A stretch of 64,000 nt of DNA, taken from the NCBI RefSeq assembly GCF_002752635.1, contig NZ_AYTW01000008.1:1-64000 (forward strand), given 5' to 3'. Under the pieces are notes generated by a model that saw only the letters and a program-made list of their open reading frames with translations, ran no database searches and was not told the origin of the DNA. Source of the stretch: Mesotoga sp. Brook.08.105.5.1 (lineage in GTDB: Bacteria; Thermotogota; Thermotogae; Petrotogales; Kosmotogaceae). Positions 1 through 64,000 of the stretch are shown piece after piece. The stretch's first letter is position 1, and each line of letters begins with the position of its first letter. Position numbers and translations under genes: made by a program.

Positions 1-680
1 ACTCCGTAAGTGTTGCTTCCCGTCATGCTGAATTTGATTCAGCATCTGCGCCTTCATTGATTGTAAGTAACAGACGAAAATGGTGACTGACGATTCTCAT
101 GACGTCTGTACCGTTTTTCGCGTCCCCTCTCTTTCTCTCTCTCTTCCTCTCTCCTCTTCCCGCTCTTCCGAAGGTCCACGCTCCTGGACGAAGGTCGAAG
201 GACGGCTCTCTGCACGCTCTTATGAAGGAAGAACTGCTCTTGTTCTCAAAAATGGAGTCTGTCCCGATTTTTCTTAAGGATTCTATCATAGCTAAAGATG
301 AGAACTGATTTCAAGAGGGTTATCTGCTTCTCAAGAAAAGATCAGGAAGATAACCTAGGAGATTCTACAAGCCTTAGCTTCATACTCTCCCTATCCCGGG
401 AATATTTCAAACACTAAAAAACACCAGAGACGAACGATTCCTCATGAAGACAATACGACTCACCTATCTAAGCAGATTCCCCAGAAGAAGAAATGAAAGA
501 AAACCAACAACAGAATTCTAGCATATGTGCTCGCTTGAACAACAATCGCTGCGCCTACTGAGAGCGCGAAAGATATTTCTTAACTCTGGAACGTTGAACA
601 ACGTTTCCTGAATGTAAATAGCGAAAATGGGGACTGACGGGATCCTGACGTCTGTCCCCGTTTTTCGCTACTACAATACT
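1..680. repeat. Repeat-rich intergenic region, no convincing gene
   Basis: No gene is supported here. The region holds several dispersed repeats. A palindrome (TGCTGAA/TTCAGCA) lies at about 25-43. Two copies of an inverted repeat that starts CGAAAATGG and ends TTTTTCG lie at 75-120 and 620-669. A short repeat with core GGAGTCTGTCCC lies at about 249-275. The same families recur as far as 59 kb. The open frames here have no recognisable domain and run through the repeats. Confidence 0.7.
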
Positions 681-681
681 G

Positions 682-1158
682 TCATCCCATGTAATCCCGT
701 AGTACTCTCATACGGGATCTAGATCGGGGTCTTATGCCGTTGATCCTGAACCAACGAAGAACAAAGCTCCTAGCTCTGGAACGAGGAACTTGGGCGCAGC
801 ACGCCGGAACCGCTCTTTCGCTCTTGAGAAAATGGAGTCTGTCCCTATTTTTGCTTTTGGTAACAAAAATGGAGTCTGTCCCCATTTTTCCTCTTAGCTC
901 CCTTAGGAGACTAAGATCATCCACTTGATCTATGGTTTCCACGTTAATCGCTTCAATTCTTCCATCTTTGAGTTCTTTGATATTGTAAAAGACTATCTTA
1001 TCCGGCTCTATGCTCTCTTCTTCTACTCCCTTCAGAAACCTTCGTCTGTTTACATAAACATCCTTGAGAGAGAGGTCCTGAATAAAGCCGTAGTTTTGCA
1101 GTTCCCCTTGTTTGTTTCTTCCCCCAAACCATTTGATAAAACCAATCTCCCTTTCCAT
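682..1158 (-). CDS. Cold-shock-like domain protein with repeat-derived C-terminal tail
   Basis: The first ~80 residues resemble a cold-shock/S1-like OB fold: GFIKWF at residues 6-11, then GFIQDLSLKDVYVN, as in RNA- or ssDNA-binding CSD proteins. The start has GGAGG five bases upstream. From about residue 90 the frame runs into the GGAGTCTGTCCC repeats (830-890), and the rest is low-complexity, basic and unlike any domain I know. The original gene was probably longer and lost its 3' part when repeats accumulated, so only about 890-1158 looks like ancestral coding sequence. Whether the product is functional is unclear. The neighbouring DNA on both sides is repeats. Confidence 0.5.
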   Translation of the reverse strand: MEREIGFIKWFGGRNKQGELQNYGFIQDLSLKDVYVNRRRFLKGVEEESIEPDKIVFYNIKELKDGRIEAINVETIDQVDDLSLLRELRGKMGTDSIFVTKSKNRDRLHFLKSERAVPACCAQVPRSRARSFVLRWFRINGIRPRSRSRMRVLRDYMG

Positions 1159-1274
1159 TTTTCCTCCATCTTAGGCTTAGAATTCTCTTGTGCTTTCAAC
1201 CTTTCAAAGGCAAAAAAGCAAACAACAAAATACCTGAATGCAGTAATAGCTTCTTTCAGTTTGAAATAAAACAT

Positions 1275-1900
1275 CGGTAGAAACGAATCGATAGTATAGT
1301 TTCTCTGTGTTTCAGTCTATATGCTGCCTTAGCCAAGATTATATCGAGACAAGTTATATTGTAGAATGAAATACACAAATCTGCCAGTACCGAAAACCTC
1401 TCCAAACACCTCTCTTGATTTTTCCTCGGTCTTCCTCATGTGAAAGAGTGTAAATTACGCCAATGTAAATAATGGAGTCTGTCCCAATTTTTCGGTGCGA
1501 AGACTGATTCGCTTGGCAGATGAGAGAAAGTGCTCTCAGTAATTACACTACACCCGATGACGTATTATGCAAGTGCTACTGTATGAATCTACTACCTCTT
1601 TCCTCGGTCTTTCCCGTGTGAATGATTGTGCGTTACGCTGATGTAAATAATAGAGTCTGTTGTAGATATATAAGCTATGACTTGAATTCTAAGGAATGAT
1701 TTATCTACAATGATGGTGGCAGTCAGGGAGAAGGTAGAGACTTGAGGTCTGTCAGCCTTCCTTATGAAGGAAGAGCTACGTAGGGACAGCACTTGCTTTC
1801 TTCCTGGGAGTACTTCAGGTTCTATGATAAGTTCATCCGGGGAAAGATCCTCAGGAACGCTACAACAGGGAAATCGGTACTCGTAGACTGCTAATCCATT
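1275..1900. repeat. Noncoding region with a diverged direct repeat upstream of the IS110 transposase
   Basis: Two related segments of about 60 bp lie at about 1422-1494 and 1601-1660. They share TTCCTCGGTCTT, a variable middle, then ATGTAAATAAT and GAGTCTGT. The 3' half (about 1810-1891) has a coding-like frame ending in a stop at 1891, which could be the tail of a lost gene. The last ~120 bases before the transposase are where an IS110-group element would encode its guide RNA, but no structure could be assigned with confidence. Confidence 0.4.
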
Positions 1901-3247
1901 TATTGCGAGGTGTTTGTGAGATGAAAGATCAAAGCGGTACGATCGTAGGTATTGACTGGTCAGCTGACTCCCATACTTGCTATGACCTCAAGGCTGATAA
2001 GAGTTTCAAGATCCCAGACTCTGTTAAAGGTTATGAAAGACTGCTGAACGATTATCCAGAGGCAGTTTTCGTGATCGAAGAAGCAAACAACAGGATAGGA
2101 GACTACCTTCTCACTAACAAGAGAGAGGTGTATGTCTTACCTCCTTGTAGGTCCAAAGAAGCCAGGAAGTATCATTTTAGCTCCGGGGCAAAGAGCGATA
2201 GTCTAGATGCCAAGGCGATAGCTCTTACCTTCAAGGAACATCCCTCTTACTGTCTCAAGGCAAGATATTCAGGAGTCGGAGCGAAGATCACTAAACTGGT
2301 GACTATGTACAGCATTGTATCCAAAATTCACAGTCAACAGTGCAACAGATTGTATTCAGTCCTACTGAGGTATTTCCCGGAATACTTGCACATTATGGAT
2401 AAGCAGTACAGATCAAATACCTCCTTGAGGATTCTTAGCATCTGCCCTACGATAACTGAATTTAAGAAAGTTTCGAACGAAGAGCTTAGGAAGATACTGA
2501 ACAAAGAGAACTACAGAATGACTAGCATCTTGAGAAAGAAGCTTGACAGGATAAGAAGCGAAGGGATCTCTTGGGGCGATACATCATGTGAGGGTAATCT
2601 CATAATGTTCCTGGCAAATCAAATTCTCACCTTGAGAGAGGAACAAGAAAGATTGAGGGAAGAGATGGGAGAGACCCTAGAGAATAGTCCATACAGGATC
2701 ATTCTTTCTATTCCAGGTGTGAAGGCTGTAATAGGCTCATACATAGTAAAGGCCTATCTCACACATGATTTCAGAAGCTACCAGGAGATGCAGAAATACG
2801 CTGGAACTATTCCCTTCCTCTTTCAAAGTGGCAGAAAGTCAATAATGCTGATGAGAAAGAAATGCGACAAAGACCTAAGAAACATGATTCACATCGCAGC
2901 TTTCGCTTCTCTGAAGACTTGTGGATGGGCAAGAAACTACTACAAAAGAAAGAGAAAAGAGGGCAAGACTTACGGTCATGCCCTCAGAGCACTGGGGAAC
3001 ATCATCCTCAAAATCGCATTCTCCATGTTGTCAAAGATGAAAGAATACGATGAAACCTTGTTCCTCAATGCCAAAGGAATTAAAACCACTCAACAAAATA
3101 ATACAATAATTCCTGAGGCTTTCACAAATCCTGAATACTCCCAGGATGCTCATCCATCCTTAGCTGCCACTAAGGATGTGGTCGAGAACTTGAATGTCAC
3201 CTGAGTAGTAGTTTTTTCCTTATGAATATGATAAGGTCCCTATTTTG
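1796..3247 (+). mobile_element. IS110-family insertion sequence, ends not determined
   Basis: The transposase at 1921-3204 defines the element. Exact ends are not visible because IS110 elements usually lack clear terminal inverted repeats. The right end must lie before about 3250, where the coding frame of a truncated leucine-rich-repeat gene begins. The left end is a guess from the noncoding DNA before the transposase. Confidence 0.45.
1921..3204 (+). CDS. IS110 family transposase (DEDD type)
   Basis: Transposase of the DEDD/RuvC-like type that moves its element through a circular intermediate. The N-terminal domain shows GIDWSADSHT near the start, VIEEANN, then SGAKSDSLDAKAIA, which fit the catalytic acidic residues of DEDD_Tnp_IS110. 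The C-terminal half carries the Transposase_20 domain (LSIPGVKAVIGSYIVKAY, later KYAGTIPF and QSGRKS) with the serine that the family also uses in catalysis. The ~427-aa length is normal. An in-frame TTG lies at 1903, but the ATG at 1921 follows GAGGTG with good spacing and is preferred. It looks intact. IS110 elements are now known to use a bridge (seek) RNA from an element end. Confidence 0.93.
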   Translation: MKDQSGTIVGIDWSADSHTCYDLKADKSFKIPDSVKGYERLLNDYPEAVFVIEEANNRIGDYLLTNKREVYVLPPCRSKEARKYHFSSGAKSDSLDAKAIALTFKEHPSYCLKARYSGVGAKITKLVTMYSIVSKIHSQQCNRLYSVLLRYFPEYLHIMDKQYRSNTSLRILSICPTITEFKKVSNEELRKILNKENYRMTSILRKKLDRIRSEGISWGDTSCEGNLIMFLANQILTLREEQERLREEMGETLENSPYRIILSIPGVKAVIGSYIVKAYLTHDFRSYQEMQKYAGTIPFLFQSGRKSIMLMRKKCDKDLRNMIHIAAFASLKTCGWARNYYKRKRKEGKTYGHALRALGNIILKIAFSMLSKMKEYDETLFLNAKGIKTTQQNNTIIPEAFTNPEYSQDAHPSLAATKDVVENLNVT

Positions 3248-3301
3248 TGATTTGAAGAGAAGCAAGGCAGTCTTTTCGATATTCAGGCACTGGAAGGTCT
3301 A

Positions 3302-4642
3302 GTGAATCTTAGATCTCTCAGTCTCTCTTCCAACGTCATTGCAGACATTACTCCGATAGAATCACTTGTGAATCTAGAATGGGTAAGTCTCTATGACAAC
3401 GAGATAGAGGACATCTCTCCTCTTGTGAATAATCTAGGAATAGGTTCGGAAGACTTCGTAGACGTAAACAGAAACTATCTCGACCTCACAGAGAATTCAA
3501 CGGATATGATTGCCATAGGGGAGCTTCAGTCAAGAGGAGTAAACATCAACTACCAGGACCAGAAAACCACTACCTCCGGGTCGTACATAAAATTCAATCC
3601 GGGAATCGGCGAGAAGATAAGAAATCTGAACATCGTCTTCTTTACGGAGAACCAATCAACGAGTACGGGAACAGACAACGGTTTCCTGGACATCTCGGGT
3701 CTCGAGATAGGTACATGGGAATACATGGCCAAAGTAGAGGCACTTTCTCTTGACGGAGTCAAGTTGTATCTTCTTGAGGGAACCGTAAGCGTTCCCGGAG
3801 CAAACATTATTGAACTCTCAACCTTCACAGATCATGCAGACATTACTCTTATTGATGAAAACGGGCTTGAGTTATCTGATTCCAGTATCGTTGCGGCTAG
3901 ATTCTTCCTCTTAGATTTCTATGATACTCAATCTACGACCTCTTACTCCGAAGTAAAAAAGCTCTATGGAAACATCCCCACAATAGCCATGATCCATTTC
4001 ATTGAGCTAGGCCAGGGAAGACACTGGTTCACAGAGAATCTACCTATGCCATCACCATGCACATTGTCGCTTGAGAATTGTGCAGCACTGAACTTCATTA
4101 GCAGTATTGACCTATACGAAGCGATAGATCTCGGTATAAGTTTCAATTTCAGGAGCAAAGTATCGACGGAGTATCATACATCAGACTTCACAATACGGCT
4201 AATGCCCTGCGATACGGTTGGCTATCATTACGGGGTTTGCAGAAACGGAACATGCTACTATTCAAATCTCGAAGGCATACAGCTCACGTCAGGGCAAACA
4301 ACGGATATGCATGTTCTTGAAGGACTACATATCGAAATTGACGGGATACCCGATGACGCAACCGCGGTAACCATGAACACGGGAATCTATTGGCTCGGTG
4401 CTAGATTGAAGGACGCATCTGGATGTCTTGAATGTCAGATTCCTGTAACTATCACACTCTACGATGCGTACGGAAACGTCATTGATCAAGTAGAAGTCTG
4501 GAACTGGGATTTCGGTCATGAACTCAACTTGCCCTCGGCAGGAAACTACGAGCTTGTAATCTCCGCCCACCTTATAGATTTTCCGGATTCTGAACTCGAA
4601 AACACTTATCTAGTACGAACTCTTCAAATCACCGCGGAATAG
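3302..4642 (+). CDS. Leucine-rich-repeat protein, 5'-truncated
   Basis: The frame is open from 3251 (after a stop at 3248) and starts in the middle of a leucine-rich repeat: LEGLVNLRSLSLSSN, then LVNLEWVSLYDNEIEDISPL, which are typical internalin-like 22-residue units. No signal peptide or N-terminal cap is present, and the first possible start (GTG 3302) lies inside a repeat, so the 5' part of the gene is missing. About 400 residues of beta-rich sequence follow, with cysteine pairs (CDTVGYHYGVC, CLEC). I do not recognise this part; it could be an extracellular domain. The break lies next to the IS110 element. A strong terminator follows the stop. It is probably a non-functional remnant of a surface protein gene. 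Confidence 0.6.
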   Translation: MNLRSLSLSSNVIADITPIESLVNLEWVSLYDNEIEDISPLVNNLGIGSEDFVDVNRNYLDLTENSTDMIAIGELQSRGVNINYQDQKTTTSGSYIKFNPGIGEKIRNLNIVFFTENQSTSTGTDNGFLDISGLEIGTWEYMAKVEALSLDGVKLYLLEGTVSVPGANIIELSTFTDHADITLIDENGLELSDSSIVAARFFLLDFYDTQSTTSYSEVKKLYGNIPTIAMIHFIELGQGRHWFTENLPMPSPCTLSLENCAALNFISSIDLYEAIDLGISFNFRSKVSTEYHTSDFTIRLMPCDTVGYHYGVCRNGTCYYSNLEGIQLTSGQTTDMHVLEGLHIEIDGIPDDATAVTMNTGIYWLGARLKDASGCLECQIPVTITLYDAYGNVIDQVEVWNWDFGHELNLPSAGNYELVISAHLIDFPDSELENTYLVRTLQITAE

Positions 4643-4656
4643 AGCAATAACAACTC

Positions 4657-4685
4657 AAGGGGCGCATGAGAGCGCCCCTTTTATT
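4657..4685 (+). terminator. Rho-independent terminator after the LRR gene
   Basis: A perfect GGGGCGC/GCGCCCC stem with a six-base loop is followed by TTTT, 15 bases after the LRR stop codon. Confidence 0.88.
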
Positions 4686-4896
4686 CAGAATATCTTCGGA
4701 ACAAAGGACCAACCTTGTCGGAGGAATGAGAAACGTTCACGGCAGACTTGTTCCAGTTGAATGAAGAACTATATTAGGATTATGTAGATAATACAATCCG
4801 TTCCGAAGAAGAAAGTGAAAAATAACGCTTGAATCATTTGCAGCGCAAATATAGAGTACTAAAACAGATCAGATGGAGAGGTCTTTATGTCACTCA

Positions 4897-6330
4897 TCAA
4901 GAACGTTTGAGAAAGGAACGAAGTTTTGCGATTACCAAAGCGTTAATCTCTGTCTTAAAAAGCTTCTGCATTACAAGATAGGTTATGGCTCCAACTAATA
5001 GCTCCAGAAATACGAGGGCCAACGGAGGCAAGGGTAAAGCTGAAATCAAACTCATTAGAGTAAGCGCTACTATACCACTGAGTAGATGCTTGTGAAACTC
5101 CGAGAATAGACTACTGATCTTGATCTCTTTTCTCATAAGGAATAGCTGACTCGCAGTTACGGAGAATTCAGCTACGACTGATGAAATTGCAGCTCCAATT
5201 GCCCCTAGAAAGGGAATAAGAAGTAAGTTCAAGGGAAAATTGATCATAGCTCCCAAAGAGACAGACAACGTAAGTCTCCTTTCAAGCTTCATGGGAACCA
5301 TCAATTGCATTCCCAATACGTTGCTCCAGGCAATGAACACAACTACTGGTACAATTGTTCTAATTACATCCACAGTTTTCAAGAAAGCTTCGCCAAAGAA
5401 GATTGGTGCAAAGTCAGGAATCACTCCCATTATCATCGCCGCGACGAATATTGAACCATACGTTGCGAAGTGGAATGATCTTCTTGCGTACGAATTTAGA
5501 AGATTGCTGTCTCTTCTCGCAACTACCGCAGACATACGCGGAATCATGACAACGCCCATTGAGGTCACAAGAGAAAGAGCCATTTTCACAAGCCTCTGAG
5601 ACATCTCATAAATACCAACTTCGGCATCAGTTGATATTAGCCCAATCATTGTCTTATCCAGAACCACATAAACTTCTACAGCAACTGTTGGTATGAACAA
5701 TCTGACGGTTCCTCTTAGATGCCTTCTGAAACGCAGCGAATTGAAAGACACTTTTTCTATGTACTTTGGAACATATGTCCACATGATCAGCTGGCCAAAA
5801 AGCGTAGTGCCTGCTCCGATCAGAGCGTAAAGAACGAAGTCTTGACTCGTTTTTACCAAGATGAATATTAATGATGCTCCAAGTAGTTTCATAAATAGAC
5901 TTCTAGTCACTGTCTTTTTAAAGTCTTCCATACCCATGAAAAGCCAAGAAACATCCAATGCCGCGGCGATAATGAGAGTACTTTGCACTAGGTAAACAGG
6001 GAGGTTTTGGGGGCTTGTAACTTGCAAGAATAGGTAGAATGCCACCAGGGCAAGAGCAGTGGAAGCTGCTTTAAGAAGAACAAGTTCCCAGAATACTCTG
6101 CTCCTCTCTTCTGTACTCGCGGAAACATAAGCAATTGATCTGTTTCCATACAGTGTGAGGCCAAGAACTCCAAAGAGGATGAAGTACTGAACAATCGAAC
6201 CAGAAAAAGCAACAATCCCAACACCTTCCGGTCCTAAAACTCTGCTAAGATACGGGACTGTTATGAAAGGAACAAGAATATTCGTAATCTGAAGAATTGT
6301 GTTGTAAACATAGTTACGGGCTACACTCAT
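4897..6330 (-). CDS. Polysaccharide (O-antigen) flippase, Wzx-like
   Basis: Inner-membrane protein of the MOP superfamily expected to flip undecaprenyl-linked oligosaccharide units across the membrane. It has about twelve or more hydrophobic segments across 477 residues and the family's N-terminal pattern (TNILVPFITVPYLSRVLGPEGVG). The in-frame ATG at 6345 would give 19 bp overlap with glf. The ATG at 6330 overlaps the glf stop as ATGA, the usual sign of translational coupling, and is preferred. It is last in a leftward operon with glf and a glycosyltransferase, so the unit it exports may contain galactofuranose. No terminator was seen downstream. Confidence 0.88.
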   Translation of the reverse strand: MSVARNYVYNTILQITNILVPFITVPYLSRVLGPEGVGIVAFSGSIVQYFILFGVLGLTLYGNRSIAYVSASTEERSRVFWELVLLKAASTALALVAFYLFLQVTSPQNLPVYLVQSTLIIAAALDVSWLFMGMEDFKKTVTRSLFMKLLGASLIFILVKTSQDFVLYALIGAGTTLFGQLIMWTYVPKYIEKVSFNSLRFRRHLRGTVRLFIPTVAVEVYVVLDKTMIGLISTDAEVGIYEMSQRLVKMALSLVTSMGVVMIPRMSAVVARRDSNLLNSYARRSFHFATYGSIFVAAMIMGVIPDFAPIFFGEAFLKTVDVIRTIVPVVVFIAWSNVLGMQLMVPMKLERRLTLSVSLGAMINFPLNLLLIPFLGAIGAAISSVVAEFSVTASQLFLMRKEIKISSLFSEFHKHLLSGIVALTLMSLISALPLPPLALVFLELLVGAITYLVMQKLFKTEINALVIAKLRSFLKRS

Positions 6331-7445
6331 TTGGCCTGCAACCATTGTTGAGTCTTCGATAGGGATTCTGCAATCACTTGATCCATATTGTAATACTTAT
6401 ACTCTGCAAGCCTACCAATGAAAAGAACTTTGCCTGTTGCTTCAAGCTCAGCAACATTTTTCATGTACTTCTCTCTCTTTTCAAGATTGTCATCACTCAT
6501 AACAATATAATACGGTTCTCCTGATGACTTAGGATACTCGAAGCACACAGTAGTTCTTTTCGACATCTCTCCCAAAAAATGCTTAAACTCAGTTATTCGT
6601 GTCCAATCGTAGTCATTAGGATAGTTTACTGTTGCAACAGGCTGATAAAACTCCTGATCAAACGTTCTGAATTCGAGTTCAAGAGATCTGTACTCCAATT
6701 CCCCGTATTCGTAGCCAAAATATCTATCAAGTGGTCCCGTATATACAGTCATCGATGCGCCTAATTCTTCCACAATATCGAAATAATCAGTACTAAGCCG
6801 GACTTCTATATTCGGATGATCTAGCATCCTTTCGATCATTCTTGTGTAGCCCTCAGAAGGAATTCCCTGATACTTATCCGTGAAATACCTGCTATCTCGG
6901 TTCTCCCTCACTGGGATCCTTCTAGCGATTTCTGGAGACAGAAGTTCTGGATCTCTTTCCCACTGTTTTATGGTGTAATTCTTGAAGAACAACTCATAAA
7001 GCCTCTCTCCTACCTGAGAAACAACAGCATCTCTGAAGTTTCTTGGTGGGTTACTAAATTGAGATCTTGCGACTTCTTCAGATAAAAACGTTCGAACCTC
7101 ATTTGTGGAGAGAGTCAAACCGAAAACCTCTGCAATTGTGTCCCTATTGATTGGAAAAGGTATCATTCTCCCGTCAGCATAGCTTAAGACTCTGTGCTGA
7201 TAGTAATTGAAGTCCGCAAATCTATTAACAAACTGCCAGACTTCCCTGTTGTTAGTATGGAAGATATGAGGTCCATATGTGTGAACAGTAATTCCTTCTT
7301 CATTCTTCATATCATGACAGTGTCCTGCCACATGGGATAGCTTTTCAATAACGACAACTCTAATTCCAGATTCCGCCAGAACTCTTGCAGCAGCAGAACC
7401 CGCAAGACCCGCGCCAACTACTACCGATAGGTTTTCATTCTTCAA
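6327..7445 (-). CDS. glf: UDP-galactopyranose mutase
   Basis: FAD-dependent cytosolic enzyme that interconverts UDP-galactopyranose and UDP-galactofuranose, the donor for galactofuranose in surface glycans. The N-terminus has the Rossmann dinucleotide motif GAGLAGSAAA and the acidic end of strand 2 (VVVIEK). The family patterns GPHIFHTNN (residues ~58-66), FPINRDT, and the C-terminal GRLAEYKYYNMDQVI are all present. The length of 372 aa is normal. It lies between a glycosyltransferase gene (10-bp gap) and the flippase gene (ATGA overlap), which fits a role in making the sugar this cluster uses. Confidence 0.95.
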   Translation of the reverse strand: MKNENLSVVVGAGLAGSAAARVLAESGIRVVVIEKLSHVAGHCHDMKNEEGITVHTYGPHIFHTNNREVWQFVNRFADFNYYQHRVLSYADGRMIPFPINRDTIAEVFGLTLSTNEVRTFLSEEVARSQFSNPPRNFRDAVVSQVGERLYELFFKNYTIKQWERDPELLSPEIARRIPVRENRDSRYFTDKYQGIPSEGYTRMIERMLDHPNIEVRLSTDYFDIVEELGASMTVYTGPLDRYFGYEYGELEYRSLELEFRTFDQEFYQPVATVNYPNDYDWTRITEFKHFLGEMSKRTTVCFEYPKSSGEPYYIVMSDDNLEKREKYMKNVAELEATGKVLFIGRLAEYKYYNMDQVIAESLSKTQQWLQAK

Positions 7446-7455
7446 ATCATCACCC

Positions 7456-8667
7456 CTATGATACCGAACTTATGAGAACTTCGGAGAAATCTCGGAATGT
7501 TTTTTGCTTTGTGACATCAAATTCGTTCGTCATTTTGCTTGAAGCAAATTCATGAAGAATACCGGACAATTCATCATAGGACTCGAACAAAATACCGAAT
7601 CCCGTTTCAGAGATAATCTTTTCAACTGCAGGAGTAGAATTCTTCTCGCTTATTGGAAGGACATCTGCCATCTGATACTCAAATATCCTGTTTGGAACAT
7701 TGATTTCTTGAAACCTTTTCAGTTCATCCTTCTCATCAGGAACTGGAGGATGCAGTATTCCGGCGTCATATCTCTTCAGAATCTCATAATCCTGAGACCC
7801 GCCGGATAGTCTTAGCGGACCTTCGATTGACAGCAGACCAGTTCTTTCACTAATCTCTTTGTATGGGTTTCTGACTTCGGAGACAGATTCTACTATCCTC
7901 ATAGCATGAAGATGGACGTGGATACCTCGTTTTACTAATTCCTCAATAATCGGAACAAAGTAGTATCTAAATCCAGATCTCTGTTCACTAGGATCACAGA
8001 GTGCTCTGCCCGTTAGAATGCACACGTGTGGAACAGCATCTTTTGAGGACAGCTTCTCAACCCGCTGATTTCTTACCCATTGTGCTGTGCGCGAGTAGCG
8101 CCAATCAAGATCCGCAACGTCGAATCCAGTCACCTTGATTCCATAGAGGTCTTCAAAAAATCTTTGGTACTCTCTGCTTGGAAATATCAGTCTATCGGCA
8201 TTTGTAAGCGTATAAAGCTCTTCCCACTTCTTTGAGAATCGAGTCTCCTTGTAACTTCGAACCATTACTGAATCCCCGAAGTAATCTCTTGCAGCTGCAA
8301 AAAGGTAGTTAGAGCCGTCAAAATCGTTGTCTCCGACCCAAATGAAATCATAGTCATTGTGATTGAATTCCCGAAGCCTTGAATATATAAGCTTGTTCAG
8401 CCGACTGGAATTCACTATTCTGTTGCCCTTTCTGATTAGCTTGCTAAAAGGTCCCAAAGCTAGCGTACTAACTGAGACTTTCTTAAGAAGGTTTTCGATT
8501 CCGAAAAAACTAGCAACTTCCTTCAATTCCTTGAAATAATGCTCTTCGGACTCATTCAACACATAATCGATACGCTCGATCTCCGGAAAGTCAAGAAGAT
8601 CGAGGAATCTCGAAGTAGTGGGATTTACTCCTCCCAATCTTAGTACCTTCAGAAGGTTCACCTCCAA
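7456..8667 (-). CDS. Glycosyltransferase, GT4-like (GT-B fold)
   Basis: Probable cytosolic glycosyltransferase for the same polysaccharide as glf and wzx. The C-terminal half carries the GT-B donor-site layout: a segment around LKRYDAGILHPP and then NVPNRIFEYQMADVLPI with the conserved glutamate near residue 345. The N-terminal half is poorly conserved, and the sugar specificity cannot be read. The start is uncertain: TTG at 8667 precedes GGAGGTG, while a CTG at 8652, seven bases after GGAGGT, would give a protein beginning (M)KVLRLGGVN. This is the first gene of the leftward group; its upstream region is AT-rich but lacks a clear consensus promoter. Confidence 0.75.
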   Translation of the reverse strand: MEVNLLKVLRLGGVNPTTSRFLDLLDFPEIERIDYVLNESEEHYFKELKEVASFFGIENLLKKVSVSTLALGPFSKLIRKGNRIVNSSRLNKLIYSRLREFNHNDYDFIWVGDNDFDGSNYLFAAARDYFGDSVMVRSYKETRFSKKWEELYTLTNADRLIFPSREYQRFFEDLYGIKVTGFDVADLDWRYSRTAQWVRNQRVEKLSSKDAVPHVCILTGRALCDPSEQRSGFRYYFVPIIEELVKRGIHVHLHAMRIVESVSEVRNPYKEISERTGLLSIEGPLRLSGGSQDYEILKRYDAGILHPPVPDEKDELKRFQEINVPNRIFEYQMADVLPISEKNSTPAVEKIISETGFGILFESYDELSGILHEFASSKMTNEFDVTKQKTFRDFSEVLISSVS

Positions 8668-8834
8668 AACAATATTATTGTCCGAGATTATGAAAAACTT
8701 TGAGTCTGATGAAGATTCAAACCGACAATCAAATGAAATTTCATCTATATGATACTATAGCAAAAAAGAGTTTATGTTAAGTTCAAAAGGAGCGAATGAT
8801 AGCTAATTGCAGGCAAGAAAAGCAATATCGATTG

Positions 8835-8877
8835 CGGAAAAAGAACCTGCCCCGCGCTTCTTGAACTCGCGGGACAG
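8835..8877 (-). terminator. Rho-independent terminator after the small 80-aa gene
   Basis: On the minus strand a ten-base stem (CTGTCCCGCG with CGCGGGGCAG, one G-U pair) is followed by TTCTTTTTCC. It lies just after the stop of the leftward gene at 8885. Confidence 0.8.
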
Positions 8878-8884
8878 TTCTATT

Positions 8885-9127
8885 TCACTTCACCAGCACC
8901 TTCATCGCTGTCTTCCAAAGGCCTCTGTTCAGGAACATGACGACGAGGTCTATCAGGACATCCAGGATGAAGTCAAAGAATTCGGGATCGATCTTCCATT
9001 GTTCATCTGGAAGCGCGTCCTTTATCATCTGCTTCACTTTCTCTTTCTTCTCCGGTCCGTTGCCGGGAGATTCTACATAACTTGCGAAGACTGTGATTAG
9101 AGATAGTAACTCTTTTATCCACGACAT
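8885..9127 (-). CDS. Small membrane-associated protein of unknown function
   Basis: An 80-aa protein with a strong AAAGGAG site eight bases before its ATG and its own terminator, so it is very likely expressed. It has a hydrophobic N-terminal stretch (LLSLITVFASYV), a charged middle, and a second hydrophobic or amphipathic segment (FFDFILDVLIDLVVMFL). I do not recognise a family. In Firmicutes, DUF1659 and DUF2922 genes are often followed by a small hydrophobic protein (YvrJ). This gene has the equivalent position, downstream of the DUF2922 gene on the same strand with a four-helix-bundle gene in between, but it is not evidently YvrJ. Confidence 0.65.
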   Translation of the reverse strand: MSWIKELLSLITVFASYVESPGNGPEKKEKVKQMIKDALPDEQWKIDPEFFDFILDVLIDLVVMFLNRGLWKTAMKVLVK

Positions 9128-9232
9128 ATTATCACTCCTTTGAGCGTGAGTAGATGTTAGAGGCCAGAGGTGAGAGGTATGAAGATCAAGAGCTATAATA
9201 GAGGATCACAGTCACTGTTATAGGAGGTATCT

Positions 9233-9610
9233 ATGTTTGGAAACTTCAGAAAACTGCAGCTGTGGAAATCTTCTATGAATCTGACGACTGAGATCTACAA
9301 GCTAACCAGAAACTTCCCCGACCATGAACGCTACGGATTGTCGTCTCAAATGCAAAGGGCCTCGGTATCTATCCCTTCCAACATCGCAGAGGGGTTTGGA
9401 AGAGAGTCTACGAAAGAGCTTCTGAGATTTCTCTATACTGCCAGGGGTTCTCTGATGGAGCTCTCCACACAGCTCGAAATCTGCAACAATCTGAGCTACC
9501 TTTCAGAGGAAGAGCACTCTTCTATACAGAGGCTTGCAGACGAGGTCAACAGGCTCCTGAATGGTCTCATATTCTCGAAGAAGAAGCTCAGATCTTCATC
9601 CGGTACTTAG
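9233..9610 (+). CDS. Four-helix-bundle protein (S23/IVP family), copy 1
   Basis: A 125-aa protein of the four-helix-bundle family first seen in 23S rRNA intervening sequences (S23) and related in fold to Avd of diversity-generating retroelements. The family signature is clear: KLQLWKSSMNL near the start, RYGLSSQMQRASVSIPSNIAEGFGR (residues ~38-62), then LRFLYTARGSLMEL. The biochemical role is unknown; members are basic and Avd binds nucleic acid. The start has TAGGAGG nine bases upstream, and a TATAAT lies at about 9196. It sits between leftward genes, on the opposite strand, like an insertion. It is one of nine copies in this window. Confidence 0.9.
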   Translation: MFGNFRKLQLWKSSMNLTTEIYKLTRNFPDHERYGLSSQMQRASVSIPSNIAEGFGRESTKELLRFLYTARGSLMELSTQLEICNNLSYLSEEEHSSIQRLADEVNRLLNGLIFSKKKLRSSSGT

Positions 9611-9612
9611 AA

Positions 9613-9644
9613 AAGGGGACGGGGTAGGAACCCCATCCCTTTCA
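9613..9644. terminator. Probable bidirectional terminator
   Basis: A hairpin (GGGACGGGGT with ACCCCATCCC) is followed by TTTC on the plus strand and by CCTTTTC on the minus strand. It lies between the convergent genes ending at 9610 and 9671 and could serve both. Confidence 0.65.
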
Positions 9645-9670
9645 AACCTCATACCTCTATCCACTTACAT

Positions 9671-9880
9671 CTATATGAGGTTAAACAACTCGTTCTTCTG
9701 AGTGTCGATTACCGCTGCGTAGTCTACCGCATAGCTTGAAGGGATTACCTTCAGAGTTACGAGGTTTCCCATCACAGTCTCGACCTCAGCCTGAGTCAGA
9801 GTCTCCTTGGGCTCCTTTATGTAGAAGCCCTTAGACTTCTTCGCGGTTGAATCGTACCATCTAACGCTCAGGTTTCTCAT
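9671..9880 (-). CDS. DUF2922 family protein
   Basis: A 69-aa protein that fits the DUF2922 pattern: a short basic N-terminus, then KGFYIKEPKETLTQAEVETVMGNLV and a C-terminal VIDTQKNELFNLI. The function of the family is unknown. AAAGGAGG seven bases before the ATG shows a strong ribosome site. It follows the DUF1659 gene on the same strand, separated by about 200 bp that contains dispersed repeat sequence. The same two families are neighbours in many Firmicutes, so the pairing supports both calls. Confidence 0.75.
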   Translation of the reverse strand: MRNLSVRWYDSTAKKSKGFYIKEPKETLTQAEVETVMGNLVTLKVIPSSYAVDYAAVIDTQKNELFNLI

Positions 9881-10082
9881 TTGAGTTCCTCCTTTCGAAT
9901 AACGGTTCTACGTCGGCCGTCCTCCGTGCTCCGCAAGAGCTTCAAAGTGCAGTGGCATTGCATTTACGATCTTAATCGGTGAACGGCTGACGGACTTCGG
10001 CTATCGTTGTTTCATCACTTGGTTAGAGGTAGGAAGATCTTTAACTTCAAACCTCTATCCTCTACCCTCTTACATCCGTTTC

Positions 10083-10319
10083 TTAGTCAATCGGTCCGAG
10101 GGTCTGGGTTTCGATCAGTCTGATGTCGGCGATGATGTAATTGGTGAGGCTCGCTATGTTATAGGCTGCATCGTATGCCTCCTGTGCAGTCATTGCCGAA
10201 TCTACGCTGAGAGTCTGTCTAGAGAGGACCGGTTTGTCGTCCTCAATGACACCGGTATCCCAGGTGATCGAAAGTGACTTCTCGGTACCAACTACCATCA
10301 CAGTTGCTCCTAATCCCAT
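10083..10319 (-). CDS. DUF1659 family protein
   Basis: A 78-aa protein matching the DUF1659 layout: an N-terminal beta-rich part, DTGVIEDDKPVLSRQTLSV, then AMTAQEAYDAAYNIASLTNY and a C-terminal VRLIET-like strand. The function is unknown. AAAGGAGG seven bases before the ATG is a strong ribosome site. A minus-strand terminator-like hairpin lies about 145 bp upstream (10463-10502). Either transcription starts between the hairpin and the gene, or the leader is attenuated. Confidence 0.75.
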   Translation of the reverse strand: MGLGATVMVVGTEKSLSITWDTGVIEDDKPVLSRQTLSVDSAMTAQEAYDAAYNIASLTNYIIADIRLIETQTLGPID

Positions 10320-10462
10320 GAAAATTCCTCCTTTTCCTGGAGGCCGGGGTCAGAGGTAAGGGGTTGGGGGTTTGAAAGATCTTACCCACCCGCTACCGCG
10401 TACCCGCAACCTCCGTTTTCTTCTTCTCCGTGGCCACGTGAGATGAATATATATCACAGGAT

Positions 10463-10502
10463 CAAAAAACACCAAGCTCAGGTGAAAAACACCTGAGTTT
10501 GG
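10463..10502 (-). terminator. Strong minus-strand terminator-like hairpin upstream of the DUF1659 gene
   Basis: A 13-base stem (CCAAACTCAGGTG with CACCTGAGCTTGG on the minus strand) has a five-T loop and is followed by TGTTTTTTG. No leftward gene lies directly upstream, so it may be a leader attenuator or the end of an unannotated RNA. Confidence 0.7.
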
Positions 10503-11120
10503 CTCTGGAATAACGGCTATGTATAATCAAAATAGAGAAGCAAAGGCTCTTTTATTCCGATTGAAAGCTATCGCATTCATGTGTCGAAAATCATGAAAAC
10601 GAAAGAAAAAAGAAGATTAGAAAAGAGACAAATTCTAACACATCGAAAGAATGAAATAATTGGCATTAAACGGCAATAATCGCTAATAAATAACAGCATT
10701 TGAAAATATCGCTCCGGGTCTCTCAATGCCGAATAGCTCACGAACAGTTCTTGACAGCGTTTGTGAGGGTGATATAGAATATATACAACCAGTTTTGATT
10801 GACTTGCGGAGCCGATGGAGGTTTTTCAAAATATGGAAGTTTTCGGAAAGACTGCTTATATCTTTTGTTCTCTTTGTTTAAGGGTTTCTTTCTTCAAGAA
10901 CTCATCTTCAGGTCTGTCGCCTTAATAAAGGCATAATAGTTTTTCACTGATCGGGAACAGTCTGCGCAAGTTTAGTTAAATCTACACAGTGTTCGAACAG
11001 CCCGGTTTTGTTCACAAGAATATGAAGTGATGATTTGGAGTATATCCAGGGCTTCATAGCCGTTGCATTCAGGAAATGGAGTTCTGGATGAACTCAAACC
11101 ATGGAGAGAGGAGGTGATTT
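10503..11120. other. Intergenic region without a recognisable gene
   Basis: About 600 bp of AT-rich DNA. The 10540-10700 part is purine-rich and lacks long frames. Around 10775-10860, AT-rich elements could serve as promoters in either direction. GAGAGGAGG just before 11121 belongs to the XRE gene. Nothing else could be identified. Confidence 0.5.
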
Positions 11121-11429
11121 ATGGGCAACCTGCGCGATGAGAGGATCATGAGAGAACTTAGCCAGAGGGAGCTCGGAGAGGTGATAGGCAAGGACCAGAA
11201 GTATATCTCCGAGGTCGAGCTGGGAAGGATAATTCCCGGTTTCAGAAACGCGGATACCCTGGCCCGTTTTCTGGGCGTTCCGGTGGAGAGAATCTTCCCC
11301 TGCTTCACAAGGACTTCCAGATTTCCCGGCTACAAGGATCTCATGTATCTCTACAGTCTCGGATATGACATAGGCGTATATGAGGGAGCTATAAGAGAAC
11401 TAACAACAAAGGAGGCGCAAAATGACTGA
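11121..11429 (+). CDS. XRE-family helix-turn-helix regulator
   Basis: A 102-aa DNA-binding protein. Residues ~3-60 are a canonical XRE/Cro HTH: RIMRELSQRELGEVIGKDQKYISEVELGR, then LARFLGVPVERIF. The C-terminal ~40 residues (a Tyr-rich helix) are unassigned. GAGGAGG stands before the ATG. It lies at the left edge of the phage-like replication set and could control it, but no operator was identified. Confidence 0.85.
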   Translation: MGNLRDERIMRELSQRELGEVIGKDQKYISEVELGRIIPGFRNADTLARFLGVPVERIFPCFTRTSRFPGYKDLMYLYSLGYDIGVYEGAIRELTTKEAQND

Positions 11430-11875
11430 TGAAGAAGGTTATCGGTCAACGGTCCACCGTCCTCCGAGAAGGCTAATTGAAGAGCGAGAAGATGCTTTGA
11501 GTTTGAGACGAAGCTTCGCTTCGAGAAAAACCTAATCGAGACTACTAGAAACTCGAAGGGAAAACAGATCCAGTATATGATCTTTGAAAAGAACTTCTAC
11601 TCAGAATCGTTTTGAAACAGGCTCATCAGGTAAGTGTCACGGGATGACAGATGAGACCATTCACGGGACGACTGTCTTTCTTACCTTGCGTCATTCTGAC
11701 AAAGGTTCTGGTCAGAATCTGGTTCTGATCTTGTTGCTCAACTGATACTTACTATTGCGCGATAAAGTACGAATTGCTCTTCGCAGCGAATAGCCATCAG
11801 CGAAAAGCGGCTCTTTTGCTTGCAACTAACAACTTGGAACTTGGAACTGTACTTAAGAAAGGAAGGTGATTCGCC
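11430..11875. repeat. Intergenic repeats
   Basis: No gene is supported. The region contains the repeat ACGGTCCACCGTCCTCCGAG (about 11449), a segment at 11488-11550 (GCTTTGAGTTTGAGA, then GAAGCTTCGCTTCGAGA) that recurs at about 54190-54250, and a hairpin of the GTCATTCTGAC/GTCAGAATC family at about 11690-11722. Confidence 0.6.
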
Positions 11876-13318
11876 ATGAATCCGGCAGTAAAAAACGAGA
11901 ACGGACCTCTGGCAGGAGATCCGCTCTCAAAAAAACAAAATAGAAACCAAGTTAATGTTAGCATTTCTAGTCAGAAAGTGACTAATTCTGCCTGCAGTTT
12001 CTGCAACAGTGATATTACTTCGGAAGGAAAAGCAGTTTCAACAGAGTGCAGGTCCGGAAGAACCGGATCTGCATTCTCGGAGAAACTAGCTCTTGAGAAA
12101 TCCCAAAGTAGAGAACAGCTGACGGAGAACCGTCACCCGTTCCCACTATCGTATTCAAGACTCAAGTCCTTCGTGGAATGTCCTCGCAGGTTCTATCTCC
12201 GTTATTTCGAGGGGCTTCCCGAAGCGCAGGGAGAGGGAAGAAAACACAACGGCCTCATCCTGAGGGCGATGTTCAATTCTTATCTCGGAAATTCACCTAC
12301 TCCTCTCCTCTTTGGAGAGAACCTGAAGAGGGATCTCGACCAGATAGACTACGGGGTTCAATTTCTCAATAGCAAAGATGTTGTAGCTCTGAATATTCCC
12401 TTCGCGCTCGATAGATTCTCCAATCCAATTCCGTTCAACGAACCCGAAGTGGTGTTTAGGGGAAGAGCGCAGTGTCTTTACACTGCGCCGGGGTCGGGGG
12501 CAGGTGGTAGCGGGTTCGTAAGATCAAAATCCAGTTCAAATGGAAAATATGATGATAAGGCAGCGTCTTCCGATGTCCGTTCACCGTTCGCCGAAAAAGC
12601 TGTAAAGAGCCTTGAATCTGCTTTTTGTGGACTTTCGGAGGACGGAGGACCGGGGACGGTTAACCAGCCCCTCGTTTTGTGCCACTTCAAGGCAGGATTC
12701 GGTGATCCCGATTGGGAGAGGCTCTTTATCTACGCCTGGGCTCTATCGAGACAGGGATACGAGATAGGGAGGATTGAATGGGTATCTCTTTCTGCTGGAG
12801 CCTCGATTTCTAAAGAGGTGACAAAGGAAAACCTTGAAGAGGCCGGGATCAATCTCTACGCCTGGATAAGTCAGATCCTTCAGAGCGATTTTTCGCCGGA
12901 AGCGGGAGACCACTGCTCTTACTGTCTCTATCATTCCTTCTGTCCCCTAATGGAAAAGCTAGGAGAAGATCTCATGATAACGGACAGAGATTCACTGAAG
13001 AACACTCTTCAGAAGACAGTCGCCTTTCAGGAAGGGGCTAAGAAGATGAAGAAGCTCGCGGATGAATTCATAGACAGGGAAGGGATAGGAAGGGTAGAGC
13101 TTCAGGGATACGAGTATGCCAGTGATGAAGCTCCGACTCAGATAAGGCTTCTGGATAGAGAGGCTGCGCTGGATACCGTCGTAGGCCTCCCCGATCCATT
13201 CAAATTCATCACGTTCAGGAATCTGTCAGAACTGGTCGACTATCTTCCCGAAGATGCATACGAGAAGAAAGAGAAGCTCAAGCCGGTGAGGAGATTCAAA
13301 AGAGCCGCTGATCGCTGA
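11876..13318 (+). CDS. RecB/Cas4-like PD-(D/E)XK nuclease with an inserted low-complexity segment
   Basis: Predicted exonuclease of the RecB C-terminal/AddB/Cas4 type. The N-terminal motif LSYSRLKSFVECPRRFYLRYF and the C-terminal cluster HCSYCLYHSFCP supply one plus three cysteines, as in Fe-S nucleases of this group. A C-terminal helical tail follows. Two parts look foreign: residues ~20-85 (Ser/Lys/Asn-rich) and residues ~200-262 (Gly/Ser-rich with GSGAGGSGFV and EDGGPGTV). The second resembles intergenic repeats found nearby. GGTG near the ATG serves as ribosome site. The location beside phage-type replication genes suggests recombination or replication. The catalytic Asp/Glu/Lys set may be degenerate, because the expected GxxD...ExK is hard to see. 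Confidence 0.7.
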   Translation: MNPAVKNENGPLAGDPLSKKQNRNQVNVSISSQKVTNSACSFCNSDITSEGKAVSTECRSGRTGSAFSEKLALEKSQSREQLTENRHPFPLSYSRLKSFVECPRRFYLRYFEGLPEAQGEGRKHNGLILRAMFNSYLGNSPTPLLFGENLKRDLDQIDYGVQFLNSKDVVALNIPFALDRFSNPIPFNEPEVVFRGRAQCLYTAPGSGAGGSGFVRSKSSSNGKYDDKAASSDVRSPFAEKAVKSLESAFCGLSEDGGPGTVNQPLVLCHFKAGFGDPDWERLFIYAWALSRQGYEIGRIEWVSLSAGASISKEVTKENLEEAGINLYAWISQILQSDFSPEAGDHCSYCLYHSFCPLMEKLGEDLMITDRDSLKNTLQKTVAFQEGAKKMKKLADEFIDREGIGRVELQGYEYASDEAPTQIRLLDREAALDTVVGLPDPFKFITFRNLSELVDYLPEDAYEKKEKLKPVRRFKRAADR

Positions 13319-13501
13319 ACGCTGGGTAGTTCAAGGATCCGCTGGGAAGATCCGCTTATCGCTGGAAGTTGGGGGTACGGGGTAGCAGGTACGTAAGGTC
13401 TTCTCCTACCTTCTGATTCAGCAGCTGGCAAAGAAGTTTCTTGCCTGGTAGCAGGTTCGTAAGATCTTGACGTACCACCGACCCAAGAAAAGGCAAGCGG
13501 T
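13319..13501. repeat. Intergenic CGCTGG-type and GCAGGT-type repeats
   Basis: Contains the GAACGCTGGGTAG / CCGCTGGGAAGATCCGCTT family and two copies of GTAGCAGGT(A/T)CGTAAG. The latter resembles the segment inserted in the preceding nuclease gene. It ends with TTCACCGTTGACCGTTCTCCG. Confidence 0.6.
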
Positions 13502-13885
13502 TCACCGTTGACCGTTCTCCGAGGTGGAAGGAGCAAGTGATTTTGAGAGTTTCCATAGCATGCGGTTAATCCGTTCGGCACTCTCTTCGATGGTTTCAAG
13601 AGTCTCTTTGTCAATATAGCCGAATTCAGACGAAAGTTCCAGCTGGGAAACTGTTTCATTGAGAGAGCCACAGGCCATGTAGAGGAAATGAATGAATTCC
13701 TTCCTGTACTGGCGACCAGCTCCCTCGGCAATGTTAGACATTACGGAAACCGCTGCCCTGCGAAGCTGAGAAACCAATGTGTATTTCTCTTCCTCAGGAA
13801 AAGTTGAGGTAACAGAGTAGATATCCTTTGCGAAATCCTTGCTCAGCTTCCAAACCTCGAGGTCTTTGAACCTAAAAGCCATCAT
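13502..13885 (-). CDS. Four-helix-bundle protein (S23/IVP family), copy 2
   Basis: Same family as the gene at 9233: FKDLEVWKLSKDFAKDIY, SQLRRAAVSVMSNIAEGAGR, IHFLYMACGSLNE. GGGAGGTG precedes two adjacent ATG codons at 13885 and 13882; a start further upstream at 13912 would add residues without family similarity. It is transcribed against its neighbours and sits in repeats. In the SIPSNIAEG core, isoleucine and proline are replaced (SVMSNIAEG). Confidence 0.88.
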   Translation of the reverse strand: MMAFRFKDLEVWKLSKDFAKDIYSVTSTFPEEEKYTLVSQLRRAAVSVMSNIAEGAGRQYRKEFIHFLYMACGSLNETVSQLELSSEFGYIDKETLETIEESAERINRMLWKLSKSLAPSTSENGQR

Positions 13886-14039
13886 CACACCTCCCGATGA
13901 TGACGATAGCAAAAAGAAGGTTCACCGGCAAAACTTGGCCATTTGCTCAGAAGACGTGAAAGCATCCGCTATAAATGGATCTAGTTCTTTCGGAGATCGG
14001 TGAACGCTCAACGGACAACTATTTCAATGGAGGTTTTGT

Positions 14040-15140
14040 ATGAATTACATAGAACTGATCAACAACTTCTGGATAGCAAATAAGATACACAAGTTCAACT
14101 CTCTAGAGACTTCTTTATATTTCTTCGTTCTCGACTACGCGAACAACGCGAGATGGCCCGAGAGCTTTGTCCTTCCGAACGGGATAGTTCAGAGCGTATA
14201 TGGATGCACAAAGGGACAGCTCTCAAGAGCGAGAAGAAGACTGTGCAAGGCAGGACTCATATCCTATGAATCGGGCGACAGATTCAACCCCGGAAAATAC
14301 TCGATTTTCGCGTTCCCGATGGATACCCGACACGTACCGGATGCGTCCCCGACGGATACCCAGATGCGCGCCGGGGATCAGATTACAAAAACCGCAGATA
14401 GCGCGCAAATGAATGCTGTCGACCAAAGCACGGATGATCACGATGAAAGCCCGACGCGTCCCCGATGCGTTCCCGATACGTTCTCGACTGATCCCAATAA
14501 TATAAACAAAACAAAACCAAAGAAAACAAAAGAAAAAAGTACACAATTACCTAACGGTAATTCGTCAGTGAGACTGACGGGAGAGAGTCCGATTTCCGGT
14601 GAATCTGTGGGGGTTTCCAAAAGAGAGAAAGAAATCGAGGCGAAAGACAGCTGGGGAGAACAGACGACATCCTATTCGAAAGATGAGTCGGACGATGAAA
14701 GCAGAGTTTTCTCTTCTCTCGAAGCCCGGATAGAAGACGATTCTTCTTCCACTTCGGATGAGTCTCCGCCGGAGAGGAGATCGGCCGACTTCTGCGCACC
14801 TTACGAGAAGATCCGCCAGGCCTTCATCGATCTCTGTCCCTCCCTTCCTGCTCCGAAGGAATCGGCAAAATGGTCGGGTTCTAGAAAGAGAAACGTCCGC
14901 GCACGCTGGAAGGAGTATCCCTCGATAGAGTTCTGGGAAGATTACTTCAACAGTGTGGAGGAATCTGAGTTCCTCTCGGGGAGGGTCACGAGATGGAGGG
15001 CAGACTTCGATTGGCTTATGAAGCCCTCTAATTTCGAGAAGGTCCTCGAGGGGAAGTACTCCAACAGGGGAGACAGGATGGCAGATGTCCTGAGGGACTT
15101 CGTGGGAGTTGGATTAGATGGACAGAAAAACATTCGCTGA
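14040..15140 (+). CDS. Phage-type replisome organiser / replication initiator (DnaD-like)
   Basis: The N-terminal ~90 residues form a winged-helix-like domain typical of phage replisome organisers (LETSLYFFVLDYAN, CTKGQLSRARRRLCKAGLISY). A long polar, low-complexity linker (residues ~100-255) follows. The C-terminal part ends in WRADFDWLMKPSNFEKVLEGKYSN, the motif that closes many DnaD/phage O-type replication proteins. Such proteins bind an origin and help bring the helicase loader and helicase. The next gene overlaps by 23 bp and is a predicted helicase loader, which supports the call. A ribosome site (TGGAGG) precedes the ATG. Confidence 0.75.
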   Translation: MNYIELINNFWIANKIHKFNSLETSLYFFVLDYANNARWPESFVLPNGIVQSVYGCTKGQLSRARRRLCKAGLISYESGDRFNPGKYSIFAFPMDTRHVPDASPTDTQMRAGDQITKTADSAQMNAVDQSTDDHDESPTRPRCVPDTFSTDPNNINKTKPKKTKEKSTQLPNGNSSVRLTGESPISGESVGVSKREKEIEAKDSWGEQTTSYSKDESDDESRVFSSLEARIEDDSSSTSDESPPERRSADFCAPYEKIRQAFIDLCPSLPAPKESAKWSGSRKRNVRARWKEYPSIEFWEDYFNSVEESEFLSGRVTRWRADFDWLMKPSNFEKVLEGKYSNRGDRMADVLRDFVGVGLDGQKNIR

Positions 15141-15654
15141 GGGATTGGCGGTACTGATGATGGCCTTCCCCGGATTCGCTCTCGAAAGACCGGCGACAGA
15201 GCTCTGGTACAAGATGCTCTCCGATATCTCCGATACGGCCTTCTTGGCAGCTGTGCACAGATTGGTAATGACGACCCATAGACCCCCGACGATTGCCGCG
15301 ATAAGAAAGGCCGCTCTCGATGAGACAAAGAATTCGTTGACCGCTGAAGACGCGTGGCAGATAGTCATCGATGACGTGCACAAACACGGAATCTACAAAG
15401 AGCAATTCTACGACGATCCAAGGCTCGAGAATGCAAAAAGGACAATAGGATGGCAGGAGTTATGCGACATGACGGGTGAATCAAGAAGGGTAGTGAGGGC
15501 TCAGTTCATAAGGGCATATGAATCATACGATTTCAAGGAGGATGACAAGGCGCTTAACGGAAAGAAAGAGGAAGTGAACAACGAGCTTCTCTCGAAACTC
15601 TTCGGTGGTGTCTTGCCTGGCGAAAGAGCTGCCGAAGGAGCTGTTGAGCGTTGA
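15118..15654 (+). CDS. Helicase loader, G40P loader/inhibitor-like
   Basis: A 178-aa protein resembling the 'loader and inhibitor of phage G40P' family (SPP1 G39P). The N-terminus has LAVLMMAFPGFALERPATELWYKML, and PPTIAAIRKAAL follows near residues 60-72, which is the usual helical domain that binds the replicative helicase. The C-terminal part is acidic and lysine-rich. It overlaps the replisome organiser by 23 bp, and a DnaB-type ATPase gene lies 2.9 kb downstream, so the trio fits a phage replication module. Confidence 0.7.
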   Translation: MDRKTFAEGLAVLMMAFPGFALERPATELWYKMLSDISDTAFLAAVHRLVMTTHRPPTIAAIRKAALDETKNSLTAEDAWQIVIDDVHKHGIYKEQFYDDPRLENAKRTIGWQELCDMTGESRRVVRAQFIRAYESYDFKEDDKALNGKKEEVNNELLSKLFGGVLPGERAAEGAVER

Positions 15655-15749
15655 TGAAACCCACGTTATCTGTCAACGGTCCTCCGTACCCCGTCGAGAA
15701 GATCAAGCCCAGATCCCGAAACAAGTTCGGAATGACGGCCTCAATAGCA

Positions 15750-15824
15750 CTGGGGTTTCGTGACGGTTCAACCCCTTGTGTTCACGAAACCCCAGCCCGA
15801 GACCCGTCTTGTTGGGCTTTTCTA
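15750..15824 (+). terminator. Long hairpin plus terminator after the helicase loader
   Basis: A perfect 14-base stem (CTGGGGTTTCGTGA with its complement at 15782-15795) is followed at once by a smaller hairpin (AGCCC/GGGCT) and TTTTCT. The second looks like a terminator; the first may be a regulatory or repeat structure. Confidence 0.65.
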
Positions 15825-15873
15825 CTTGCAACTTGGATCTCAGAACTTACAACTGATTTCAAAGGAGGAAAAC

Positions 15874-16917
15874 ATGGAAGAATTCGCAAGAAGATTGAAG
15901 GAAAGAATGATAGACAAGAATATGACTGAAGCCGAGCTGGCTCAGAAGGTAGAGCTCTGGTCTTCGATACTGACTTCGTACCTGAAGGGAGAAAGGTTCC
16001 CGGGGTACTACACCCTGTTAAGGATAGCTGAGGCGCTGGACGTCTCAATAGATTTTCTTCTCGGTTTGAGGGACGAGCCCGAGCTCCATCCCGTTGTCGA
16101 TAAAGGCTTTTCAGCGAAAAAGAAGTCAAGAGAAGAAGACCTCATAAGGATCACAAACAAGTACATAGGACAGATGAAATTCAAAGAGGCTAGAGCTTTC
16201 TATTTGGAACTCATGAAAGGCGAAAAAAAGCTCTCGGGATATGCGCTGTATGACGCGGCAAGACTGACGGCCTTTTTCGGAGAAAGGGAGAAGGCATTGG
16301 AGATGCTGAAGAAATTCTGCGAGAAAAACCCGGATGAAACCTGCGGCTTCTGCTCCATGGCCGACATAGAAAGATCTATGGGAAGGCTCGAAGCGGCCTC
16401 GGGAAATTACAAATGGGTTCTGAAAATGGACCCGAAGCATTTCTGGGCGACTCTCCAGCTGGGAGAGATGGCCTTTAACGAAGAAAAGCTAACCGAGGCC
16501 TACTTCTGGTTCGACAAACTCACGAGAGATCATCCCCTAGACCCGACTGGATACTTCCAGCTGAGCAAGGTACTTTCAAAGATGGAGAGGCCTTCTGCAA
16601 GCAGGCAGAACTTCCTCGCCGGAGTTATGCTGAACTTCTCCATGGAGATCCCTAAAGCGGTAGACATAACGACAAAGGTGATGTATGACAACCTTGGAGA
16701 TTCTTCAAAGACAGAGGATCTGATCGAAGCAGTCGAGTTAATACGAAAGAACGCCGACAGACTCGAAGCCGAAAGGAAGAACGGATACCGCGAAGGTACT
16801 TCCTTTGGAGAGATTCTCCATATGCACAGAAAATTTCTCTCGTCTTCAAATAATCTGACGGATGAAGACTCATTAAATGATGAATTCAGACAAGAGAGCA
16901 CCGAGGCTCGGCTCTGA
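15874..16917 (+). CDS. XRE helix-turn-helix regulator with C-terminal TPR repeats
   Basis: A 347-aa protein. Residues 1-60 are an XRE HTH (RLKERMIDKNMTEAELAQKVELWSSILTSYLKGERFPG, then LDVSIDFLLGL). The rest is a run of about six tetratricopeptide-like helical pairs (for example FKEARAFYLELMKGEKKLSGYALYDAARL). This resembles regulators that sense a peptide or protein through TPRs, such as the Rgg/PlcR type, although no ligand can be named. AAAGGAGG directly before the ATG at 15874 fixes the start; a longer frame from 15760 crosses the terminator hairpin. The next TPR gene follows 43 bp downstream. Confidence 0.8.
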   Translation: MEEFARRLKERMIDKNMTEAELAQKVELWSSILTSYLKGERFPGYYTLLRIAEALDVSIDFLLGLRDEPELHPVVDKGFSAKKKSREEDLIRITNKYIGQMKFKEARAFYLELMKGEKKLSGYALYDAARLTAFFGEREKALEMLKKFCEKNPDETCGFCSMADIERSMGRLEAASGNYKWVLKMDPKHFWATLQLGEMAFNEEKLTEAYFWFDKLTRDHPLDPTGYFQLSKVLSKMERPSASRQNFLAGVMLNFSMEIPKAVDITTKVMYDNLGDSSKTEDLIEAVELIRKNADRLEAERKNGYREGTSFGEILHMHRKFLSSSNNLTDEDSLNDEFRQESTEARL

Positions 16918-16960
16918 TCTAAGTGATTTGAGATTAGAAAGGATAAGAGAGGTGAAAAAC

Positions 16961-17713
16961 ATGATGATGATTATGAGACTGAACGAAATAAGAAGGCACC
17001 AGTTTCTAGAAGAAACGGAAAAGGCTAAGGAGCTTTATCTCAAGACGATTACGGAAATAGGGTTGAAAGAAGATCCTAACTGGGAACTCGAGGAAGAGCC
17101 GCTGGACGAGTTCAAGTATGACAGCGAATACCTGGTGCTAGGCAGGATAGCTGAAGACTTCGGTGATCTCCATATAGCGAAAAGGCTCTTCGAGGAGTGC
17201 TACAGGAGATGGCCCGACGATATGAGAAGCGTGAAGGATCTCGCAAGAGTATACAGGAAGCTAAACCTTCCGAACAAGAGCGAGATGATGTACAGGCTCG
17301 CTCTCTCATATGATAACGATGACCGCAACACTTTAAGGGAAATGAGCGAGCTCTACCTCGAACTGAACAGACCGCTTGACTCACTTGCATGGCTTCAGAG
17401 AGCGCTGCTCCTCGATCCTCTGGAGGCTGAGAATTATCTTCTCGTCGCCAAAGCGCTGAAGAAGATAGACAAGGTCGAAGAAAGCATTAAGATGTTTCGC
17501 GCTGCGGCAATTCTGGATGTCCGACGATATGAAGCGACCCTGAGAGGAAAGATAACAGAGGCTTACGCTGAAGAGATCGGAGATGCTGAGGAGCTGAACG
17601 ATATCTACGAAGTGAATGAAGAAATCATGGAATGGACGAAGAAATCTATGAAGTATTTCCACAGCAGGAAAGGAGCGAAGGAACAGCAAAATGCCAGGAG
17701 ATCGGGTGAGTGA
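16961..17713 (+). CDS. TPR-repeat protein
   Basis: A 250-aa helical protein with consecutive tetratricopeptide units (YLVLGRIAEDFGDLHIAKRLFEECYRRWPDD, SVKDLARVYRKLNLPNKSEMMYRLAL, SLAWLQRALLLDPLEAENYLLVAKAL). It has no HTH or catalytic motif. AGAGGTG before the ATG at 16961 supports that start; an earlier in-frame ATG at 16877 would overlap the previous gene by 41 bp. It is probably co-transcribed with the XRE-TPR gene and may act with it. Confidence 0.75.
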   Translation: MMMIMRLNEIRRHQFLEETEKAKELYLKTITEIGLKEDPNWELEEEPLDEFKYDSEYLVLGRIAEDFGDLHIAKRLFEECYRRWPDDMRSVKDLARVYRKLNLPNKSEMMYRLALSYDNDDRNTLREMSELYLELNRPLDSLAWLQRALLLDPLEAENYLLVAKALKKIDKVEESIKMFRAAAILDVRRYEATLRGKITEAYAEEIGDAEELNDIYEVNEEIMEWTKKSMKYFHSRKGAKEQQNARRSGE

Positions 17714-17920
17714 TGAAGGAAACGCTGGGAAGATAAAAAAGAACCGCTCATCGTTGAGCGCTGTTCGCTGTGAAATGCCAAGACCCTTTGGGAAGAACAA
17801 AGAGCGCTGAGGGCTGTACGCTGGGTAGAGCAAGGACCGGCTGAACGCTGAGAAGATCCGCTTATCGCTGAGCGCTGGAAGTGCTAAAACCCGCTGGGAA
17901 GATCGAAGATCCGCTGAGCA
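17714..17920. repeat. Intergenic CGCTGAGCGCTGG-type repeats
   Basis: A dense run of the family GAACGCTGAGAAGATCCGCTTATCGCTG and GCTGGGTAGAGCAAGGACC. No gene. It lies between a TPR gene and a four-helix-bundle gene on the opposite strand. Confidence 0.65.
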
Positions 17921-18286
17921 CTAGTCGGATGAGACTTTGAGGCTGGCGATTAGGCGATTGAGCATTCTGTGAAGTCTATCAGCTGTTTCGCGAAGTGTTT
18001 CATGAGTTTCCTGGTCTATGTAACCGAGCATCATTGACAATTCAAGTTGGGTTATGACCTCCCTGAGGGAGCCTTTGGAGAGATAGAGAAACTGGGCATA
18101 TTCCTTTTTGTGTTGCCTTCCTGAACCTTCTGCGATATTTGAAGGAACGGATATTACGGCTCTCCTCAACTGAGAAGAAAGGCCAAACTTTTCATAATCA
18201 GGGAATGAAGAGACAAGCTGATAGACATCATATGCGAAGGCCATGCTGAGTTTGTAAACATCGAGTTTTTCGTAAGAATAAGTCAT
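17921..18286 (-). CDS. Four-helix-bundle protein (S23/IVP family), copy 3
   Basis: A 121-aa member of the family: YEKLDVYKLSMAFAYDVYQL, GLSSQLRRAVISVPSNIAEGSGR (residues ~35-57), AQFLYLSKGSLREV. GGGGGTGAG precedes the ATG. It is opposite in strand to its neighbours and flanked by repeat runs on both sides. Confidence 0.9.
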   Translation of the reverse strand: MTYSYEKLDVYKLSMAFAYDVYQLVSSFPDYEKFGLSSQLRRAVISVPSNIAEGSGRQHKKEYAQFLYLSKGSLREVITQLELSMMLGYIDQETHETLRETADRLHRMLNRLIASLKVSSD

Positions 18287-18549
18287 AAGCTCACCCCCAG
18301 CATTATTGTAGCACTGACCTGTTAAGGAAAAAGAACACCATAGTTTTGAATGTCTTTGCTCTTAATCTTTGACATAATGCACATTATTTGTTGTCAGTGG
18401 CGTCTTTTAAACAGCGCTAAGCAAAAAGCGTTTTCTAGCAAGCGGCTCTTCCAGCGACCAGCGGGTTCTCCGCTTTTAAGCGTACAGCGGTTCAATCCGG
18501 AGAACGGCGAACCGTTGACGGACAACTATTTCTAATGGAGGTGAATTAA
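18287..18549. repeat. Intergenic CAGCGG-type repeats upstream of the DnaB-like gene
   Basis: Contains AGCGACCAGCGGGTTCTCCG, TTTTAAGCGTACAGCGGTTC and a GGCGAACCGTTGACGGACAA segment; the same family occurs at many sites from 45 to 62 kb. AATGGAGGTG at the end is the ribosome site of the next gene. No other gene was seen. Confidence 0.6.
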
Positions 18550-19272
18550 ATGTCTGAATACAGATGGCCGATAGAGAAACTGAACGATATTCTTCAACCT
18601 ATTAGAGAAACGGACCTTATCATAATAGGTTCGAGGCCCTCTCAGGGAAAGACTACGCTGATGCTGAACATGGCCCACAGGTTCGCAAGGGATGGAATAA
18701 AAACCGCATACATAACACTTGAGAGAAGTACGCTAGAGCTGAAGGAAAGATTCATTTCGAGGCACTTCAGAGACTATTACGATGCGGAGAACTTGAGAAG
18801 AGAGCTGAACGAGATCCCGCTATTCTTTTTTGATCTTAGAGACTGGGCGATAGACGAGGTGGCGTATGAAATCGAGGAGGAGAAGGAATCACTCAATTTC
18901 GACGTCTGCTTTGTCGATTACCTGCAGCTGATTTGCGAGAGAGAGGGAGAGGTCGACTGGTTCAAAGAACTCGCCTTACTTCTCGATATTCCGATCATCC
19001 TTGGAAGCCAGATGAAGAGGACGGTTCTGGATAATCCCGGCAACTTTCCTCAAGAGAAGGACTTCCATGACGGTGAAGAGATAACCGCCTGCGCTGACAC
19101 GATAATCATGCTTCATCACGAGCGTTCCTATGACGACAATGCTCCGAAAGAAGAACTGAGGGTCATAGTATCGAGAGACAGAGGAAAACCCGTGAACCGA
19201 GAAACAGTCCTTAACTTCGACTGGGAAAAGGCCATGCTGATGGAAGAAAAGCAAGAATCAATACCTAGGTAG
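18550..19272 (+). CDS. DnaB-type replicative helicase domain, RecA fold only
   Basis: A 240-aa protein that matches the C-terminal ATPase domain of DnaB. Walker A is GSRPSQGKTT (residues ~27-36), Walker B is VCFVDYLQLI, and LGSQMKR with ADTIIMLHHER and the VSRDRGKP finger follow. The N-terminal helical domain of full-length DnaB (~450 aa) is absent, as in some phage or plasmid helicases and in KaiC/RadA-like relatives. TGGAGGTG precedes the ATG. With the replisome organiser and loader upstream, it completes a phage-like initiation set. Confidence 0.82.
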   Translation: MSEYRWPIEKLNDILQPIRETDLIIIGSRPSQGKTTLMLNMAHRFARDGIKTAYITLERSTLELKERFISRHFRDYYDAENLRRELNEIPLFFFDLRDWAIDEVAYEIEEEKESLNFDVCFVDYLQLICEREGEVDWFKELALLLDIPIILGSQMKRTVLDNPGNFPQEKDFHDGEEITACADTIIMLHHERSYDDNAPKEELRVIVSRDRGKPVNRETVLNFDWEKAMLMEEKQESIPR

Positions 19273-19821
19273 TTTGGTGGGTGTTTGTCTTGGATCAAGT
19301 TTTAATCAACGAAGGCTTCGAAGAACGGAGCAACCTCCAAAGTGACGGTTCATTGTCCTAGCATCATGGTATAGGGCTTTTTCCAGCGCTGAGCGTTTCT
19401 TAGCAAGCGGCCAGCAGATCTGTCCGGAGAACGGTGGACCTTTGACGGCCAACGTTTATTTCTTGCAACATAGAACATGCAACTGTTCCACTCACACACC
19501 CTAACGGCAGGAAGGAAGGGAGATCCTTCCTGCTTCTTCATTTATCGGTGAGGCTTCCATTTTTCAGTATTCTCTGCTCTTGCAAAGGACACCGAGGGTT
19601 AGCTTATTGTGTTGGCGAATCTAGGTTGGTAGAAAAGACGGAAATATAAGAAATATTCTTTGCGAAAGAGGTGTCACTTCCTTTCTTTTTTAACAAACAA
19701 ATACGGCATGGGTAGTATCATAGTAACGTATTTAACTCATGTGAGCTTACTGCTATGAATTTAACCTGATAATGGAGTCATATTGTTCTCAAGCGATGAA
19801 ATAATCTATCGAGGTGATTAC
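19273..19821. other. Intergenic region before the rml operon
   Basis: The left part (about 19380-19460) carries GCGCTGAGCGTTTCTTAGCAAGCGG-type repeats. A terminator lies at 19507-19540. The right part (about 19640-19820) is AT-rich and should contain the rml promoter; TGATAAT at about 19768 is a possible -10 but has no good -35. GAGGTG at 19811 is the rmlA ribosome site. Confidence 0.5.
19507..19540 (+). terminator. Rho-independent terminator
   Basis: A perfect ten-base stem GCAGGAAGGA/TCCTTCCTGC with a seven-base loop is followed by TTCTTC. It ends the DnaB-like transcription unit. Confidence 0.8.
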
Positions 19822-20703
19822 GTGAAAGGAATAATTCTCGCAGGTGGGGCTGGAACGAGGCTTCATCCGATCACAAAAGCTATTTCGAAGCAAATCCTCC
19901 CGGTTTACGACAAACCTATGATCTATTACCCGCTTTCCGTACTTATGCTTGCCGGTATCAGACAGATACTCATTATCTCGACACCAAGAGATCTTCCAAT
20001 CTTTCAAGAACTTTTTGGTGATGGTTTCCAACTTGGAATGTCTTTTGACTATGAGATTCAGAGTGAACCTCGCGGTCTCGCGGATGCTTTCATAGTTGGC
20101 GAAGAATTCATTCAAGACGAGAAAGTCGCAATGATTCTCGGCGATAATATCTTCTTTGGGCAGGGATTATCCGGGTCTTTGAAAAGAGCTGCGGAGCTGG
20201 AAGAAGGTGCAGTAATTTTTGGTTATTACGTGAAAGATCCTCGGGCGTACGGTGTTGTGGAGTTTGATGAAGCTGGTAATGTCATCTCAATCGAAGAGAA
20301 GCCTGAAAAACCTAAGTCACATTACGCGGTTCCGGGACTTTATTTCTACGATAATCAAGTCGTAGAATTAGCGAAGAATCTTAAGCCTTCTGCAAGAGGG
20401 GAAATCGAAATTACCGATCTAAACAGAGAGTATCTGAAGATGGGAAAACTCAAAGTAGAACTATTTGGAAGGGGTATGGCCTGGCTGGATACAGGAACCC
20501 ATGACAGCCTTCTTGAAGCAAGTAACTTCGTTGAGACTATTCAGAAACGGCAAGGCTTTTACATTTCATGCATCGAGGAAATTGCATTTAGAAAGGGTTA
20601 TATAGATAGAGAACAGTTGTTGAAACTGGCAGAACCGCTCTTGAAGACAGAATATGGCAAATATCTGAAAGATATTGCGGAGAATGGTCTTAGCAGCACG
20701 TAG
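19822..20703 (+). CDS. rmlA: Glucose-1-phosphate thymidylyltransferase
   Basis: First enzyme of dTDP-L-rhamnose synthesis: it joins dTTP and glucose 1-phosphate to give dTDP-glucose. The N-terminus has the nucleotide-binding signature [11 protein letters not shown] (residues ~7-17) with [23 protein letters not shown]; later LGDNIFFGQ and EIEITDLN match the family. The GTG start at 19822 follows GAGGTG and gives the normal ~293 aa; the longer frame from 19783 adds residues without similarity. It is the first gene of the rmlA-C-D-B operon, which here is interrupted by four-helix-bundle genes. Confidence 0.96.
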
Positions 20704-20713
20704 TACTCAGCAG

Positions 20714-20729
20714 ATTGGCAGGTTAGCAG
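20714..20729. repeat. Left arm of an inverted repeat flanking four-helix-bundle copy 4
   Basis: ATTGGCAGGTTAGCAG. Its reverse complement, with one mismatch, lies at 21286-21301 on the far side of the four-helix-bundle gene. Confidence 0.65.
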
Positions 20730-20780
20730 TTTTGAAGATTGGTGGAGCATTAGAACGGGTTTAGAAAGGATGATAGGTGG

Positions 20781-21173
20781 ATGGCGGAATTGAGGTTCAA
20801 AGATCTTGAAGTTTGGAGAGTTTCCATGGATTTGGTTGTAAAAGTCTATGAAATCACTCGAGAGTTTCCGAAGAATGAGCAGTTTGGACTCGCCGCACAG
20901 CTGCAGAGATCTGCAGTCTCCATACCCTCAAACATAGCTGAAGGATCGGGAAGAGGTACAAGGAAAGACTTTGCTCATTTCCTTGACCAAGCTCGTGCGT
21001 CTCTCTTTGAAGTTATTACTCAACTTGAGATTTGCAGATCATTGAACTTTGGAGATTTAGATAAGATAAATGCAACTCAAATGGAATATGAGATACTTGG
21101 AATGAGGATCAACGCTCTCATTAGAACTATGAAAGATTCTAGGAGAATCAGAAAAGGCGATGCCGAGGATTAG
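20781..21173 (+). CDS. Four-helix-bundle protein (S23/IVP family), copy 4
   Basis: A 130-aa protein with FKDLEVWRVSMDLVVKVYEI, GLAAQLQRSAVSIPSNIAEGSGR (residues ~34-56) and FLDQARASLFEVITQLE. It lies between rmlA and rmlC in the same direction, yet has no role in rhamnose synthesis. It is bracketed by an inverted repeat (20714-20729 and 21286-21301), which suggests it entered the operon as a unit. The start has GGTGG just upstream. Confidence 0.9.
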   Translation: MAELRFKDLEVWRVSMDLVVKVYEITREFPKNEQFGLAAQLQRSAVSIPSNIAEGSGRGTRKDFAHFLDQARASLFEVITQLEICRSLNFGDLDKINATQMEYEILGMRINALIRTMKDSRRIRKGDAED

Positions 21174-21285
21174 CAACTCCGGTGATCTGAAGAACGCTTT
21201 GGCGTGTTCCAAATGATAAACTTTGATTGTCTGAACACAAGGCTTCTTCAAGCAATAAGAAGTTTAGAAAGAGGTTTTTTCTTAG

Positions 21286-21301
21286 CTGCTAATCTGCCAA
21301 T
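21286..21301. repeat. Right arm of the inverted repeat flanking copy 4
   Basis: CTGCTAATCTGCCAAT, the complement of 20714-20729 with one mismatch. A second partial copy (AGCTAATCTGC) follows immediately, and the same repeat recurs at 21994-22018. Confidence 0.65.
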
Positions 21302-21330
21302 CCAGCTAATCTGCATCTCAGGAGGTTATA

Positions 21331-21903
21331 ATGGCAAAATTCAAAAAAAAACCGACTCCAATTCCTGATCTATACATTATCGAACCTACTGTTTTCGGCG
21401 ATGAACGTGGCTTTTTCATGGAGACGTACAGCAAAAAGGAATTCCACGAGATTGGGGTTGACATAGATTTCGTTCAGGACAATCATTCGAGATCAAAGAA
21501 GGGAATTCTAAGAGGTCTTCATTTTCAGAAAGAGTTTCCTCAAGCAAAATTGGTGAGAGTTATCAAAGGTGAAGTGTATGATGTAGCAGTTGATTTAAGG
21601 AAGGACTCGACGACATTTGGAAAATGGTTCGGGGTCGTCCTGAGTGAAGAGAACAAGAAACAGTTTTTTATACCGGAAGGTTTCGCTCATGGATTTCTCG
21701 CGCTTACTGAAATAGTGGAGTTCACATACAAGTGTTCGGATTATTATCATCCAGAAGATGAGGGCGGTATCATCTGGAATGATTCAGATATAGCTATAGA
21801 ATGGCCGCTTGAAAAATACGGAATAAAAGAGCCCTTATTGTCTGAAAAGGATAGGAAGTGGCCGATGTTGAAAGAACTGCAGCTTGGCAGATTTGAAGAT
21901 TAG
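21331..21903 (+). CDS. rmlC: dTDP-4-dehydrorhamnose 3,5-epimerase
   Basis: Cupin enzyme for the third step of dTDP-L-rhamnose synthesis. Signatures: GDERGFFMETYSKKEF, FVQDNHSRSKKGILRGLHFQ (residues ~50-69, including the catalytic histidine), then KGEVYDVAVDLRKDS and PEGFAHGFLAL. The length of 190 aa is normal. AGGAGG lies nine bases before the ATG. It sits between two repeat segments in the rml operon. Confidence 0.96.
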   Translation: MAKFKKKPTPIPDLYIIEPTVFGDERGFFMETYSKKEFHEIGVDIDFVQDNHSRSKKGILRGLHFQKEFPQAKLVRVIKGEVYDVAVDLRKDSTTFGKWFGVVLSEENKKQFFIPEGFAHGFLALTEIVEFTYKCSDYYHPEDEGGIIWNDSDIAIEWPLEKYGIKEPLLSEKDRKWPMLKELQLGRFED

Positions 21904-22040
21904 CAGAATTAGCGCGTAGCACGTGGCACTTAGCTTGAAAGTCTTAGATTCTTACTACGGGCCACGCGCTACCAGCCACGAGCTCAATTAGGAAGTCTGC
22001 CAATCCAGCTAATCTGCTAAACTACATAAGTGAGGTGTGT
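21904..22040. repeat. Repeat segment between rmlC and rmlD
   Basis: Contains GCGTAGCACGTGGCACTTAG, CCACGCGCTACCAGCCACGA and TCTGCCAATCCAGCTAATCTG. Similar words occur in frame inside rmlD (22140-22255). GAGGTG at 22032 is the rmlD ribosome site. Confidence 0.65.
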
Positions 22041-23015
22041 ATGAAACTTCTAATAACCGGAGCCAACGGACAACTCGGACAGGATCTGCAGAAAGAATGT
22101 GAGCGGCGAGGTATTCAATATATTGCTACGGACTATTTGGAAGGTAGCACGTTGCACGTAGGTCGTGAATCAGAGTCTTTACACGACGAACCACGCGCCA
22201 CGACCTTCGAGCCAAATCCAAATCAGCCAATCAGCGAATCTGCTAATCAACTGCTTCACCTAGACATTACCGATCTCAAATCTGTGAGAGAAACTGTCTC
22301 ACAAACGAATCCTGAGGCAATAATCAACTGTGCTGCATACAACGCAGTAGATAAGGCAGAAGAAGACTGGAAGAATGCATTTTTGGTCAACGCCATCGGT
22401 CCGAAGAACCTCGCGATAGTCGCAAACGAAATAGGAATTCCTCTCATGCATTTCAGCACAGACTATGTTTTTGACGGAAAGAAGGGAAGTTCTTACTTCG
22501 TATGGGATGAGCCAAAGCCATTATCGAAATACGGGCAAAGCAAGCTATATGGTGAACAACTAGTCTCACTTTTCTCGAATCGTAGCTTCATTGTCAGATT
22601 AAGCTGGGTTTTCGGCGCCGGGAATACGAACTTTGTCAAGAAAATCCTCGAATGGTCGAAGGGGAAGAATGAACTAAAGATTGTAGATGATCAGATATCC
22701 TCCCCGGCGTATACTGCTGATCTTTCCAGGGCGATCATCGATCTTCTAGAAACCAAAGCTTATGGAATATATCAGATGGCAAACACTGGATACTGTAGCA
22801 GATATGAATGGGCGAAACACATACTCGAGCTCACAGGATGGAAGGGAAAGATTGTCCCGGTTAAGGGCAGCGACTTCAAGACGGCGGCGCAGAGACCGGA
22901 ATTCTCCGCCATGAATACTTTCCCACTGAATGAAACGATTGGATACGAACTGCCAGAATGGAAAGATGCAACTGAGAGATTTCTGAAAGAAATCTCGGTG
23001 AGAAGTGAAGAGTGA
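22041..23015 (+). CDS. rmlD: dTDP-4-dehydrorhamnose reductase with an in-frame insertion
   Basis: SDR enzyme for the last step of dTDP-L-rhamnose synthesis. It shows GANGQLGQDL at the N-terminus, NCAAYNAVDKAEED, FSTDYVFDGKKG, and the catalytic YGQSKLYGE (YxxxK). The family is about 280-300 aa; this one has 324. The extra ~38 residues lie between ATDYLE (near residue 34) and LDITD. They are rich in Ser, Glu and Asn, and correspond to the repeat words seen between rmlC and rmlD. The insertion sits in a surface region after the second strand, so the enzyme may still fold. ATG 22041 is preferred over GTG 22035. Confidence 0.94.
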   Translation: MKLLITGANGQLGQDLQKECERRGIQYIATDYLEGSTLHVGRESESLHDEPRATTFEPNPNQPISESANQLLHLDITDLKSVRETVSQTNPEAIINCAAYNAVDKAEEDWKNAFLVNAIGPKNLAIVANEIGIPLMHFSTDYVFDGKKGSSYFVWDEPKPLSKYGQSKLYGEQLVSLFSNRSFIVRLSWVFGAGNTNFVKKILEWSKGKNELKIVDDQISSPAYTADLSRAIIDLLETKAYGIYQMANTGYCSRYEWAKHILELTGWKGKIVPVKGSDFKTAAQRPEFSAMNTFPLNETIGYELPEWKDATERFLKEISVRSEE

Positions 23016-23068
23016 ATGGATGAAAGTGTGATTTAACTCGAATCTTTTAGTAGAAAGGAGTAATCGAT

Positions 23069-23434
23069 TTGGAATTCAAGAATCTGATTATTTGGCAGAA
23101 AGCCGTAGAACTAGCGGAGAGTGTGTATTCACTCATACACAAATTCCCTTCGTTCGAGACTTTTGGTCTTGGAAACCAGTTGAGAAAAGCTTCTGTCTCA
23201 ATCCCTTCAAACATCGCCGAGGGTTCGGCAAGAGGTCACGCAAAAGAGTACATACAGTTCCTTTACCAGTCAAGAGGTTCACTGGCCGAAGTGATTACTC
23301 AGGTAGAGCTCGCCATGAAGTTCGGCTACGCAGAAGCTTCAGAAACATTAAAGATAGACGCTTTGTGCGTAGAATTGTCCAAGATGATCAATTTGACCAT
23401 TACTTCTCTTAAGAGCAAGTTGGTCAGATCGTGA
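23069..23434 (+). CDS. Four-helix-bundle protein (S23/IVP family), copy 5
   Basis: A 121-aa protein beginning at a TTG with AAAGGAG eight bases upstream: FKNLIIWQKAVELAESVY, GLGNQLRKASVSIPSNIAEGSARG (residues ~33-56), IQFLYQSRGSLAEVITQVE. It lies between rmlD and rmlB in the same direction, and is the second family member inside this operon. Confidence 0.9.
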   Translation: MEFKNLIIWQKAVELAESVYSLIHKFPSFETFGLGNQLRKASVSIPSNIAEGSARGHAKEYIQFLYQSRGSLAEVITQVELAMKFGYAEASETLKIDALCVELSKMINLTITSLKSKLVRS

Positions 23435-23486
23435 GAGTGTTCCCCTCTTCTCACTACGCACTCTTCACTACCGGAGGTGTTTTGGG

Positions 23487-24602
23487 TTGACAATTTTAGT
23501 TACTGGTGTGGCCGGTTTTATAGGAAGCAACTTCGTATATTACTATCTTCGCAAACACCCTGAGAGAAAGATTATAGGTCTGGACAATCTAACTTATGCA
23601 GGAAATCTGGACAATCTTTCAGGATTGACTGAAGAAGAGAAAAAGAGATTCACCTTCATAAAAGGTGATATCTGTGATCCCGAACTTATGGAGCGTATCT
23701 TCAACGATCAAGACATAGATGGAGTAATAAACTTCGCAGCCGAGTCACACGTGGATAGATCAATTCACGATCCCCAGATATTTCTGAAGACAAACATACT
23801 GGGAACACAGGTTCTCCTCGATGCCGCAAAAAAGCACTGGAGAGGTGAAAACGGCTGGAAATGCATAGATCTTACTAAACATGAGTCAGAAACAGATAGA
23901 TCAATTTCAGCCAACCTGCAAAGCTGCAAACCTGCCAAGTTTCTTCAGATTTCAACCGACGAAGTCTATGGAGCTCTCGGACCCACAGGATACTTCACGG
24001 AGAAGACGCCACTTGACCCGCACAGTCCATATTCAGCATCGAAAGCTTCGGCCGATCTGATAGTAAAAGCTTATCACGATACCTACGGACTGCCAGTCAA
24101 TATAACAAGATGCTCGAACAATTACGGGCCTTACCAGTTTCCAGAAAAGCTTATACCCCTCATGATAAATAATGCGCTCAATCACAAACCTCTGCCGGTA
24201 TATGGTGACGGCAGACAGATAAGGGACTGGCTATATGTTGAAGACCACTGCAGGGCAATTGATCTGGTTTTCGAGAATGGTGAGTCTGGGGAAGTCTATA
24301 ACATAGGCGGCCACAACGAGAGGGAGAACATCTACATAGTCAAGAAAATAATCGAGATACTTAGAAAAAAGACTGGGGATTTAGTAATAAATGAATCGCT
24401 CATAAAACACGTGACCGACAGACTGGGCCACGACAGAAGATACGGTATAGATCCTACTAAGATAACTCAAGAGCTGGGATGGAAACCTACGATCATGTTC
24501 GATGAAGGTATAGAGATGACAATAGACTGGTATTTGAATAATGGAGAGTGGATAGGCATAGTTACTTCCGGGAAATACTTGGAGTTTCATGATAGATACT
24601 GA
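23487..24602 (+). CDS. rmlB: dTDP-glucose 4,6-dehydratase with an in-frame insertion
   Basis: Second enzyme of dTDP-L-rhamnose synthesis, an extended SDR. It has GVAGFIGSNFVYYYL, DNLTYAGNLDNL, NFAAESHVDRSI, ISTDEVYG (catalytic TDE) and YSASKASAD (YxxxK). The start is TTG after GGAGGTG. The protein is 371 aa, some 20-40 longer than most. The excess lies between AAKKHWRGENGWKC and KFLQISTDEVYG, where residues ~132-152 (HESETDRSISANLQSCKP) are encoded by words like CAGCCAACCTGCAAAGCTGC, similar to the operon's intergenic repeats. The motifs on both sides are intact. Confidence 0.95.
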   Translation: MTILVTGVAGFIGSNFVYYYLRKHPERKIIGLDNLTYAGNLDNLSGLTEEEKKRFTFIKGDICDPELMERIFNDQDIDGVINFAAESHVDRSIHDPQIFLKTNILGTQVLLDAAKKHWRGENGWKCIDLTKHESETDRSISANLQSCKPAKFLQISTDEVYGALGPTGYFTEKTPLDPHSPYSASKASADLIVKAYHDTYGLPVNITRCSNNYGPYQFPEKLIPLMINNALNHKPLPVYGDGRQIRDWLYVEDHCRAIDLVFENGESGEVYNIGGHNERENIYIVKKIIEILRKKTGDLVINESLIKHVTDRLGHDRRYGIDPTKITQELGWKPTIMFDEGIEMTIDWYLNNGEWIGIVTSGKYLEFHDRY

Positions 24603-24639
24603 AGATATTGATTGTCGATTCTTGCATAGGGTGTGAATA

Positions 24640-25827
24640 ATGATGAATGGTCTATACGTTGTGAATGTTGACATTGAAAACAAGAGTGGATACAAAGACA
24701 AGATTCTTGGTCAGATCGATGTGCTCTCAAAGATTACGGATCACATGTATGTCTTGGCTTCAAATGGAAATGAATACTTCTTTGGAGAGTATTTGGACAG
24801 GTCAATCGGCAAAATTATGAGTGTGAAACAGTCCAAGAAAATTAGATACATCAGAGGTTTCATTAATCAGCACAAGCTTCTTTCTCTTCTGAGAACTATG
24901 ATAGATAAACATGATGTTGATTTTGCCTATATAAGGAGGATCATTCCACTTACAACAAGCGTTCTTCGAACACTCAGAGGTTTGAAGAAACAAAAAACGC
25001 AACTCTTCTATGAGTATCCTACCTATCCTTGGCAAGAGGAAATGAGAAGCAATCCCAAGACTTTCGGGAGACTAAACTACTACTTGGATAAGTGGAACTA
25101 CAGAAAGCTTTTCGATATAGTTGATTTTATTCCTGCAATGGTTAGCTGTGACTGTTTTTCATCACAAATAGAAAATGAGAAACTCATCAAGATAAATAAC
25201 GGTGTTTGTGTTGAAAAATTGCCAGTTGTTTCGCCAGTCAGTCATGAGGGGCTTAATCTACTCGCAGTTGGACATTTGCAGAACTGGCATGGATTCGATC
25301 GTGTGATTAAAGGGCTTTCGGAATTCTATAATTCAGGTGGTACTCAATTAGTAAAATTTCTTGTAGTAGGCGATGGTCAAGAACTTCAAGCTTTGAGAGA
25401 ATTAGCGCAGAATCTAGGGTTAGTGAACGAGGTAGTTTTTTTTGGTGCAATGACTGGCAAAGAACTTGACGCAATCTTTAACCTATCAGACATTGCAGTT
25501 GCAAGCATAGGGAATCACAGGAAAAAAGTGTTCAAGGATAGTGCTTTGAAAAGTAGAGAATACTGTGCAAGAGGAATCCCATTTATATTGGCATCATATG
25601 ATGATGACTTTCCCGAAGAATTCAGGTACGTTCACAGGATTCCAGCAGATGACTCGCCAGTTGATATTGCTTCAATTCTAGTCTTCTTCAATAGCATCAA
25701 GAAAGATGATTATTCTACCATAATGAGACATTATGCTCAGCGGACCTTGACTTGGGATAAAAAAATGCTTCCAATTATTGATAAGATTCTACAGAACCAA
25801 CATCCTAAGAACGAATCCAACAATTAG
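24640..25827 (+). CDS. Glycosyltransferase family 4 protein
   Basis: A 395-aa GT-B glycosyltransferase. The C-terminal half shows LLAVGHLQNWHGFDRVIKGL (residues ~202-221), FLVVGDGQELQALRELA, VVFFGAMTGKELDAIFNLSDIAV and a later SREYCARGIPFI, the donor-site region of GT4 enzymes. Acceptor and sugar are unknown. It follows rmlB by 37 bp and is probably the last gene of the rhamnose operon, so rhamnosyl transfer is a reasonable but unproven guess. It converges on the GT2 gene at 25880. Confidence 0.88.
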   Translation: MMNGLYVVNVDIENKSGYKDKILGQIDVLSKITDHMYVLASNGNEYFFGEYLDRSIGKIMSVKQSKKIRYIRGFINQHKLLSLLRTMIDKHDVDFAYIRRIIPLTTSVLRTLRGLKKQKTQLFYEYPTYPWQEEMRSNPKTFGRLNYYLDKWNYRKLFDIVDFIPAMVSCDCFSSQIENEKLIKINNGVCVEKLPVVSPVSHEGLNLLAVGHLQNWHGFDRVIKGLSEFYNSGGTQLVKFLVVGDGQELQALRELAQNLGLVNEVVFFGAMTGKELDAIFNLSDIAVASIGNHRKKVFKDSALKSREYCARGIPFILASYDDDFPEEFRYVHRIPADDSPVDIASILVFFNSIKKDDYSTIMRHYAQRTLTWDKKMLPIIDKILQNQHPKNESNN

Positions 25828-25879
25828 AGGAGTATAGGGATTCTCTCTTCACCGGCAAGCATAATTTCCTCTAGAGCTA

Positions 25880-26821
25880 CTAAATTACTCTCTTTTCAAT
25901 TATTTTCTTTGCTGGTAGCCAGATATTTGCCCAAATAAAGTTGGCAAACTTCATTAAACCCACCCTGAAAGTTCCATACTTCTTGTAATTTCTTACAAAA
26001 TAGAGCGTGGAATTGAAATAATGCATGTTTACTTGTCTACTTGGCAACGTTCTTGTTGTCATTGCATTATTATGCATAATTGAAACAGACTGACAATATA
26101 AGCTTTCGTAGCCCTTTGATCTTAGTTTCAGAGCGAGGATCTCCTCCTCGTTATATAGAAATGTGTTCTCGTCTAAATAATTAACTTGATGCAGCTTAAC
26201 TGCGTCAAATGTCACAAAGCAGCCACTTAGAAACTCGTTAGTCTCTAATCGTCTTGATCTTCCCGCATATGTCCGAAAATTCAAGCGATGAATTTTGTCA
26301 AAAGGTAAAAGAATCGGATAAAATATTCTATACCAAAAAAGATAGAAGAAACTTGATCTACTACGCATAGGATTTGTTTCAGTTTTTAGATGATTGGAGT
26401 ACACTCTTGGGCCTATAGCAGCAGCATTGTCATTTTTACTCAATTCAGTGGTCAACTCATTTATGACAGGCATCGTTAAGACAACATCATTGTTACTAAC
26501 AGTAATGTATTCAAATCCGATTTGTTCGGCAAGTTTTATACCATAGTTATTACCTATCGCATAGCCATAGTTTTCCTTTAAACGATAAAGCAACTTTAAC
26601 CCACTCGTTCTCAAGTTTGGGAATCCCGCTTCATGTCCTTGATCTACAGAAAAGAATCCCCTAATAGCAAGAAATTCCTGAAGAGCTGATACTTCTTCTT
26701 GATTTGAACCGTTATCAACTACAAGTATCCCACTGGAGCTTTCATATTTAAGAATTGATTCAACGCATTCGCGAGTCTGCAGAAAACCATTCCAGTTAAG
26801 TACAACAAAACAATGATTCAT
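25880..26821 (-). CDS. Glycosyltransferase family 2 protein
   Basis: A 313-aa GT-A glycosyltransferase, probably membrane-associated at its C-terminus. It begins HCFVVLNWNGFLQTRECVESIL, contains VVDNGSN and YITVSNNDVVL (the DxD-like metal site appears as NND), then FLSGCFVTFDAVKL and the NEEEILALKLRSKGY acid segment typical of rhamnosyltransferase-like GT2 enzymes. GGGAGG before the ATG at 26821 fixes the start; an upstream ATG at 26860 adds unrelated residues. It is last in the leftward polysaccharide operon, after a transposase remnant. Confidence 0.88.
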   Translation of the reverse strand: MNHCFVVLNWNGFLQTRECVESILKYESSSGILVVDNGSNQEEVSALQEFLAIRGFFSVDQGHEAGFPNLRTSGLKLLYRLKENYGYAIGNNYGIKLAEQIGFEYITVSNNDVVLTMPVINELTTELSKNDNAAAIGPRVYSNHLKTETNPMRSRSSFFYLFWYRIFYPILLPFDKIHRLNFRTYAGRSRRLETNEFLSGCFVTFDAVKLHQVNYLDENTFLYNEEEILALKLRSKGYESLYCQSVSIMHNNAMTTRTLPSRQVNMHYFNSTLYFVRNYKKYGTFRVGLMKFANFIWANIWLPAKKIIEKRVI

Positions 26822-27003
26822 CGAACCTCCCAATCTTATATTCTGCAGCAAACACCCCAATCTCTTTGTTTGAGGAAAATGCGGGCTGCTGACTTATCAA
26901 TTATGATCTCAAAACACCCCTTCACTCACTAATATTAGCATAGATTTAGGAAGGGAAATAATGAGTTTTTGAAAGAAAAGTCTGGAACCTAAAATGGTGG
27001 AAA

Positions 27004-27705
27004 TTATAACGAGGGTGATTTCACCCCCAGTTTGGCGTAGATATCCTTCTGCTTCTTAGTGACTTCTCCGATCAAGCGGCCATGTTCGGGTGATTCAAAC
27101 CTTTCGATAGTGTCCAGTTCGTCAAGGAGACCCTGCAATGTCCAGTTCTCAAAGAGACCGGTGTCCTGCATCTTCTTCTTTATGTAAGAGAGATAGATAA
27201 GAGCCACAAATTGGACAAACAGCTTTCCATTCAGTGATAGTTCAGAGGAAACCTGCATTCTCCTGAAATTCAACCGGTCTTTCAGGTTGCCAAAGCCCTT
27301 TTCGACTATGTCTTTACTGCGATAAAGCGATAAGGCCTCGAAGGGATCGTTGACTCCATTGGAAAGCAGTGCGAAATAGCCATAGTTTCTTGCCGCTTCA
27401 CGCATAGCCTCTTCCTTCGGTGTGACTTTCCTGAATTTACTGGTAAGAGTAAAGTATTTGTCGTAGTCCTTAATACTGTATTCCTTGAGTTTGTTGTTCT
27501 TCAGGTCATTGTATAGTATGCTCAGATAATCGTTCATATCTGCCTGATCTTTGGCTGCCTTCTCACCATTGTAGAAAAGATGAAGATATGCCCGCCTTTT
27601 CGAGCTGAAAACATCTCCCTTATTGGGTCTTTCCTGTTCATATTCCCACTGGATCGTCCGGCACAAGCCATATACTTCAACTGTTGCGACTGACGGCCAT
27701 CATGA
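27004..27705 (-). pseudogene. IS1634/IS4-type transposase remnant, 5'-truncated
   Basis: The C-terminal part of a DDE transposase. The frame opens near 27705 with VATVEVYGLCRTIQWEYEQE and continues through YGYFALLSNGVNDPFEALSLYRSKDIVEKGF, GNLKDRLNFRRMQV and GKLFVQFVALIYLSYI, the catalytic-glutamate region of IS1634-like elements. No start codon with a ribosome site is present, and the N-terminal half with the first aspartates is missing. The remnant sits within the polysaccharide operon between the polymerase and GT2 genes, and may mark past rearrangement. Confidence 0.8.
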
Positions 27706-27767
27706 GTTAGTTCATATGATCTGAGGAAAACCAGATGCCAAAACATCGGCGAATCATTTCTCTTCAG

Positions 27768-29144
27768 TTAAGCTGCAGGCAGATGCTCATCGATTGAATT
27801 TTCGTTCAGTTTATCTCCTGAGTAAGAGATACATGCAACTCCAATTACCATAGCCAATCCCATCATATTGTAAAGCCAGCCGATGTCGCCAATGAGCATT
27901 CCCAAAAAGAGCCATAGCAACAAAGGGACAAAACTAGCTTGCTTCATTCCTAACGCGTCTACGAAGAAGACAATCCAAGCGATGAAACCAGCAAGGCCTA
28001 TGTTAGCAAGGAGGCTAGGCAAGAAGCCGTGAGCATTAGTGGAACCAAGGCCAAGACCAAAGATTGGTCTTCTAAACATCAGGTCAAGAGAACTCTGAAC
28101 GCTCAGTAGGCGAATAGATTCTGAACCAACTGCAGGACCGATTCCAATGAGCCCCGATAGTCTCGAAATGTAGTAGTGCACCAAGGGAAAGAGATCAGAA
28201 AGAAGTCCCAGTACTCCGATTAAAAATGACAGCGTAATAACAACTATCGCAATGCTAATTATCTTTCCACGTCTGTGCTCAATAACATACTTCCAAAGTT
28301 TGAGCATAAGCCAGTAAAACACAATTCCAAAACCTGCGAAAGAGGTGGACAAGACAAGAATTACTATCGAAGCAACTTCAAGGAACTGTGTAGAGAGAGA
28401 TTTTTCTTTCAACAGAGCAAGGATTGTCAAACCTGGGACAAAGCTAACGGCGAAATGAGAGGGCTCCCTCATAAAACCTTGTATCAAATAGGAACCTCCT
28501 CTCATCGCAATTCCTCCAAACTGAGAAACTCCCGTTCCAAGGAAAGAAGTGGTTATCAATTGAAGAACTGGGCGATTCAGAAGCATTTTGGTTCCGATAT
28601 CAAGATAACCAATAATTGTTTGAATCAGCGTAATCATTATTATGGACTTGATTAAGCTCGAGCGAAATTCTTTCTTGCGCACTAAATCACTTACCCCAAT
28701 TGCTACGATTGTTACTAAAATAAGCCGGAAAAATCTTTCGGCGTTTTTGGTCGAGAATGCCAACGGTTCAAATATGAAACGTCCCAAGTATTGCTGATCC
28801 CAAGATCCTCCAACTGGCATTACTAGAACATTTTTTGGGGCTAGTACCAAGATGTACAGTCCAACCGCAGTTACTACCAATAGAACAATCGCTTTCAGAA
28901 CTAATCCATGACTATCTTTCTTCATTCCACCCGATGCTATAAATACGACAATATAGCACAGCATCAAAACCTCTTCATATTCTAGTGTAAGTGAACCAAA
29001 TTTGATGAAGTATCCTGAACCAGCTAACAGGGCAAAAACAATACCGTCTAAAAACAGATGAAAGGAGAGCGTTTTCAGATCTTTTGCATGCAATATTTGG
29101 TATATAATCAGTGCAACGACGAAAAATGTAGCCGGATTAACCAT
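27768..29144 (-). CDS. O-antigen polymerase/ligase-like membrane protein (Wzy-like)
   Basis: A 458-aa integral membrane protein with about ten to twelve hydrophobic segments. A large loop in the middle carries RGGSYLIQGFMREPSHFAVSF, and SLDLMFRRPIFGLGLGSTNAHG near residue 350 fits the conserved region of Wzy/WaaL-type proteins (the last periplasmic loop). Sequence conservation is low in this family, so polymerase versus ligase cannot be decided. Its place among glycosyltransferases and the flippase genes of the same locus favours polymerase. Confidence 0.82.
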   Translation of the reverse strand: MVNPATFFVVALIIYQILHAKDLKTLSFHLFLDGIVFALLAGSGYFIKFGSLTLEYEEVLMLCYIVVFIASGGMKKDSHGLVLKAIVLLVVTAVGLYILVLAPKNVLVMPVGGSWDQQYLGRFIFEPLAFSTKNAERFFRLILVTIVAIGVSDLVRKKEFRSSLIKSIIMITLIQTIIGYLDIGTKMLLNRPVLQLITTSFLGTGVSQFGGIAMRGGSYLIQGFMREPSHFAVSFVPGLTILALLKEKSLSTQFLEVASIVILVLSTSFAGFGIVFYWLMLKLWKYVIEHRRGKIISIAIVVITLSFLIGVLGLLSDLFPLVHYYISRLSGLIGIGPAVGSESIRLLSVQSSLDLMFRRPIFGLGLGSTNAHGFLPSLLANIGLAGFIAWIVFFVDALGMKQASFVPLLLWLFLGMLIGDIGWLYNMMGLAMVIGVACISYSGDKLNENSIDEHLPAA

Positions 29145-29252
29145 TTCATTACCCCTTAGTGATGAAGTAGATCAAGATGGCACAAGGTACATGCCTAGCT
29201 TGATACTTGACAATTCGTTGTTACATATCACATTACAATAGCATCCTAAAAG

Positions 29253-30377
29253 TCAATACTCATTTAGTTTGCATGTACTGACAAGCAGGTTCATAAACTT
29301 ACTCCATCCACCCGAATCTTCATTTTCGTACTTTTCGAAATAACGCTTTCTTGTAGCGAGAGTCTCCTCTAGTTTTTCAGCCCATTGTGCAGGATCGTCC
29401 GGTATGTACTTGACTCCTTTATAACCTTCGAGAACATCGTGAGCGTAAGGTTCGTCAAGAACAAAAATGGGCTTTCCCATTGAAGCTGCTTCTATCAAAG
29501 GCAAACCAAATGTTTCCAGCTTTGACGGGAAAAGCACTATGTCTGATTGAATATACTCTCTAAGCATTTCATCTTTGCTTAGGTAGCCCTTCCACTCAAT
29601 TCTCTCATCAACAGAAAGTTTTTTGGACAGACGATAATAGTATTTCGTTATTCTATTATCATCAGGATTGCAGGTGAATGCGAGTGTGATCCTAGGATAT
29701 AGCTCTGGCTTTTTCTTTTTTATTGTCGATAGTATTTTGATAAGCAACTCATGATTTTTGTACGAAGCACTAGCAACTGCCGGATAGAAAAGATAGTAAC
29801 TCTTGTTGTTTACGCACCGCAATTCCTCTCCAGCAAATGGTTCAATTACAGGCCTAATGACATGGATTTGCTCTTTTGGAATTCTAAGTTTATTGCTCAC
29901 CGCTTCTTTCATCCAGTTTGTCTGAACAACGACTGATGAGTCTCTTCTTATAGTTCTTTTCATCCATTTCCATATTGCCAAACGATAAAACCTTGCTTTT
30001 AACTCAAATGGCATGAACTCGTTGAAGTCTCCAAAAGGTAAAGACTGATGCATGTACACTATCTGAGGGGAATCAAGCTTTCGAAATCCCACACTCATCA
30101 ATGATACAGCTAAGGAAGGCTCAATATGACGGTCGTGCAGCCACTTGCAAATCCCGAACGTATCCCACCAGATACGCTTTCTCCATTTTTTTGCATCTAC
30201 CTTTACTATTTCGATGTACTCACTGCTGAACTCATTGACAAGATCATTCGAGACAAATATAATCCATCTGAACGATTTAGCCATTTCATTTTCTTTGAGT
30301 TCCCGTAGAAATTGTCTCAGAATAGACAAGGCCCCACCCATAGAAGCTGCAACATCATTAACAATTATTGTCTTCAA
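29253..30377 (-). CDS. Glycosyltransferase family 4 protein
   Basis: GT-B glycosyltransferase. The mature N-terminus KTIIVNDVAASMGGALSILRQFL is the glycine-rich acceptor-side loop. The donor side has YLFYPAVASASYKNHELLIKIL, IEWKGYLSKDEMLREYIQSDIVLFPSKLETFGLPLIEAASMGKPIFV (including the ETFGLPLIEA motif with the catalytic glutamate). The frame is open to an ATG at 30431, which would overlap the epimerase gene by 46 bp. A TTG at 30377, downstream of GGAGG, gives a sensible N-terminus and no overlap. The sugar is unknown. Confidence 0.88.
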   Translation of the reverse strand: MKTIIVNDVAASMGGALSILRQFLRELKENEMAKSFRWIIFVSNDLVNEFSSEYIEIVKVDAKKWRKRIWWDTFGICKWLHDRHIEPSLAVSLMSVGFRKLDSPQIVYMHQSLPFGDFNEFMPFELKARFYRLAIWKWMKRTIRRDSSVVVQTNWMKEAVSNKLRIPKEQIHVIRPVIEPFAGEELRCVNNKSYYLFYPAVASASYKNHELLIKILSTIKKKKPELYPRITLAFTCNPDDNRITKYYYRLSKKLSVDERIEWKGYLSKDEMLREYIQSDIVLFPSKLETFGLPLIEAASMGKPIFVLDEPYAHDVLEGYKGVKYIPDDPAQWAEKLEETLATRKRYFEKYENEDSGGWSKFMNLLVSTCKLNEY

Positions 30378-30385
30378 ATTGACTC

Positions 30386-31528
30386 TCAGACCTCCTTCAA
30401 CCAAGATGTGCGATTGATGATCTCGAAACATCCCTGGACAATCCTGAGGACTTTATCGGAAACATTTCTGTCAACATAATCCGGTGATAAAGGAGCTCTT
30501 TCTTCGCTTTTGAAGGTCTCTCTTGCAATCGTTATCGCGTTGACCACTCCTCTGGCCTTTATTCCACCGATGACTATAGAGCCTTTGTCGAGCACTTCGG
30601 GTCTTTCGGTGCTTGTTCTGAAGAGAACTGCGGGGAAACCCATAATAGACGATTCTTCGCTGAGAGTGCCACTGTCAGATAGAACACAATACGCCTTCTT
30701 CTGGAGCTTATTGTAGTCGAAGAAGCCAAAGGGTCTTAAATTGGTAATTAACGGATTGAATTTGACTCCCTTCTCTTCTATCTTCTTCCAGCTCCTGGGA
30801 TGGGTCGAGTAGATCACAGGTAGCTTGAACTCTTCGGCTACTATGTTCAGTGTGTTCACTACTTCGTTGAAGTTCTTCTCTATATCCAGATTCTCTTCTC
30901 TGTGGGCGCTTACAAGGATATACTTTCCATCTTCAAGGTTTAGTCTCTCAAGAGCATCGCTATTGTCTATCTTATCCATGAAATGATATAAGACTTCAGG
31001 CATTGGAGAGCCAGTGACGAAGATATGCTCTTTTCTAAAACCTTCAGAAAGAAGATATCTTCTGCTGTGCTCCGTGTATGGAAGGTTTATATCACTTATA
31101 TGATCGACTATCTTTCTGTTTATCTCTTCCGGTACATTTTGATCGAAGCATCTATTGCCCGCTTCCATATGAAATATGGGGATCTTTAGTCTTTTAGCCG
31201 GAATAGCGCTCAGAGCGCTGTTTGTATCCCCAAGTATCAGAAGTGCTTCGGGCTTCTCTTTTAGGAGGACTTCATATGCAGCACTGATAATATTACCCAT
31301 CGTCTCTCCCAGGTGCTTTCCCGGAACGTTTAGAAAATAATCAGGCTTTCTTATCTCGAGCTCCTGAAAGAAGATTTCGTTCAATGAATAATCCCAGTTC
31401 TGGCCGGTATGGACGAGTATATGATCGAAGTATTTATCAAACTTCTTTATTATCGCGGCCAGCCTTATTATTTCCGGCCTGGTTCCAACTATTGTCATTA
31501 CCTTAGTTTTGGTCATTTCATTCTCCAT
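30386..31528 (-). CDS. UDP-N-acetyl amino-sugar 2-epimerase (WecB/CapG-WbjD-like)
   Basis: A 380-aa cytosolic enzyme of the UDP-GlcNAc 2-epimerase superfamily. It shows GTRPEIIRLAAII at the N-terminus, VHTGQNWDYSLNEIFF, LGDTNSALSA, HMEAGNRCFDQNVPEEINRKIVDHISD and later LSDSGTLSEES. The NRCFD form of the central motif is that of CapG/WbjD/FnlC enzymes, which act on 6-deoxy-amino sugars, rather than housekeeping WecB. It is adjacent to the CapE-like dehydratase and a 4-reductase, so the three genes together should make a UDP-2-acetamido-2,6-dideoxy-L-hexose. Confidence 0.88.
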   Translation of the reverse strand: MENEMTKTKVMTIVGTRPEIIRLAAIIKKFDKYFDHILVHTGQNWDYSLNEIFFQELEIRKPDYFLNVPGKHLGETMGNIISAAYEVLLKEKPEALLILGDTNSALSAIPAKRLKIPIFHMEAGNRCFDQNVPEEINRKIVDHISDINLPYTEHSRRYLLSEGFRKEHIFVTGSPMPEVLYHFMDKIDNSDALERLNLEDGKYILVSAHREENLDIEKNFNEVVNTLNIVAEEFKLPVIYSTHPRSWKKIEEKGVKFNPLITNLRPFGFFDYNKLQKKAYCVLSDSGTLSEESSIMGFPAVLFRTSTERPEVLDKGSIVIGGIKARGVVNAITIARETFKSEERAPLSPDYVDRNVSDKVLRIVQGCFEIINRTSWLKEV

Positions 31529-31530
31529 TT

Positions 31531-32385
31531 CTATAGATTATAGTGAGGATAATAATACTTATGATTCATTATCCATTCTGCCATCTGAGATACCATCGTC
31601 TCATAGTCGGGAACAACATAACCAAACTCAAATCGTGTTCTCTTAAGAGATTTATCTGCAACGAAACCATCGAAAGGCTCAATATTTAGTTCGTCATTCC
31701 TCATGTATTTGTTGAATAGCTTCAGCAGATCATATTTACTTATAGGTTTGCTGTAAACCATGTTGTACAAACCGCTCGCTCTTTTCTGGGCTGCCTGCTC
31801 CATAGCTTTGGCAAGCTCGAGGGTGGTGAGACCTGTCCACATTGCTCTGGTATAACCTTTTATCGTTCCGTCCTGCTTCATGAACCAATTGAAAAGGCCT
31901 ATTCCGTTTTCGTTCATATCCGGTCCGACAATCGAGTTCCTAAAAGTTATGTTCTTCTCGTCTTCAAGCTCCCCTAAGGCTTTGGTCCGATCGTAGAAAG
32001 TCTCTCCGTCTCTCAGATCCGATTCAGTATAGCCACCTGTTTTTCCAGAGAAAACACAGTCAGTACTCATATGGATGATCTGTGTATCCAGATTCTTAGT
32101 TATCTCCGCAAGGAAGTGAGGGAGATAAGAGTTCAGAAAGACTGCAAGCTCTCTATTCTCTTCCGCAAATTGATTCAGAATTCCAATGCAGTTAATAACA
32201 GAATCAAATCGCCCCTGAGTTATTATGCCATGAATAAATTCGACGTTTCTTGCGTCTCCAACGACAAATTCGCAATGGTTGCCCTTCACACGATCGAATC
32301 CAATGACATCGTGTCCCTTTTCACATAGATAGGTCGATATTGTATGCCCGGCCATTCCGGCTGCTCCAAGAACAAGAAACTTCAT
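31531..32385 (-). CDS. NAD(P)H-dependent UDP-sugar 4-reductase, RmlD-like SDR
   Basis: A 284-aa SDR: GAAGMAGHTISTYL, NCIGILNQFAEEN, HMSTDCVFSGKTGGYTE and a catalytic YDRTKALGE (YxxxK). It overlaps the CapE-like gene by 4 bp and ends 2 bp before the epimerase gene. CapF/WbjC, which does this step in L-FucNAc synthesis, is about 370 aa because it has a C-terminal cupin domain; that domain is absent here. The shorter form is like WbvR of the UDP-L-RhaNAc/UDP-L-QuiNAc route. The final sugar is therefore more likely of that kind, an inference from length and neighbours. Confidence 0.85.
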   Translation of the reverse strand: MKFLVLGAAGMAGHTISTYLCEKGHDVIGFDRVKGNHCEFVVGDARNVEFIHGIITQGRFDSVINCIGILNQFAEENRELAVFLNSYLPHFLAEITKNLDTQIIHMSTDCVFSGKTGGYTESDLRDGETFYDRTKALGELEDEKNITFRNSIVGPDMNENGIGLFNWFMKQDGTIKGYTRAMWTGLTTLELAKAMEQAAQKRASGLYNMVYSKPISKYDLLKLFNKYMRNDELNIEPFDGFVADKSLKRTRFEFGYVVPDYETMVSQMAEWIMNHKYYYPHYNL

Positions 32386-33431
32386 CCAACCACCTTGCCT
32401 GAGGTACCTCTAATAGAGTGCCAATTATCTAGTTCGCTCTGGACCTCTTCCAACGATAACAAGAGCTTCTTCAATCCCTCAACCGTTAATTGATCTGTGT
32501 TATGAGATGTATAGGGTTCAACATTTTCGACTGTAAGCTGCCCTTTGTCGAAATACTTCGAGTAGTTTAGATCCCTGGTATCTGCCGGGACTCGATAGTA
32601 CTCTCCGAGATCTTCCGCTACCAATCTCTCTTCAGAAGTAAGCAAGCTCTCATACAGTTTTTCACCGTGGCGCGTGCCAATTATATGGATTTTGCTGTCT
32701 GCCTCGAAGATGTCTATTAGGGCTTCGGCGAGAGTCTTTATAGTTGCGGCCGGGGCTTTCTGAACGAAGATATCTCCCTGATTGCCGTTCCTGAAAGCGT
32801 AGAGAACGAGATCTACGGCATCGTCCAGACTCATCATGAATCTAGTCATGTTCGGGTTGGTAATTGTAAGGGGCTTTCCTGCTTTAATCTGTTCAATAAA
32901 GAGGGGGATAACTGATCCTCTCGAGGCCATGACGTTTCCGTATCTCGTGCCGCAGAGAACTGTCTTGTTCTCCGAGATAGTTCTAGATTTGGCAACCATA
33001 ACTTTTTCCATAAGCGCTTTGGTCATACCCATGGCATTTATTGGATATACTGCCTTGTCTGTACTAAGAACGATTACTTTCTTCACGCCGTTGGCTATTG
33101 CTGCGTTGAGTGTGTTCTCCGTTCCCAGTATGTTTGTTTTGACAGCTTCAAGTGGAAAGAACTCACAGGAGGGAACCTGTTTCAGCGCCGCCGCACTGAA
33201 GACGAAATTGACTCCTCTGAGAGCAGATTCAATGCTGTTATAATCGCGAACATCACCTATATAGAATTTTAGTTTGTCGTTGTTGTACAGTTTTCGCATA
33301 TCGTCCTGTTTCTTCTCATCACGACTGAATATGCGAATCTCGCTTATCTCTGTCTGAAGGAAACGCTTAACGACTGCATTTCCGAAAGAGCCGGTACCAC
33401 CGGTGACCAGTAATGATTTGTTTCTGAACAA
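32382..33431 (-). CDS. UDP-GlcNAc 4,6-dehydratase/5-epimerase (CapE/FnlA/WbjB-like)
   Basis: A 349-aa extended SDR that starts the UDP-2-acetamido-2,6-dideoxy-L-hexose pathway from UDP-GlcNAc. It has VTGGTGSFGNAVVKRFL, FSRDEKKQDDMRKLY, AAALKQVPSCEFFPLEAVKTNILGT and VLSTDKAVYPINAMGMTKALMEK. In the last motif the usual active-site YxxxK reads MxxxK (MGMTK), a replacement characteristic of CapE. The C-terminal ~60 residues (YYRVPADTRDLNYSKYF) also match CapE. Its stop overlaps the next gene's start. Confidence 0.92.
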   Translation of the reverse strand: MFRNKSLLVTGGTGSFGNAVVKRFLQTEISEIRIFSRDEKKQDDMRKLYNNDKLKFYIGDVRDYNSIESALRGVNFVFSAAALKQVPSCEFFPLEAVKTNILGTENTLNAAIANGVKKVIVLSTDKAVYPINAMGMTKALMEKVMVAKSRTISENKTVLCGTRYGNVMASRGSVIPLFIEQIKAGKPLTITNPNMTRFMMSLDDAVDLVLYAFRNGNQGDIFVQKAPAATIKTLAEALIDIFEADSKIHIIGTRHGEKLYESLLTSEERLVAEDLGEYYRVPADTRDLNYSKYFDKGQLTVENVEPYTSHNTDQLTVEGLKKLLLSLEEVQSELDNWHSIRGTSGKVVG

Positions 33432-33455
33432 AAAGATTCCTCCCAGAATGAATGG

Positions 33456-34706
33456 CTATCCTTGCAAATCTGCAAAGACTGATATTACCTTATTGATTGC
33501 GGTTTCTACATCAAAATTTCTCTCAACGTAATTACGACCATTTTTGCCCATCTCCTTCAACTTTGCCCCCATTGATCTATATTTCATTATCAGGTCTGAA
33601 AAACCCTGGGTGTTGCCACTGAAAACGTATTCTCCACAGTGACTCTCTTCGATTATTCTTGCGGTGTCTTCATTTCCTTTGTTTAAGGCAGCAATGATTG
33701 GAATCGATCCTGCCATATAGCTAACTATCTTTCCAGGTATTAGGGCTGTTTTGTTTTTTTGTGATAGTGGCATCAAACCAACATCAGCACTCTTAACTAA
33801 ACTAGGAAATTCGCTTGCATTAACATAATCATGCAACAGAACGTTTTCGAGTTTCCTTATATGGATTTCTTCAGCCATTTTATCCCTTGATCTTCCATTT
33901 CCAACAATTAGGAATAGAATCTCCTTTTCATCTCTTAGTAGTTCAGCAGAATCTAGTATGATTTCTAGTCCTTGAGCTGGACCAAGTGTTCCTCCATAAA
34001 GGCAGACAAATTTGTCCTCTATGCCAAATTCGGATCTGAAGTCCCTAAAATCGGATGAATCGAAAGCCTTCAAATCTATCCAGTTGTAGAGCACAGATAC
34101 TCTGTCCGCTGAGACCCCTTTTTGGCTCAGCAAATAGGTCTCATTTGATTCTGATTGGGCAAAAATATGGTCAGCCTCGTCATATAGATTGGCCTCTTTC
34201 ATATTGTAGTACTTAGTTATTAGTCCATTGTTGAGTATTCCGAGATCTACAGCCACTTTTGGAAACAGATCTCTTACAAGTAATAAGGGGCTAGATCCAA
34301 GCTTTCTTGACAACTTAAGTGCCGAAAGAGCATATTGAACTGGTGGACTATAAGCCAAACATAGATCGAAATGACGACCAACCAAGCGTCTGAATCCATC
34401 TCTAACAATCTTCAAAGAGGCAAGGGTAGTGTTGATGCCTCTTTGTATGTAGCCTTTGTTATGAGTCTCAGGAGCATCTAGTCGTATCACTTCTACACTT
34501 TTTGGATCATTGCCAATTTCGCTCTTATTGAATTTACTCATAACTCTTCCATGCGGTTCAAAAGTCAGTACAGTAACATTGTGCCCTTGATTCGAAAGAG
34601 CATAAGAAAGATCTTTCATCAAATTGGCTGTAGAACATATTTCAGGTGGAAAGGAATCACAGAACAGAAGTATACTAAGTTTACGTTTCAATGCTCTAGA
34701 TTTCAT
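33456..34706 (-). CDS. Glycosyltransferase family 4 protein (WbuB-like)
   Basis: A GT-B enzyme of ~416 aa. The N-terminus (LSILLFCDSFPPEICSTANLMKDLSYALSNQGHNVTVLT) and the donor region (VCLYGGTLGPAQGLEIILDSAELL, SVLYNWIDLKAF, VGLMPLSQKNKTALIPGKIVSYMAGSIPIIAALN) resemble WbuB/WcaI-type transferases, some of which transfer L-FucNAc. Being next to the UDP-amino-6-deoxysugar genes, it is the best candidate to use that donor. The ATG at 34706 avoids overlap with the upstream gene; the frame is open to 34739. Confidence 0.86.
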   Translation of the reverse strand: MKSRALKRKLSILLFCDSFPPEICSTANLMKDLSYALSNQGHNVTVLTFEPHGRVMSKFNKSEIGNDPKSVEVIRLDAPETHNKGYIQRGINTTLASLKIVRDGFRRLVGRHFDLCLAYSPPVQYALSALKLSRKLGSSPLLLVRDLFPKVAVDLGILNNGLITKYYNMKEANLYDEADHIFAQSESNETYLLSQKGVSADRVSVLYNWIDLKAFDSSDFRDFRSEFGIEDKFVCLYGGTLGPAQGLEIILDSAELLRDEKEILFLIVGNGRSRDKMAEEIHIRKLENVLLHDYVNASEFPSLVKSADVGLMPLSQKNKTALIPGKIVSYMAGSIPIIAALNKGNEDTARIIEESHCGEYVFSGNTQGFSDLIMKYRSMGAKLKEMGKNGRNYVERNFDVETAINKVISVFADLQG

Positions 34707-34713
34707 AAATTCT

Positions 34714-36009
34714 TCACTTCGCACCCTTTCTGAATACAACTGTCTCGAATGTTTTCAGGATTATTTGCAAATCGAGCATCGTTGATTGATTCTTGACATA
34801 GTATAGATCATAACTAAGCTTCTTCTCCTGCTCTTCTATTGTAGCAGCATACTTATAATTGGTCTGAGCCCAGCCACTGAGACCTGTTTTGAGTTTATGC
34901 CTTAGTTTGTAATACGGTAGTTTAGTGGCAAGCTCTTCGGCAAAACCTGGCTGCTCCGGTCTGGGCCCAATGAATGACATATTTCCTTTGAAGATATCAT
35001 AAAACTGAGGAATCTCATCAAGTCTAAATGGTCTCATTATCCTTCCGAGCCTTGTAATATTGTCTCCCTGCTGAGTTGCATATTTTGATCCTTCTGACTC
35101 TGAGTTTTTTTTCATCGATCTAAACTTGTGGATTCTGAAAGTCTTGTTGTTTAATCCAACTCTCTCTTGAGTGAAGATACCAGGTCTCCCGTCCTCAATT
35201 ACAATTAGTAGCCATAAGATCAGAAAGACGGGGGAAAGTATTATCAAAGCAAAAGAGGATATTACTAAGTCAAGAACTCGCTTCCTATGAGAAATTTGAA
35301 CCTGCGAAAAAACAACATCGTAGTAGTCGCTGAAGAGATCGATCATCTTCATAGGGATTCTGTGCAATGCGCTCTCTACAACGATTGGCAAATACTCCAG
35401 TGCGACGTCTCCAGAACGTTGTGAAAGAACGCTCTCGACATCTTTTGCCAACTTTGGATCGCCTATGAGTATTGCGTCGAATGGTTTAACTTCTTCGAAG
35501 GTCATAGTCTCAGTCAGAGTCGCTGCTGATGGGTTCATGTAGGAATAGATTTCGATCTTGCCCATCGAAGCCTTTTTGACTTCTTCGAGTATCGGGCCGA
35601 GCTCTTCTTCTCTGCCTATGACGAGATATCTTCGCGGGGGAAGATGCTTTATGGTGTATCTCATAAGTACGCATGATAGGAAGGGGAAGATTAATCCTGA
35701 AACTGCTGCTGTCACAAAGAAGGTGAGCCTAGGGAGGCGCGGGGTGAAGAATACTATCGGGATGAGAGCAAAGAGAACCCCGAGAAAGGTGCCGGAGATA
35801 TATGAGACGATGCATGAGTTTAGAGAATAAGTCGTTGAGTTATCGAAGCCACTGAAGGCGTATATGCCGAGCATAATTGCTATATTGAGTATGAGAGCTT
35901 GAAAGGCGTATCCTGGAGTCCATGTGAGAGTAAGTGATTGAATAAAGAAGAGGGTCACGAAGAGGAACGTAGCGATGAGGTACTTCAAATTCGCTATTCT
36001 TTTTATCAT
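34714..36009 (-). CDS. Undecaprenyl-phosphate sugar phosphotransferase (initiating PGT, WcaJ/WbaP-like)
   Basis: The enzyme that starts the repeat unit by moving a sugar 1-phosphate to undecaprenyl phosphate at the inner membrane. About four hydrophobic segments (residues ~8-125) are followed by a Rossmann-like CoA-binding region and the catalytic Bac_transf domain: KRVLDLVISSFALIILSPVF (re-entrant helix), RIHKFRSM, RLDEIPQFYDIFKGNMSFIGPRPEQ (Asp-Glu pair). The length of 431 aa is normal for polyisoprenyl PGTs. It is the first gene of the leftward operon, preceded by a near-consensus promoter. Confidence 0.94.
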   Translation of the reverse strand: MIKRIANLKYLIATFLFVTLFFIQSLTLTWTPGYAFQALILNIAIMLGIYAFSGFDNSTTYSLNSCIVSYISGTFLGVLFALIPIVFFTPRLPRLTFFVTAAVSGLIFPFLSCVLMRYTIKHLPPRRYLVIGREEELGPILEEVKKASMGKIEIYSYMNPSAATLTETMTFEEVKPFDAILIGDPKLAKDVESVLSQRSGDVALEYLPIVVESALHRIPMKMIDLFSDYYDVVFSQVQISHRKRVLDLVISSFALIILSPVFLILWLLIVIEDGRPGIFTQERVGLNNKTFRIHKFRSMKKNSESEGSKYATQQGDNITRLGRIMRPFRLDEIPQFYDIFKGNMSFIGPRPEQPGFAEELATKLPYYKLRHKLKTGLSGWAQTNYKYAATIEEQEKKLSYDLYYVKNQSTMLDLQIILKTFETVVFRKGAK

Positions 36010-36210
36010 ACCTTCTCCCCTCCTTGATCATAATAATCAAACTAACGACTTAAATAAAAACAAAACTGAATACGAATAGATTGTGGGTCTCTGCTTACAC
36101 AGCCTTAATTGGTAGTTCGGAAGTCTTTCGTTTCTTCTTACTTATGTTAACATTACTCAATCAATAGTTCAAATTATTCTATTTCCAATCAGACACAATT
36201 ATGCTTGTTT

Positions 36211-36225
36211 ATCGTACTGTACGAT
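36211..36225. promoter_or_regulatory. Perfect palindrome at the start of the polysaccharide operon
   Basis: ATCGTACTGTACGAT is a 7-1-7 palindrome directly downstream of the -10 box on the minus strand, overlapping the expected transcription start. It is a good candidate operator. Confidence 0.55.
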
Positions 36226-36227
36226 CG

Positions 36228-36256
36228 ATTATAGAATCTATCCGTGTTTAAGTCAA
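36228..36256 (-). promoter_or_regulatory. Sigma-70-type promoter of the leftward polysaccharide operon
   Basis: On the minus strand TTGACT and TATAAT are separated by exactly 17 bases, about 220 bp before the first gene (ends at 36009). This is the best promoter match I saw in the window. Confidence 0.82.
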
Positions 36257-36475
36257 GATTTTGTCGACAATATGATTGTAAAATTCTCTCAGAACCGGCG
36301 TGCGGGGTAAGGGGTAGGGGGTTCGGCAAAAAACTAAAAGAACAATAGACAAGCTTTCAGGCGAAATGTGAGTTATGCTCACAAATAATTACGTCATCAT
36401 CAAGCTGAGAAAACACAAGTAGTTAGGAATGTAAAGTTTTGGGGTGTAACATTTGGAGACAGTCTGGAAATAAAA

Positions 36476-36775
36476 GACGCAAGGCGCCGAAGATCATCGG
36501 CGGACGCAAGGCCGGTAAGTTCATCCCGGGACGCAGGGCTGACAAAGATCATGCCAGGACGCAATGCCCGCTTCGCGGGAAAGAGCCGCTTGGACAAGAA
36601 ACGCTGACTGCTCTACGCTGAGAAGATCATTCCAGGAAGTAATGCCCGGAGAACCACCCGGGGAAGTCAGGCTTGTTTGAAACATCAGAAGCAAGGCGCC
36701 GAAGATCATCGGCGGACGCAAGGCCGGTAACTTCATCCCGGGACGCAAGGCCCGCTTCGCGGGGATGAAAAACCA
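36476..36775 (+). repeat. Variable-stem hairpin array 1
   Basis: Constant spacers GACGCAAGGC/GACGCAATGC alternate with different self-complementary stems: CGCCGA/TCGGCG, CCGGTAAGTTCATCCCGG, CCCGC/GCGGG, CCGGA/CCCGG. The two halves of the array repeat each other. It leads into the four-helix-bundle gene at 36858. Confidence 0.8.
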
Positions 36776-36824
36776 CCAATAACAAAGTCATTGAGAGCAG
36801 TTGAAGGCCAAAACGTGAAAATGC

Positions 36825-36857
36825 TATATTTTCCTCAGCATATGTTGAGGAGGTTAG
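36825..36857 (+). promoter_or_regulatory. Conserved leader of four-helix-bundle copy 6
   Basis: TATATT (36825-36830) is followed by an inverted repeat TCCTCA/TGAGGA (36832-36837 and 36846-36851) whose right arm is part of the ribosome site GAGGAGG. The same arrangement precedes copies 7, 8 and 9. If TATATT is the -10 box, the repeat straddles the transcription start (operator); if transcription starts earlier, it would hide the ribosome site. Confidence 0.55.
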
Positions 36858-37217
36858 ATGATGGACATTGAGAATCTTCAAATCTGGAAGCTTGGAGTGA
36901 CATTAGCAAAAGACATTTATCTTCTGACTGAAAAGTTTCCCAAAAGCGAACTTTACGGCCTGACTGATCAGATTAGGCGAGCCGCCGTCTCGATTCCCTC
37001 AAATATTGCCGAAGGCAAGGGACGATCCACAGCAAAAGACTTCGTTCATTTTCTCAATAATGGAAGAGGTTCTTTATATGAACTCGCGACTCAGCTCTAT
37101 ATTGCGTGTGAGATAGGATACGTCAGAGAGTCGGACTTCTCTTCTCTACAAAAAAGAATAGAGGATCTTTCACATAAGATCGTTGCAATGACGAAGTACC
37201 TTAGGAGCAAGAAGTGA
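36858..37217 (+). CDS. Four-helix-bundle protein (S23/IVP family), copy 6
   Basis: A 119-aa protein: DIENLQIWKLGVTLAKDIYLL, GLTDQIRRAAVSIPSNIAEGKGRS (residues ~35-58), HFLNNGRGSLYELATQLYIA. Copies 6, 7 and 8 are close relatives in tandem on the same strand, each preceded by hairpin-array sequence and the same TATATT...GAGGAGG leader. They differ mainly in the middle and C-terminal helices, so they are old enough duplicates to have diverged while keeping the core. Confidence 0.92.
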   Translation: MMDIENLQIWKLGVTLAKDIYLLTEKFPKSELYGLTDQIRRAAVSIPSNIAEGKGRSTAKDFVHFLNNGRGSLYELATQLYIACEIGYVRESDFSSLQKRIEDLSHKIVAMTKYLRSKK

Positions 37218-37234
37218 TGACCTCATAGAACATT

Positions 37235-37412
37235 GGACGCAAGGCCGGCAGAGATCGTGCCCGGACGCAAGGCACTGAGGAACATCAGTGGACGCAAGGC
37301 CGGTGAAGATACTTCTCAGAAGTGAGGCCCGGAAAAGCATCCGGGGAAGTGAGGCTCGCTGCCGCGAGGAAGTGATGCTGGCGCTTACGCGCCAGGAAGC
37401 TGAACTTCAAAA
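37235..37412 (+). repeat. Variable-stem hairpin array 2
   Basis: Units with spacers GGACGCAAGGC and GGAAGTGAGGC/GGAAGTGATGC. Stems include CACTGA/TCAGTG, CCCGGA/TCCGGG, CTCGC/GCGAG and CTGGCGC/GCGCCAG. The spacer type changes from the GACGC to the GAAGTGA form within the array. Confidence 0.8.
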
Positions 37413-37457
37413 GAAAATGACTGCGCGACAGTACTTGAATGGTGAATTTTCAGATGA

Positions 37458-37493
37458 TATATTATCCTCAGTTCATTTTGAGGAGGATAGATC
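37458..37493 (+). promoter_or_regulatory. Conserved leader of four-helix-bundle copy 7
   Basis: TATATT at 37458-37463, then TCCTCA (37465-37470) paired with TGAGGA (37479-37484), which is part of the ribosome site. Confidence 0.55.
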
Positions 37494-37850
37494 ATGGAGA
37501 TCGAAAGGCTTAATATCTGGAATCTCGGTGTTGAGCTTGCAAAGGATGTTTATATTCTTACAGAGAAGTTTCCTAAGAAAGAGGTCTATAGTCTAACCGA
37601 CCAAATAAGAAGAGCTGCGGTTTCTGTACCCTCTAATATCGCAGGAGGGAAAGGTCGTTCATCTGCAAAGGACTTCATTAACTTCCTGAGTGTTGCCAGA
37701 GGGTCACTCTATGAATTAATAACCCAGCTCTATATTGCGAGGGAGATTGGATACCTGACTCAAGAAGATTTCTCAACTCTTCAAAAGAGAATCGAGGATC
37801 TTTCGCATAAGATAGTTGCTATGACGAAGTACCTTAGGAACAAGAAGTGA
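37494..37850 (+). CDS. Four-helix-bundle protein (S23/IVP family), copy 7
   Basis: A 118-aa protein: EIERLNIWNLGVELAKDVYIL, SLTDQIRRAAVSVPSNIAGGKGRS (residues ~35-58; the usual AEG reads AGG), NFLSVARGSLYELITQLYIA. The C-terminal RIEDLSHKIVAMTKYLR is almost identical to that of copy 6, while the rest differs more, which may reflect gene conversion. Confidence 0.92.
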   Translation: MEIERLNIWNLGVELAKDVYILTEKFPKKEVYSLTDQIRRAAVSVPSNIAGGKGRSSAKDFINFLSVARGSLYELITQLYIAREIGYLTQEDFSTLQKRIEDLSHKIVAMTKYLRNKK

Positions 37851-38036
37851 GGCCGACTCCGTCGGGAAGCTCTTTCTGGTTCACCGTCAACGGTTCTCCG
37901 TTCTCCGACAAGAAGATATTTCAGTTGAAAGACGCAATGCGCCGAAGATCATCGGCGGACGCAAGGCCGGGAAGTTCATCCCGGGACGCAGGGCTGGCGA
38001 AGATCATGCCAGGACGTATGGCCCGCTTCGCGGGGA
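37851..38036 (+). repeat. Variable-stem hairpin array 3
   Basis: Stems CCGAC/GTCGG, CGCCGA/TCGGCG, CCGGGAAGTTCATCCCGG, CTGGCGAAGATCATGCCAG and CCCGC/GCGGG between spacers GACGCAATGC, GACGCAAGGC and GACGCAGGGC. Interrupted by a TTCACCGTCAACGGTTCTCCG repeat at about 37880. Confidence 0.8.
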
Positions 38037-38096
38037 TGAAGAATCATCAATTACAGAATGCAAATAAGCCTCTTGAAGACCTAAGACTACAGATGC

Positions 38097-38129
38097 TATA
38101 TTATCCTCAGCTTATTACGAGGAGGATAG
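38097..38129 (+). promoter_or_regulatory. Conserved leader of four-helix-bundle copy 8
   Basis: TATATT at 38097-38102, then TCCTCA (38104-38109) opposite CGAGGA (38118-38123), which is part of the ribosome site. Confidence 0.55.
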
Positions 38130-38504
38130 ATGATGGACATTGAGAATCTTCAAATTTGGAAACTTGGTGTAAAGCTTGCAAAAGACGTTTATCTTCTAAC
38201 TGAGAGATTTCCGAAAAGAGAAATCTATGGCCTGACAGATCAGATTAGACGAGCTGCTGTCTCGATTCCCTCAAATATTGCTGAAGGCAAAGGACGATCA
38301 ACGGCGAAGGATTTTGTTCATTTCTTGAACACTGCGCGAGGTTCACTGTATGAACTGAAAACTCAGCTTTATATCGCACGAGAGATTGAGTATCTAACAG
38401 AAGAAGACTTCTCTTCTTTCCACAAACAAATCGAGAATCTATCCCATAAGATTGTTTCTATGATCAAGTTTCTGAAAGCGAAGAGTGATGGAGTGAAAAG
38501 ATGA
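38130..38504 (+). CDS. Four-helix-bundle protein (S23/IVP family), copy 8
   Basis: A 124-aa protein almost identical to copy 6 over the first half: DIENLQIWKLGVKLAKDVYLL, GLTDQIRRAAVSIPSNIAEGKGRS, HFLNTARGSLYELKTQLYIA. Two ATG codons (38130, 38133) follow GAGGAGG. It is the third of the tandem group. Confidence 0.92.
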   Translation: MMDIENLQIWKLGVKLAKDVYLLTERFPKREIYGLTDQIRRAAVSIPSNIAEGKGRSTAKDFVHFLNTARGSLYELKTQLYIAREIEYLTEEDFSSFHKQIENLSHKIVSMIKFLKAKSDGVKR

Positions 38505-38930
38505 CGCAAGGCTGGCTAAGATCATGCCAGGACGCAAGGCCCGCTTCGCGGGGAAAGAGCCACGTCTAGGAACGAGTTATGAAATTCGGGTTACTAGGAG
38601 CGGGTCATCAGAACCGGGTTTTGAAGAGCGAGATCCCGTATAGGAGCACTACGGGATGACAGTCCCTTCACAGAGATCTTATCACTCCGACCTGGCCGAC
38701 AAGTCCGTCAAATTCTGGACTGCTCCGACAAAAGCGAGAAGAGCTGTCCTTGGAAGAGACGCGAAAAATGGGACAGACGCTAAGATCCCGTCAGTCCCAA
38801 TTTTCGCTCTCGCTTCTTGTGAGCGTAGCGAATGTCTCTACCGTGTTCTTTCTCGAATGGTCTTATCGGAGAACGGGTCCTCGCTCTTGGACGGCCAACT
38901 GAGGACTGCTATTACAGCGCACAGCGGATT
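38505..38930. repeat. Composite repeat region 4
   Basis: A short hairpin-array stretch (to about 38562) is followed by a TATCACTCCGACCTGGCCGA segment (about 38690-38740), the inverted repeat GCGAAAAATGGGACAGAC...TTTTCGC (about 38760-38811), and CAGCGG-type words. No gene is supported. Confidence 0.65.
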
Positions 38931-39461
38931 CTAAAGTGTGTTGAGGTAATCGGTAAATGTTGAGGTGGGAAGTCTTCGTCGTTTCTTGATCATTTGGCTC
39001 CAAATGGTATTTCCTTCAGATTGGTCTATTAAACCTTTGAGTAACGCAGTATGAAGAATCATCGGAGTCGTTAGGTTTCTGAGATGAAACAGCTGAATAT
39101 AGTACTGAATGTCTTTCAAGTTGTTGCTTGCTAACAGTCCTTTGCGTACCTTTGCTAGTGCTATTGCTGAAGCCTTGCCTTTTCCTATACGTTTCTGTCC
39201 ACTCTGCGGGTTTTTTGTCAGCATGTAGTAAAGTTTGAATTCTTCTGTACCGACAAGTATTTCAGCCTTTCTAATTTCGTCTTGAGACAACAGCTGATTC
39301 ACTTTGCTTGAAAGATGACTTATGCTTGGATTTGAAAGCTCATCCAATACCTGTTCTGGAAGGATGATCCGCTTAGCGTAAAGACTTAGCAATATGTCTG
39401 TTCTATCGACCCACAAGAATGAAGAAATACAGTCAGTGTCAAAGAATATCGGCTCAGTCAT
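38931..39461 (-). CDS. PIN-domain protein, probable toxin of a three-gene module
   Basis: A ~176-aa protein with a PIN-like fold: IFFDTDCISSFLWVDR at the N-terminus supplies the first acidic residue, VLDELSNP the second, GKGKASAIALAKVRKGLLASNN (glutamate replaced, but D/N positions kept) and NLKDIQYYIQ the later ones. PIN toxins are metal-dependent ribonucleases. The ATG at 39461 overlaps the upstream stop as ATGACTGA, so it is preferred to an ATG at 39530. With the XRE and ImmA/IrrE genes it forms a tightly overlapped operon. Confidence 0.75.
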   Translation of the reverse strand: MTEPIFFDTDCISSFLWVDRTDILLSLYAKRIILPEQVLDELSNPSISHLSSKVNQLLSQDEIRKAEILVGTEEFKLYYMLTKNPQSGQKRIGKGKASAIALAKVRKGLLASNNLKDIQYYIQLFHLRNLTTPMILHTALLKGLIDQSEGNTIWSQMIKKRRRLPTSTFTDYLNTL

Positions 39462-40203
39462 ATCTCTCTTCGTCTTCTTCGGTTCCGTATACGATATCTG
39501 ACCTGAAAGCTTCAAGAAGGTATTGTTCATATAGCCCTTCGGAGATCACTTCTCTTTCCCTCAGTGTTTCTGCAAGTTTCACATACTTGCCGAATGTTGT
39601 GGCTTTCTTCTCCCCAGAAGAGGGTTTGTAGAGGGTTACATCATAACCTAACCCCTGAGCGGACTTGATGACTCCAGTCTGCATTTCAGACGCTTCTTCT
39701 TCCGTAATATATCCTTCCTTCATCAGTCTGATTAGCGTTGCCTGTCTGCTTAAGCCATAGTACTGCTCGGTTTCGACTACGTTTTGGAGTGAAATCCTTC
39801 CGCTCTTCTGGATACGCTTGCTAAGGAATTCTCTTAATGATTCGTACGGTGCCAGGAAATAAGATGCAAACTTGTTTGCTTCAATTTCGGCAGCGTCTTT
39901 TTCATCGAAGGCGAAAGGGCAGATCACTTTATGAAGATCTTCGTGGAAATAGATGTGGCAGAGTTCATGAGCCGCAGTGAAACGCTGCCTGCCATATGTT
40001 TGCTCAGAATTGACAACTATTATCTTGTTGTCCTCATCTCTTAGACACATCCCGCTGATCCTTTTGCCAAGTGGGTAGTAGACAAGCGTAAGGTCTTCAA
40101 TACTGCCTAATGCAGCGAAAATGTCGATTGGAGAGTAGGGGTCTTCTCCAAGTTGTCTTCTCAGTGAAAGGGCATTTGCATTTATCCGGATATCTTCAGG
40201 CAT
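39454..40203 (-). CDS. ImmA/IrrE family metallopeptidase
   Basis: A 249-aa protein with the zinc-peptidase motif HELCH (residues 79-83, in RFTAAHELCHIYFH) and the downstream glutamate region AAEIEANKFASYFLAPYE, as in ImmA and IrrE. These peptidases cleave partner HTH repressors. The C-terminal ~90 residues are of unknown fold. The start overlaps the XRE stop (ATGCCTGA) and the stop overlaps the PIN gene, so all three should be translationally coupled. The likely substrate is the XRE protein encoded just upstream. Confidence 0.88.
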   Translation of the reverse strand: MPEDIRINANALSLRRQLGEDPYSPIDIFAALGSIEDLTLVYYPLGKRISGMCLRDEDNKIIVVNSEQTYGRQRFTAAHELCHIYFHEDLHKVICPFAFDEKDAAEIEANKFASYFLAPYESLREFLSKRIQKSGRISLQNVVETEQYYGLSRQATLIRLMKEGYITEEEASEMQTGVIKSAQGLGYDVTLYKPSSGEKKATTFGKYVKLAETLREREVISEGLYEQYLLEAFRSDIVYGTEEDEERYD

Positions 40204-40546
40204 GTTCTAGCTCGACCTTCGCCAACTTCTGCATATCAATCAAATTAAGAGCAATCCGGTTTATGACAGCGATTGACTCTAGGTCTTCCGATGCCAGCTC
40301 TCTTGCTCTCATTGCAAACGGTATCTGCTCGCGCAAGATGTCCTCCTCTAATAACGATTCAACAGGCAGGCCAAAAAGATGAGCAAGCTTTTCTAGAGAA
40401 GCCATCGTGATCTGTCGCTGCCCGCTCTCAAATTTCGAGATGTAACTCTGATCTACCTTGAGATACTCTGCCAGCTGACTCTGGGTTATTGAGTTTTTTT
40501 CTCGTATTTCCTTTAACCTGGAGCCTAAAGCTTTCCCGTCCAGCAT
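40196..40546 (-). CDS. XRE-family repressor/antitoxin
   Basis: A 116-aa protein with a classical HTH at residues ~8-62: LKEIREKNSITQSQLAEYLKVDQSYISKFESGQRQI, LEKLAHLFGLPVESLL. GGGAGGGG precedes the ATG. It is first in the XRE-ImmA-PIN operon and probably binds the repeats in its own promoter (40579-40618). Confidence 0.9.
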   Translation of the reverse strand: MLDGKALGSRLKEIREKNSITQSQLAEYLKVDQSYISKFESGQRQITMASLEKLAHLFGLPVESLLEEDILREQIPFAMRARELASEDLESIAVINRIALNLIDMQKLAKVELEHA

Positions 40547-40567
40547 ATCGATCCCCTCCCAGACGAT

Positions 40568-40618
40568 ATTATATCATTTGTCATATTACTTATCATACTG
40601 TGCCTCTATTGTATGACA
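40568..40618 (-). promoter_or_regulatory. Promoter and operator of the XRE-ImmA-PIN operon
   Basis: TATAAT (minus strand, 40568-40573) lies 21 bp before the ATG. Around and upstream of it, TGTCATA (40579-40585), TATCATAC (40591-40598) and GTATGACA (40611-40618) form inverted repeats, a likely XRE operator. No strong -35 box was seen. Confidence 0.6.
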
Positions 40619-40675
40619 CAATGAATATGTCCGTTGGCTTGAGAATGTGGTGAAGGCAGAAAGGCTAGCCTAGGC

Positions 40676-41345
40676 AGGACGCATTGCACTGAGGAGCATC
40701 AGTGGACGCAAGGCGCCGAAAAGCATCGGCGGACGCAATGCCGGCAAAGACCGTGCCGGGACGCAAGCCTGGCGAAGACCACGCCAGGTCGCAATGCCCG
40801 GAAAAGCGTCCGGGGACGCAAGGCTGCCTTCGGCAGGAAGCGATCTGAAAGCCAGTCACCTTCGGTGGCCAGTCTTTGCTTCGCAAAGGCCAGTCTCGCC
40901 TTCGGCGAGGCCAGTTCCGGCTGCGCCGGGCAAACATAGACAATCGAGAAAGAGAACATCGAGAGGTTCGCTGCGCTCACGAGAGAAGAGAGAGAGCCAG
41001 TCACTGGTGAAATGAGACGCAATGCCGGCAAAGATCGTGCCGGGACGCAAGGCTGCCTTCGGCAGGAAGTGAGGCTGGGAAGTACATCCCAGGAAGTGAT
41101 GCCCGGAGGAACGTCCGGGGAAGTGATGCTCGCTGGCGCGAGGAAGTGATGCTGGCGCTTACGCGCCAGGAAGCGACGAAATTGCCAGTCACCTTCGGTG
41201 GCCAGTCTTTGCTTCGCAAAGGCCAGTTCCGGCTGCGCCGGGCAAAAGAGCCGCTGAAGGCTGGACGCTGGGTAGAGCATGGACCCGCTGGCAAAGATCA
41301 AAGAGCCGCTTGTAGGGGCGAACGGCTGTTCGCCCGCAACAGCTA
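40676..41345 (+). repeat. Variable-stem hairpin array 5 (largest)
   Basis: About twenty units. GACGC-type spacers with stems CACTGA/TCAGTG, CGCCGA/TCGGCG, CCGGCA/TGCCGG, CTGGCG/CGCCAG, CCCGGA/TCCGGG, CTGCC/GGCAG; GCCAGT-type spacers at 40851-40930 and 41184-41241; then GAAGTGA-type spacers with CTGGGA/TCCCAG, CTCGC/GCGAG and CTGGCGC/GCGCCAG. It ends with a GGGCGAACGGC palindromic repeat (41314-41333). A plus-strand segment GACAATCGAGAAAGAGAACA (about 40938) recurs at 61356. Confidence 0.85.
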
Positions 41346-41523
41346 GCGGTTGACAATTCAAGAGATTCAGTAGTAACCGGCAGGCACATCAGGGCAGGTA
41401 TACGGGATGATAGCCTTTCGTGTTTCGGGTCATTCTGACGAAACGGGCTGCTAAAATGTCAAGTTGCCGATTAAGGAATATTTTCAGGTGAGATCATTGA
41501 TTCTTGTAATGATACTTGTCGAT

Positions 41524-42168
41524 TCAGGGCTTGAGTTTCTCTATGTATTCTACAAATGGAGCAAAGCTCTGAGGGCATTTCGAGCGAATGTCTTCCAATG
41601 ATGCATTTCTGAGTATTTCAGCAGCCGTTGTTACTCCATATCGCTTCTTCGCTCTTCGAAAGAGACTCTGGATGATTTGTTTGGGAGGATTGTTGTCATC
41701 CTGTTCTTCCACTTCTCTCTTCCATGTTTCGTGAATGCTTATTCCAAGGTGTTCTTGAAGCTGTTCAAAAGCCGCAAGTAACAAGACCTCAAGATCGTGT
41801 TTGAAGCAGAACACTTCGAACCTGCTCATAAAATTCTCTTCATGAGCGGAAAGCAAAGAGCCAAATGACTTCAGAACGTATTCGCGCAACTGCGAGTAAT
41901 TCGCGTGAGGAACCCCAACATTATATGGATAGAGGTCAGGCAGCAGAACTACCGCGCTTTCGCTGTTATTCTTTATGATCCAATACGCTTTTTTCGGATA
42001 CTTGACCAATAGTGCCTTCTTGTTGTTCGACATGTTGCCCGACTGACCAACACTTGCGCATTCTATAGCGATGCCTTCTAAGTTCTTCTTATCAATCAAG
42101 GGCTTCAAGAGTGTCGTCAGGGCGAGTTTATCAGACTCTCCTTCGACATAGACTATCAGTTGGTTCAT
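41524..42168 (-). CDS. DUF4276 family protein (Toprim-like), partner of an AAA ATPase
   Basis: A 214-aa protein. LIVYVEGESDKLALTTLLKPLI at the N-terminus is the acidic first motif (EGxxD) of Toprim-like DUF4276 proteins; VVLLPDLYPYN gives a second acidic site, and FCFKHDLEVLLLAAFEQL is the family's helical motif. Toprim partners of AAA ATPases are commonly nucleases in phage defence. The start overlaps the ATPase stop as ATGA, so the two are translated together. Confidence 0.8.
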   Translation of the reverse strand: MNQLIVYVEGESDKLALTTLLKPLIDKKNLEGIAIECASVGQSGNMSNNKKALLVKYPKKAYWIIKNNSESAVVLLPDLYPYNVGVPHANYSQLREYVLKSFGSLLSAHEENFMSRFEVFCFKHDLEVLLLAAFEQLQEHLGISIHETWKREVEEQDDNNPPKQIIQSLFRRAKKRYGVTTAAEILRNASLEDIRSKCPQSFAPFVEYIEKLKP

Positions 42169-43367
42169 TTTCCTATCATCTCAAACTCCCCGGATCGGTG
42201 CATTATCTCTAGCTCCTGATCTCCGAATTCTTTGAGATTGTCGATGAGGGCTTGTGAAGTTGACGGCTTGAATGATTTAATGTCGCCATCTTCCTTCTTC
42301 AGCACAAGAATATTCTCAATATCGAACATGGAAAGGAAATATGATGAATGAGTAGTTAGCAGAACCTGCGTCTTGTCACTAAGCTTTTTGAATAGTTCGG
42401 CCAAAATCGGATACACTCGAGGATGGATTCCTTGATCAGGTTCGTCAACAAAAACAAGAGTTGGCGGGAATGGGTGAACAGATATGAGGGCCCAACATAG
42501 TATCCTTAGTGTTCCATCCGAAAGATCGGCCAATGTCAGTTCTTCTCCAATGGAGCCCTCTGACCAAAATGCCATAACTTGGCCAGGCCCTCCTCTTGCC
42601 TTAACGGTGATATTTCTGAAACTGGGCAGCATCAGCCCAAGATAGAACTTCAGTTTTTCAAAGATCTCTGGGTACTCTGTCTGGAGATAAAGAAGAACTG
42701 CGCTCAAATTGCCAGCGTTCTCATGAAGCATCGGTTCCTGTTCAGTTATGGAGGGACGCCTGAGCTGCTCGTTACTTATTCTGAAGGAATTATAGAACCT
42801 CCATCTCTGAATGTACTCACGCAGATTATATAGCATGAAGAGTCCAGGATTGTTCATCGTGCTTATTGCCAGCTGATTTGCCTTCAGTAGCTTGATCTTC
42901 TGCTCTTGTAGTTTTTTGAGGCTCGGTTCGTAAATCATCCCTTCACCATTTCTCAACTCCATGTATAGAAACGGCTGATCGTACTTCGTGGATAACGGCC
43001 TGGAAGTTTCAACTCTTTCGTGGTCGACTCGTATAGAACCCATGGGACCAACTATTCTCCCAGAATAAACTACATCGGCACTCAATCCTGCATCGATCGA
43101 CGCTGCCCATTCGATGCGGTCTTCACCTGGAATGTGAAAAATCCTCATTCCTGAAGATCCCTCGATTATTTCTGATGGTATTTCCTGGTACGCACTATTA
43201 CGTAGAAAGCGCAACAGTTCCATCAGGCTTGATTTTCCAGACGCATTCGCGCCGATCAATACCTCAAGACTGCTAAGACCAACTCGGAAATCTTTGAATG
43301 GCCTATATCCAGCGATCCGCATGTCTTTTAGTCTGAACTTGTCAAAGTTGATCTGCGCCATATACAT
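42165..43367 (-). CDS. AAA family ATPase (AAA_15/AAA_21, OLD/RecF-like)
   Basis: An ABC/SMC-type ATPase of ~400 aa. Walker A is GANASGKSS (about residue 41), the signature-like motif is TLADLSDGTLR, and Walker B is PTLVFVDEPDQGIHP followed by a switch histidine in LLTTHSSYFL. It lacks a fused Toprim, which is supplied by the overlapping downstream DUF4276 gene. ATPase plus Toprim pairs form Gabija-, PARIS- or OLD-like defence systems; this pair is not clearly one of them. The start may be GTG 43373, ATG 43367 or ATG 43361. Confidence 0.87.
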   Translation of the reverse strand: MYMAQINFDKFRLKDMRIAGYRPFKDFRVGLSSLEVLIGANASGKSSLMELLRFLRNSAYQEIPSEIIEGSSGMRIFHIPGEDRIEWAASIDAGLSADVVYSGRIVGPMGSIRVDHERVETSRPLSTKYDQPFLYMELRNGEGMIYEPSLKKLQEQKIKLLKANQLAISTMNNPGLFMLYNLREYIQRWRFYNSFRISNEQLRRPSITEQEPMLHENAGNLSAVLLYLQTEYPEIFEKLKFYLGLMLPSFRNITVKARGGPGQVMAFWSEGSIGEELTLADLSDGTLRILCWALISVHPFPPTLVFVDEPDQGIHPRVYPILAELFKKLSDKTQVLLTTHSSYFLSMFDIENILVLKKEDGDIKSFKPSTSQALIDNLKEFGDQELEIMHRSGEFEMIGK

Positions 43368-43407
43368 CACCACACTATGAGTTGCCCTTCATCTAAATTA
43401 TACATAA

Positions 43408-43807
43408 AAGCGAGGGGAAGTGATGCCACCTTCGGTGGGAAGTGAGGCTCGCTGCGCGAGGAAGTGATGCGCCGAAAGATCGACGGCGGAAGTGATGCTC
43501 GCTGGCGCGAGGAAGTGATTCTGCTGACGCAGGAAGCCTCTCAAGTCAACCGTCAACGGTTCACCGTTCTCCGACAAGAGCATGGCCCCGTTCTTGGAAG
43601 AGCGAGAAGAGGAGAGAGGAAGAGAGAGAAAGAGAGGGCGAGACGCGAGCAGCGGGTCTAGGGTTTCGGGTCTAGGGTATCGCAAGAACGGGCGAAAATG
43701 GGACGGTACAGACGTGAGGAGATTCGTCAGTCCCGGTTTTTCGCAGAGATTTTATCGCTCCGACCTGGCCGACAGGTTCGTCAGATTCCGGACTGCTCCG
43801 ACAGTTT
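43408..43807 (+). repeat. Composite repeat region 6
   Basis: Hairpin units with GAAGTGATGC spacers (about 43411-43534; stems CCACC/GGTGG, CGCCGA/CGGCG, CTCGC/GCGAG) are followed by AACCGTCAACGGTTCACCG, a GGGTCTAGGGTTTCGGGTCT direct repeat (about 43651), the GCGAAAATGGGAC inverted repeat (43692-43745) and a CTCCGACCTGGCCGACAGG copy. Confidence 0.7.
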
Positions 43808-44971
43808 TCACTGGGAGATGTTCAAGAAGACTTTTGCTTTTCCAGATATTCTGTATGTTCCGTTTCTTTCAATCAGCAATCCTAATGTAGTAAGTCTTTC
43901 GATTGTGGAATAGGAGGTCGTTCTTTTGATTGCATTGCTTTTCAATAGATCGAGTAGTTCTTCTTTATTTCCAGAGAAGTCCGATGCCACTTTCAGTGTT
44001 TTTCTTTGAATTTCTGTGAGTGCCAGACCTCCCATGTATTCTCTTACTATTTTCTTTACCGATTCGTTTGCATCGCTTATAGATATGAACTTCGCACCTG
44101 CATTATCGAAAACCACTTTCTGGGCTATCCAGAGTGCATCCCGCGGATTACCGTCAGCGAAATTAACGATCGGTTCCAGCGATTCCGGTCTGAACCATGA
44201 GGTGAGGTTGCCAAGACGCTTAAGCAGCAACTCCCTTATATCCGAATCCGTTAGCTCACTCAGGAATACTACATCTTTTATCACATTCTCAAGATTGCCC
44301 GATTCGTTCCATTTCATCCTGTCCTGCCTGTAGTCCCTGTAAATACCGTAGGGCAACGAAAACAGTACCATCAGTTTATCCTGTTGTAGTTCAAGCTTCA
44401 AAGAATCGAGAACATTAATAACATCCTGCTTGCTTTCTTTATCGAGTTCATCTATTACCAGTAGAACCTTGCCGTAGTTCATGACCAGTATCTCGAGCAG
44501 AGTTCGCAGTTTTTTATGAGCGGCAAAAACGTTGAATCTCGGCATTTTTTGCTTCTCAATGCTGCCTCCGCCGCTTCCGAAGAGAGAGAATCCCAACGAT
44601 GCGCCCTTTATAATCGAGACTTGCTCGACGATCCATTCTTCGGTTTCTTTCGCGATTCCGCTTACTTTACCGGTAGAGTCCTTTTTGAGGACGTTGGACA
44701 GGCTGAAAAGCAGGTCGTAAAGAATCGTTTCCCGATTATCCCTGTGGATCAACGAAACACTCAGCTTCTTTATATCTCCGGAATCAAGAACGTTCAGCAC
44801 GGTAGTCTTTCCTATTCCAGTTTCTCCAGAAATGCCAAATATGCCGAATGGCTGGTATTTTATGAGAACCTCGAGAGATCGAATTTCTTTACGACGGTTG
44901 ATAAGGCTGTGATGGTCTTCACTTTGAAGAGGCCTATCTACCAATGCCTGTACTATCTTCCCTATGTCCAA
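43808..44971 (-). CDS. AAA+ ATPase, Orc1/Cdc6- or STAND-like
   Basis: A ~387-aa protein. Walker A is GETGIGKTT (about residue 54 from the longest start), Walker B is KVLLVIDELDKES, and sensor/arginine regions follow (FADGNPRDALWIAQKV, a Cdc6-like motif). The C-terminal ~80 residues look like a winged helix (TSYSTIERLTTLGLLIERNGTYRIS). The combination resembles Orc1/Cdc6-like or ATPase-wHTH regulators. The start is uncertain: TTG 44986 or TTG 44971 after GGAG; a TATAAT lies just upstream, within the repeat boundary. It stands alone, bracketed by repeats. Confidence 0.75.
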   Translation of the reverse strand: MDIGKIVQALVDRPLQSEDHHSLINRRKEIRSLEVLIKYQPFGIFGISGETGIGKTTVLNVLDSGDIKKLSVSLIHRDNRETILYDLLFSLSNVLKKDSTGKVSGIAKETEEWIVEQVSIIKGASLGFSLFGSGGGSIEKQKMPRFNVFAAHKKLRTLLEILVMNYGKVLLVIDELDKESKQDVINVLDSLKLELQQDKLMVLFSLPYGIYRDYRQDRMKWNESGNLENVIKDVVFLSELTDSDIRELLLKRLGNLTSWFRPESLEPIVNFADGNPRDALWIAQKVVFDNAGAKFISISDANESVKKIVREYMGGLALTEIQRKTLKVASDFSGNKEELLDLLKSNAIKRTTSYSTIERLTTLGLLIERNGTYRISGKAKVFLNISQ

Positions 44972-44986
44972 GAACAACAACTCCAA

Positions 44987-45385
44987 AGCGATTATATCAC
45001 TCCGACCTGGCCGAAAGGTCCGTCAGATTCCGGACTGCTCCGACAAAAGCGAGAAGAACCGTACTTCGAAAGAACAGTTCTTCGTTCCGACGCTGCGCGT
45101 TCGGGTTCATGGTCGTCAGTTCCGAGTTCCAAGATGCAAGTTGTGAGTTATAAGAGCAAAAGCCAATAAACTCTATAAGTTTCTTGAAATGCTCTTCTCG
45201 GTGGACGGCGGACCGTTGACCGACAACGCTGTCTTCGTCAGCGCTCAGCGGGTCCTTGTTCTTAAGCGTACAGCGGCTCTTCCAGCGTTCAGCGGCTCTC
45301 AGGGCGATATCCCGTGCAGGATCATCACGGGATGACCCTGAACAGGTGCATTTCAGGGCAGGCTCCTGAACAGGGTCTTTTCAGG
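44987..45385. repeat. Composite repeat region between AAA genes
   Basis: A CTCCGACCTGGCCGAAAGG segment with GTCAGATTCCGGACTGCTCC (44999-45045), then TGCAAGTTGTGAG, GTGGACGGCGGACCGTTGAC, AAGCGTACAGCGG words, and a TCCCGTGCAGGATCATCACGG hairpin. No gene. Confidence 0.65.
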
Positions 45386-45885
45386 GCAGGCTATGCGGAA
45401 TGACGGTCTTTCTTACTTCAGGTCATCCTGGCACGCTTCTGGCCAGGATCTCGATCTTTGGAGCGTTTTCAAGACCAGATCCCGTGCAAATACATCACGG
45501 GAAGACAGAATATGTGGATTAGTGGACAAGCTAATCAGGGCAGGCTATGCAGAATGACGGTCTTTCTTACTTCAGGTCATCCTGGCACGCTTCTGGCCAG
45601 GATCTCGATCTTTGGAGCGTTTTCAAGACCAGATCCCGTGCAAATACATCACGGGAAGACAGAATATGTGGATTAGTGGACAAGCTAATCAGGGCAGGCT
45701 ATGCGGAATGACGGTCTTTCTTACTTCAGGTCATCCTGGCACGCTTCTGGCCAGGATCTCGATCTTTGGAGCGTTTTCAAGACCAGATCCCGTGCAAAAG
45801 CATCACGGGATGACTAAGTGAGTGGATTTAAGGGAGTGTTCTACGGGATGACAGAATATGTGGATTAGTGGACAAGCTAATCAGG
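45386..45885 (+). repeat. Tandem repeat, three copies of a 154-bp unit
   Basis: Landmarks such as GGAGCGTTTTCAAGACCAGA recur exactly 154 bp apart (about 45459, 45613, 45767). Each unit holds three hairpins: GTCATCCTGGC/GCCAGGATC, TCCCGTG/CACGGGA and GATTAG/CTAATC. The copies are nearly identical, so the expansion is recent. The third diverges at its end. Confidence 0.88.
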
Positions 45886-46025
45886 GCAGGCTCCGAGGAT
45901 CACTGGTTCGAAAAGAGGTCAGACCCAAGGATCCGGTTTTCCGCTATTTCGCTCACTGCGGTCAGCAAAAACCGACTCTTCTAGGCTACGACTGTGCTCA
46001 GTAGTCTGTAGTAGCCAAATACTTC

Positions 46026-46556
46026 TTATTTAGGCTGTGTTTCTGGCCTACTTAGCTTATAGTTTGGGAAGACCTCATTCCATGTTTCCACTGTCAGAAC
46101 AAGCACGTCATCAATGTACTTGATTTCCCACGGGACTTCCGTTTCTTTGTTCAATCTCTGTCTTAGACGATCCTGAAAGCCTAAAATGAGAGCAGAATCA
46201 AAGCTTTTATCATATTCCTCCATTCCGAGAATGACTATATACAGCAATCTTCCACGGATTTGGTTCATAAGATGAAGATAGGTGTAGGAATCTCTTCCTT
46301 TTGGGACCAACCTGTCGTTTATAAGTGTGTTTTGCTGAATCTGTCTGAGAAATTCCTGTCTCTCTTCGGGCGTTGCTCCTCTCTGGGATGGGTCTTTAAC
46401 CTCGATGAGAATCGTCCTTGTTTCTTCGTAAACTACGAAATCAACGAATGACATACCGACAGGCAGAGATCGCCCCTGCCGATCCAATTTTTCCACTTGA
46501 ATTGCTCCGAAAACCAGTTCAAAACCGCCTTCAAGGAATCGAGTCAACATGAGCAT
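46026..46556 (-). CDS. Predicted PD-(D/E)XK-like nuclease, partner of an AAA ATPase
   Basis: A 176-aa protein of no family I can name. SFVDFVVYEETRTILIEVKDPSQ (residues ~36-58) has the spacing of a PD-(D/E)XK core, with Asp39 and the later E-x-K of IEVKD. The remainder is alpha/beta, with a basic middle (RGATPEERQEFLRQIQ). The start overlaps the ATPase gene by 26 bp, so they are co-translated. The nuclease function is inferred from the motif and the neighbour, not from a clear family match. Confidence 0.6.
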   Translation of the reverse strand: MLMLTRFLEGGFELVFGAIQVEKLDRQGRSLPVGMSFVDFVVYEETRTILIEVKDPSQRGATPEERQEFLRQIQQNTLINDRLVPKGRDSYTYLHLMNQIRGRLLYIVILGMEEYDKSFDSALILGFQDRLRQRLNKETEVPWEIKYIDDVLVLTVETWNEVFPNYKLSRPETQPK

Positions 46557-47577
46557 CCATTGTCTTCATAATCTGTTCGTGATACATCTTCTCATATGTA
46601 GCCAATATTGAATTGGAACCCAATTTGTCGTAACTATCTTCACTCTCGCAAACTATCTCTTTAGTCTCTTTTCTCTTCAAGGAATGGTATCTGATCCTGT
46701 CTTCCTCTTCGGCTTGAAGATCGAACTGTTTCAGTACTACATAGTCATGCGTAGCAAGAAATATTTGAACTCCTAGTCTTTGGAGTCTCAGCAAACTTCC
46801 CACAACTGAAGCTATCATTTCTGGATTCAAGTTGCTCTCTGGTTCATCCCAGAAGAGGATGGAGCCTTCGAGCAAAGTACCGTTCTGAATTAAGAGCCAC
46901 AGAAGCGCTAACTTTCTCAAGCCTTCAGCAAGCAGAGAGAACTCTAGGTTTCCTTGGGTGTTCTTCAGGAAGAACTCCTCGTCCTTCACCGTCACTCTTC
47001 CATCCATACAGTCCTGAAGCAAAGTCAGAATCTGTTGTCGATCTTGATCGACGCGCCCTCGCAAAATAGGCTTGTAAGCTCTGTCGATAATATCAGGATA
47101 GATTTCTTCGAAATGAATCTCTCTACTGTTATACAGCGATCTAAAACCGGGTGCGTGCGCAAGCATCTCTTTCACCGGGATGTATGCGCATTCAATGGGC
47201 GTCTTTAACCACTTTTCCTGCCCCTTCACATTAGCCGACGAAGCGATTTTGACGTGGTTAGAAAAGGAAAGCTCAATCTTGTTCTCTTTCATGTTTTCCA
47301 GAACAATTGATGCGCGACTACTTCTCTGCTGCCTTCTCACTAGCCTGCCAAGTTTCATCCCATAAGGCAAAAAAACTCTCAGAAGTTTGTTTGCAAAATC
47401 CTCTTTGGTTCGAGTAATGTCGCAAGCCGCATAAATGCACTTCAAGATATGCGTTTTGCCTGTTGCATTGGATCCAATGAAGATGTTAATTCCAGGCGAG
47501 CATTCCAGATCAAGTTTTCGAAATGCCGTGAAATTGGTGAGTGTGAGTCTTTTTATGGCACCTTCCAAATAGCTCAC
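46531..47577 (-). CDS. AAA family ATPase (AAA_15/AAA_21)
   Basis: A 348-aa ABC-like ATPase. The N-terminus IKRLTLTNFTAFRKLDLECSPGINIFIGSNATGKTH contains the Walker A motif (residues ~35-42); LLAEGLRKLALLWLL is signature-like, SILFWDEPESNLNPE is Walker B, and FLATHDYVVLKQ holds the switch histidine. A ribosome site (GGGGGTGAG) precedes the ATG. It is paired with the small nuclease-like gene downstream. Such two-gene ATPase/effector sets are typical of defence islands. Confidence 0.87.
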   Translation of the reverse strand: MSYLEGAIKRLTLTNFTAFRKLDLECSPGINIFIGSNATGKTHILKCIYAACDITRTKEDFANKLLRVFLPYGMKLGRLVRRQQRSSRASIVLENMKENKIELSFSNHVKIASSANVKGQEKWLKTPIECAYIPVKEMLAHAPGFRSLYNSREIHFEEIYPDIIDRAYKPILRGRVDQDRQQILTLLQDCMDGRVTVKDEEFFLKNTQGNLEFSLLAEGLRKLALLWLLIQNGTLLEGSILFWDEPESNLNPEMIASVVGSLLRLQRLGVQIFLATHDYVVLKQFDLQAEEEDRIRYHSLKRKETKEIVCESEDSYDKLGSNSILATYEKMYHEQIMKTMDAHVDSIP

Positions 47578-47630
47578 CCCCTAGTGGGCAACTGATTGTA
47601 TTATAGCAGAAAGCCTAACTACAAACGGCG

Positions 47631-49080
47631 GCGAAGGGCGTCGGCGATCAGTTCATGACGTGATGCTGCTGCGCGAGGAAGTGATGCTGGAATAAAACAT
47701 CAGACGCAGGGCTGGGCAAGAACGGCCCAGGTCGCAATGCCCGGAGAAGCATCCGGGGACGCAAGGCTGGCAAGGATCACGCCAGGTCGCAATGCCCGCT
47801 TCGCGGGGAAGGAAAACTAGCCAGTCAGGCTCCGCCTGGCCAGTCTTTGCTTCGCAAAGGCCAGTCTCGCCTTCGGCGAGGCCAGTTCCGGCTGCGCCGG
47901 GCAAAAGAGCCGCTGGGGGCTGGACGCTGGGTAGAGCATGGACCCGCTGGGAAGAGCAAAGAGCCGCTTGTAGGGGCGAACGGCTGTTCGCCCGAAACGG
48001 CTCGTCAGTCCCGGTTTTTCGCAGAGATTTTATCACTCCGACCTGGCCGACAAGTTCGTCAGATTCCGGACTGCTCCGACAAAAGCGAGAAGAACCGTAC
48101 TTCGAAAGAACAGTTCTTCGTTCCGACGCTGCGCGTCCGGGTTCATGGGCGGCAGTTGCAAGTTCCATGATGCAAGTTGCAGAAACGGTTATCCGTTATC
48201 GGTCCACCGTCCTCCGACAAGAATGAAAAGAGTTGAGGAGTCGTGTCTACAGTTGCTTCTCACAGCGTAGAGCGGGTTTTCTGCTCTTAAGCGTTCAGCG
48301 GCTCTCAGGGCGAGATTTCGTGCAGGTACCCTGAATAGGAGCATTTCAGGGCAGGCTCTACGGGATGACACCGCTTCAAGTCATCCTCGTGGTTCAGGCC
48401 AGGATCTCGATCTTTGGAGCGTTTTAAGACCAGATCCCGATCAGTTGCATATCGGGATGACAGTCTTTTCTTGCTTTCCGTCATTCTGACACGCTTCTGG
48501 TCAGAATCTTGATCTTTGGAGCGTTTTCAAGACCAGATCCCGTGCAGGTGCATCACGGGATGACTAAGTGAGTGGATTTAAGGTAAGGTTCTACGGGGAT
48601 GAAAGCCTTTTCTCACTTTCCGTCATTCTCGTGCTTCTGGTCAGAATCTCGATCTTTGAAACAGTTGCAAGTGATTAGATGCAAGTTGAATAACAAAGGT
48701 TATCCGTTATAGGTTCACCGTTCGCCGAGGATACTCGGTTCTTCGTTCCAGAGCGAGTATCTGTTCTTCGTTCTTGGGCAATCGACGACGAGGCGGATCA
48801 GAGGTAAGGGGAATGAGGCTAGAGGTAAGAAGATCAAGATCTCTTCGCTCTTCCGACCTCTTGCCTCTGACCTCAAGCTCTTCCCAACCCAAGGACGGGT
48901 CCATGATCTGGGACAAGTCACGAAGGACGGTTCTCCACAGCGCTCAGCGGGTCCTTGTTCTTAAGCGCACAGCGGAACTTCTGGCGTACAGCGGCCTTTT
49001 CGGTGAACGGGTTCATGATCTTGAACGGTCAACTCTGACCCTTTCATCCATTGATGATAAGATTGTTGTTATTACTGATG
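47631..49080. repeat. Variable-stem hairpin array 7 and composite repeats
   Basis: From 47657 to 47815 the spacers are GAAGTGATGC, GTCGCAATGC and GACGCAAGGC with stems such as CTGGGCAAGAACGGCCCAG and CCCGGA/TCCGGG. At 47820-47901 there are four GCCAGT units. A GGGCGAACGGC palindrome (about 47974), a CTCCGACCTGGCCGACAAG segment, CAGCGG words, and GTCAT...ATCTCGAT hairpins follow. The 48790-49050 part is nearly identical to 62325-62575. No gene in 1.4 kb. Confidence 0.8.
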
Positions 49081-49093
49081 TTTGAGGTGATGT

Positions 49094-51247
49094 ATGAATA
49101 GAGAGACGGTGAAGTTGACGCTTCTTGCAGAGGCACTGGAGATGAACTGGAATTCCTACACCGTATTTGAGCCGCTCAATGAGCTGGATGCTTTCCTTGA
49201 CAGAGAGAAGGCTGTTAGATTAGCCGAAGCTGTGAAGAACGGGTTCTTACTCGATGAATCAGTTGAAGAGATTATGAACGACGGTTTCTTCAGAGGGTAT
49301 CTGGCTGGGATGCTACTTTTTGACGATTCTCTTTCTGATGAGATAAAAGAGGAGATGGCAAGTATTCTTTTGGAAAACCTTCTTTCTCTTCTGAAGGATG
49401 CGGATGATTCACTGCCTAGTACTGACAAGTTCTACGGAAAGCAGGGCGACAACGATGAGAAGTTCTTTCCTCCCTTCGCGAAAACAGATACGGATAGCCC
49501 CAAGTCGAGTCTAAGTGAAAATCTTACTCGCTTCTGGTTTTACGTGAAGGACAGCTACTATATCCCTTTGATCCTGTGGGGAAATGAACTTGCGTCTTTT
49601 CTCTCCGAGAACATTCATAAGCATGGGCTTAACAGTGAAGCTGCGGAGAATCTGAAGAAGATAATGCTTCCGATTGAAGCCTCTTATACGATGAGTGAAA
49701 TTGTCGGATCGATCTTGGATTTTCAGATTCCCAGAGCCGAGAGTGATACCAGTTCCCAGCTGCCTATGCTGACTCTTATCATGAATGAGAATGTAAGTAC
49801 TAAAGATATCGTGGAGCTTAGTAAGGGCATTACTCAGTTTGCGGCTGTAGATTTCTTATATGCTGCGGTTGCCATGACCAGAAGCGATATTGCCGAAGAA
49901 AGGGAGAGGGCGAGAGAGATAGTCTGTGGGGTCTTCGATTCGCTTGAGGATCCTATACTTTCCCTTGTTTTGAATGCTGCAAACTTGTTGACGATAAACG
50001 GCTTTCTTCACGAGATCGTTTTGCAGTATGATTTCACCAAGCTTTTCGATTGGCTTAAGTCTTTTCTGGGGCCGCTTGAAGAGGAATTTTTAGACTCAAC
50101 GATGCTGGCAGTTGCCACCGCGCTCATAGAGAAGGGAGAGTCGAGAGAGAACGTCGAGATGTTCATGGAGTACCTGAAGACTTTTGAGCACACGTTTGGA
50201 GTGACTACAGCGGGCTTTCTGCTCTCTAGAAAATACGAATTGGAAGATGAGTCCTTTTCAGCCGAGATTAAGCGTGGAGGCTCTACTGATGAATCGGATT
50301 ATGACTTAATCCTTATTCTGGCAAGGGATTTTCTCGATGATCTGGAAATCGCTTATCAGGATATGGTTAGTGAATACGATCGTATGGGCGATCTCGAGGA
50401 TGTCTTTTCGGAGCTGGAAGAGATTATGGAGCCTTGTTTCGTTTCAGAAGATGATTCCGAGGAAGTTGAATACTCTAGAGTGCCTATGTATACGCTTATA
50501 AACGCGGTAATGAGAAACAACGATCTGGACGACGCAATTGAGGCGATCGAGGCTTATTGCGACAAGTACATCTTTAACTTCGAGTTCATGAATACTCTTC
50601 TCTTCATGCCCACAAGGAAAATGGATAAAGTCATGGAGAATCTTCAATTCTCGGGGGAAATGGCGGTGGACTTTGTTGACGACATTGCTGACCGAGAGGG
50701 TGAGGCTTACTTGATGAGTAAGAGAGATAGTCCTTCGAACAGAGAGTATTTGAGCCTTATAGAGAACTATATCGAGAAGCTGATCCAGGACAAGAACTAT
50801 AGGGGGGCCTTAAGGGCCATCGAAGCAGTAGATCCATTTGTAAGTCCCGAGGATGCCGATAACCTTTATACGAGCAACATGATCGTTCGATGGAGGACGA
50901 AGGACTACGAGAACCTCGAATTACTGCTCGAAGCGATCGATGAGGAAAGCGAGCCGAAGGCCCTTATGGTTAAGGCGCTTTTTACTTATTTCAACAAAGA
51001 GATCGACGCAGCAGAAGGAATTATGATCGGGATTTTGCAGGAACTGCCTGATTTGATCCAGTATCTCCTCAAAATTGACGAACCGGATGAAGAGGACTTC
51101 GATAAGGCAGAAGATGGCGATATCAGATGCCAGAAAAAGATCAATGCGAAACTCTTGGCAGAAGAGTTCAGAGAAGACTGGTTCAAACTCAAGGGCGGCA
51201 AAGAGTGGCTGAAAAGAGTGCAGAAGGTTTTCGATGAAGTAAGCTAG
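49094..51247 (+). CDS. Large acidic helical protein of unknown function (717 aa)
   Basis: I do not recognise this family. GAGGTG before the ATG and good codon use support a real gene. The sequence is strongly acidic and almost wholly alpha-helical, without signal peptide, transmembrane segment or catalytic motif. The C-terminal third contains TPR/HEAT-like helix pairs (MRNNDLDDAIEAIEAYCDKY, DKNYRGALRAIEAVDPFVS, LELLLEAIDEESEPKALMVKAL). It ends in a lysine-rich tail. It is isolated between two long repeat arrays within the defence island and may be a scaffold or sensor, which is only a guess. Confidence 0.75.
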   Translation: MNRETVKLTLLAEALEMNWNSYTVFEPLNELDAFLDREKAVRLAEAVKNGFLLDESVEEIMNDGFFRGYLAGMLLFDDSLSDEIKEEMASILLENLLSLLKDADDSLPSTDKFYGKQGDNDEKFFPPFAKTDTDSPKSSLSENLTRFWFYVKDSYYIPLILWGNELASFLSENIHKHGLNSEAAENLKKIMLPIEASYTMSEIVGSILDFQIPRAESDTSSQLPMLTLIMNENVSTKDIVELSKGITQFAAVDFLYAAVAMTRSDIAEERERAREIVCGVFDSLEDPILSLVLNAANLLTINGFLHEIVLQYDFTKLFDWLKSFLGPLEEEFLDSTMLAVATALIEKGESRENVEMFMEYLKTFEHTFGVTTAGFLLSRKYELEDESFSAEIKRGGSTDESDYDLILILARDFLDDLEIAYQDMVSEYDRMGDLEDVFSELEEIMEPCFVSEDDSEEVEYSRVPMYTLINAVMRNNDLDDAIEAIEAYCDKYIFNFEFMNTLLFMPTRKMDKVMENLQFSGEMAVDFVDDIADREGEAYLMSKRDSPSNREYLSLIENYIEKLIQDKNYRGALRAIEAVDPFVSPEDADNLYTSNMIVRWRTKDYENLELLLEAIDEESEPKALMVKALFTYFNKEIDAAEGIMIGILQELPDLIQYLLKIDEPDEEDFDKAEDGDIRCQKKINAKLLAEEFREDWFKLKGGKEWLKRVQKVFDEVS

Positions 51248-51680
51248 GCTGGCGAAGACCACGCCAGGTCGCAATGCCCGGAGGAGCATCCGGGGACGCA
51301 ATGCTGCCTTTGGCAGGAAGCATCTCAGGTCAACCGTCAACGGTCCACCGTCCTCCGAGAAGTCCGTCAGTTGCAAGTGTCACGCTGCATGTTATAAAAG
51401 CAAAAGCTAAAAAAACTGTTCTTCCAGTACGCGAAAAATGGGACAGACATAAGGAGCCTGTCAGTCCCTATTTTCGCTTCTCGTCATCTCGTGAGCAAAG
51501 CGAACGGCTCGACATTGCTCTTTCTCAATCGAATGGTCTTAGCGGTGAACGGGTTCATGATCTTGAACGGTCAACGGCGAACCATGTTTTAAAGCGTTCA
51601 GCGGAACTTCTGGCTTACAGCGGTTCTTCAGAGGTCGAGTTAGGTTCCTGGTCTTTGAAGATCAAACGTGAGAAGTAAGT
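51248..51680 (+). repeat. Composite repeat region 8
   Basis: Hairpin units (51248-51325; CTGGCG/CGCCAG, CCCGGA/TCCGGG, CTGCC/GGCAG), then GTCAACCGTCAACGGTCCAC, TTGCAAGTGTCACGCTGCAT, the GCGAAAAATGGGAC inverted repeat (51430-51478) and GGTTCATGATCTTGAACGG. The block at 51360-51600 is a near copy of 58740-58975. Confidence 0.75.
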
Positions 51681-51758
51681 GAGAGCATCGTGAATTATTT
51701 CCTGAGACAACTTCTGGTGTTATACTGAAATTAAGTCATTGAAGGAAGGTGACAGGAG

Positions 51759-52832
51759 ATGTATGAGAACCTTCATATAAGCAATTTCAGGGGGATTCAT
51801 GAACTCAAGATTGATGGCCTATCCCGGATTAATCTCTTTGTTGGATCGAACAATTCCGGGAAGACGAGCGTTCTCGAGGCAATGTTTCTCCTTTCAGGCG
51901 CAGGAAATCCTAGGCTTCCGACATCGATCAACTCTTTCAGGTCGTTGAAATTCGTATCTGACAATGTCTGGCGATCGTTCTTCAACAGAATGAATATCAC
52001 TTCGCCCATAGTAATGGAGGGACTTAAAGACGGAGCCGCTAATAGACTCAGTATTTCTCCGATTACCGATGCAAGTGATCTCGGGGAAGTGGACTCTCAT
52101 TCTCCGAAAGACTCGGATTCTTCATCTCAAGCTGGAAGCAAATCATCAAGCGAATCCTCGGTATTGGGGCTTGATCTGGTGTATGAGGAGACTGATTTGC
52201 AAGGCACACGACATACAAGGTCTCAGGTATTTCAGGAAAAGCGTGATGTGAGAACAAGGGTTTTGGAGGGCAAATTGGAGCCCAAGAGGGCGTTGTTCAC
52301 TAATGATCTCACTATTACTTATTCAGAGATTGCCCTGAGACTGGAAAGAATGCTTGTGGATAAGAAAGACAAGTTGTTGGTCGATGTAGCAAGGAAACTG
52401 GACGGTTCAGTTAGTGGATTCGTACTGGGGGCCAACGGAACTATATTTGTGGATATAGGACTGAGCAAGATGCTACCGGTTCAGCTGTTAGGAAACGGTA
52501 TGGTGAAACTACTTGTTGTTAATCTGAATGCTTATGAAGCTCGTAATGGAATCCTATTGATAGATGAGATCGATAATGGGCTTCACCATTCTTCCCTCGA
52601 TCTCCTCTGGAAGAGCCTAATTAGGTCAGCTATTAACTACGATGTGCAAGTTGCGGCTACCACTCACTCGTATGAATGTATCAAAGCGCTGGTAGATTCT
52701 ACTGAGGGAGAATCAATGGAAGACATGATTAGAGTCTTTAGAACAGAGACGACAGACGATAAGGTAAAAGTCACGGTGTTTGATAGAGATGCCCTCACTC
52801 GTTTCATGGAGAGAGAGTGGGAGGTAAGATAG
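51759..52832 (+). CDS. AAA family ATPase (AAA_15/OLD-like)
   Basis: A 357-aa ATPase. LHISNFRGIHELKIDGLSRINLFVGSNNSGKTSVLEAMFLLSG gives the AAA_15 N-terminus with Walker A at residues ~29-36; GNGMVKLLVVNLNA is signature-like, GILLIDEIDNGLHHS is Walker B, and VAATTHSYECIKAL has the switch histidine. A serine-rich stretch (about residues 110-135) interrupts the middle. AAGGTGACAGGAG precedes the ATG. The downstream Toprim-like gene begins at the last base of the stop codon. Confidence 0.88.
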   Translation: MYENLHISNFRGIHELKIDGLSRINLFVGSNNSGKTSVLEAMFLLSGAGNPRLPTSINSFRSLKFVSDNVWRSFFNRMNITSPIVMEGLKDGAANRLSISPITDASDLGEVDSHSPKDSDSSSQAGSKSSSESSVLGLDLVYEETDLQGTRHTRSQVFQEKRDVRTRVLEGKLEPKRALFTNDLTITYSEIALRLERMLVDKKDKLLVDVARKLDGSVSGFVLGANGTIFVDIGLSKMLPVQLLGNGMVKLLVVNLNAYEARNGILLIDEIDNGLHHSSLDLLWKSLIRSAINYDVQVAATTHSYECIKALVDSTEGESMEDMIRVFRTETTDDKVKVTVFDRDALTRFMEREWEVR

Positions 52833-53452
52833 TGTTTAAGAAACCCGATAGTGTCGTCAGCGACTCACTTTTGATAGTAGAAGGAAAGGACGAGGTGTCT
52901 TTTCTTGATGCTTACATTTTCAGACATAAGGGCTTGGAGAAATCCAAGGTACAGATTATCGATGCGGGTGGAAAGTATAGTTTCAGGCAAGACCTGGCGG
53001 ATCTAAAGGATCTACCAGGCTTCGATTCTGTCAGAAGGATCGCGATTATTAGAGATGCCGACCTTAGCGCCGAAAAAGCCTTTCAGAGCGTTTCGCATGT
53101 TTTGCGGAGCGAATCATTACCGGTGCCCGATAGACCAGGCCACTTCGCTACAGATGAATCTGGTATGGTAACAGTAGGGGTATTTGTTACTCCGGATAAT
53201 AAACGTTCAGGTTGTCTCGAGTCTCTCTTGGTCGACGTTATTAAATCTCGTAACTTACGCGGCTGCGTAGATCAGTTCTTCAAGTGCGCTGACAGATCAT
53301 TTAGACCTAAACAGTATATGCTAGCCCTTCTATCTTTGATGCAGGAGTACTGCAACTCGATTGGCTTGGCTGCTCAGAAAAGCTACTTTGATTTCAGCAT
53401 TTTCGATAGATGCGAGATGGGAACGTTCATAGATGCATTTCTCCAGATATAG
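52832..53452 (+). CDS. DUF3226 family protein (Toprim-like), partner of the AAA ATPase
   Basis: A 206-aa protein. SLLIVEGKDEVSFLDAYI has the Toprim EGKxD motif, VQIIDAGGKYSFRQDL the next strand, and IAIIRDADLSAEKAFQSV the DxD motif. Together these match the Toprim-type DUF3226 proteins often found beside AAA ATPases. GTG 52832 follows GGGAGGT by seven bases and overlaps the ATPase TAG by one base; an earlier GTG at 52817 is less likely. Nuclease activity is an inference. Confidence 0.8.
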   Translation: MFKKPDSVVSDSLLIVEGKDEVSFLDAYIFRHKGLEKSKVQIIDAGGKYSFRQDLADLKDLPGFDSVRRIAIIRDADLSAEKAFQSVSHVLRSESLPVPDRPGHFATDESGMVTVGVFVTPDNKRSGCLESLLVDVIKSRNLRGCVDQFFKCADRSFRPKQYMLALLSLMQEYCNSIGLAAQKSYFDFSIFDRCEMGTFIDAFLQI

Positions 53453-53479
53453 TTCTTTTTCGTAAGCACAGGGATGACC

Positions 53480-54330
53480 AATGCTGGCAAAGGATCATGC
53501 CGGGACGCAAGGCTGCCTTCGGCAGGAGGCGAGGCCGACTTCGTCGGGAAGTGATGCTCGCTGGCGCGAGGAAGTGATGCGCCGAAGAACATCGGCGGAA
53601 GTGATGCCAGGGAACCTTTTACCGCCTTCGGCTGGACGCATTGCACTGAGGAACATCAGTGGACGCAATGCCGGCAAAGGATCATGCCGGGACGCAAGGC
53701 TGGCGAAGACCACGCCAGGTCGCAATGCCGACTTCGTCGGGAAGTGATGCCACCTTCGGTGTGACGCATTGCACTGAGGAGCATCAGTGGACGCAAGGCT
53801 GGCTTAGGCAGGAAGTGGTGCCGACTTCGTCGGGAAGTGATGCTAATTGATTAGACGCAAGGCGCCGAAAAGCATCGGCGGACGCAAGGCTGGCGAAGAC
53901 CACGCCAGGTCGCAATGCCCGCTTCGCGGGGAAGCTTTTGTTGGTTCAACGTTGTCTTTAGCAGCGATCAGCGGGTTCACCGTTTTTAAGCGTACAGCGG
54001 CTCTTCCAGCGTTCAACGGGTCTTCGTTTTTAAGCGCACAGCTGATCTTCTGGGCGAGATCCCGTGCAGGTGCATCACGGGATGACTGAAGAGGCGCTCA
54101 TCAGGGCAACCTCAAGGGATGGCACTCCTTCGCGTCATCCTGGCGTGCTTCAGGCCAGGATCTCGTTCTTGAACCGAGAACGAGAGAACGAGAAGACGCT
54201 TTGAGTTTGAGATGAAGCTTCGCTTCGAGAGAAACCCTATTCGGGACTACTAGGGAGAAAAAGCAGATCCCGTGCAAGTTCATCACGAGATGACCAAAGA
54301 GGCGCTTATCAGGGCAGGCTCTACGGGATG
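53480..54330 (+). repeat. Variable-stem hairpin array 9 and composite repeats
   Basis: 53485-53935 is a long array with all spacer types and stems CCGGCA/TGCCGG, CTGCC/GGCAG, CCGAC/GTCGG, CTCGC/GCGAG, CACTGA/TCAGTG, CTGGCG/CGCCAG, CCACC/GGTGG, CGCCGA/TCGGCG and CCCGC/GCGGG. After it come CAGCGG words (53955-54050), TCCCGTGCAGGTGCATCACGG hairpins, and a segment with GAAGCTTCGCTTCGAGA like that at 11510. Confidence 0.85.
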
Positions 54331-54535
54331 ATGACCATTAGTGGTTGGGATAGAATAGTAACTCATCTCTGAACTTGTTTCAGCATCAAGTTTCTTTGAC
54401 GACCGTCAACGGAGGACGCTTCATTGATTGGATCGAAGCCAATATCCTGAAAGGAGCACGTTCATGAGGGGGTTAAGTGATTCTTCGATTATTGTGGTAG
54501 TGAACGGTCGTTTGCCCTCCTAATGTCAAATACGA

Positions 54536-54781
54536 CTATTCCTCATCTAGAAATTGAAGCAAGTCCTTCTTTGTCATTTGAAGATGGTCGGCGATTTCCG
54601 TGAGTATGGCGTTCAAAGTACCTGGCTTCAGCGGACTGTGTCTAGGTATAGTTATATGATGCTCACCTTTCTCCTTTGTAGTCAGCCTGACATGGCTGCC
54701 GCTTTGACGTGTGACTTCGTAACCTAACTTGGAGAGAACTTTGCACAGTTCTTCACCGCCAATATCCCTAGGGAGTCTCAA
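54536..54781 (-). CDS. hicA: HicA-type mRNA interferase toxin
   Basis: An 81-aa double-stranded-RNA-binding-fold toxin. LGYEVTRQSGSHVRLTTKEKGEHHITIPRHSPLKPGTLNAIL contains the GSH histidine motif and the PxHxxLKxGTL pattern of HicA. The TTG start overlaps the antitoxin stop as TTGA. HicA cleaves mRNA when it is free of HicB. The frame is intact. Confidence 0.9.
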   Translation of the reverse strand: MRLPRDIGGEELCKVLSKLGYEVTRQSGSHVRLTTKEKGEHHITIPRHSPLKPGTLNAILTEIADHLQMTKKDLLQFLDEE

Positions 54782-54987
54782 AGCGCAATTACCTCTTCTT
54801 TGACGAAATGCAACCTGATTATTCTCGGGAGGTCGTTTTCATCGAAATGACATCTGATGGCATCTCTGATGTTGTCCCTGAGTTCTTCAAGAGTCTCCGC
54901 TTCAGTAACTATTGATTGGCCCAAAGCTCGCGCGATGAACCCCGAAACAGAATCCTCTTCAACCAGAAAGATTATCTCGCTATTCAC
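54778..54987 (-). CDS. hicB: HicB-like antitoxin
   Basis: A 69-aa protein of the short HicB form: IIFLVEEDSVSGFIARALG, then IVTEAETLEELRDNIRDAIRCHFD, the partial RNase-H-like fold. It lacks a C-terminal DNA-binding domain. It is upstream of and overlaps hicA, the reverse of the E. coli order but common. GGAGGT precedes the ATG. Confidence 0.85.
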   Translation of the reverse strand: MNSEIIFLVEEDSVSGFIARALGQSIVTEAETLEELRDNIRDAIRCHFDENDLPRIIRLHFVKEEVIAL

Positions 54988-55849
54988 CTTTTACCTCCAC
55001 CTATTCTTCTGAAACCGCTCATTGTTTAAGAATCACTTAGTCAAGTTATCGGTCCTGCAATACTTCGGATGAATCATTTCGAATCGTATGAGCTTACAAC
55101 CAATCAGAAAAATTATACCATCATCGAGAAGTGATGCTGCCTTTGGCAGGAGGCGAGGCCGACTTCGTCGGGAAGTGATGCGCCGAAAGATCGCCGGCGG
55201 AAGTGATGCTAATTGATTAGACGCAAGGCGCCGAAAAGCATCGGCGGACGCAAGGCTGGCAAAGATCGTGCCGGGACGCAAGGCTGGCGAAGACCACGCC
55301 AGGTCGCAATGCCCGCTTCGCGGGGATGACAATGTCAGACGATTCTTGAATTCTTTTGTAGGGGCGAACGGCCGTTCGCCCTCCTAATGAACTGATTTCT
55401 TAGATGAGGAGATTTTCAGATTCATTAAGATATTCGGTGAAGACATGGAGCAACTCAGATGGTTATGCAGTGGCATGTTCTTTCATCAGAAAATTCATTG
55501 ATCTCTCTGCGTGTGCGACTTGGAAAACGGCGAACCGTCAACGGTTGACGTGACATTTGGAGCTTTCTCTTGAACAAAGCGAACGGCTCGACAGTGCTCT
55601 TTCTCGATCGAATTGTCTTAGCGGTGAACGGGTTCATGATCTTGAACGGTCAACGGCAAACCATGTTTTAAAGCGTTCAGCGGGTCCTTGTTCTTAAGCG
55701 TACAGCGGTTGCTAAGTGCTAGATCCCGTGCAGGCCCATCACGGGATGACGGTGCGGGGGTAGCGTTATGAACCTATAGGAAAAATGTTGTCGTTATAGG
55801 TCTTTCCTCAGGGACGCGATCTCCGGTGCAAAAATAGCTGTTTCCTTAG
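54988..55849. repeat. Variable-stem hairpin array 10 and composite repeats
   Basis: 55131-55327 is a hairpin array (stems CTGCC/GGCAG, CCGAC/GTCGG, CGCCGA/CCGGCG, CTGGCG/CGCCAG, CCCGC/GCGGG). A 20-base perfect palindrome GGGCGAACGGCCGTTCGCCC is at 55361-55380. The block at about 55383-55520 is a near copy of 60897-61035. GGTTCATGATCTTGAACGG, CAGCGG words and a TCCCGTGCAGGCCCATCACGG hairpin follow. Confidence 0.8.
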
Positions 55850-55855
55850 TATAAT
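55850..55855 (+). promoter_or_regulatory. -10 box before the DUF4160 gene
   Basis: TATAAT preceded by TTAG, 22 bp before the ATG at 55877. No convincing -35 box was seen. Confidence 0.45.
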
Positions 55856-55876
55856 ATGCAATGGAAGAAGGAATCG

Positions 55877-56143
55877 ATGCCAACAATAAGCATGTTCTAC
55901 GGAATAATTGTGAGGATGTACTGTTCTCCTAATGAGCACAATCCTCCTCTTATACAGGTTTACTATCAGGAATACAGTTCTACCGTCTCAATTCCCGATC
56001 GAGAACTTCTAAGTGGCGAGATTCCCGCAAAGAAGCTTCGATTAGTTCAGGCATGGATTGAGCTTCATTCCGATGAGCTAATCGCTAACTGGAAACTTGT
56101 GACAGACGGCGAACTTCCCTTCAAGATAGAGCCACTAAGATGA
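55877..56143 (+). CDS. DUF4160 family protein
   Basis: An 88-aa protein beginning MPTISMFYGIIVRMYCSPNEHNPPLIQVYY, the diagnostic DUF4160 start, with LSGEIPAKKLRLVQAWIELHSDELIANW later. AAGGAATCG precedes the ATG at 55877; the in-frame ATG at 55856 overlaps the -10 box and is rejected. DUF4160 and DUF2442 genes occur as pairs in many bacteria and are treated as a putative toxin-antitoxin-like module; the activity is unknown. Confidence 0.88.
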   Translation: MPTISMFYGIIVRMYCSPNEHNPPLIQVYYQEYSSTVSIPDRELLSGEIPAKKLRLVQAWIELHSDELIANWKLVTDGELPFKIEPLR

Positions 56144-56156
56144 TGGAGGTATTGAC

Positions 56157-56405
56157 ATGACTATTGGAGTGAAGTCGATAAAGAGCTGTAAACCTTATCA
56201 GCTAATACTTGAGTTCAGTAATGGAGAAGAGAGAGCGATAGATCTGGAGGGAATACTGAACATAGGAAAATTCTCGGAGCTACGAGACCCGAAAGTCTTC
56301 TGCTCAGCTCGAATTAGCTTTGATACAATTGAATGGTCCAATGGACTGGACATCTGCCCAGAGTATCTCTTTGATCATTCAAGCCCTATAGCAGTACCTC
56401 GTTGA
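56157..56405 (+). CDS. DUF2442 family protein
   Basis: An 82-aa protein of the DUF2442 family: PYQLILEFSNGEERAIDLEGIL, then SFDTIEWSNGLDICPEYLFDHS. It follows the DUF4160 gene by 13 bp with a GGAGG-like site between. The function is unknown; the pairing is the main clue. Confidence 0.88.
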   Translation: MTIGVKSIKSCKPYQLILEFSNGEERAIDLEGILNIGKFSELRDPKVFCSARISFDTIEWSNGLDICPEYLFDHSSPIAVPR

Positions 56406-57089
56406 GAAAACGAAGTTCCCTGAGTAGTTCAATTTGGTTTCTCGCTCGCGAGAGAGCCTTTCATTAGACGCTGCGTGTCCAGATTCTTCGCAAAGAGAGA
56501 AGTTCATTGTTCTGGTGCTTTGCACCTAGGTTCTTCGTTCCGACACTTCGTGTCCAGGTTCTTGGTCTCCTAGGCGTAAGGGAAAAAAAGACGTAAGAGG
56601 CCAGAGGTAAGAAGAGCAATTAGATCTTGCCTTTCTGACCTCTAGCCTCAAACCTCTTACATCGTACGCAGCTCAAGACGGTCGAGATTAGATCCCGAAC
56701 AGAACCACTACGGGATGACCGAGGTGAGTGGATTCCAGGGAAGGCTATTCGTTCTTTGAAACAGTTGCAAGTGACAAGTAGCGAGTTGTAGAGCAAAAGC
56801 CAAGAAACTTTCTAAGTCTCTTGAAATGCTCTTCTTCTCGGTCGGTGGACGGCGAACCGTTGACGGACAACGTTGTCTTCGTCAGCGACCAGCGGGTCCT
56901 TGCTCTTAAGCGCACAGCGGTTCTTTTAGCGAGATCCCGATCAGTTGCATATCAGGATGACAGTTTTTCTTGCTTTTCGTCATTTTTGTTTAGACATAGT
57001 GGCAGCTTAGTAATTCGTACACACCATGAATATGGAGGAATCGATTCGATGGTCTGTCCTAATGAAACCACAAGCGGTCCGATTTGATT
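56406..57089. repeat. Composite repeats, no gene
   Basis: Includes GACGCTGCGTGTCCAG words, a purine/pyrimidine mirrored segment (AGAGGCCAGAGGTAAGAAGA, then CTGACCTCTAGCCTCAAACC, about 56597-56660) that forms a long imperfect hairpin, GTGGACGGCGAACCGTTGAC, CAGCGG words, and TCCCGATCAGTTGCATATC. No gene-like frame. Confidence 0.6.
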
Positions 57090-58481
57090 TCAGGCAAAGA
57101 GGTCATCTAAGGTCACCAGGTAAACACTTTCATCTTTTACAGTTAGTTCTTGCAGATCTGTGGTGAATCCGCTCTTGGAAAAGATGACGAATATCCTGTC
57201 TTTGCAAGCGATAATCGATCCCTTTTCTCTTAATCTCTCAAGTTCGCCTATCCCGACTCTTGCGTTGGTCCACTTGCATTCACCGATTATCGCTTGATTA
57301 TCTCCCAGACCAAGAAGATCAATTTCCTCTTCCTTCTTCGTTGCTGGGTTGCTTCCCCACCACTTGCCCAACTTCATAATCCTGAAGGGTAGTTCTCCCC
57401 TGCCACTTTTGTACAACAAATAGTCCCTGCATATGCTTTCGAAAGCTAGGCCGAGATACTTGCTGAGTCCGTTAGCGATCTTCTTGTCCAGAAGCTCTTC
57501 TGTCATGCCGGTTTCGATAAGCGAGAGGTTAGGAAACACAAAGGTGTACCAGAATCTGAAAAGGTTGTCTCTGATATAGTAGATCGCCTTCCGTGAAGTG
57601 TTTTTCTCTGTAACGGGCACTTCTCGTCCCAATATGTTTAAGTTCAGCAGTGTAGCTATGTACTTTGCAGTTTTATCGTTAGGCTCTCCTACCCTTGTGC
57701 TTATCTCGTTCAGGCGCGTAGCGCCTTGGGCAATTGATTCTATTATACTGTTGTAGAGGGAAGGTTCGCGCAGTTCCTGTCTCAACAAGAATCTCGGCTC
57801 GGCATAAAGATACGCCGATGTATCGAGAAAGTTGTTTGCAATGTTCTCTCCATGTGGAAGATGCTGATTCCACTTCTGCAGATACTGCGGGATGCCCCCC
57901 AAAATTCCATACGCGATGACTTTTTCTTCGTTGTTCAGTTTGGGAAAGAACAGCGACGCTTCTCGATAGGTGAATGGCTCGACTCTCAGCTGAGCTGTTC
58001 TTCTTCCAAACAAGGGGCTCCTACTGCCCAGCACTTCGCTCTCCATGAAACTCACAGATGAACCGCAAAGAACTAAATAGAGCTTTGTTTCAAGTAGCTC
58101 ATGATCTATAAGGCGCTGCAAGACAGACGGGAAATAGCTAGTAGCATTCGCCAAATATGGGTACTCATCTATTACTAGCAGAAGACGCTTTTCCTTTGCT
58201 TTGGACGCAACGAACCTAATCGCCTTCTCCCATGACTCAAATGGAGATAATGTGTCTTTCTGGCCGAAGTGTTCTAGAATGACTTCCGAGAAGTTTCGCA
58301 GCATCATTTTCTCGTTGACCTCATCGCAGACAAAGAAGATGCTTTCGATCTCTTTTGAGAACTCTCTTAGAAGAGCGGTCTTACCCACTCTTCGACGTCC
58401 ATATACAACGGCCATCTCGAACTTTCCACTGTTCTTAAGCTTCCTGAGAGAAGCAAGCTCTTTCTCTCTGTTGATGAACAT
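57090..58481 (-). CDS. AAA_14-type ATPase with C-terminal DUF234 nuclease-like domain
   Basis: A 463-aa protein of the archaeal-type ATPase family. The N-terminal MFINREKELASL and Walker A GRRRVGKTALL (residues ~28-38), Walker B LLLVIDEYPYL, and LVLCGSSVSFMESEVLGSRSPLFGRRTAQLRVEPF are standard. A winged helix (ARLNEISTRVGEPNDKTAKYIATLLNLNIL) follows. The C-terminal DUF234 part has EEEIDLLGLGDNQAIIGECKWTN, a PD-(D/E)XK-like core. GGAGG precedes the ATG. The family is widespread and of uncertain role. Confidence 0.92.
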   Translation of the reverse strand: MFINREKELASLRKLKNSGKFEMAVVYGRRRVGKTALLREFSKEIESIFFVCDEVNEKMMLRNFSEVILEHFGQKDTLSPFESWEKAIRFVASKAKEKRLLLVIDEYPYLANATSYFPSVLQRLIDHELLETKLYLVLCGSSVSFMESEVLGSRSPLFGRRTAQLRVEPFTYREASLFFPKLNNEEKVIAYGILGGIPQYLQKWNQHLPHGENIANNFLDTSAYLYAEPRFLLRQELREPSLYNSIIESIAQGATRLNEISTRVGEPNDKTAKYIATLLNLNILGREVPVTEKNTSRKAIYYIRDNLFRFWYTFVFPNLSLIETGMTEELLDKKIANGLSKYLGLAFESICRDYLLYKSGRGELPFRIMKLGKWWGSNPATKKEEEIDLLGLGDNQAIIGECKWTNARVGIGELERLREKGSIIACKDRIFVIFSKSGFTTDLQELTVKDESVYLVTLDDLFA

Positions 58482-59196
58482 TTAACAACCTCCAACACAA
58501 CTACTAACTCGTAAGTTACTAACTCTAGAGTCAATTATATCATCATAAATGCAATCTTTGAAAAGCGTCTCGGGGACGCATTGCTGGCTTAGGCAGGAAG
58601 TGATGTCACCTTCGGTGGGACGCATTGCACTGAGGAGCATCAGTGGACGCAATGCCGGCAAAGGATCATGCCGGGACGCAAGGCTGCCTTCGGCAGGAAG
58701 CATCTCAAGTCCACCGTCAACGGTCCACCGTCCACCGAGAAGTCCGTCAGTTGCAAGTGTCACGCTGCATGTTATAAAAGCAAAAGCTAAAAAAACTGTT
58801 CTTCCAGTACGCGAAAAATGGGACAGACATAAGGAGCCTGTCAGTCCCTATTTTCGCTTCTCGTCTTCTCGTGAGCGAAGCGAACGGCTCGACATTGCTC
58901 TTTCTCGATCGAATGGTCTTAGCGGTGAACGGGTTCATGATCTTGAACGGTCAACGGCAAACCATGTTTTTAAGCGTATAGCGGATCTTCAGGGCGAGAT
59001 CCCGTGCAGTTTCATCACGGGATGACCCCAAACAGGAGCCCTGAACAGAACATTTTCAGGGCAGGCTTCATTGGGGCGGGCTTCTTAGGGCAGGCTCAAC
59101 ATGATGATGACGGTCTTTTCTTGCATTCTGTCATTCTGACGAAGGTCCTAGTCAGAATCTTTCGGTCTCAGGATCGGATGGAGGGATTGCTATTAC
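58482..59196 (+). repeat. Variable-stem hairpin array 11 and composite repeats
   Basis: 58563-58705 is a hairpin array (CCACC/GGTGG, CACTGA/TCAGTG, CCGGCA/TGCCGG, CTGCC/GGCAG). The 58740-58975 block duplicates 51360-51600, including the GCGAAAAATGGGAC inverted repeat (58810-58858). Then come a TCCCGTGCAGTTTCATCACGG hairpin and a GTCATTCTGAC/GTCAGAATC hairpin (about 59128-59160). Confidence 0.8.
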
Positions 59197-60057
59197 TCAA
59201 TGAAGATTCAGTCTATCAGACTTTTTTAGAAGGTCGCCGATTGTCTTCACTGTTTCGACCGCATCGTTGAACTGAATGTTTTTGGCATAGCTGTTTTCAT
59301 TTTGATAATTCTTCCAGAGTCTTTTCTGGTATTCTGATTCCTTGAGTTCGGAGACAATGCTTTCATAATCAGCGAGTATATTTGATGATTTTCGCCTGAG
59401 CGCAGTGTTTTCGATTGCTTTTTTTAGAACAGCTGAAGAGATTTGGTCTTTCTTCAGTCTGAAAAGAGTGTGAACGTCGTACAAATCTCTGGGACGAGAA
59501 CTCAACACACTTCTTCTCAAAATGGTCTCGTATTTCTCGGCGAGTATCGTTTCAAGTGTGTATGCTTTTATGATGATTTTCTCTTTTCCGAAGATTGAGC
59601 GATACTGGTAGTCGATTTCTCCGGGAGTTATTGCATCTCCGGTTGTCATGTCGATTCTCATCGGAACTCTGATTCTGTCGCATCTAGCTTCTAGTGAAAT
59701 ACGGAAGTTGTTGTATTCGTCTTCCTCGCGGATTGGCACAATTCGCTCGAATGTGAAACTAACCCCGTCATCAAGCGCTGTGTCGATTATTTCGGTCACA
59801 ACCCTTTTTAGCGTGCCTTCATTCATTGCAAGGTTCTTGACTGTGGTATCCATATCTATTGTGGTTCTCTCTCCTATACCAATCATGGAAGCAATCAAGA
59901 GGCCTCCTTTCAATATGAATGATTCTCTGTAAAATGATCTAGCCAATCTCTCAATAAACCTTTCGAACATGAACATGTGAAGTATCTCTCCCGCATTCAA
60001 CCCTTTCTCTGAGGCGATTTTTCGAATCTCGTTTTTAAACTTTTCAGCGTTTATCAC
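59197..60057 (-). CDS. AbiEii/AbiGii-type nucleotidyltransferase toxin
   Basis: A 286-aa toxin of the type IV-like AbiE system, a nucleotidyltransferase-fold enzyme (members modify tRNA or other targets). FILKGGLLIASMIGIGERTTIDMDTTV holds motif I (GG) and the metal-binding DMD; AYTLETILAEKYETILRR and RPRDLYDVHTLFRL are the conserved C-terminal motifs. GTG 60057 overlaps the antitoxin stop as GTGA. The frame is intact. Confidence 0.92.
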   Translation of the reverse strand: MINAEKFKNEIRKIASEKGLNAGEILHMFMFERFIERLARSFYRESFILKGGLLIASMIGIGERTTIDMDTTVKNLAMNEGTLKRVVTEIIDTALDDGVSFTFERIVPIREEDEYNNFRISLEARCDRIRVPMRIDMTTGDAITPGEIDYQYRSIFGKEKIIIKAYTLETILAEKYETILRRSVLSSRPRDLYDVHTLFRLKKDQISSAVLKKAIENTALRRKSSNILADYESIVSELKESEYQKRLWKNYQNENSYAKNIQFNDAVETVKTIGDLLKKSDRLNLH

Positions 60058-60650
60058 AGTAGAACCTCCGTGTAGGTATGCAAGAGATCTTCAACTCCAA
60101 AAACGCACGAGTATTTTGACAATTTCCCAAGATCTTGCCTGCCCCTGAAATACGCTTTCAAGGCACTTGAGATGATCTGAATATCAAACTTGTCCTTCTC
60201 TTTTAGCAGATCGCAGATTGTCCTTTCAAAATCGTAAGACCTCACACTGTTTCCAAAAGGCGATTTGACACTGGTCAAACCAAGTTTAACAAGCGAAGGT
60301 TTTACATAATGGAAGACCAGATCATCGTACTCTCCTGTGAGATAGCTTACGTTCGAACCCTGAGATACTGTTATATGGTATTGGGATGGCGCCCGGTCTG
60401 AAAGTCCCAATAGATAAAGGGAGGTTGTGTGGGAAAAGATACAGGATTTGCACCTCATCTGGAGTATCTTGTAGTCATCTGTTATACTTCCTGATAAAAC
60501 GTATCTTCCTCGCGAGACTCTCTCAACCTCTCCCAACTCAAGAAGTCGTCTTAACTTTTCCTTTCTAATTCCCTCCGCAACAACATCACCGGTTTCAATG
60601 AAACCATTGTTTTCGGCAGCTATCTGTTTGATCTTCTCTAAGTCATCCAT
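60054..60650 (-). CDS. AbiEi-type antitoxin/regulator
   Basis: A ~198-aa protein with an N-terminal winged helix (KIKQIAAENNGFIETGDVVAEGIRKEKLRRLLELGEVERVSRGRYVL) and the AbiEi C-terminal domain (CIFSHTTSLYLLGLSDRAPSQYHITV, DFERTICDLLKEK). ATG 60650 follows GAAGGTG; an upstream ATG at 60689 lacks a ribosome site. AbiEi represses its operon and neutralises AbiEii. TACAAT about 35 bp upstream may be the -10 box. Confidence 0.9.
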   Translation of the reverse strand: MDDLEKIKQIAAENNGFIETGDVVAEGIRKEKLRRLLELGEVERVSRGRYVLSGSITDDYKILQMRCKSCIFSHTTSLYLLGLSDRAPSQYHITVSQGSNVSYLTGEYDDLVFHYVKPSLVKLGLTSVKSPFGNSVRSYDFERTICDLLKEKDKFDIQIISSALKAYFRGRQDLGKLSKYSCVFGVEDLLHTYTEVLL

Positions 60651-60689
60651 CGTTTCACCTTCTGTACTTGCGTTCTTTAATTGTATCAT

Positions 60690-61570
60690 ATTAAAGCATG
60701 CTAGTACATCTTGACATTACGCGAGAACAATGCCGGCGAAGAACATGCCGGGACGCAAGGCTGGCGAGAATCACGCCAGGTCGCAATGCCCGCTTCGCGG
60801 GGAAAGAGCCGCTGAAGACTGGACGCTGGGTAGAGCATGGACCCGCTGGCAAAGATCAAAGAGCCGCTTGTAGGGGCGAACGGCTGTTCGCCCTCCTAAT
60901 GAACTGATAACTTGGACGAAGAGGTTTTCAGATTATTAAGGTATCGGTGAAGACATGGAGCAACTCAGATGGTTATGCAGTGGCATGTTCTTTCATCAGA
61001 AAATTCGTTGATCTCTCTGCGTGTGTGCGACTTGGACAACGGTCAACCGTCAACGGTCCACCGTCCTCCGAGAAGAGCATATTTTGTTGAAAGGCGCAAT
61101 GCGCCGAGGAGCATCTGGGGACGCATGGCTGGCTTCGGCGGGAAGTGATGCCACCTTCGGTGGGACGCATTGCACTGTGGAGCATCAGTGGACGCAATGC
61201 CGGCTAAGAACATGCCGGGACGCAAGGCTGGCGAAGATCACGCCAGGTCGCAATGCCCAGAGAAGCATCTGGGGACGCAAGGCCCGCTTCGCGGGGAAGG
61301 AAAACTAGCCAGTCACCTTCGGTGGCCAGTTCCGGCTGCGCCGGCCAAACGTAGACAATTGAGAAAGAGAACATCGAGAGGTTCGCTGCGCTCACGAGAG
61401 AAGAGAGAGAGCCAGTCACTGGTGAAATGAGACGCAATGCCGGCGAAGACAGTGCCGGGACGCAAGGCTGCCTTCGGCAGGAAGTGATGCTGGCGCTTTC
61501 GCGCCAGGAAGCTGAAGAACATAAGAAAATGAACACAACGAGAATACTTGAAGCGAGGATTTCCAGATGA
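60690..61570 (+). repeat. Variable-stem hairpin arrays 12 and 13
   Basis: 60722-60890: units CCGGCG/TGCCGG, CTGGCG/CGCCAG, CCCGC/GCGGG, then a GCTGGACGCTGGGTAGAGCA segment and the GGGCGAACGGC palindrome (60874-60893). 60897-61035 copies 55383-55520. 61094-61515: a second array with CCACC/GGTGG, CACTG/CAGTG, CCGGCT/TGCCGG, CTGGCG/CGCCAG, CCCAGA/TCTGGG, two GCCAGT units (61308-61346) and a final CTGGCGC/GCGCCAG. Confidence 0.83.
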
Positions 61571-61690
61571 TATATTATCCTCAGTTTATTTTGAAGAGGA
61601 TACTTGATGGAGATCGAAAGGCTTAATATCTGGAAGCTTGGTGTTGGGCTTGCAAAGGATGTCATATTCTCACAGAGAGATTTCCTAAGA
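61571..61690 (+). pseudogene. Four-helix-bundle gene remnant, copy 9
   Basis: The TATATT...TCCTCA leader (61571-61606) and the first ~80 bases of the coding region (ATG 61607, IERLNIWKLGVGLAKD) closely match copy 7. A one-base deletion (GATGTCATATT against GATGTTTATATT) breaks the frame, and similarity ends at about 61690, where a hepT-like frame on the other strand begins. It shows that the leader, array and gene travelled together. Confidence 0.75.
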
Positions 61691-61817
61691 TTGTTGCCCT
61701 GACAGTTTTCTTGTCATTCAGAAATTCGGAAGCGTTCTTGATTTCCTTACAGAAATCGAAAATAAGATCGATTTCAGCTATTATGTCATTTAGATAATCT
61801 GAGTATACGCGCTTCAA
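61690..61817 (-). pseudogene. HepT-like (DUF86) gene fragment
   Basis: After the mntA stop, a frame beginning with TTG (overlapping as TTGA) reads MKRVYSDYLNDIIAEIDLIF, then EIKNASEFLNDKKTVRATIL, the N-terminus of a HepT ribonuclease-type toxin. After about 43 residues it runs into the four-helix-bundle remnant and is lost. The catalytic RX4-6HXY motif of HepT lies in the missing part, so the toxin is inactive. Confidence 0.72.
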
Positions 61818-62113
61818 ATTTCAATGGCCTCTCTTAGAATATGTTCTCCGATTAAAGGTTTTAAAGTGCTTTCGTCAACAAGATCTATCTTGACTGACAA
61901 GAGGCTCGACAGTTCATTTCTGAGGTCGATGTAATCAATCAGCGTTAGGTTCGCATTCTCTTCAAAGCGAACAAGAAGATCTAGATCGCTTTCTTTGTTC
62001 TGCTCACCACGGGCATAAGAACCGAAGACTCTCAGCGATTCGATTTGATAGCGCAATCTGAAGTAAGGCATTTCGTCTTTCAGTACGCTTAGAATCTTAT
62101 CAAGACTCTGCAT
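61814..62113 (-). CDS. mntA: MntA-type nucleotidyltransferase antitoxin
   Basis: A 99-aa minimal nucleotidyltransferase. ESLRVFGSYARGEQNKESDLDLLVRFEEN shows GSYARG (residues 31-36) and DLD (43-45); a third acid is in VKIDLVDE. MntA AMPylates and neutralises the HepT toxin. Its hepT partner downstream is truncated, so it is an orphan. GAGGTGAG precedes the ATG. Confidence 0.9.
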   Translation of the reverse strand: MQSLDKILSVLKDEMPYFRLRYQIESLRVFGSYARGEQNKESDLDLLVRFEENANLTLIDYIDLRNELSSLLSVKIDLVDESTLKPLIGEHILREAIEI

Positions 62114-62640
62114 CAGTTCTCACCTCATAAAAATTATATCATTGCATGTCATGGCCCAGAAGTGGAGAGGAAATTGCAGATGAATAAGGACTCCATTTTT
62201 GCATTATGGTAATGACGTTCTTCGTTGCAGAACTAGCAGCTTTGTTCTTCGTTCTTGGCAAAGAGCGTGAAAGAAAAGAGAGAGGGGAGAATGATGAGAA
62301 GTATGAGATTCTGTGCAAAGGCAAATCAGAGGTAAGGGGAATGAGGCTAGAGGTAAGAAGATCAAGATCTCTTCGCTCTTCCGACCTCTTGCCTCTGACC
62401 TCAAGCTCTTCCCAACCCAAGGACGGGTCCATGATCTGGGACGAGTCACGAAGGACGGTTCTCCACAGCGACCAGCGGGTTCACCGTTCTTAAGCGATCA
62501 GCGGAACTTCTGGCGTAGAGCGGCCTTTTCGGTGAACGGGTTCATGATCTTGAACGGTCAACGGCGAACCATGTTATAGATCGTTCATCGGGTCCTTGTT
62601 CTTGGACAGCTGACGGAGGACTGATCTCTTCAAATCGTCC
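62114..62640. repeat. Composite repeats
   Basis: The 62325-62575 block is a near copy of 48790-49050: AGAGGTAAGGGGAATGAGGC, a long imperfect hairpin with CTTGCCTCTGACCTCAAGC, CAGCGG words, and GGTTCATGATCTTGAACGG. No gene. Confidence 0.75.
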
Positions 62641-62805
62641 TGTATAATATAACGAAATTTCATTGAGGATCAGGCTTTTTCTCACAAATCGAAAACGAAC
62701 ATTCACAACAGCTGGAGCGCCAAGTTGCTGCTGGAAGAGACTGACATCGAGAAACTATAGTCCCGCTATTTATGGGATAGCAACTTGCGTTTTTTCAAGT
62801 GAAAT

Positions 62806-62820
62806 AGTATATGATATACT
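62806..62820. promoter_or_regulatory. Palindromic operator candidate
   Basis: AGTATATGATATACT is a perfect 7-1-7 palindrome 28 bp before the ATG at 62849. An imperfect second copy (GTATGTGATATAC) follows at about 62830-62842. Confidence 0.55.
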
Positions 62821-62848
62821 AATACATCGTATGTGATATACTGATGTT

Positions 62849-63333
62849 ATGAAGAGAAATATGAGTTTCTCAGATATGGAAGTTGCTTTGAAGGCTTTGT
62901 ATTCTCAGATAAAGAGGATTGCTAAGAGAATCGGTCTGGTTATTTGCGGTGGCACCGCACTGAACGCTCTTGGTTTGGTCCAAAGGACGACGGCGATATA
63001 GATGTGGTTTGTTTCGCAGAGGAAGTCGAGGATCAGATTGTCGTCAGTAGGGCCGAATTCCCGGCTTGGCTTCTAGACGCTGCCGGAAAAGTGGCCAGGG
63101 ATCTGGGGCTTCCCAGAGACTGGATAAACGACGGACCGGCATCACTCGTAGAACTCGGTTTGCCCGAAGGATTTTCGAAGCGACTAACCAAGGTTCAAAT
63201 TGGAAGTTCTCTTTCTGTATATTATATTTCGCGAATAGATCAGATTCACTTTAAGTTGTATGCTTCGGCTGACCGAGGCGGCTATCACGTAGATGATCTG
63301 ATGAAGTTAGAGCAACGGAAAGTGAGATTGTAG
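62849..63333 (+). pseudogene. Nucleotidyltransferase gene with a frameshift
   Basis: The first frame (62849-63001) encodes MEVALKALYSQIKRIAKRIG then LVICGGTALNALGLVQRTT, a nucleotidyltransferase N-terminus (GG motif). It stops at 63001. The continuation is in another frame, with GDIDVVCFAEE (the metal-binding DxD) and onward to VYYISRIDQIHFKLYASADRGGYHVDDLMKLE, ending at 63333. A one-base change near 62985-62995 explains both. The full protein would be about 160 aa. The break could be a mutation or an assembly error. Confidence 0.72.
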
Positions 63334-63417
63334 ATGCAGCGAAATGAACAATGACTCACGATGTCTCGCCGGCTTTTAGAGTAATCTTGATCGATCTCTT
63401 TCGGAGGCTCGGTTTTG

Positions 63418-64000
63418 ATGATGCATCCAAAGAGCTTTAAGAAATTGGTTATAGATAACGCCGTTGGGATATTGTGGAGCCAGTGGGTAAATCTTGGTGC
63501 TTGGTCGAGAGCCGAGCAAACGATGAAATGTTTTAGTGATCCGGAGAGCGCTATTGGCTTTTCCAGTTATTTCTGCAAACACGAAAAGCGTCTACAGAAG
63601 ATCTCCCTGGACTGGAGCGTAGTAAACCTCAAATATATCAATCATTCTCGCTTGAAAAGACTTCGGAAAGTTGTGACCGATCATATTGAACTACCGGTTG
63701 ATGTTTCTGAAGTGCACGCTGGCACTACTTCCAGCAAGTACATCACTGAGCCCGACGCAAGAGATATAACTAACTTGCTTATTCGACTGAGACTAGTATT
63801 TGGATCTACTACCAGGGCAGAGGTGATATTCCATTTACTGACTAGGGGAAGCGCAAATTCGAATCAAATAGCAATCGATCGCTTTCTCAATCAGAAGGCC
63901 GTACTTCTAGAACTAGAGAAGCTAGCTAAGGCCGGCGTTTTGGAAGAGAAAAGGTCAGCAAGAGAGAGACTGTTTTCCGTCCAAAGAGACTTCGCAAGGC
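63418..64000 (+). CDS. Predicted winged-helix protein, incomplete at window end
   Basis: An open frame from ATG 63418 (or TTG 63415, which follows GGAGG by seven bases) runs off the window: FKKLVIDNAVGILWSQWVNLGAW at the start, LLIRLRLVFGSTTRAEVIFHLLTRG, then DRFLNQKAVLLELEKLAKAGVLEEKRSARERLFSV. The last part is a winged-helix DNA-binding domain. It is 85 bp downstream of the nucleotidyltransferase in the same direction. HTH plus nucleotidyltransferase pairs are common toxin-antitoxin arrangements, which suggests it is the regulator or antitoxin. The C-terminus is not in the window. Confidence 0.7.
   Translation, partial: MMHPKSFKKLVIDNAVGILWSQWVNLGAWSRAEQTMKCFSDPESAIGFSSYFCKHEKRLQKISLDWSVVNLKYINHSRLKRLRKVVTDHIELPVDVSEVHAGTTSSKYITEPDARDITNLLIRLRLVFGSTTRAEVIFHLLTRGSANSNQIAIDRFLNQKAVLLELEKLAKAGVLEEKRSARERLFSVQRDFAR

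Follow-up and report, generated by a model that had tools for sequence, protein, structure and literature searches.

PF05635 genes embedded in hairpin arrays in Mesotoga: probable units of a four-helix-bundle gene and its flanking repeats

The closest described counterparts of the genes analysed here are the ORF-bearing intervening sequences of 23S rRNA (Leptospira, Coxiella; S23p), in which the gene for a PF05635 protein lies within foldable repeats. In Coxiella, tandem heptamers stand before the ORF, and the intervening sequence has been called a selfish element (PMC4990558). The Mesotoga units share the protein family and the placement of the gene within foldable repeats with these intervening sequences, but are intergenic, lie outside rRNA and have their own promoter-like sequence and Shine-Dalgarno sequence, while their arms are direct arrays of small hairpins on both sides, with hundreds of related linkers genome-wide. 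The stem-around-ORF topology of the intervening sequences is that of the heptamer arms of the wider PF05635 family described below. REP/BIME repeats and their RAYT proteins offer a second likeness, the gene being flanked by lineage-specific palindromic repeats, gene-free repeats being in large excess and differing subclades pairing with differing repeat types. Unlike RAYT, however, the protein encoded here does not belong to the HUH/Y1 enzymes, lacks any known catalytic motif and gives no PF01797 match, and the repeats differ from REP/BIME in being 20-28-nt tandem hairpins with covarying stems. REPs have been counted in Mesotoga prima, the passages in question making no link to a protein (PMC12306157). 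A third system, the diversity-generating retroelement, includes the homologous protein Avd (bAvd), a four-helix bundle, basic and pentameric, that acts with RNA and has a role in RNA-templated retrohoming (PMC10053308); in contrast, the bAvd model gives 15.6-23.4 bits here against a cut-off of 40, and there is no adjacent reverse transcriptase or TR/VR. Integron cassette arrays, finally, share array-bounded genes, a single array orientation over 25 kb and blocks re-ordered between species, but no integron integrase is found here, and the hairpin arrays occur across the whole genome in either orientation. The PF05635 family is very common in bacteria and has no known function; the pairing with flanking repeats offers it a testable substrate. 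The same pairing connects dispersed intergenic repeats with the old puzzle of the rRNA intervening sequences, and PF05635 may be the partner protein of a repeat type without a known mover.

The window, that is, the whole stretch analysed, comprises the first 64,000 nt of a 68-kb contig (C8) of a 3.0-Mb genome in 61 contigs (G000); start codons of ORFs were set by rule. In a profile search, three intact ORFs of the window match PF05635 (23S_rRNA_IVP) with E values of 1e-38 to 1e-41 and scores of 130-139 bits against a gathering score of 33.8, covering model positions 1-105 of 106. The nearest solved structure by sequence match is 2GSC (E 1.9e-27), which supports a four-helix-bundle fold; 2GSC is a homopentamer, and the solved relatives are ring-shaped pentamers of four-helix bundles (PMC4990558). 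The proteins of the clade that contains the three genes are basic, with a median pI of 9.3.

All features of the three units lie on the + strand and follow one order, in which an array is followed by a leader of about 95 nt, the gene, and a next array that starts at the stop codon or a few bases from it. The array 5' of gene 1 has a first part at 36476..36582, with A-type linkers (GACGCAAGG) and the terminal hairpin CCCGCTTCGCGGG, and a second part at 36620..36766, with B-type and then A-type linkers. The leader (36767..36857) contains the promoter-like sequence TTGAAG (36801), 18 nt and TATATT (36825), followed by the hairpin CCTCAGCATATGTTGAGG at 36833-36850, which overlaps the Shine-Dalgarno sequence, and gene 1 (36858..37217; E 1.6e-38) encodes 119 aa. 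Between genes 1 and 2 the array (37210..37399) starts at the gene 1 stop codon and leads into the leader of gene 2 (37400..37493), which is conserved in other genomes and has TTGAAT (37435), 17 nt and TATATT (37458) and a hairpin at 37466-37483 that adjoins the Shine-Dalgarno sequence. Gene 2 (37494..37850; 118 aa) has 96% identity to array-flanked genes of genomes G001 and G009 (contig C8), and its end, ...AAG AAG TGA GGC, falls within a B-type linker, so that the downstream array starts at the stop codon; read directly, this array start is AGAAGTGAGGCCGACTCCGTCGG (37844..37872). The array 5' of gene 3 (37930..38036) is 92% identical to array 1 and precedes a leader (38037..38129) with TTGAAG (38073), 18 nt and TATATT (38097) and a hairpin CCTC...GAGG (38105-38125) adjoining the Shine-Dalgarno sequence; gene 3 (38130..38504; E 9.1e-41) encodes 124 aa and its stop codon is overlapped by a further array (38502..38552). 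Every leader thus has TTGAAN-17/18-TATATT upstream of a hairpin beside the Shine-Dalgarno sequence, and the predicted transcript would start just 5' of that hairpin, CCTCA...TGAGG, next to or over the Shine-Dalgarno sequence. A remnant at 61430..61690 (+) consists of an array, a leader and the start (ATG at 61607; ~85 nt) of one more PF05635 gene. Three successive array-leader-gene units and a remnant directly behind another array had been claimed in an earlier note on this DNA; both claims are borne out, the first by the three PF05635 ORFs and the excess of linkers over shuffles, the second by homology to array, leader and gene start at 61472-61690, with the array ending near 61500.

The last hairpin 5' of the leader is specific to the type of unit. 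It is CTGGCGCTTNCGCGCCAG in the unit of gene 2 and in the related copies at 61.5 kb, in G001 and on G009:C8, and with one change also on G009:C10, whereas for genes 1 and 3 and the remnant on G009:C7 it is CCCGCTTCGCGGG. The leader and the array edge therefore travel with the gene. The genes are surrounded by sugar-biosynthesis and defence genes. Gene 2 reads SNIAGG where nearly all family members have SNIAEG, a near-invariant Glu having become Gly, and its orthologues keep the Glu. Five other PF05635 genes lie at 9.2-23.4 kb of the window, interspersed with dTDP-sugar and replication/phage-like genes, some of them with short inverted arms (L001, L017) rather than hairpin arrays.

Each array unit consists of an 11-nt linker and a hairpin of 5-6 bp whose loop is TTC or about GAAGATCAT, the period being 22, 23, 27 or 28 nt. 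Linker A is GGACGCAAGGC with near variants, and linker B is GGAAGTGATGC with variants. Allowing at most one mismatch, GGACGCAAGGC has 37 matches in the window against 0.64 expected from shuffles, and all window matches of linker A are on the + strand at 36.5-61.5 kb. The hairpins are real and their stems covary: pairing at five stem positions reaches 94% over 161 distinct units, compared with 57% when arms are shuffled between units, and among 18 gapless units there are 23 stem cells with changes on both sides, where shuffles give 6.9 and 0 of 500 shuffles reach as high a value. The folding energy of most arrays is no lower than that of shuffles, one array having a z of -2.3. Exact A linkers number 90 across many contigs of G000. 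A CRISPR array was considered and rejected, as the variable parts are covarying palindromes and the same variants recur in many arrays. No Rfam family reaches its gathering score within the window, and a search for the two exact linkers in 84,980 genomes gave, outside the genus, only scattered matches, mostly single pairs, with B-type linker counts at background level. On G001:C1, + linkers predominate below ~1.3 Mb and - linkers above it, except at 1.80-1.92 Mb, which suggests a bias relative to the direction of replication. Most linkers of the unrelated array types of G000 and of L112/L127 contain a GNRA-type tetranucleotide (GCAA, GTGA, GCGA, GAAA, GTAA) flanked by short potential pairs.

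G000 has 20 PF05635 matches, 17 of them intact, with little overlap with A linkers overall, and the linkage of gene and array is real for one subfamily in the genomes tested. Within the subfamily of the window genes, delimited at >=74% identity, all six intact genes (three in G000, one in G001 and two in G009) have linkers within 150 bp on both sides, compared with one of 336 other genes from 383 kb of array-rich DNA; the genes of G001 and G009:C8 are orthologous, so that at most five of these cases are independent. The three truncated copies (G000 61.5 kb, G001 1.222 Mb and G009:C7) all follow an array. Of the remaining PF05635 genes in G000, a single one comes within ~300 bp of an array, which lies beside the neighbouring gene, and the others are not array-flanked. 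The gene-array unit recurs at differing loci in three species, namely at 36-38 kb and 61.5 kb of G000:C8, at 1.222 and 1.228 Mb of G001, and on contigs C8, C10 and C7 of G009. Exact A and B linkers number 206 in G000, 202 in G009, 120 in G001, 63 in G002 and 60 in G004, with 22 in G008, 14 in G005, 2 in G006 and none in G003 and G007; the subfamily is confined to the genomes with the top three of these ten counts, a 1 in 120 outcome by rank with relatedness uncorrected. The statistical linkage of genes and arrays that the earlier note had put forward is thereby found, for the subfamily only, and its idea that genes and arrays form one unit holds insofar as the association recurs far above chance. 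Strict dependence, however, is rejected, because most PF05635 genes here lack arrays and because G002, a genome 99% complete, has 24 + 39 = 63 exact linkers and no PF05635 gene; the expectation that genomes without the gene also lack the arrays fails there, and arrays far outnumber genes.

Genes and flanking repeats are probably one unit, and the most serious rival to this reading is that the arrays are independent, dispersed extragenic hairpin repeats of the REP/BIME kind, in which IVP genes sit as in safe landing or recombination sites, the tandem copies having arisen by recombination between direct repeats. Tandem duplication does arise readily from direct repeats, arrays occupy dozens of gene-free sites, G002 carries them in the absence of PF05635, 43 of the 336 other genes have an array adjoining them on one side or both, and the conserved blocks of the island stand in changed order between species. 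At the locus of the solo unit on G009:C10, moreover, G000, G001 and G004 have an array but no gene between the same two genes, so that the gain and loss of arrays is independent of the gene; in G000, the array at this orthologous site is a different one and runs in the opposite orientation. No clean target-site duplication, precise empty site or clean insertion end was found at the loci compared, and the GAAG and GATGA duplications that can be read by eye at array/gene borders were discounted, since array linkers repeat anyway. The independent-repeat account is nonetheless unlikely, as two-sided flanking is almost exclusive to the clade (6/6 against 1/336), leader and last upstream hairpin move together with the gene, and relatives in other genera lie in arrays of unrelated sequence.

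These relatives, the nearest in two other genera, together with a second type within the genus, add three further array families whose sequences are unrelated. In G012, two genes (56% identity) are accompanied by hairpins of the form AACNNN-loop-NNNGTT joined by CGNAAC with a period of 21, and the linker GTTCGNAACAAC has 75 exact copies there against 0-5 in twelve other genomes; one of the two genes has exact linkers on both sides and the other clearly only downstream, the sandwiching chance of a random 354-bp interval in that genome being 1e-4. (A/G)CTGGCC linkers lie on both sides of the genes at G010:C92 (58%) and G009:C7:76656 (50%), and a GAAGC linker lies upstream of that at G010:C143 (52%), both patterns having been picked after inspection. 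Around more distant relatives in those genomes, a hairpin excess was not found. A tree of 72 family members groups all ten array-flanked proteins in a single clade (support 99/90), and the array-flanked label requires one change against 9.5 in shuffles. Passive insertion into one repeat family hardly accounts for a single clade whose members pair with four unrelated array families. The possibility that the array supplies a premature stop to the gene was also considered and is ruled out, a 118-aa relative in G012 ending at the same place without that array.

Many other PF05635 genes, from cyanobacteria, Bacteroidota and viral contigs, have repeat arms of another kind, namely complementary heptamer repeats on the two sides. 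An inverted flank score of at least 12 is reached by 25 of 58 non-redundant members and, in the same DNA, by 3 of 152 control genes (p 2e-13; period 7), and complementary arms were found at 7 of 12 PF05635 genes against 5 of 57 control genes in an extension sample; the wider sample is weighted to cyanobacterial plasmids and viral contigs. An Anabaena locus (L186), for example, has (GGTGACA)n before the gene and (TGTCACC)n after it, and a viral contig (L160) has GGAAGAA before and TTCTTCC after. At the window genes, the inverted flank score is not above shuffles, and the arms on the two sides repeat self-complementary units in direct orientation; the stem-around-ORF topology is therefore absent there. 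Viral and plasmid loci with high generic hairpin-run scores (L160, L166) have no shared linkers and were not counted as arrays. A search of phage records found nothing, and in the literature no description of heptamer or hairpin repeats next to PF05635 was found.

The reading that we favour, with a probability of about 0.55, is that a repeat-armed IVP element is present here in three tandem copies, one per gene; its oligomeric protein would bind the repeats and favour the upkeep or copying of the element, and solo arrays would be non-autonomous. Such an element would consist of a gene for a basic four-helix-bundle PF05635 protein, with its own promoter and 5' hairpin, between foldable repeat arrays, which in the Kosmotogaceae clade are tandem hairpin arrays and in many other bacteria complementary tandem heptamers that would close a stem around the ORF. 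The target of the oligomeric protein may be the folded repeats in the transcript of its own gene, or the same repeats as single-stranded DNA; this binding might in turn favour maintenance or copying of the unit, and gene-free arrays would be its non-autonomous derivatives, a relation that, like any selfish character, we infer from the arrangement of genes and repeats. The unit reading draws its strength from the two-sided flanking (6/6 against 1/336), the dispersed loci, the unrelated arrays at relatives, the single clade, the heptamer arms and the basic pI, and is weakened by the case of G002, the surplus of arrays over genes, the direct arms, the lack of clean ends and the folding energies of most arrays, which are no lower than those of shuffles.

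A regulatory role that involves no mobility is a less probable alternative than independent repeats. On this account the repeats would belong to the IVP mRNA and regulate or stabilise it; the protein would bind the 5' hairpin or the 3' array and so control its own translation or decay, and arrays elsewhere would serve other genes likewise. A downstream array that begins at the stop codon would indeed fall in the 3' UTR, the leader hairpin lies over or next to the Shine-Dalgarno sequence right after the promoter-like sequence, and leader and first codons precede a different gene in two places. Arrays also lie 5' of the promoter and beside genes of either orientation, however, and regulation does not require dispersal to many loci and other insertion contexts, which makes this account improbable. 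At the two places just mentioned (G001:C1:1222045-1222177 and G009:C7:91073-91147), array, leader and the first ~11 IVP codons are fused to a downstream gene that starts MSIGVKSIKSCKPYQL, with the same fusion point in both genomes, a type I leader in one and a type II leader in the other; judging from the sequences, promoter capture or recombination between unit types may have produced these fusions.

Movement of the arrays by a RAYT-type transposase, integron integrase or reverse transcriptase encoded at another place is very improbable: array-bounded blocks do differ in order from species to species with retained orientation, and some genomes have Y1 transposases or reverse transcriptases, but a Y1_Tnp match (RAYT, PF01797) is absent from array-bearing G001 and G002, reverse transcriptase (PF00078) is absent from array-bearing G004 and G005, and no integron integrase (IntI, TIGR02249) scores over the cut-off in the genome, so that such movers are largely refuted, unless a low-scoring enzyme has been missed. 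The reverse transcriptase matches of G000 lie on contigs other than that of the window genes. The island at 36.5-62 kb of the window also carries toxin-antitoxin genes and ATPase/defence-like genes, and all its arrays lie on the + strand; in comparison with G001:C1:1220000-1273000 and G009:C8 its conserved blocks are re-ordered with their orientation kept, as if array-bounded blocks had been shuffled without inversion between species.

Extended beyond Mesotoga, the repeat-armed element becomes a more tentative proposal, somewhat doubtful as yet, in which PF05635 genes throughout bacteria would be the coding part of repeat-armed selfish elements. The protein of each lineage would bind its own type of arm and spread both the unit and gene-free arrays, and the 23S rRNA intervening sequence would be a special case that landed in rRNA. 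On cyanobacterial plasmids (L186, L193, L191), PF05635 genes are found within a type III-B cas operon or with cas6 on one side and cas4 on the other, in agreement with the reported presence of the family in cas loci (PMC3936711), and heptamer repeats surround some of the PF05635 genes at these loci.
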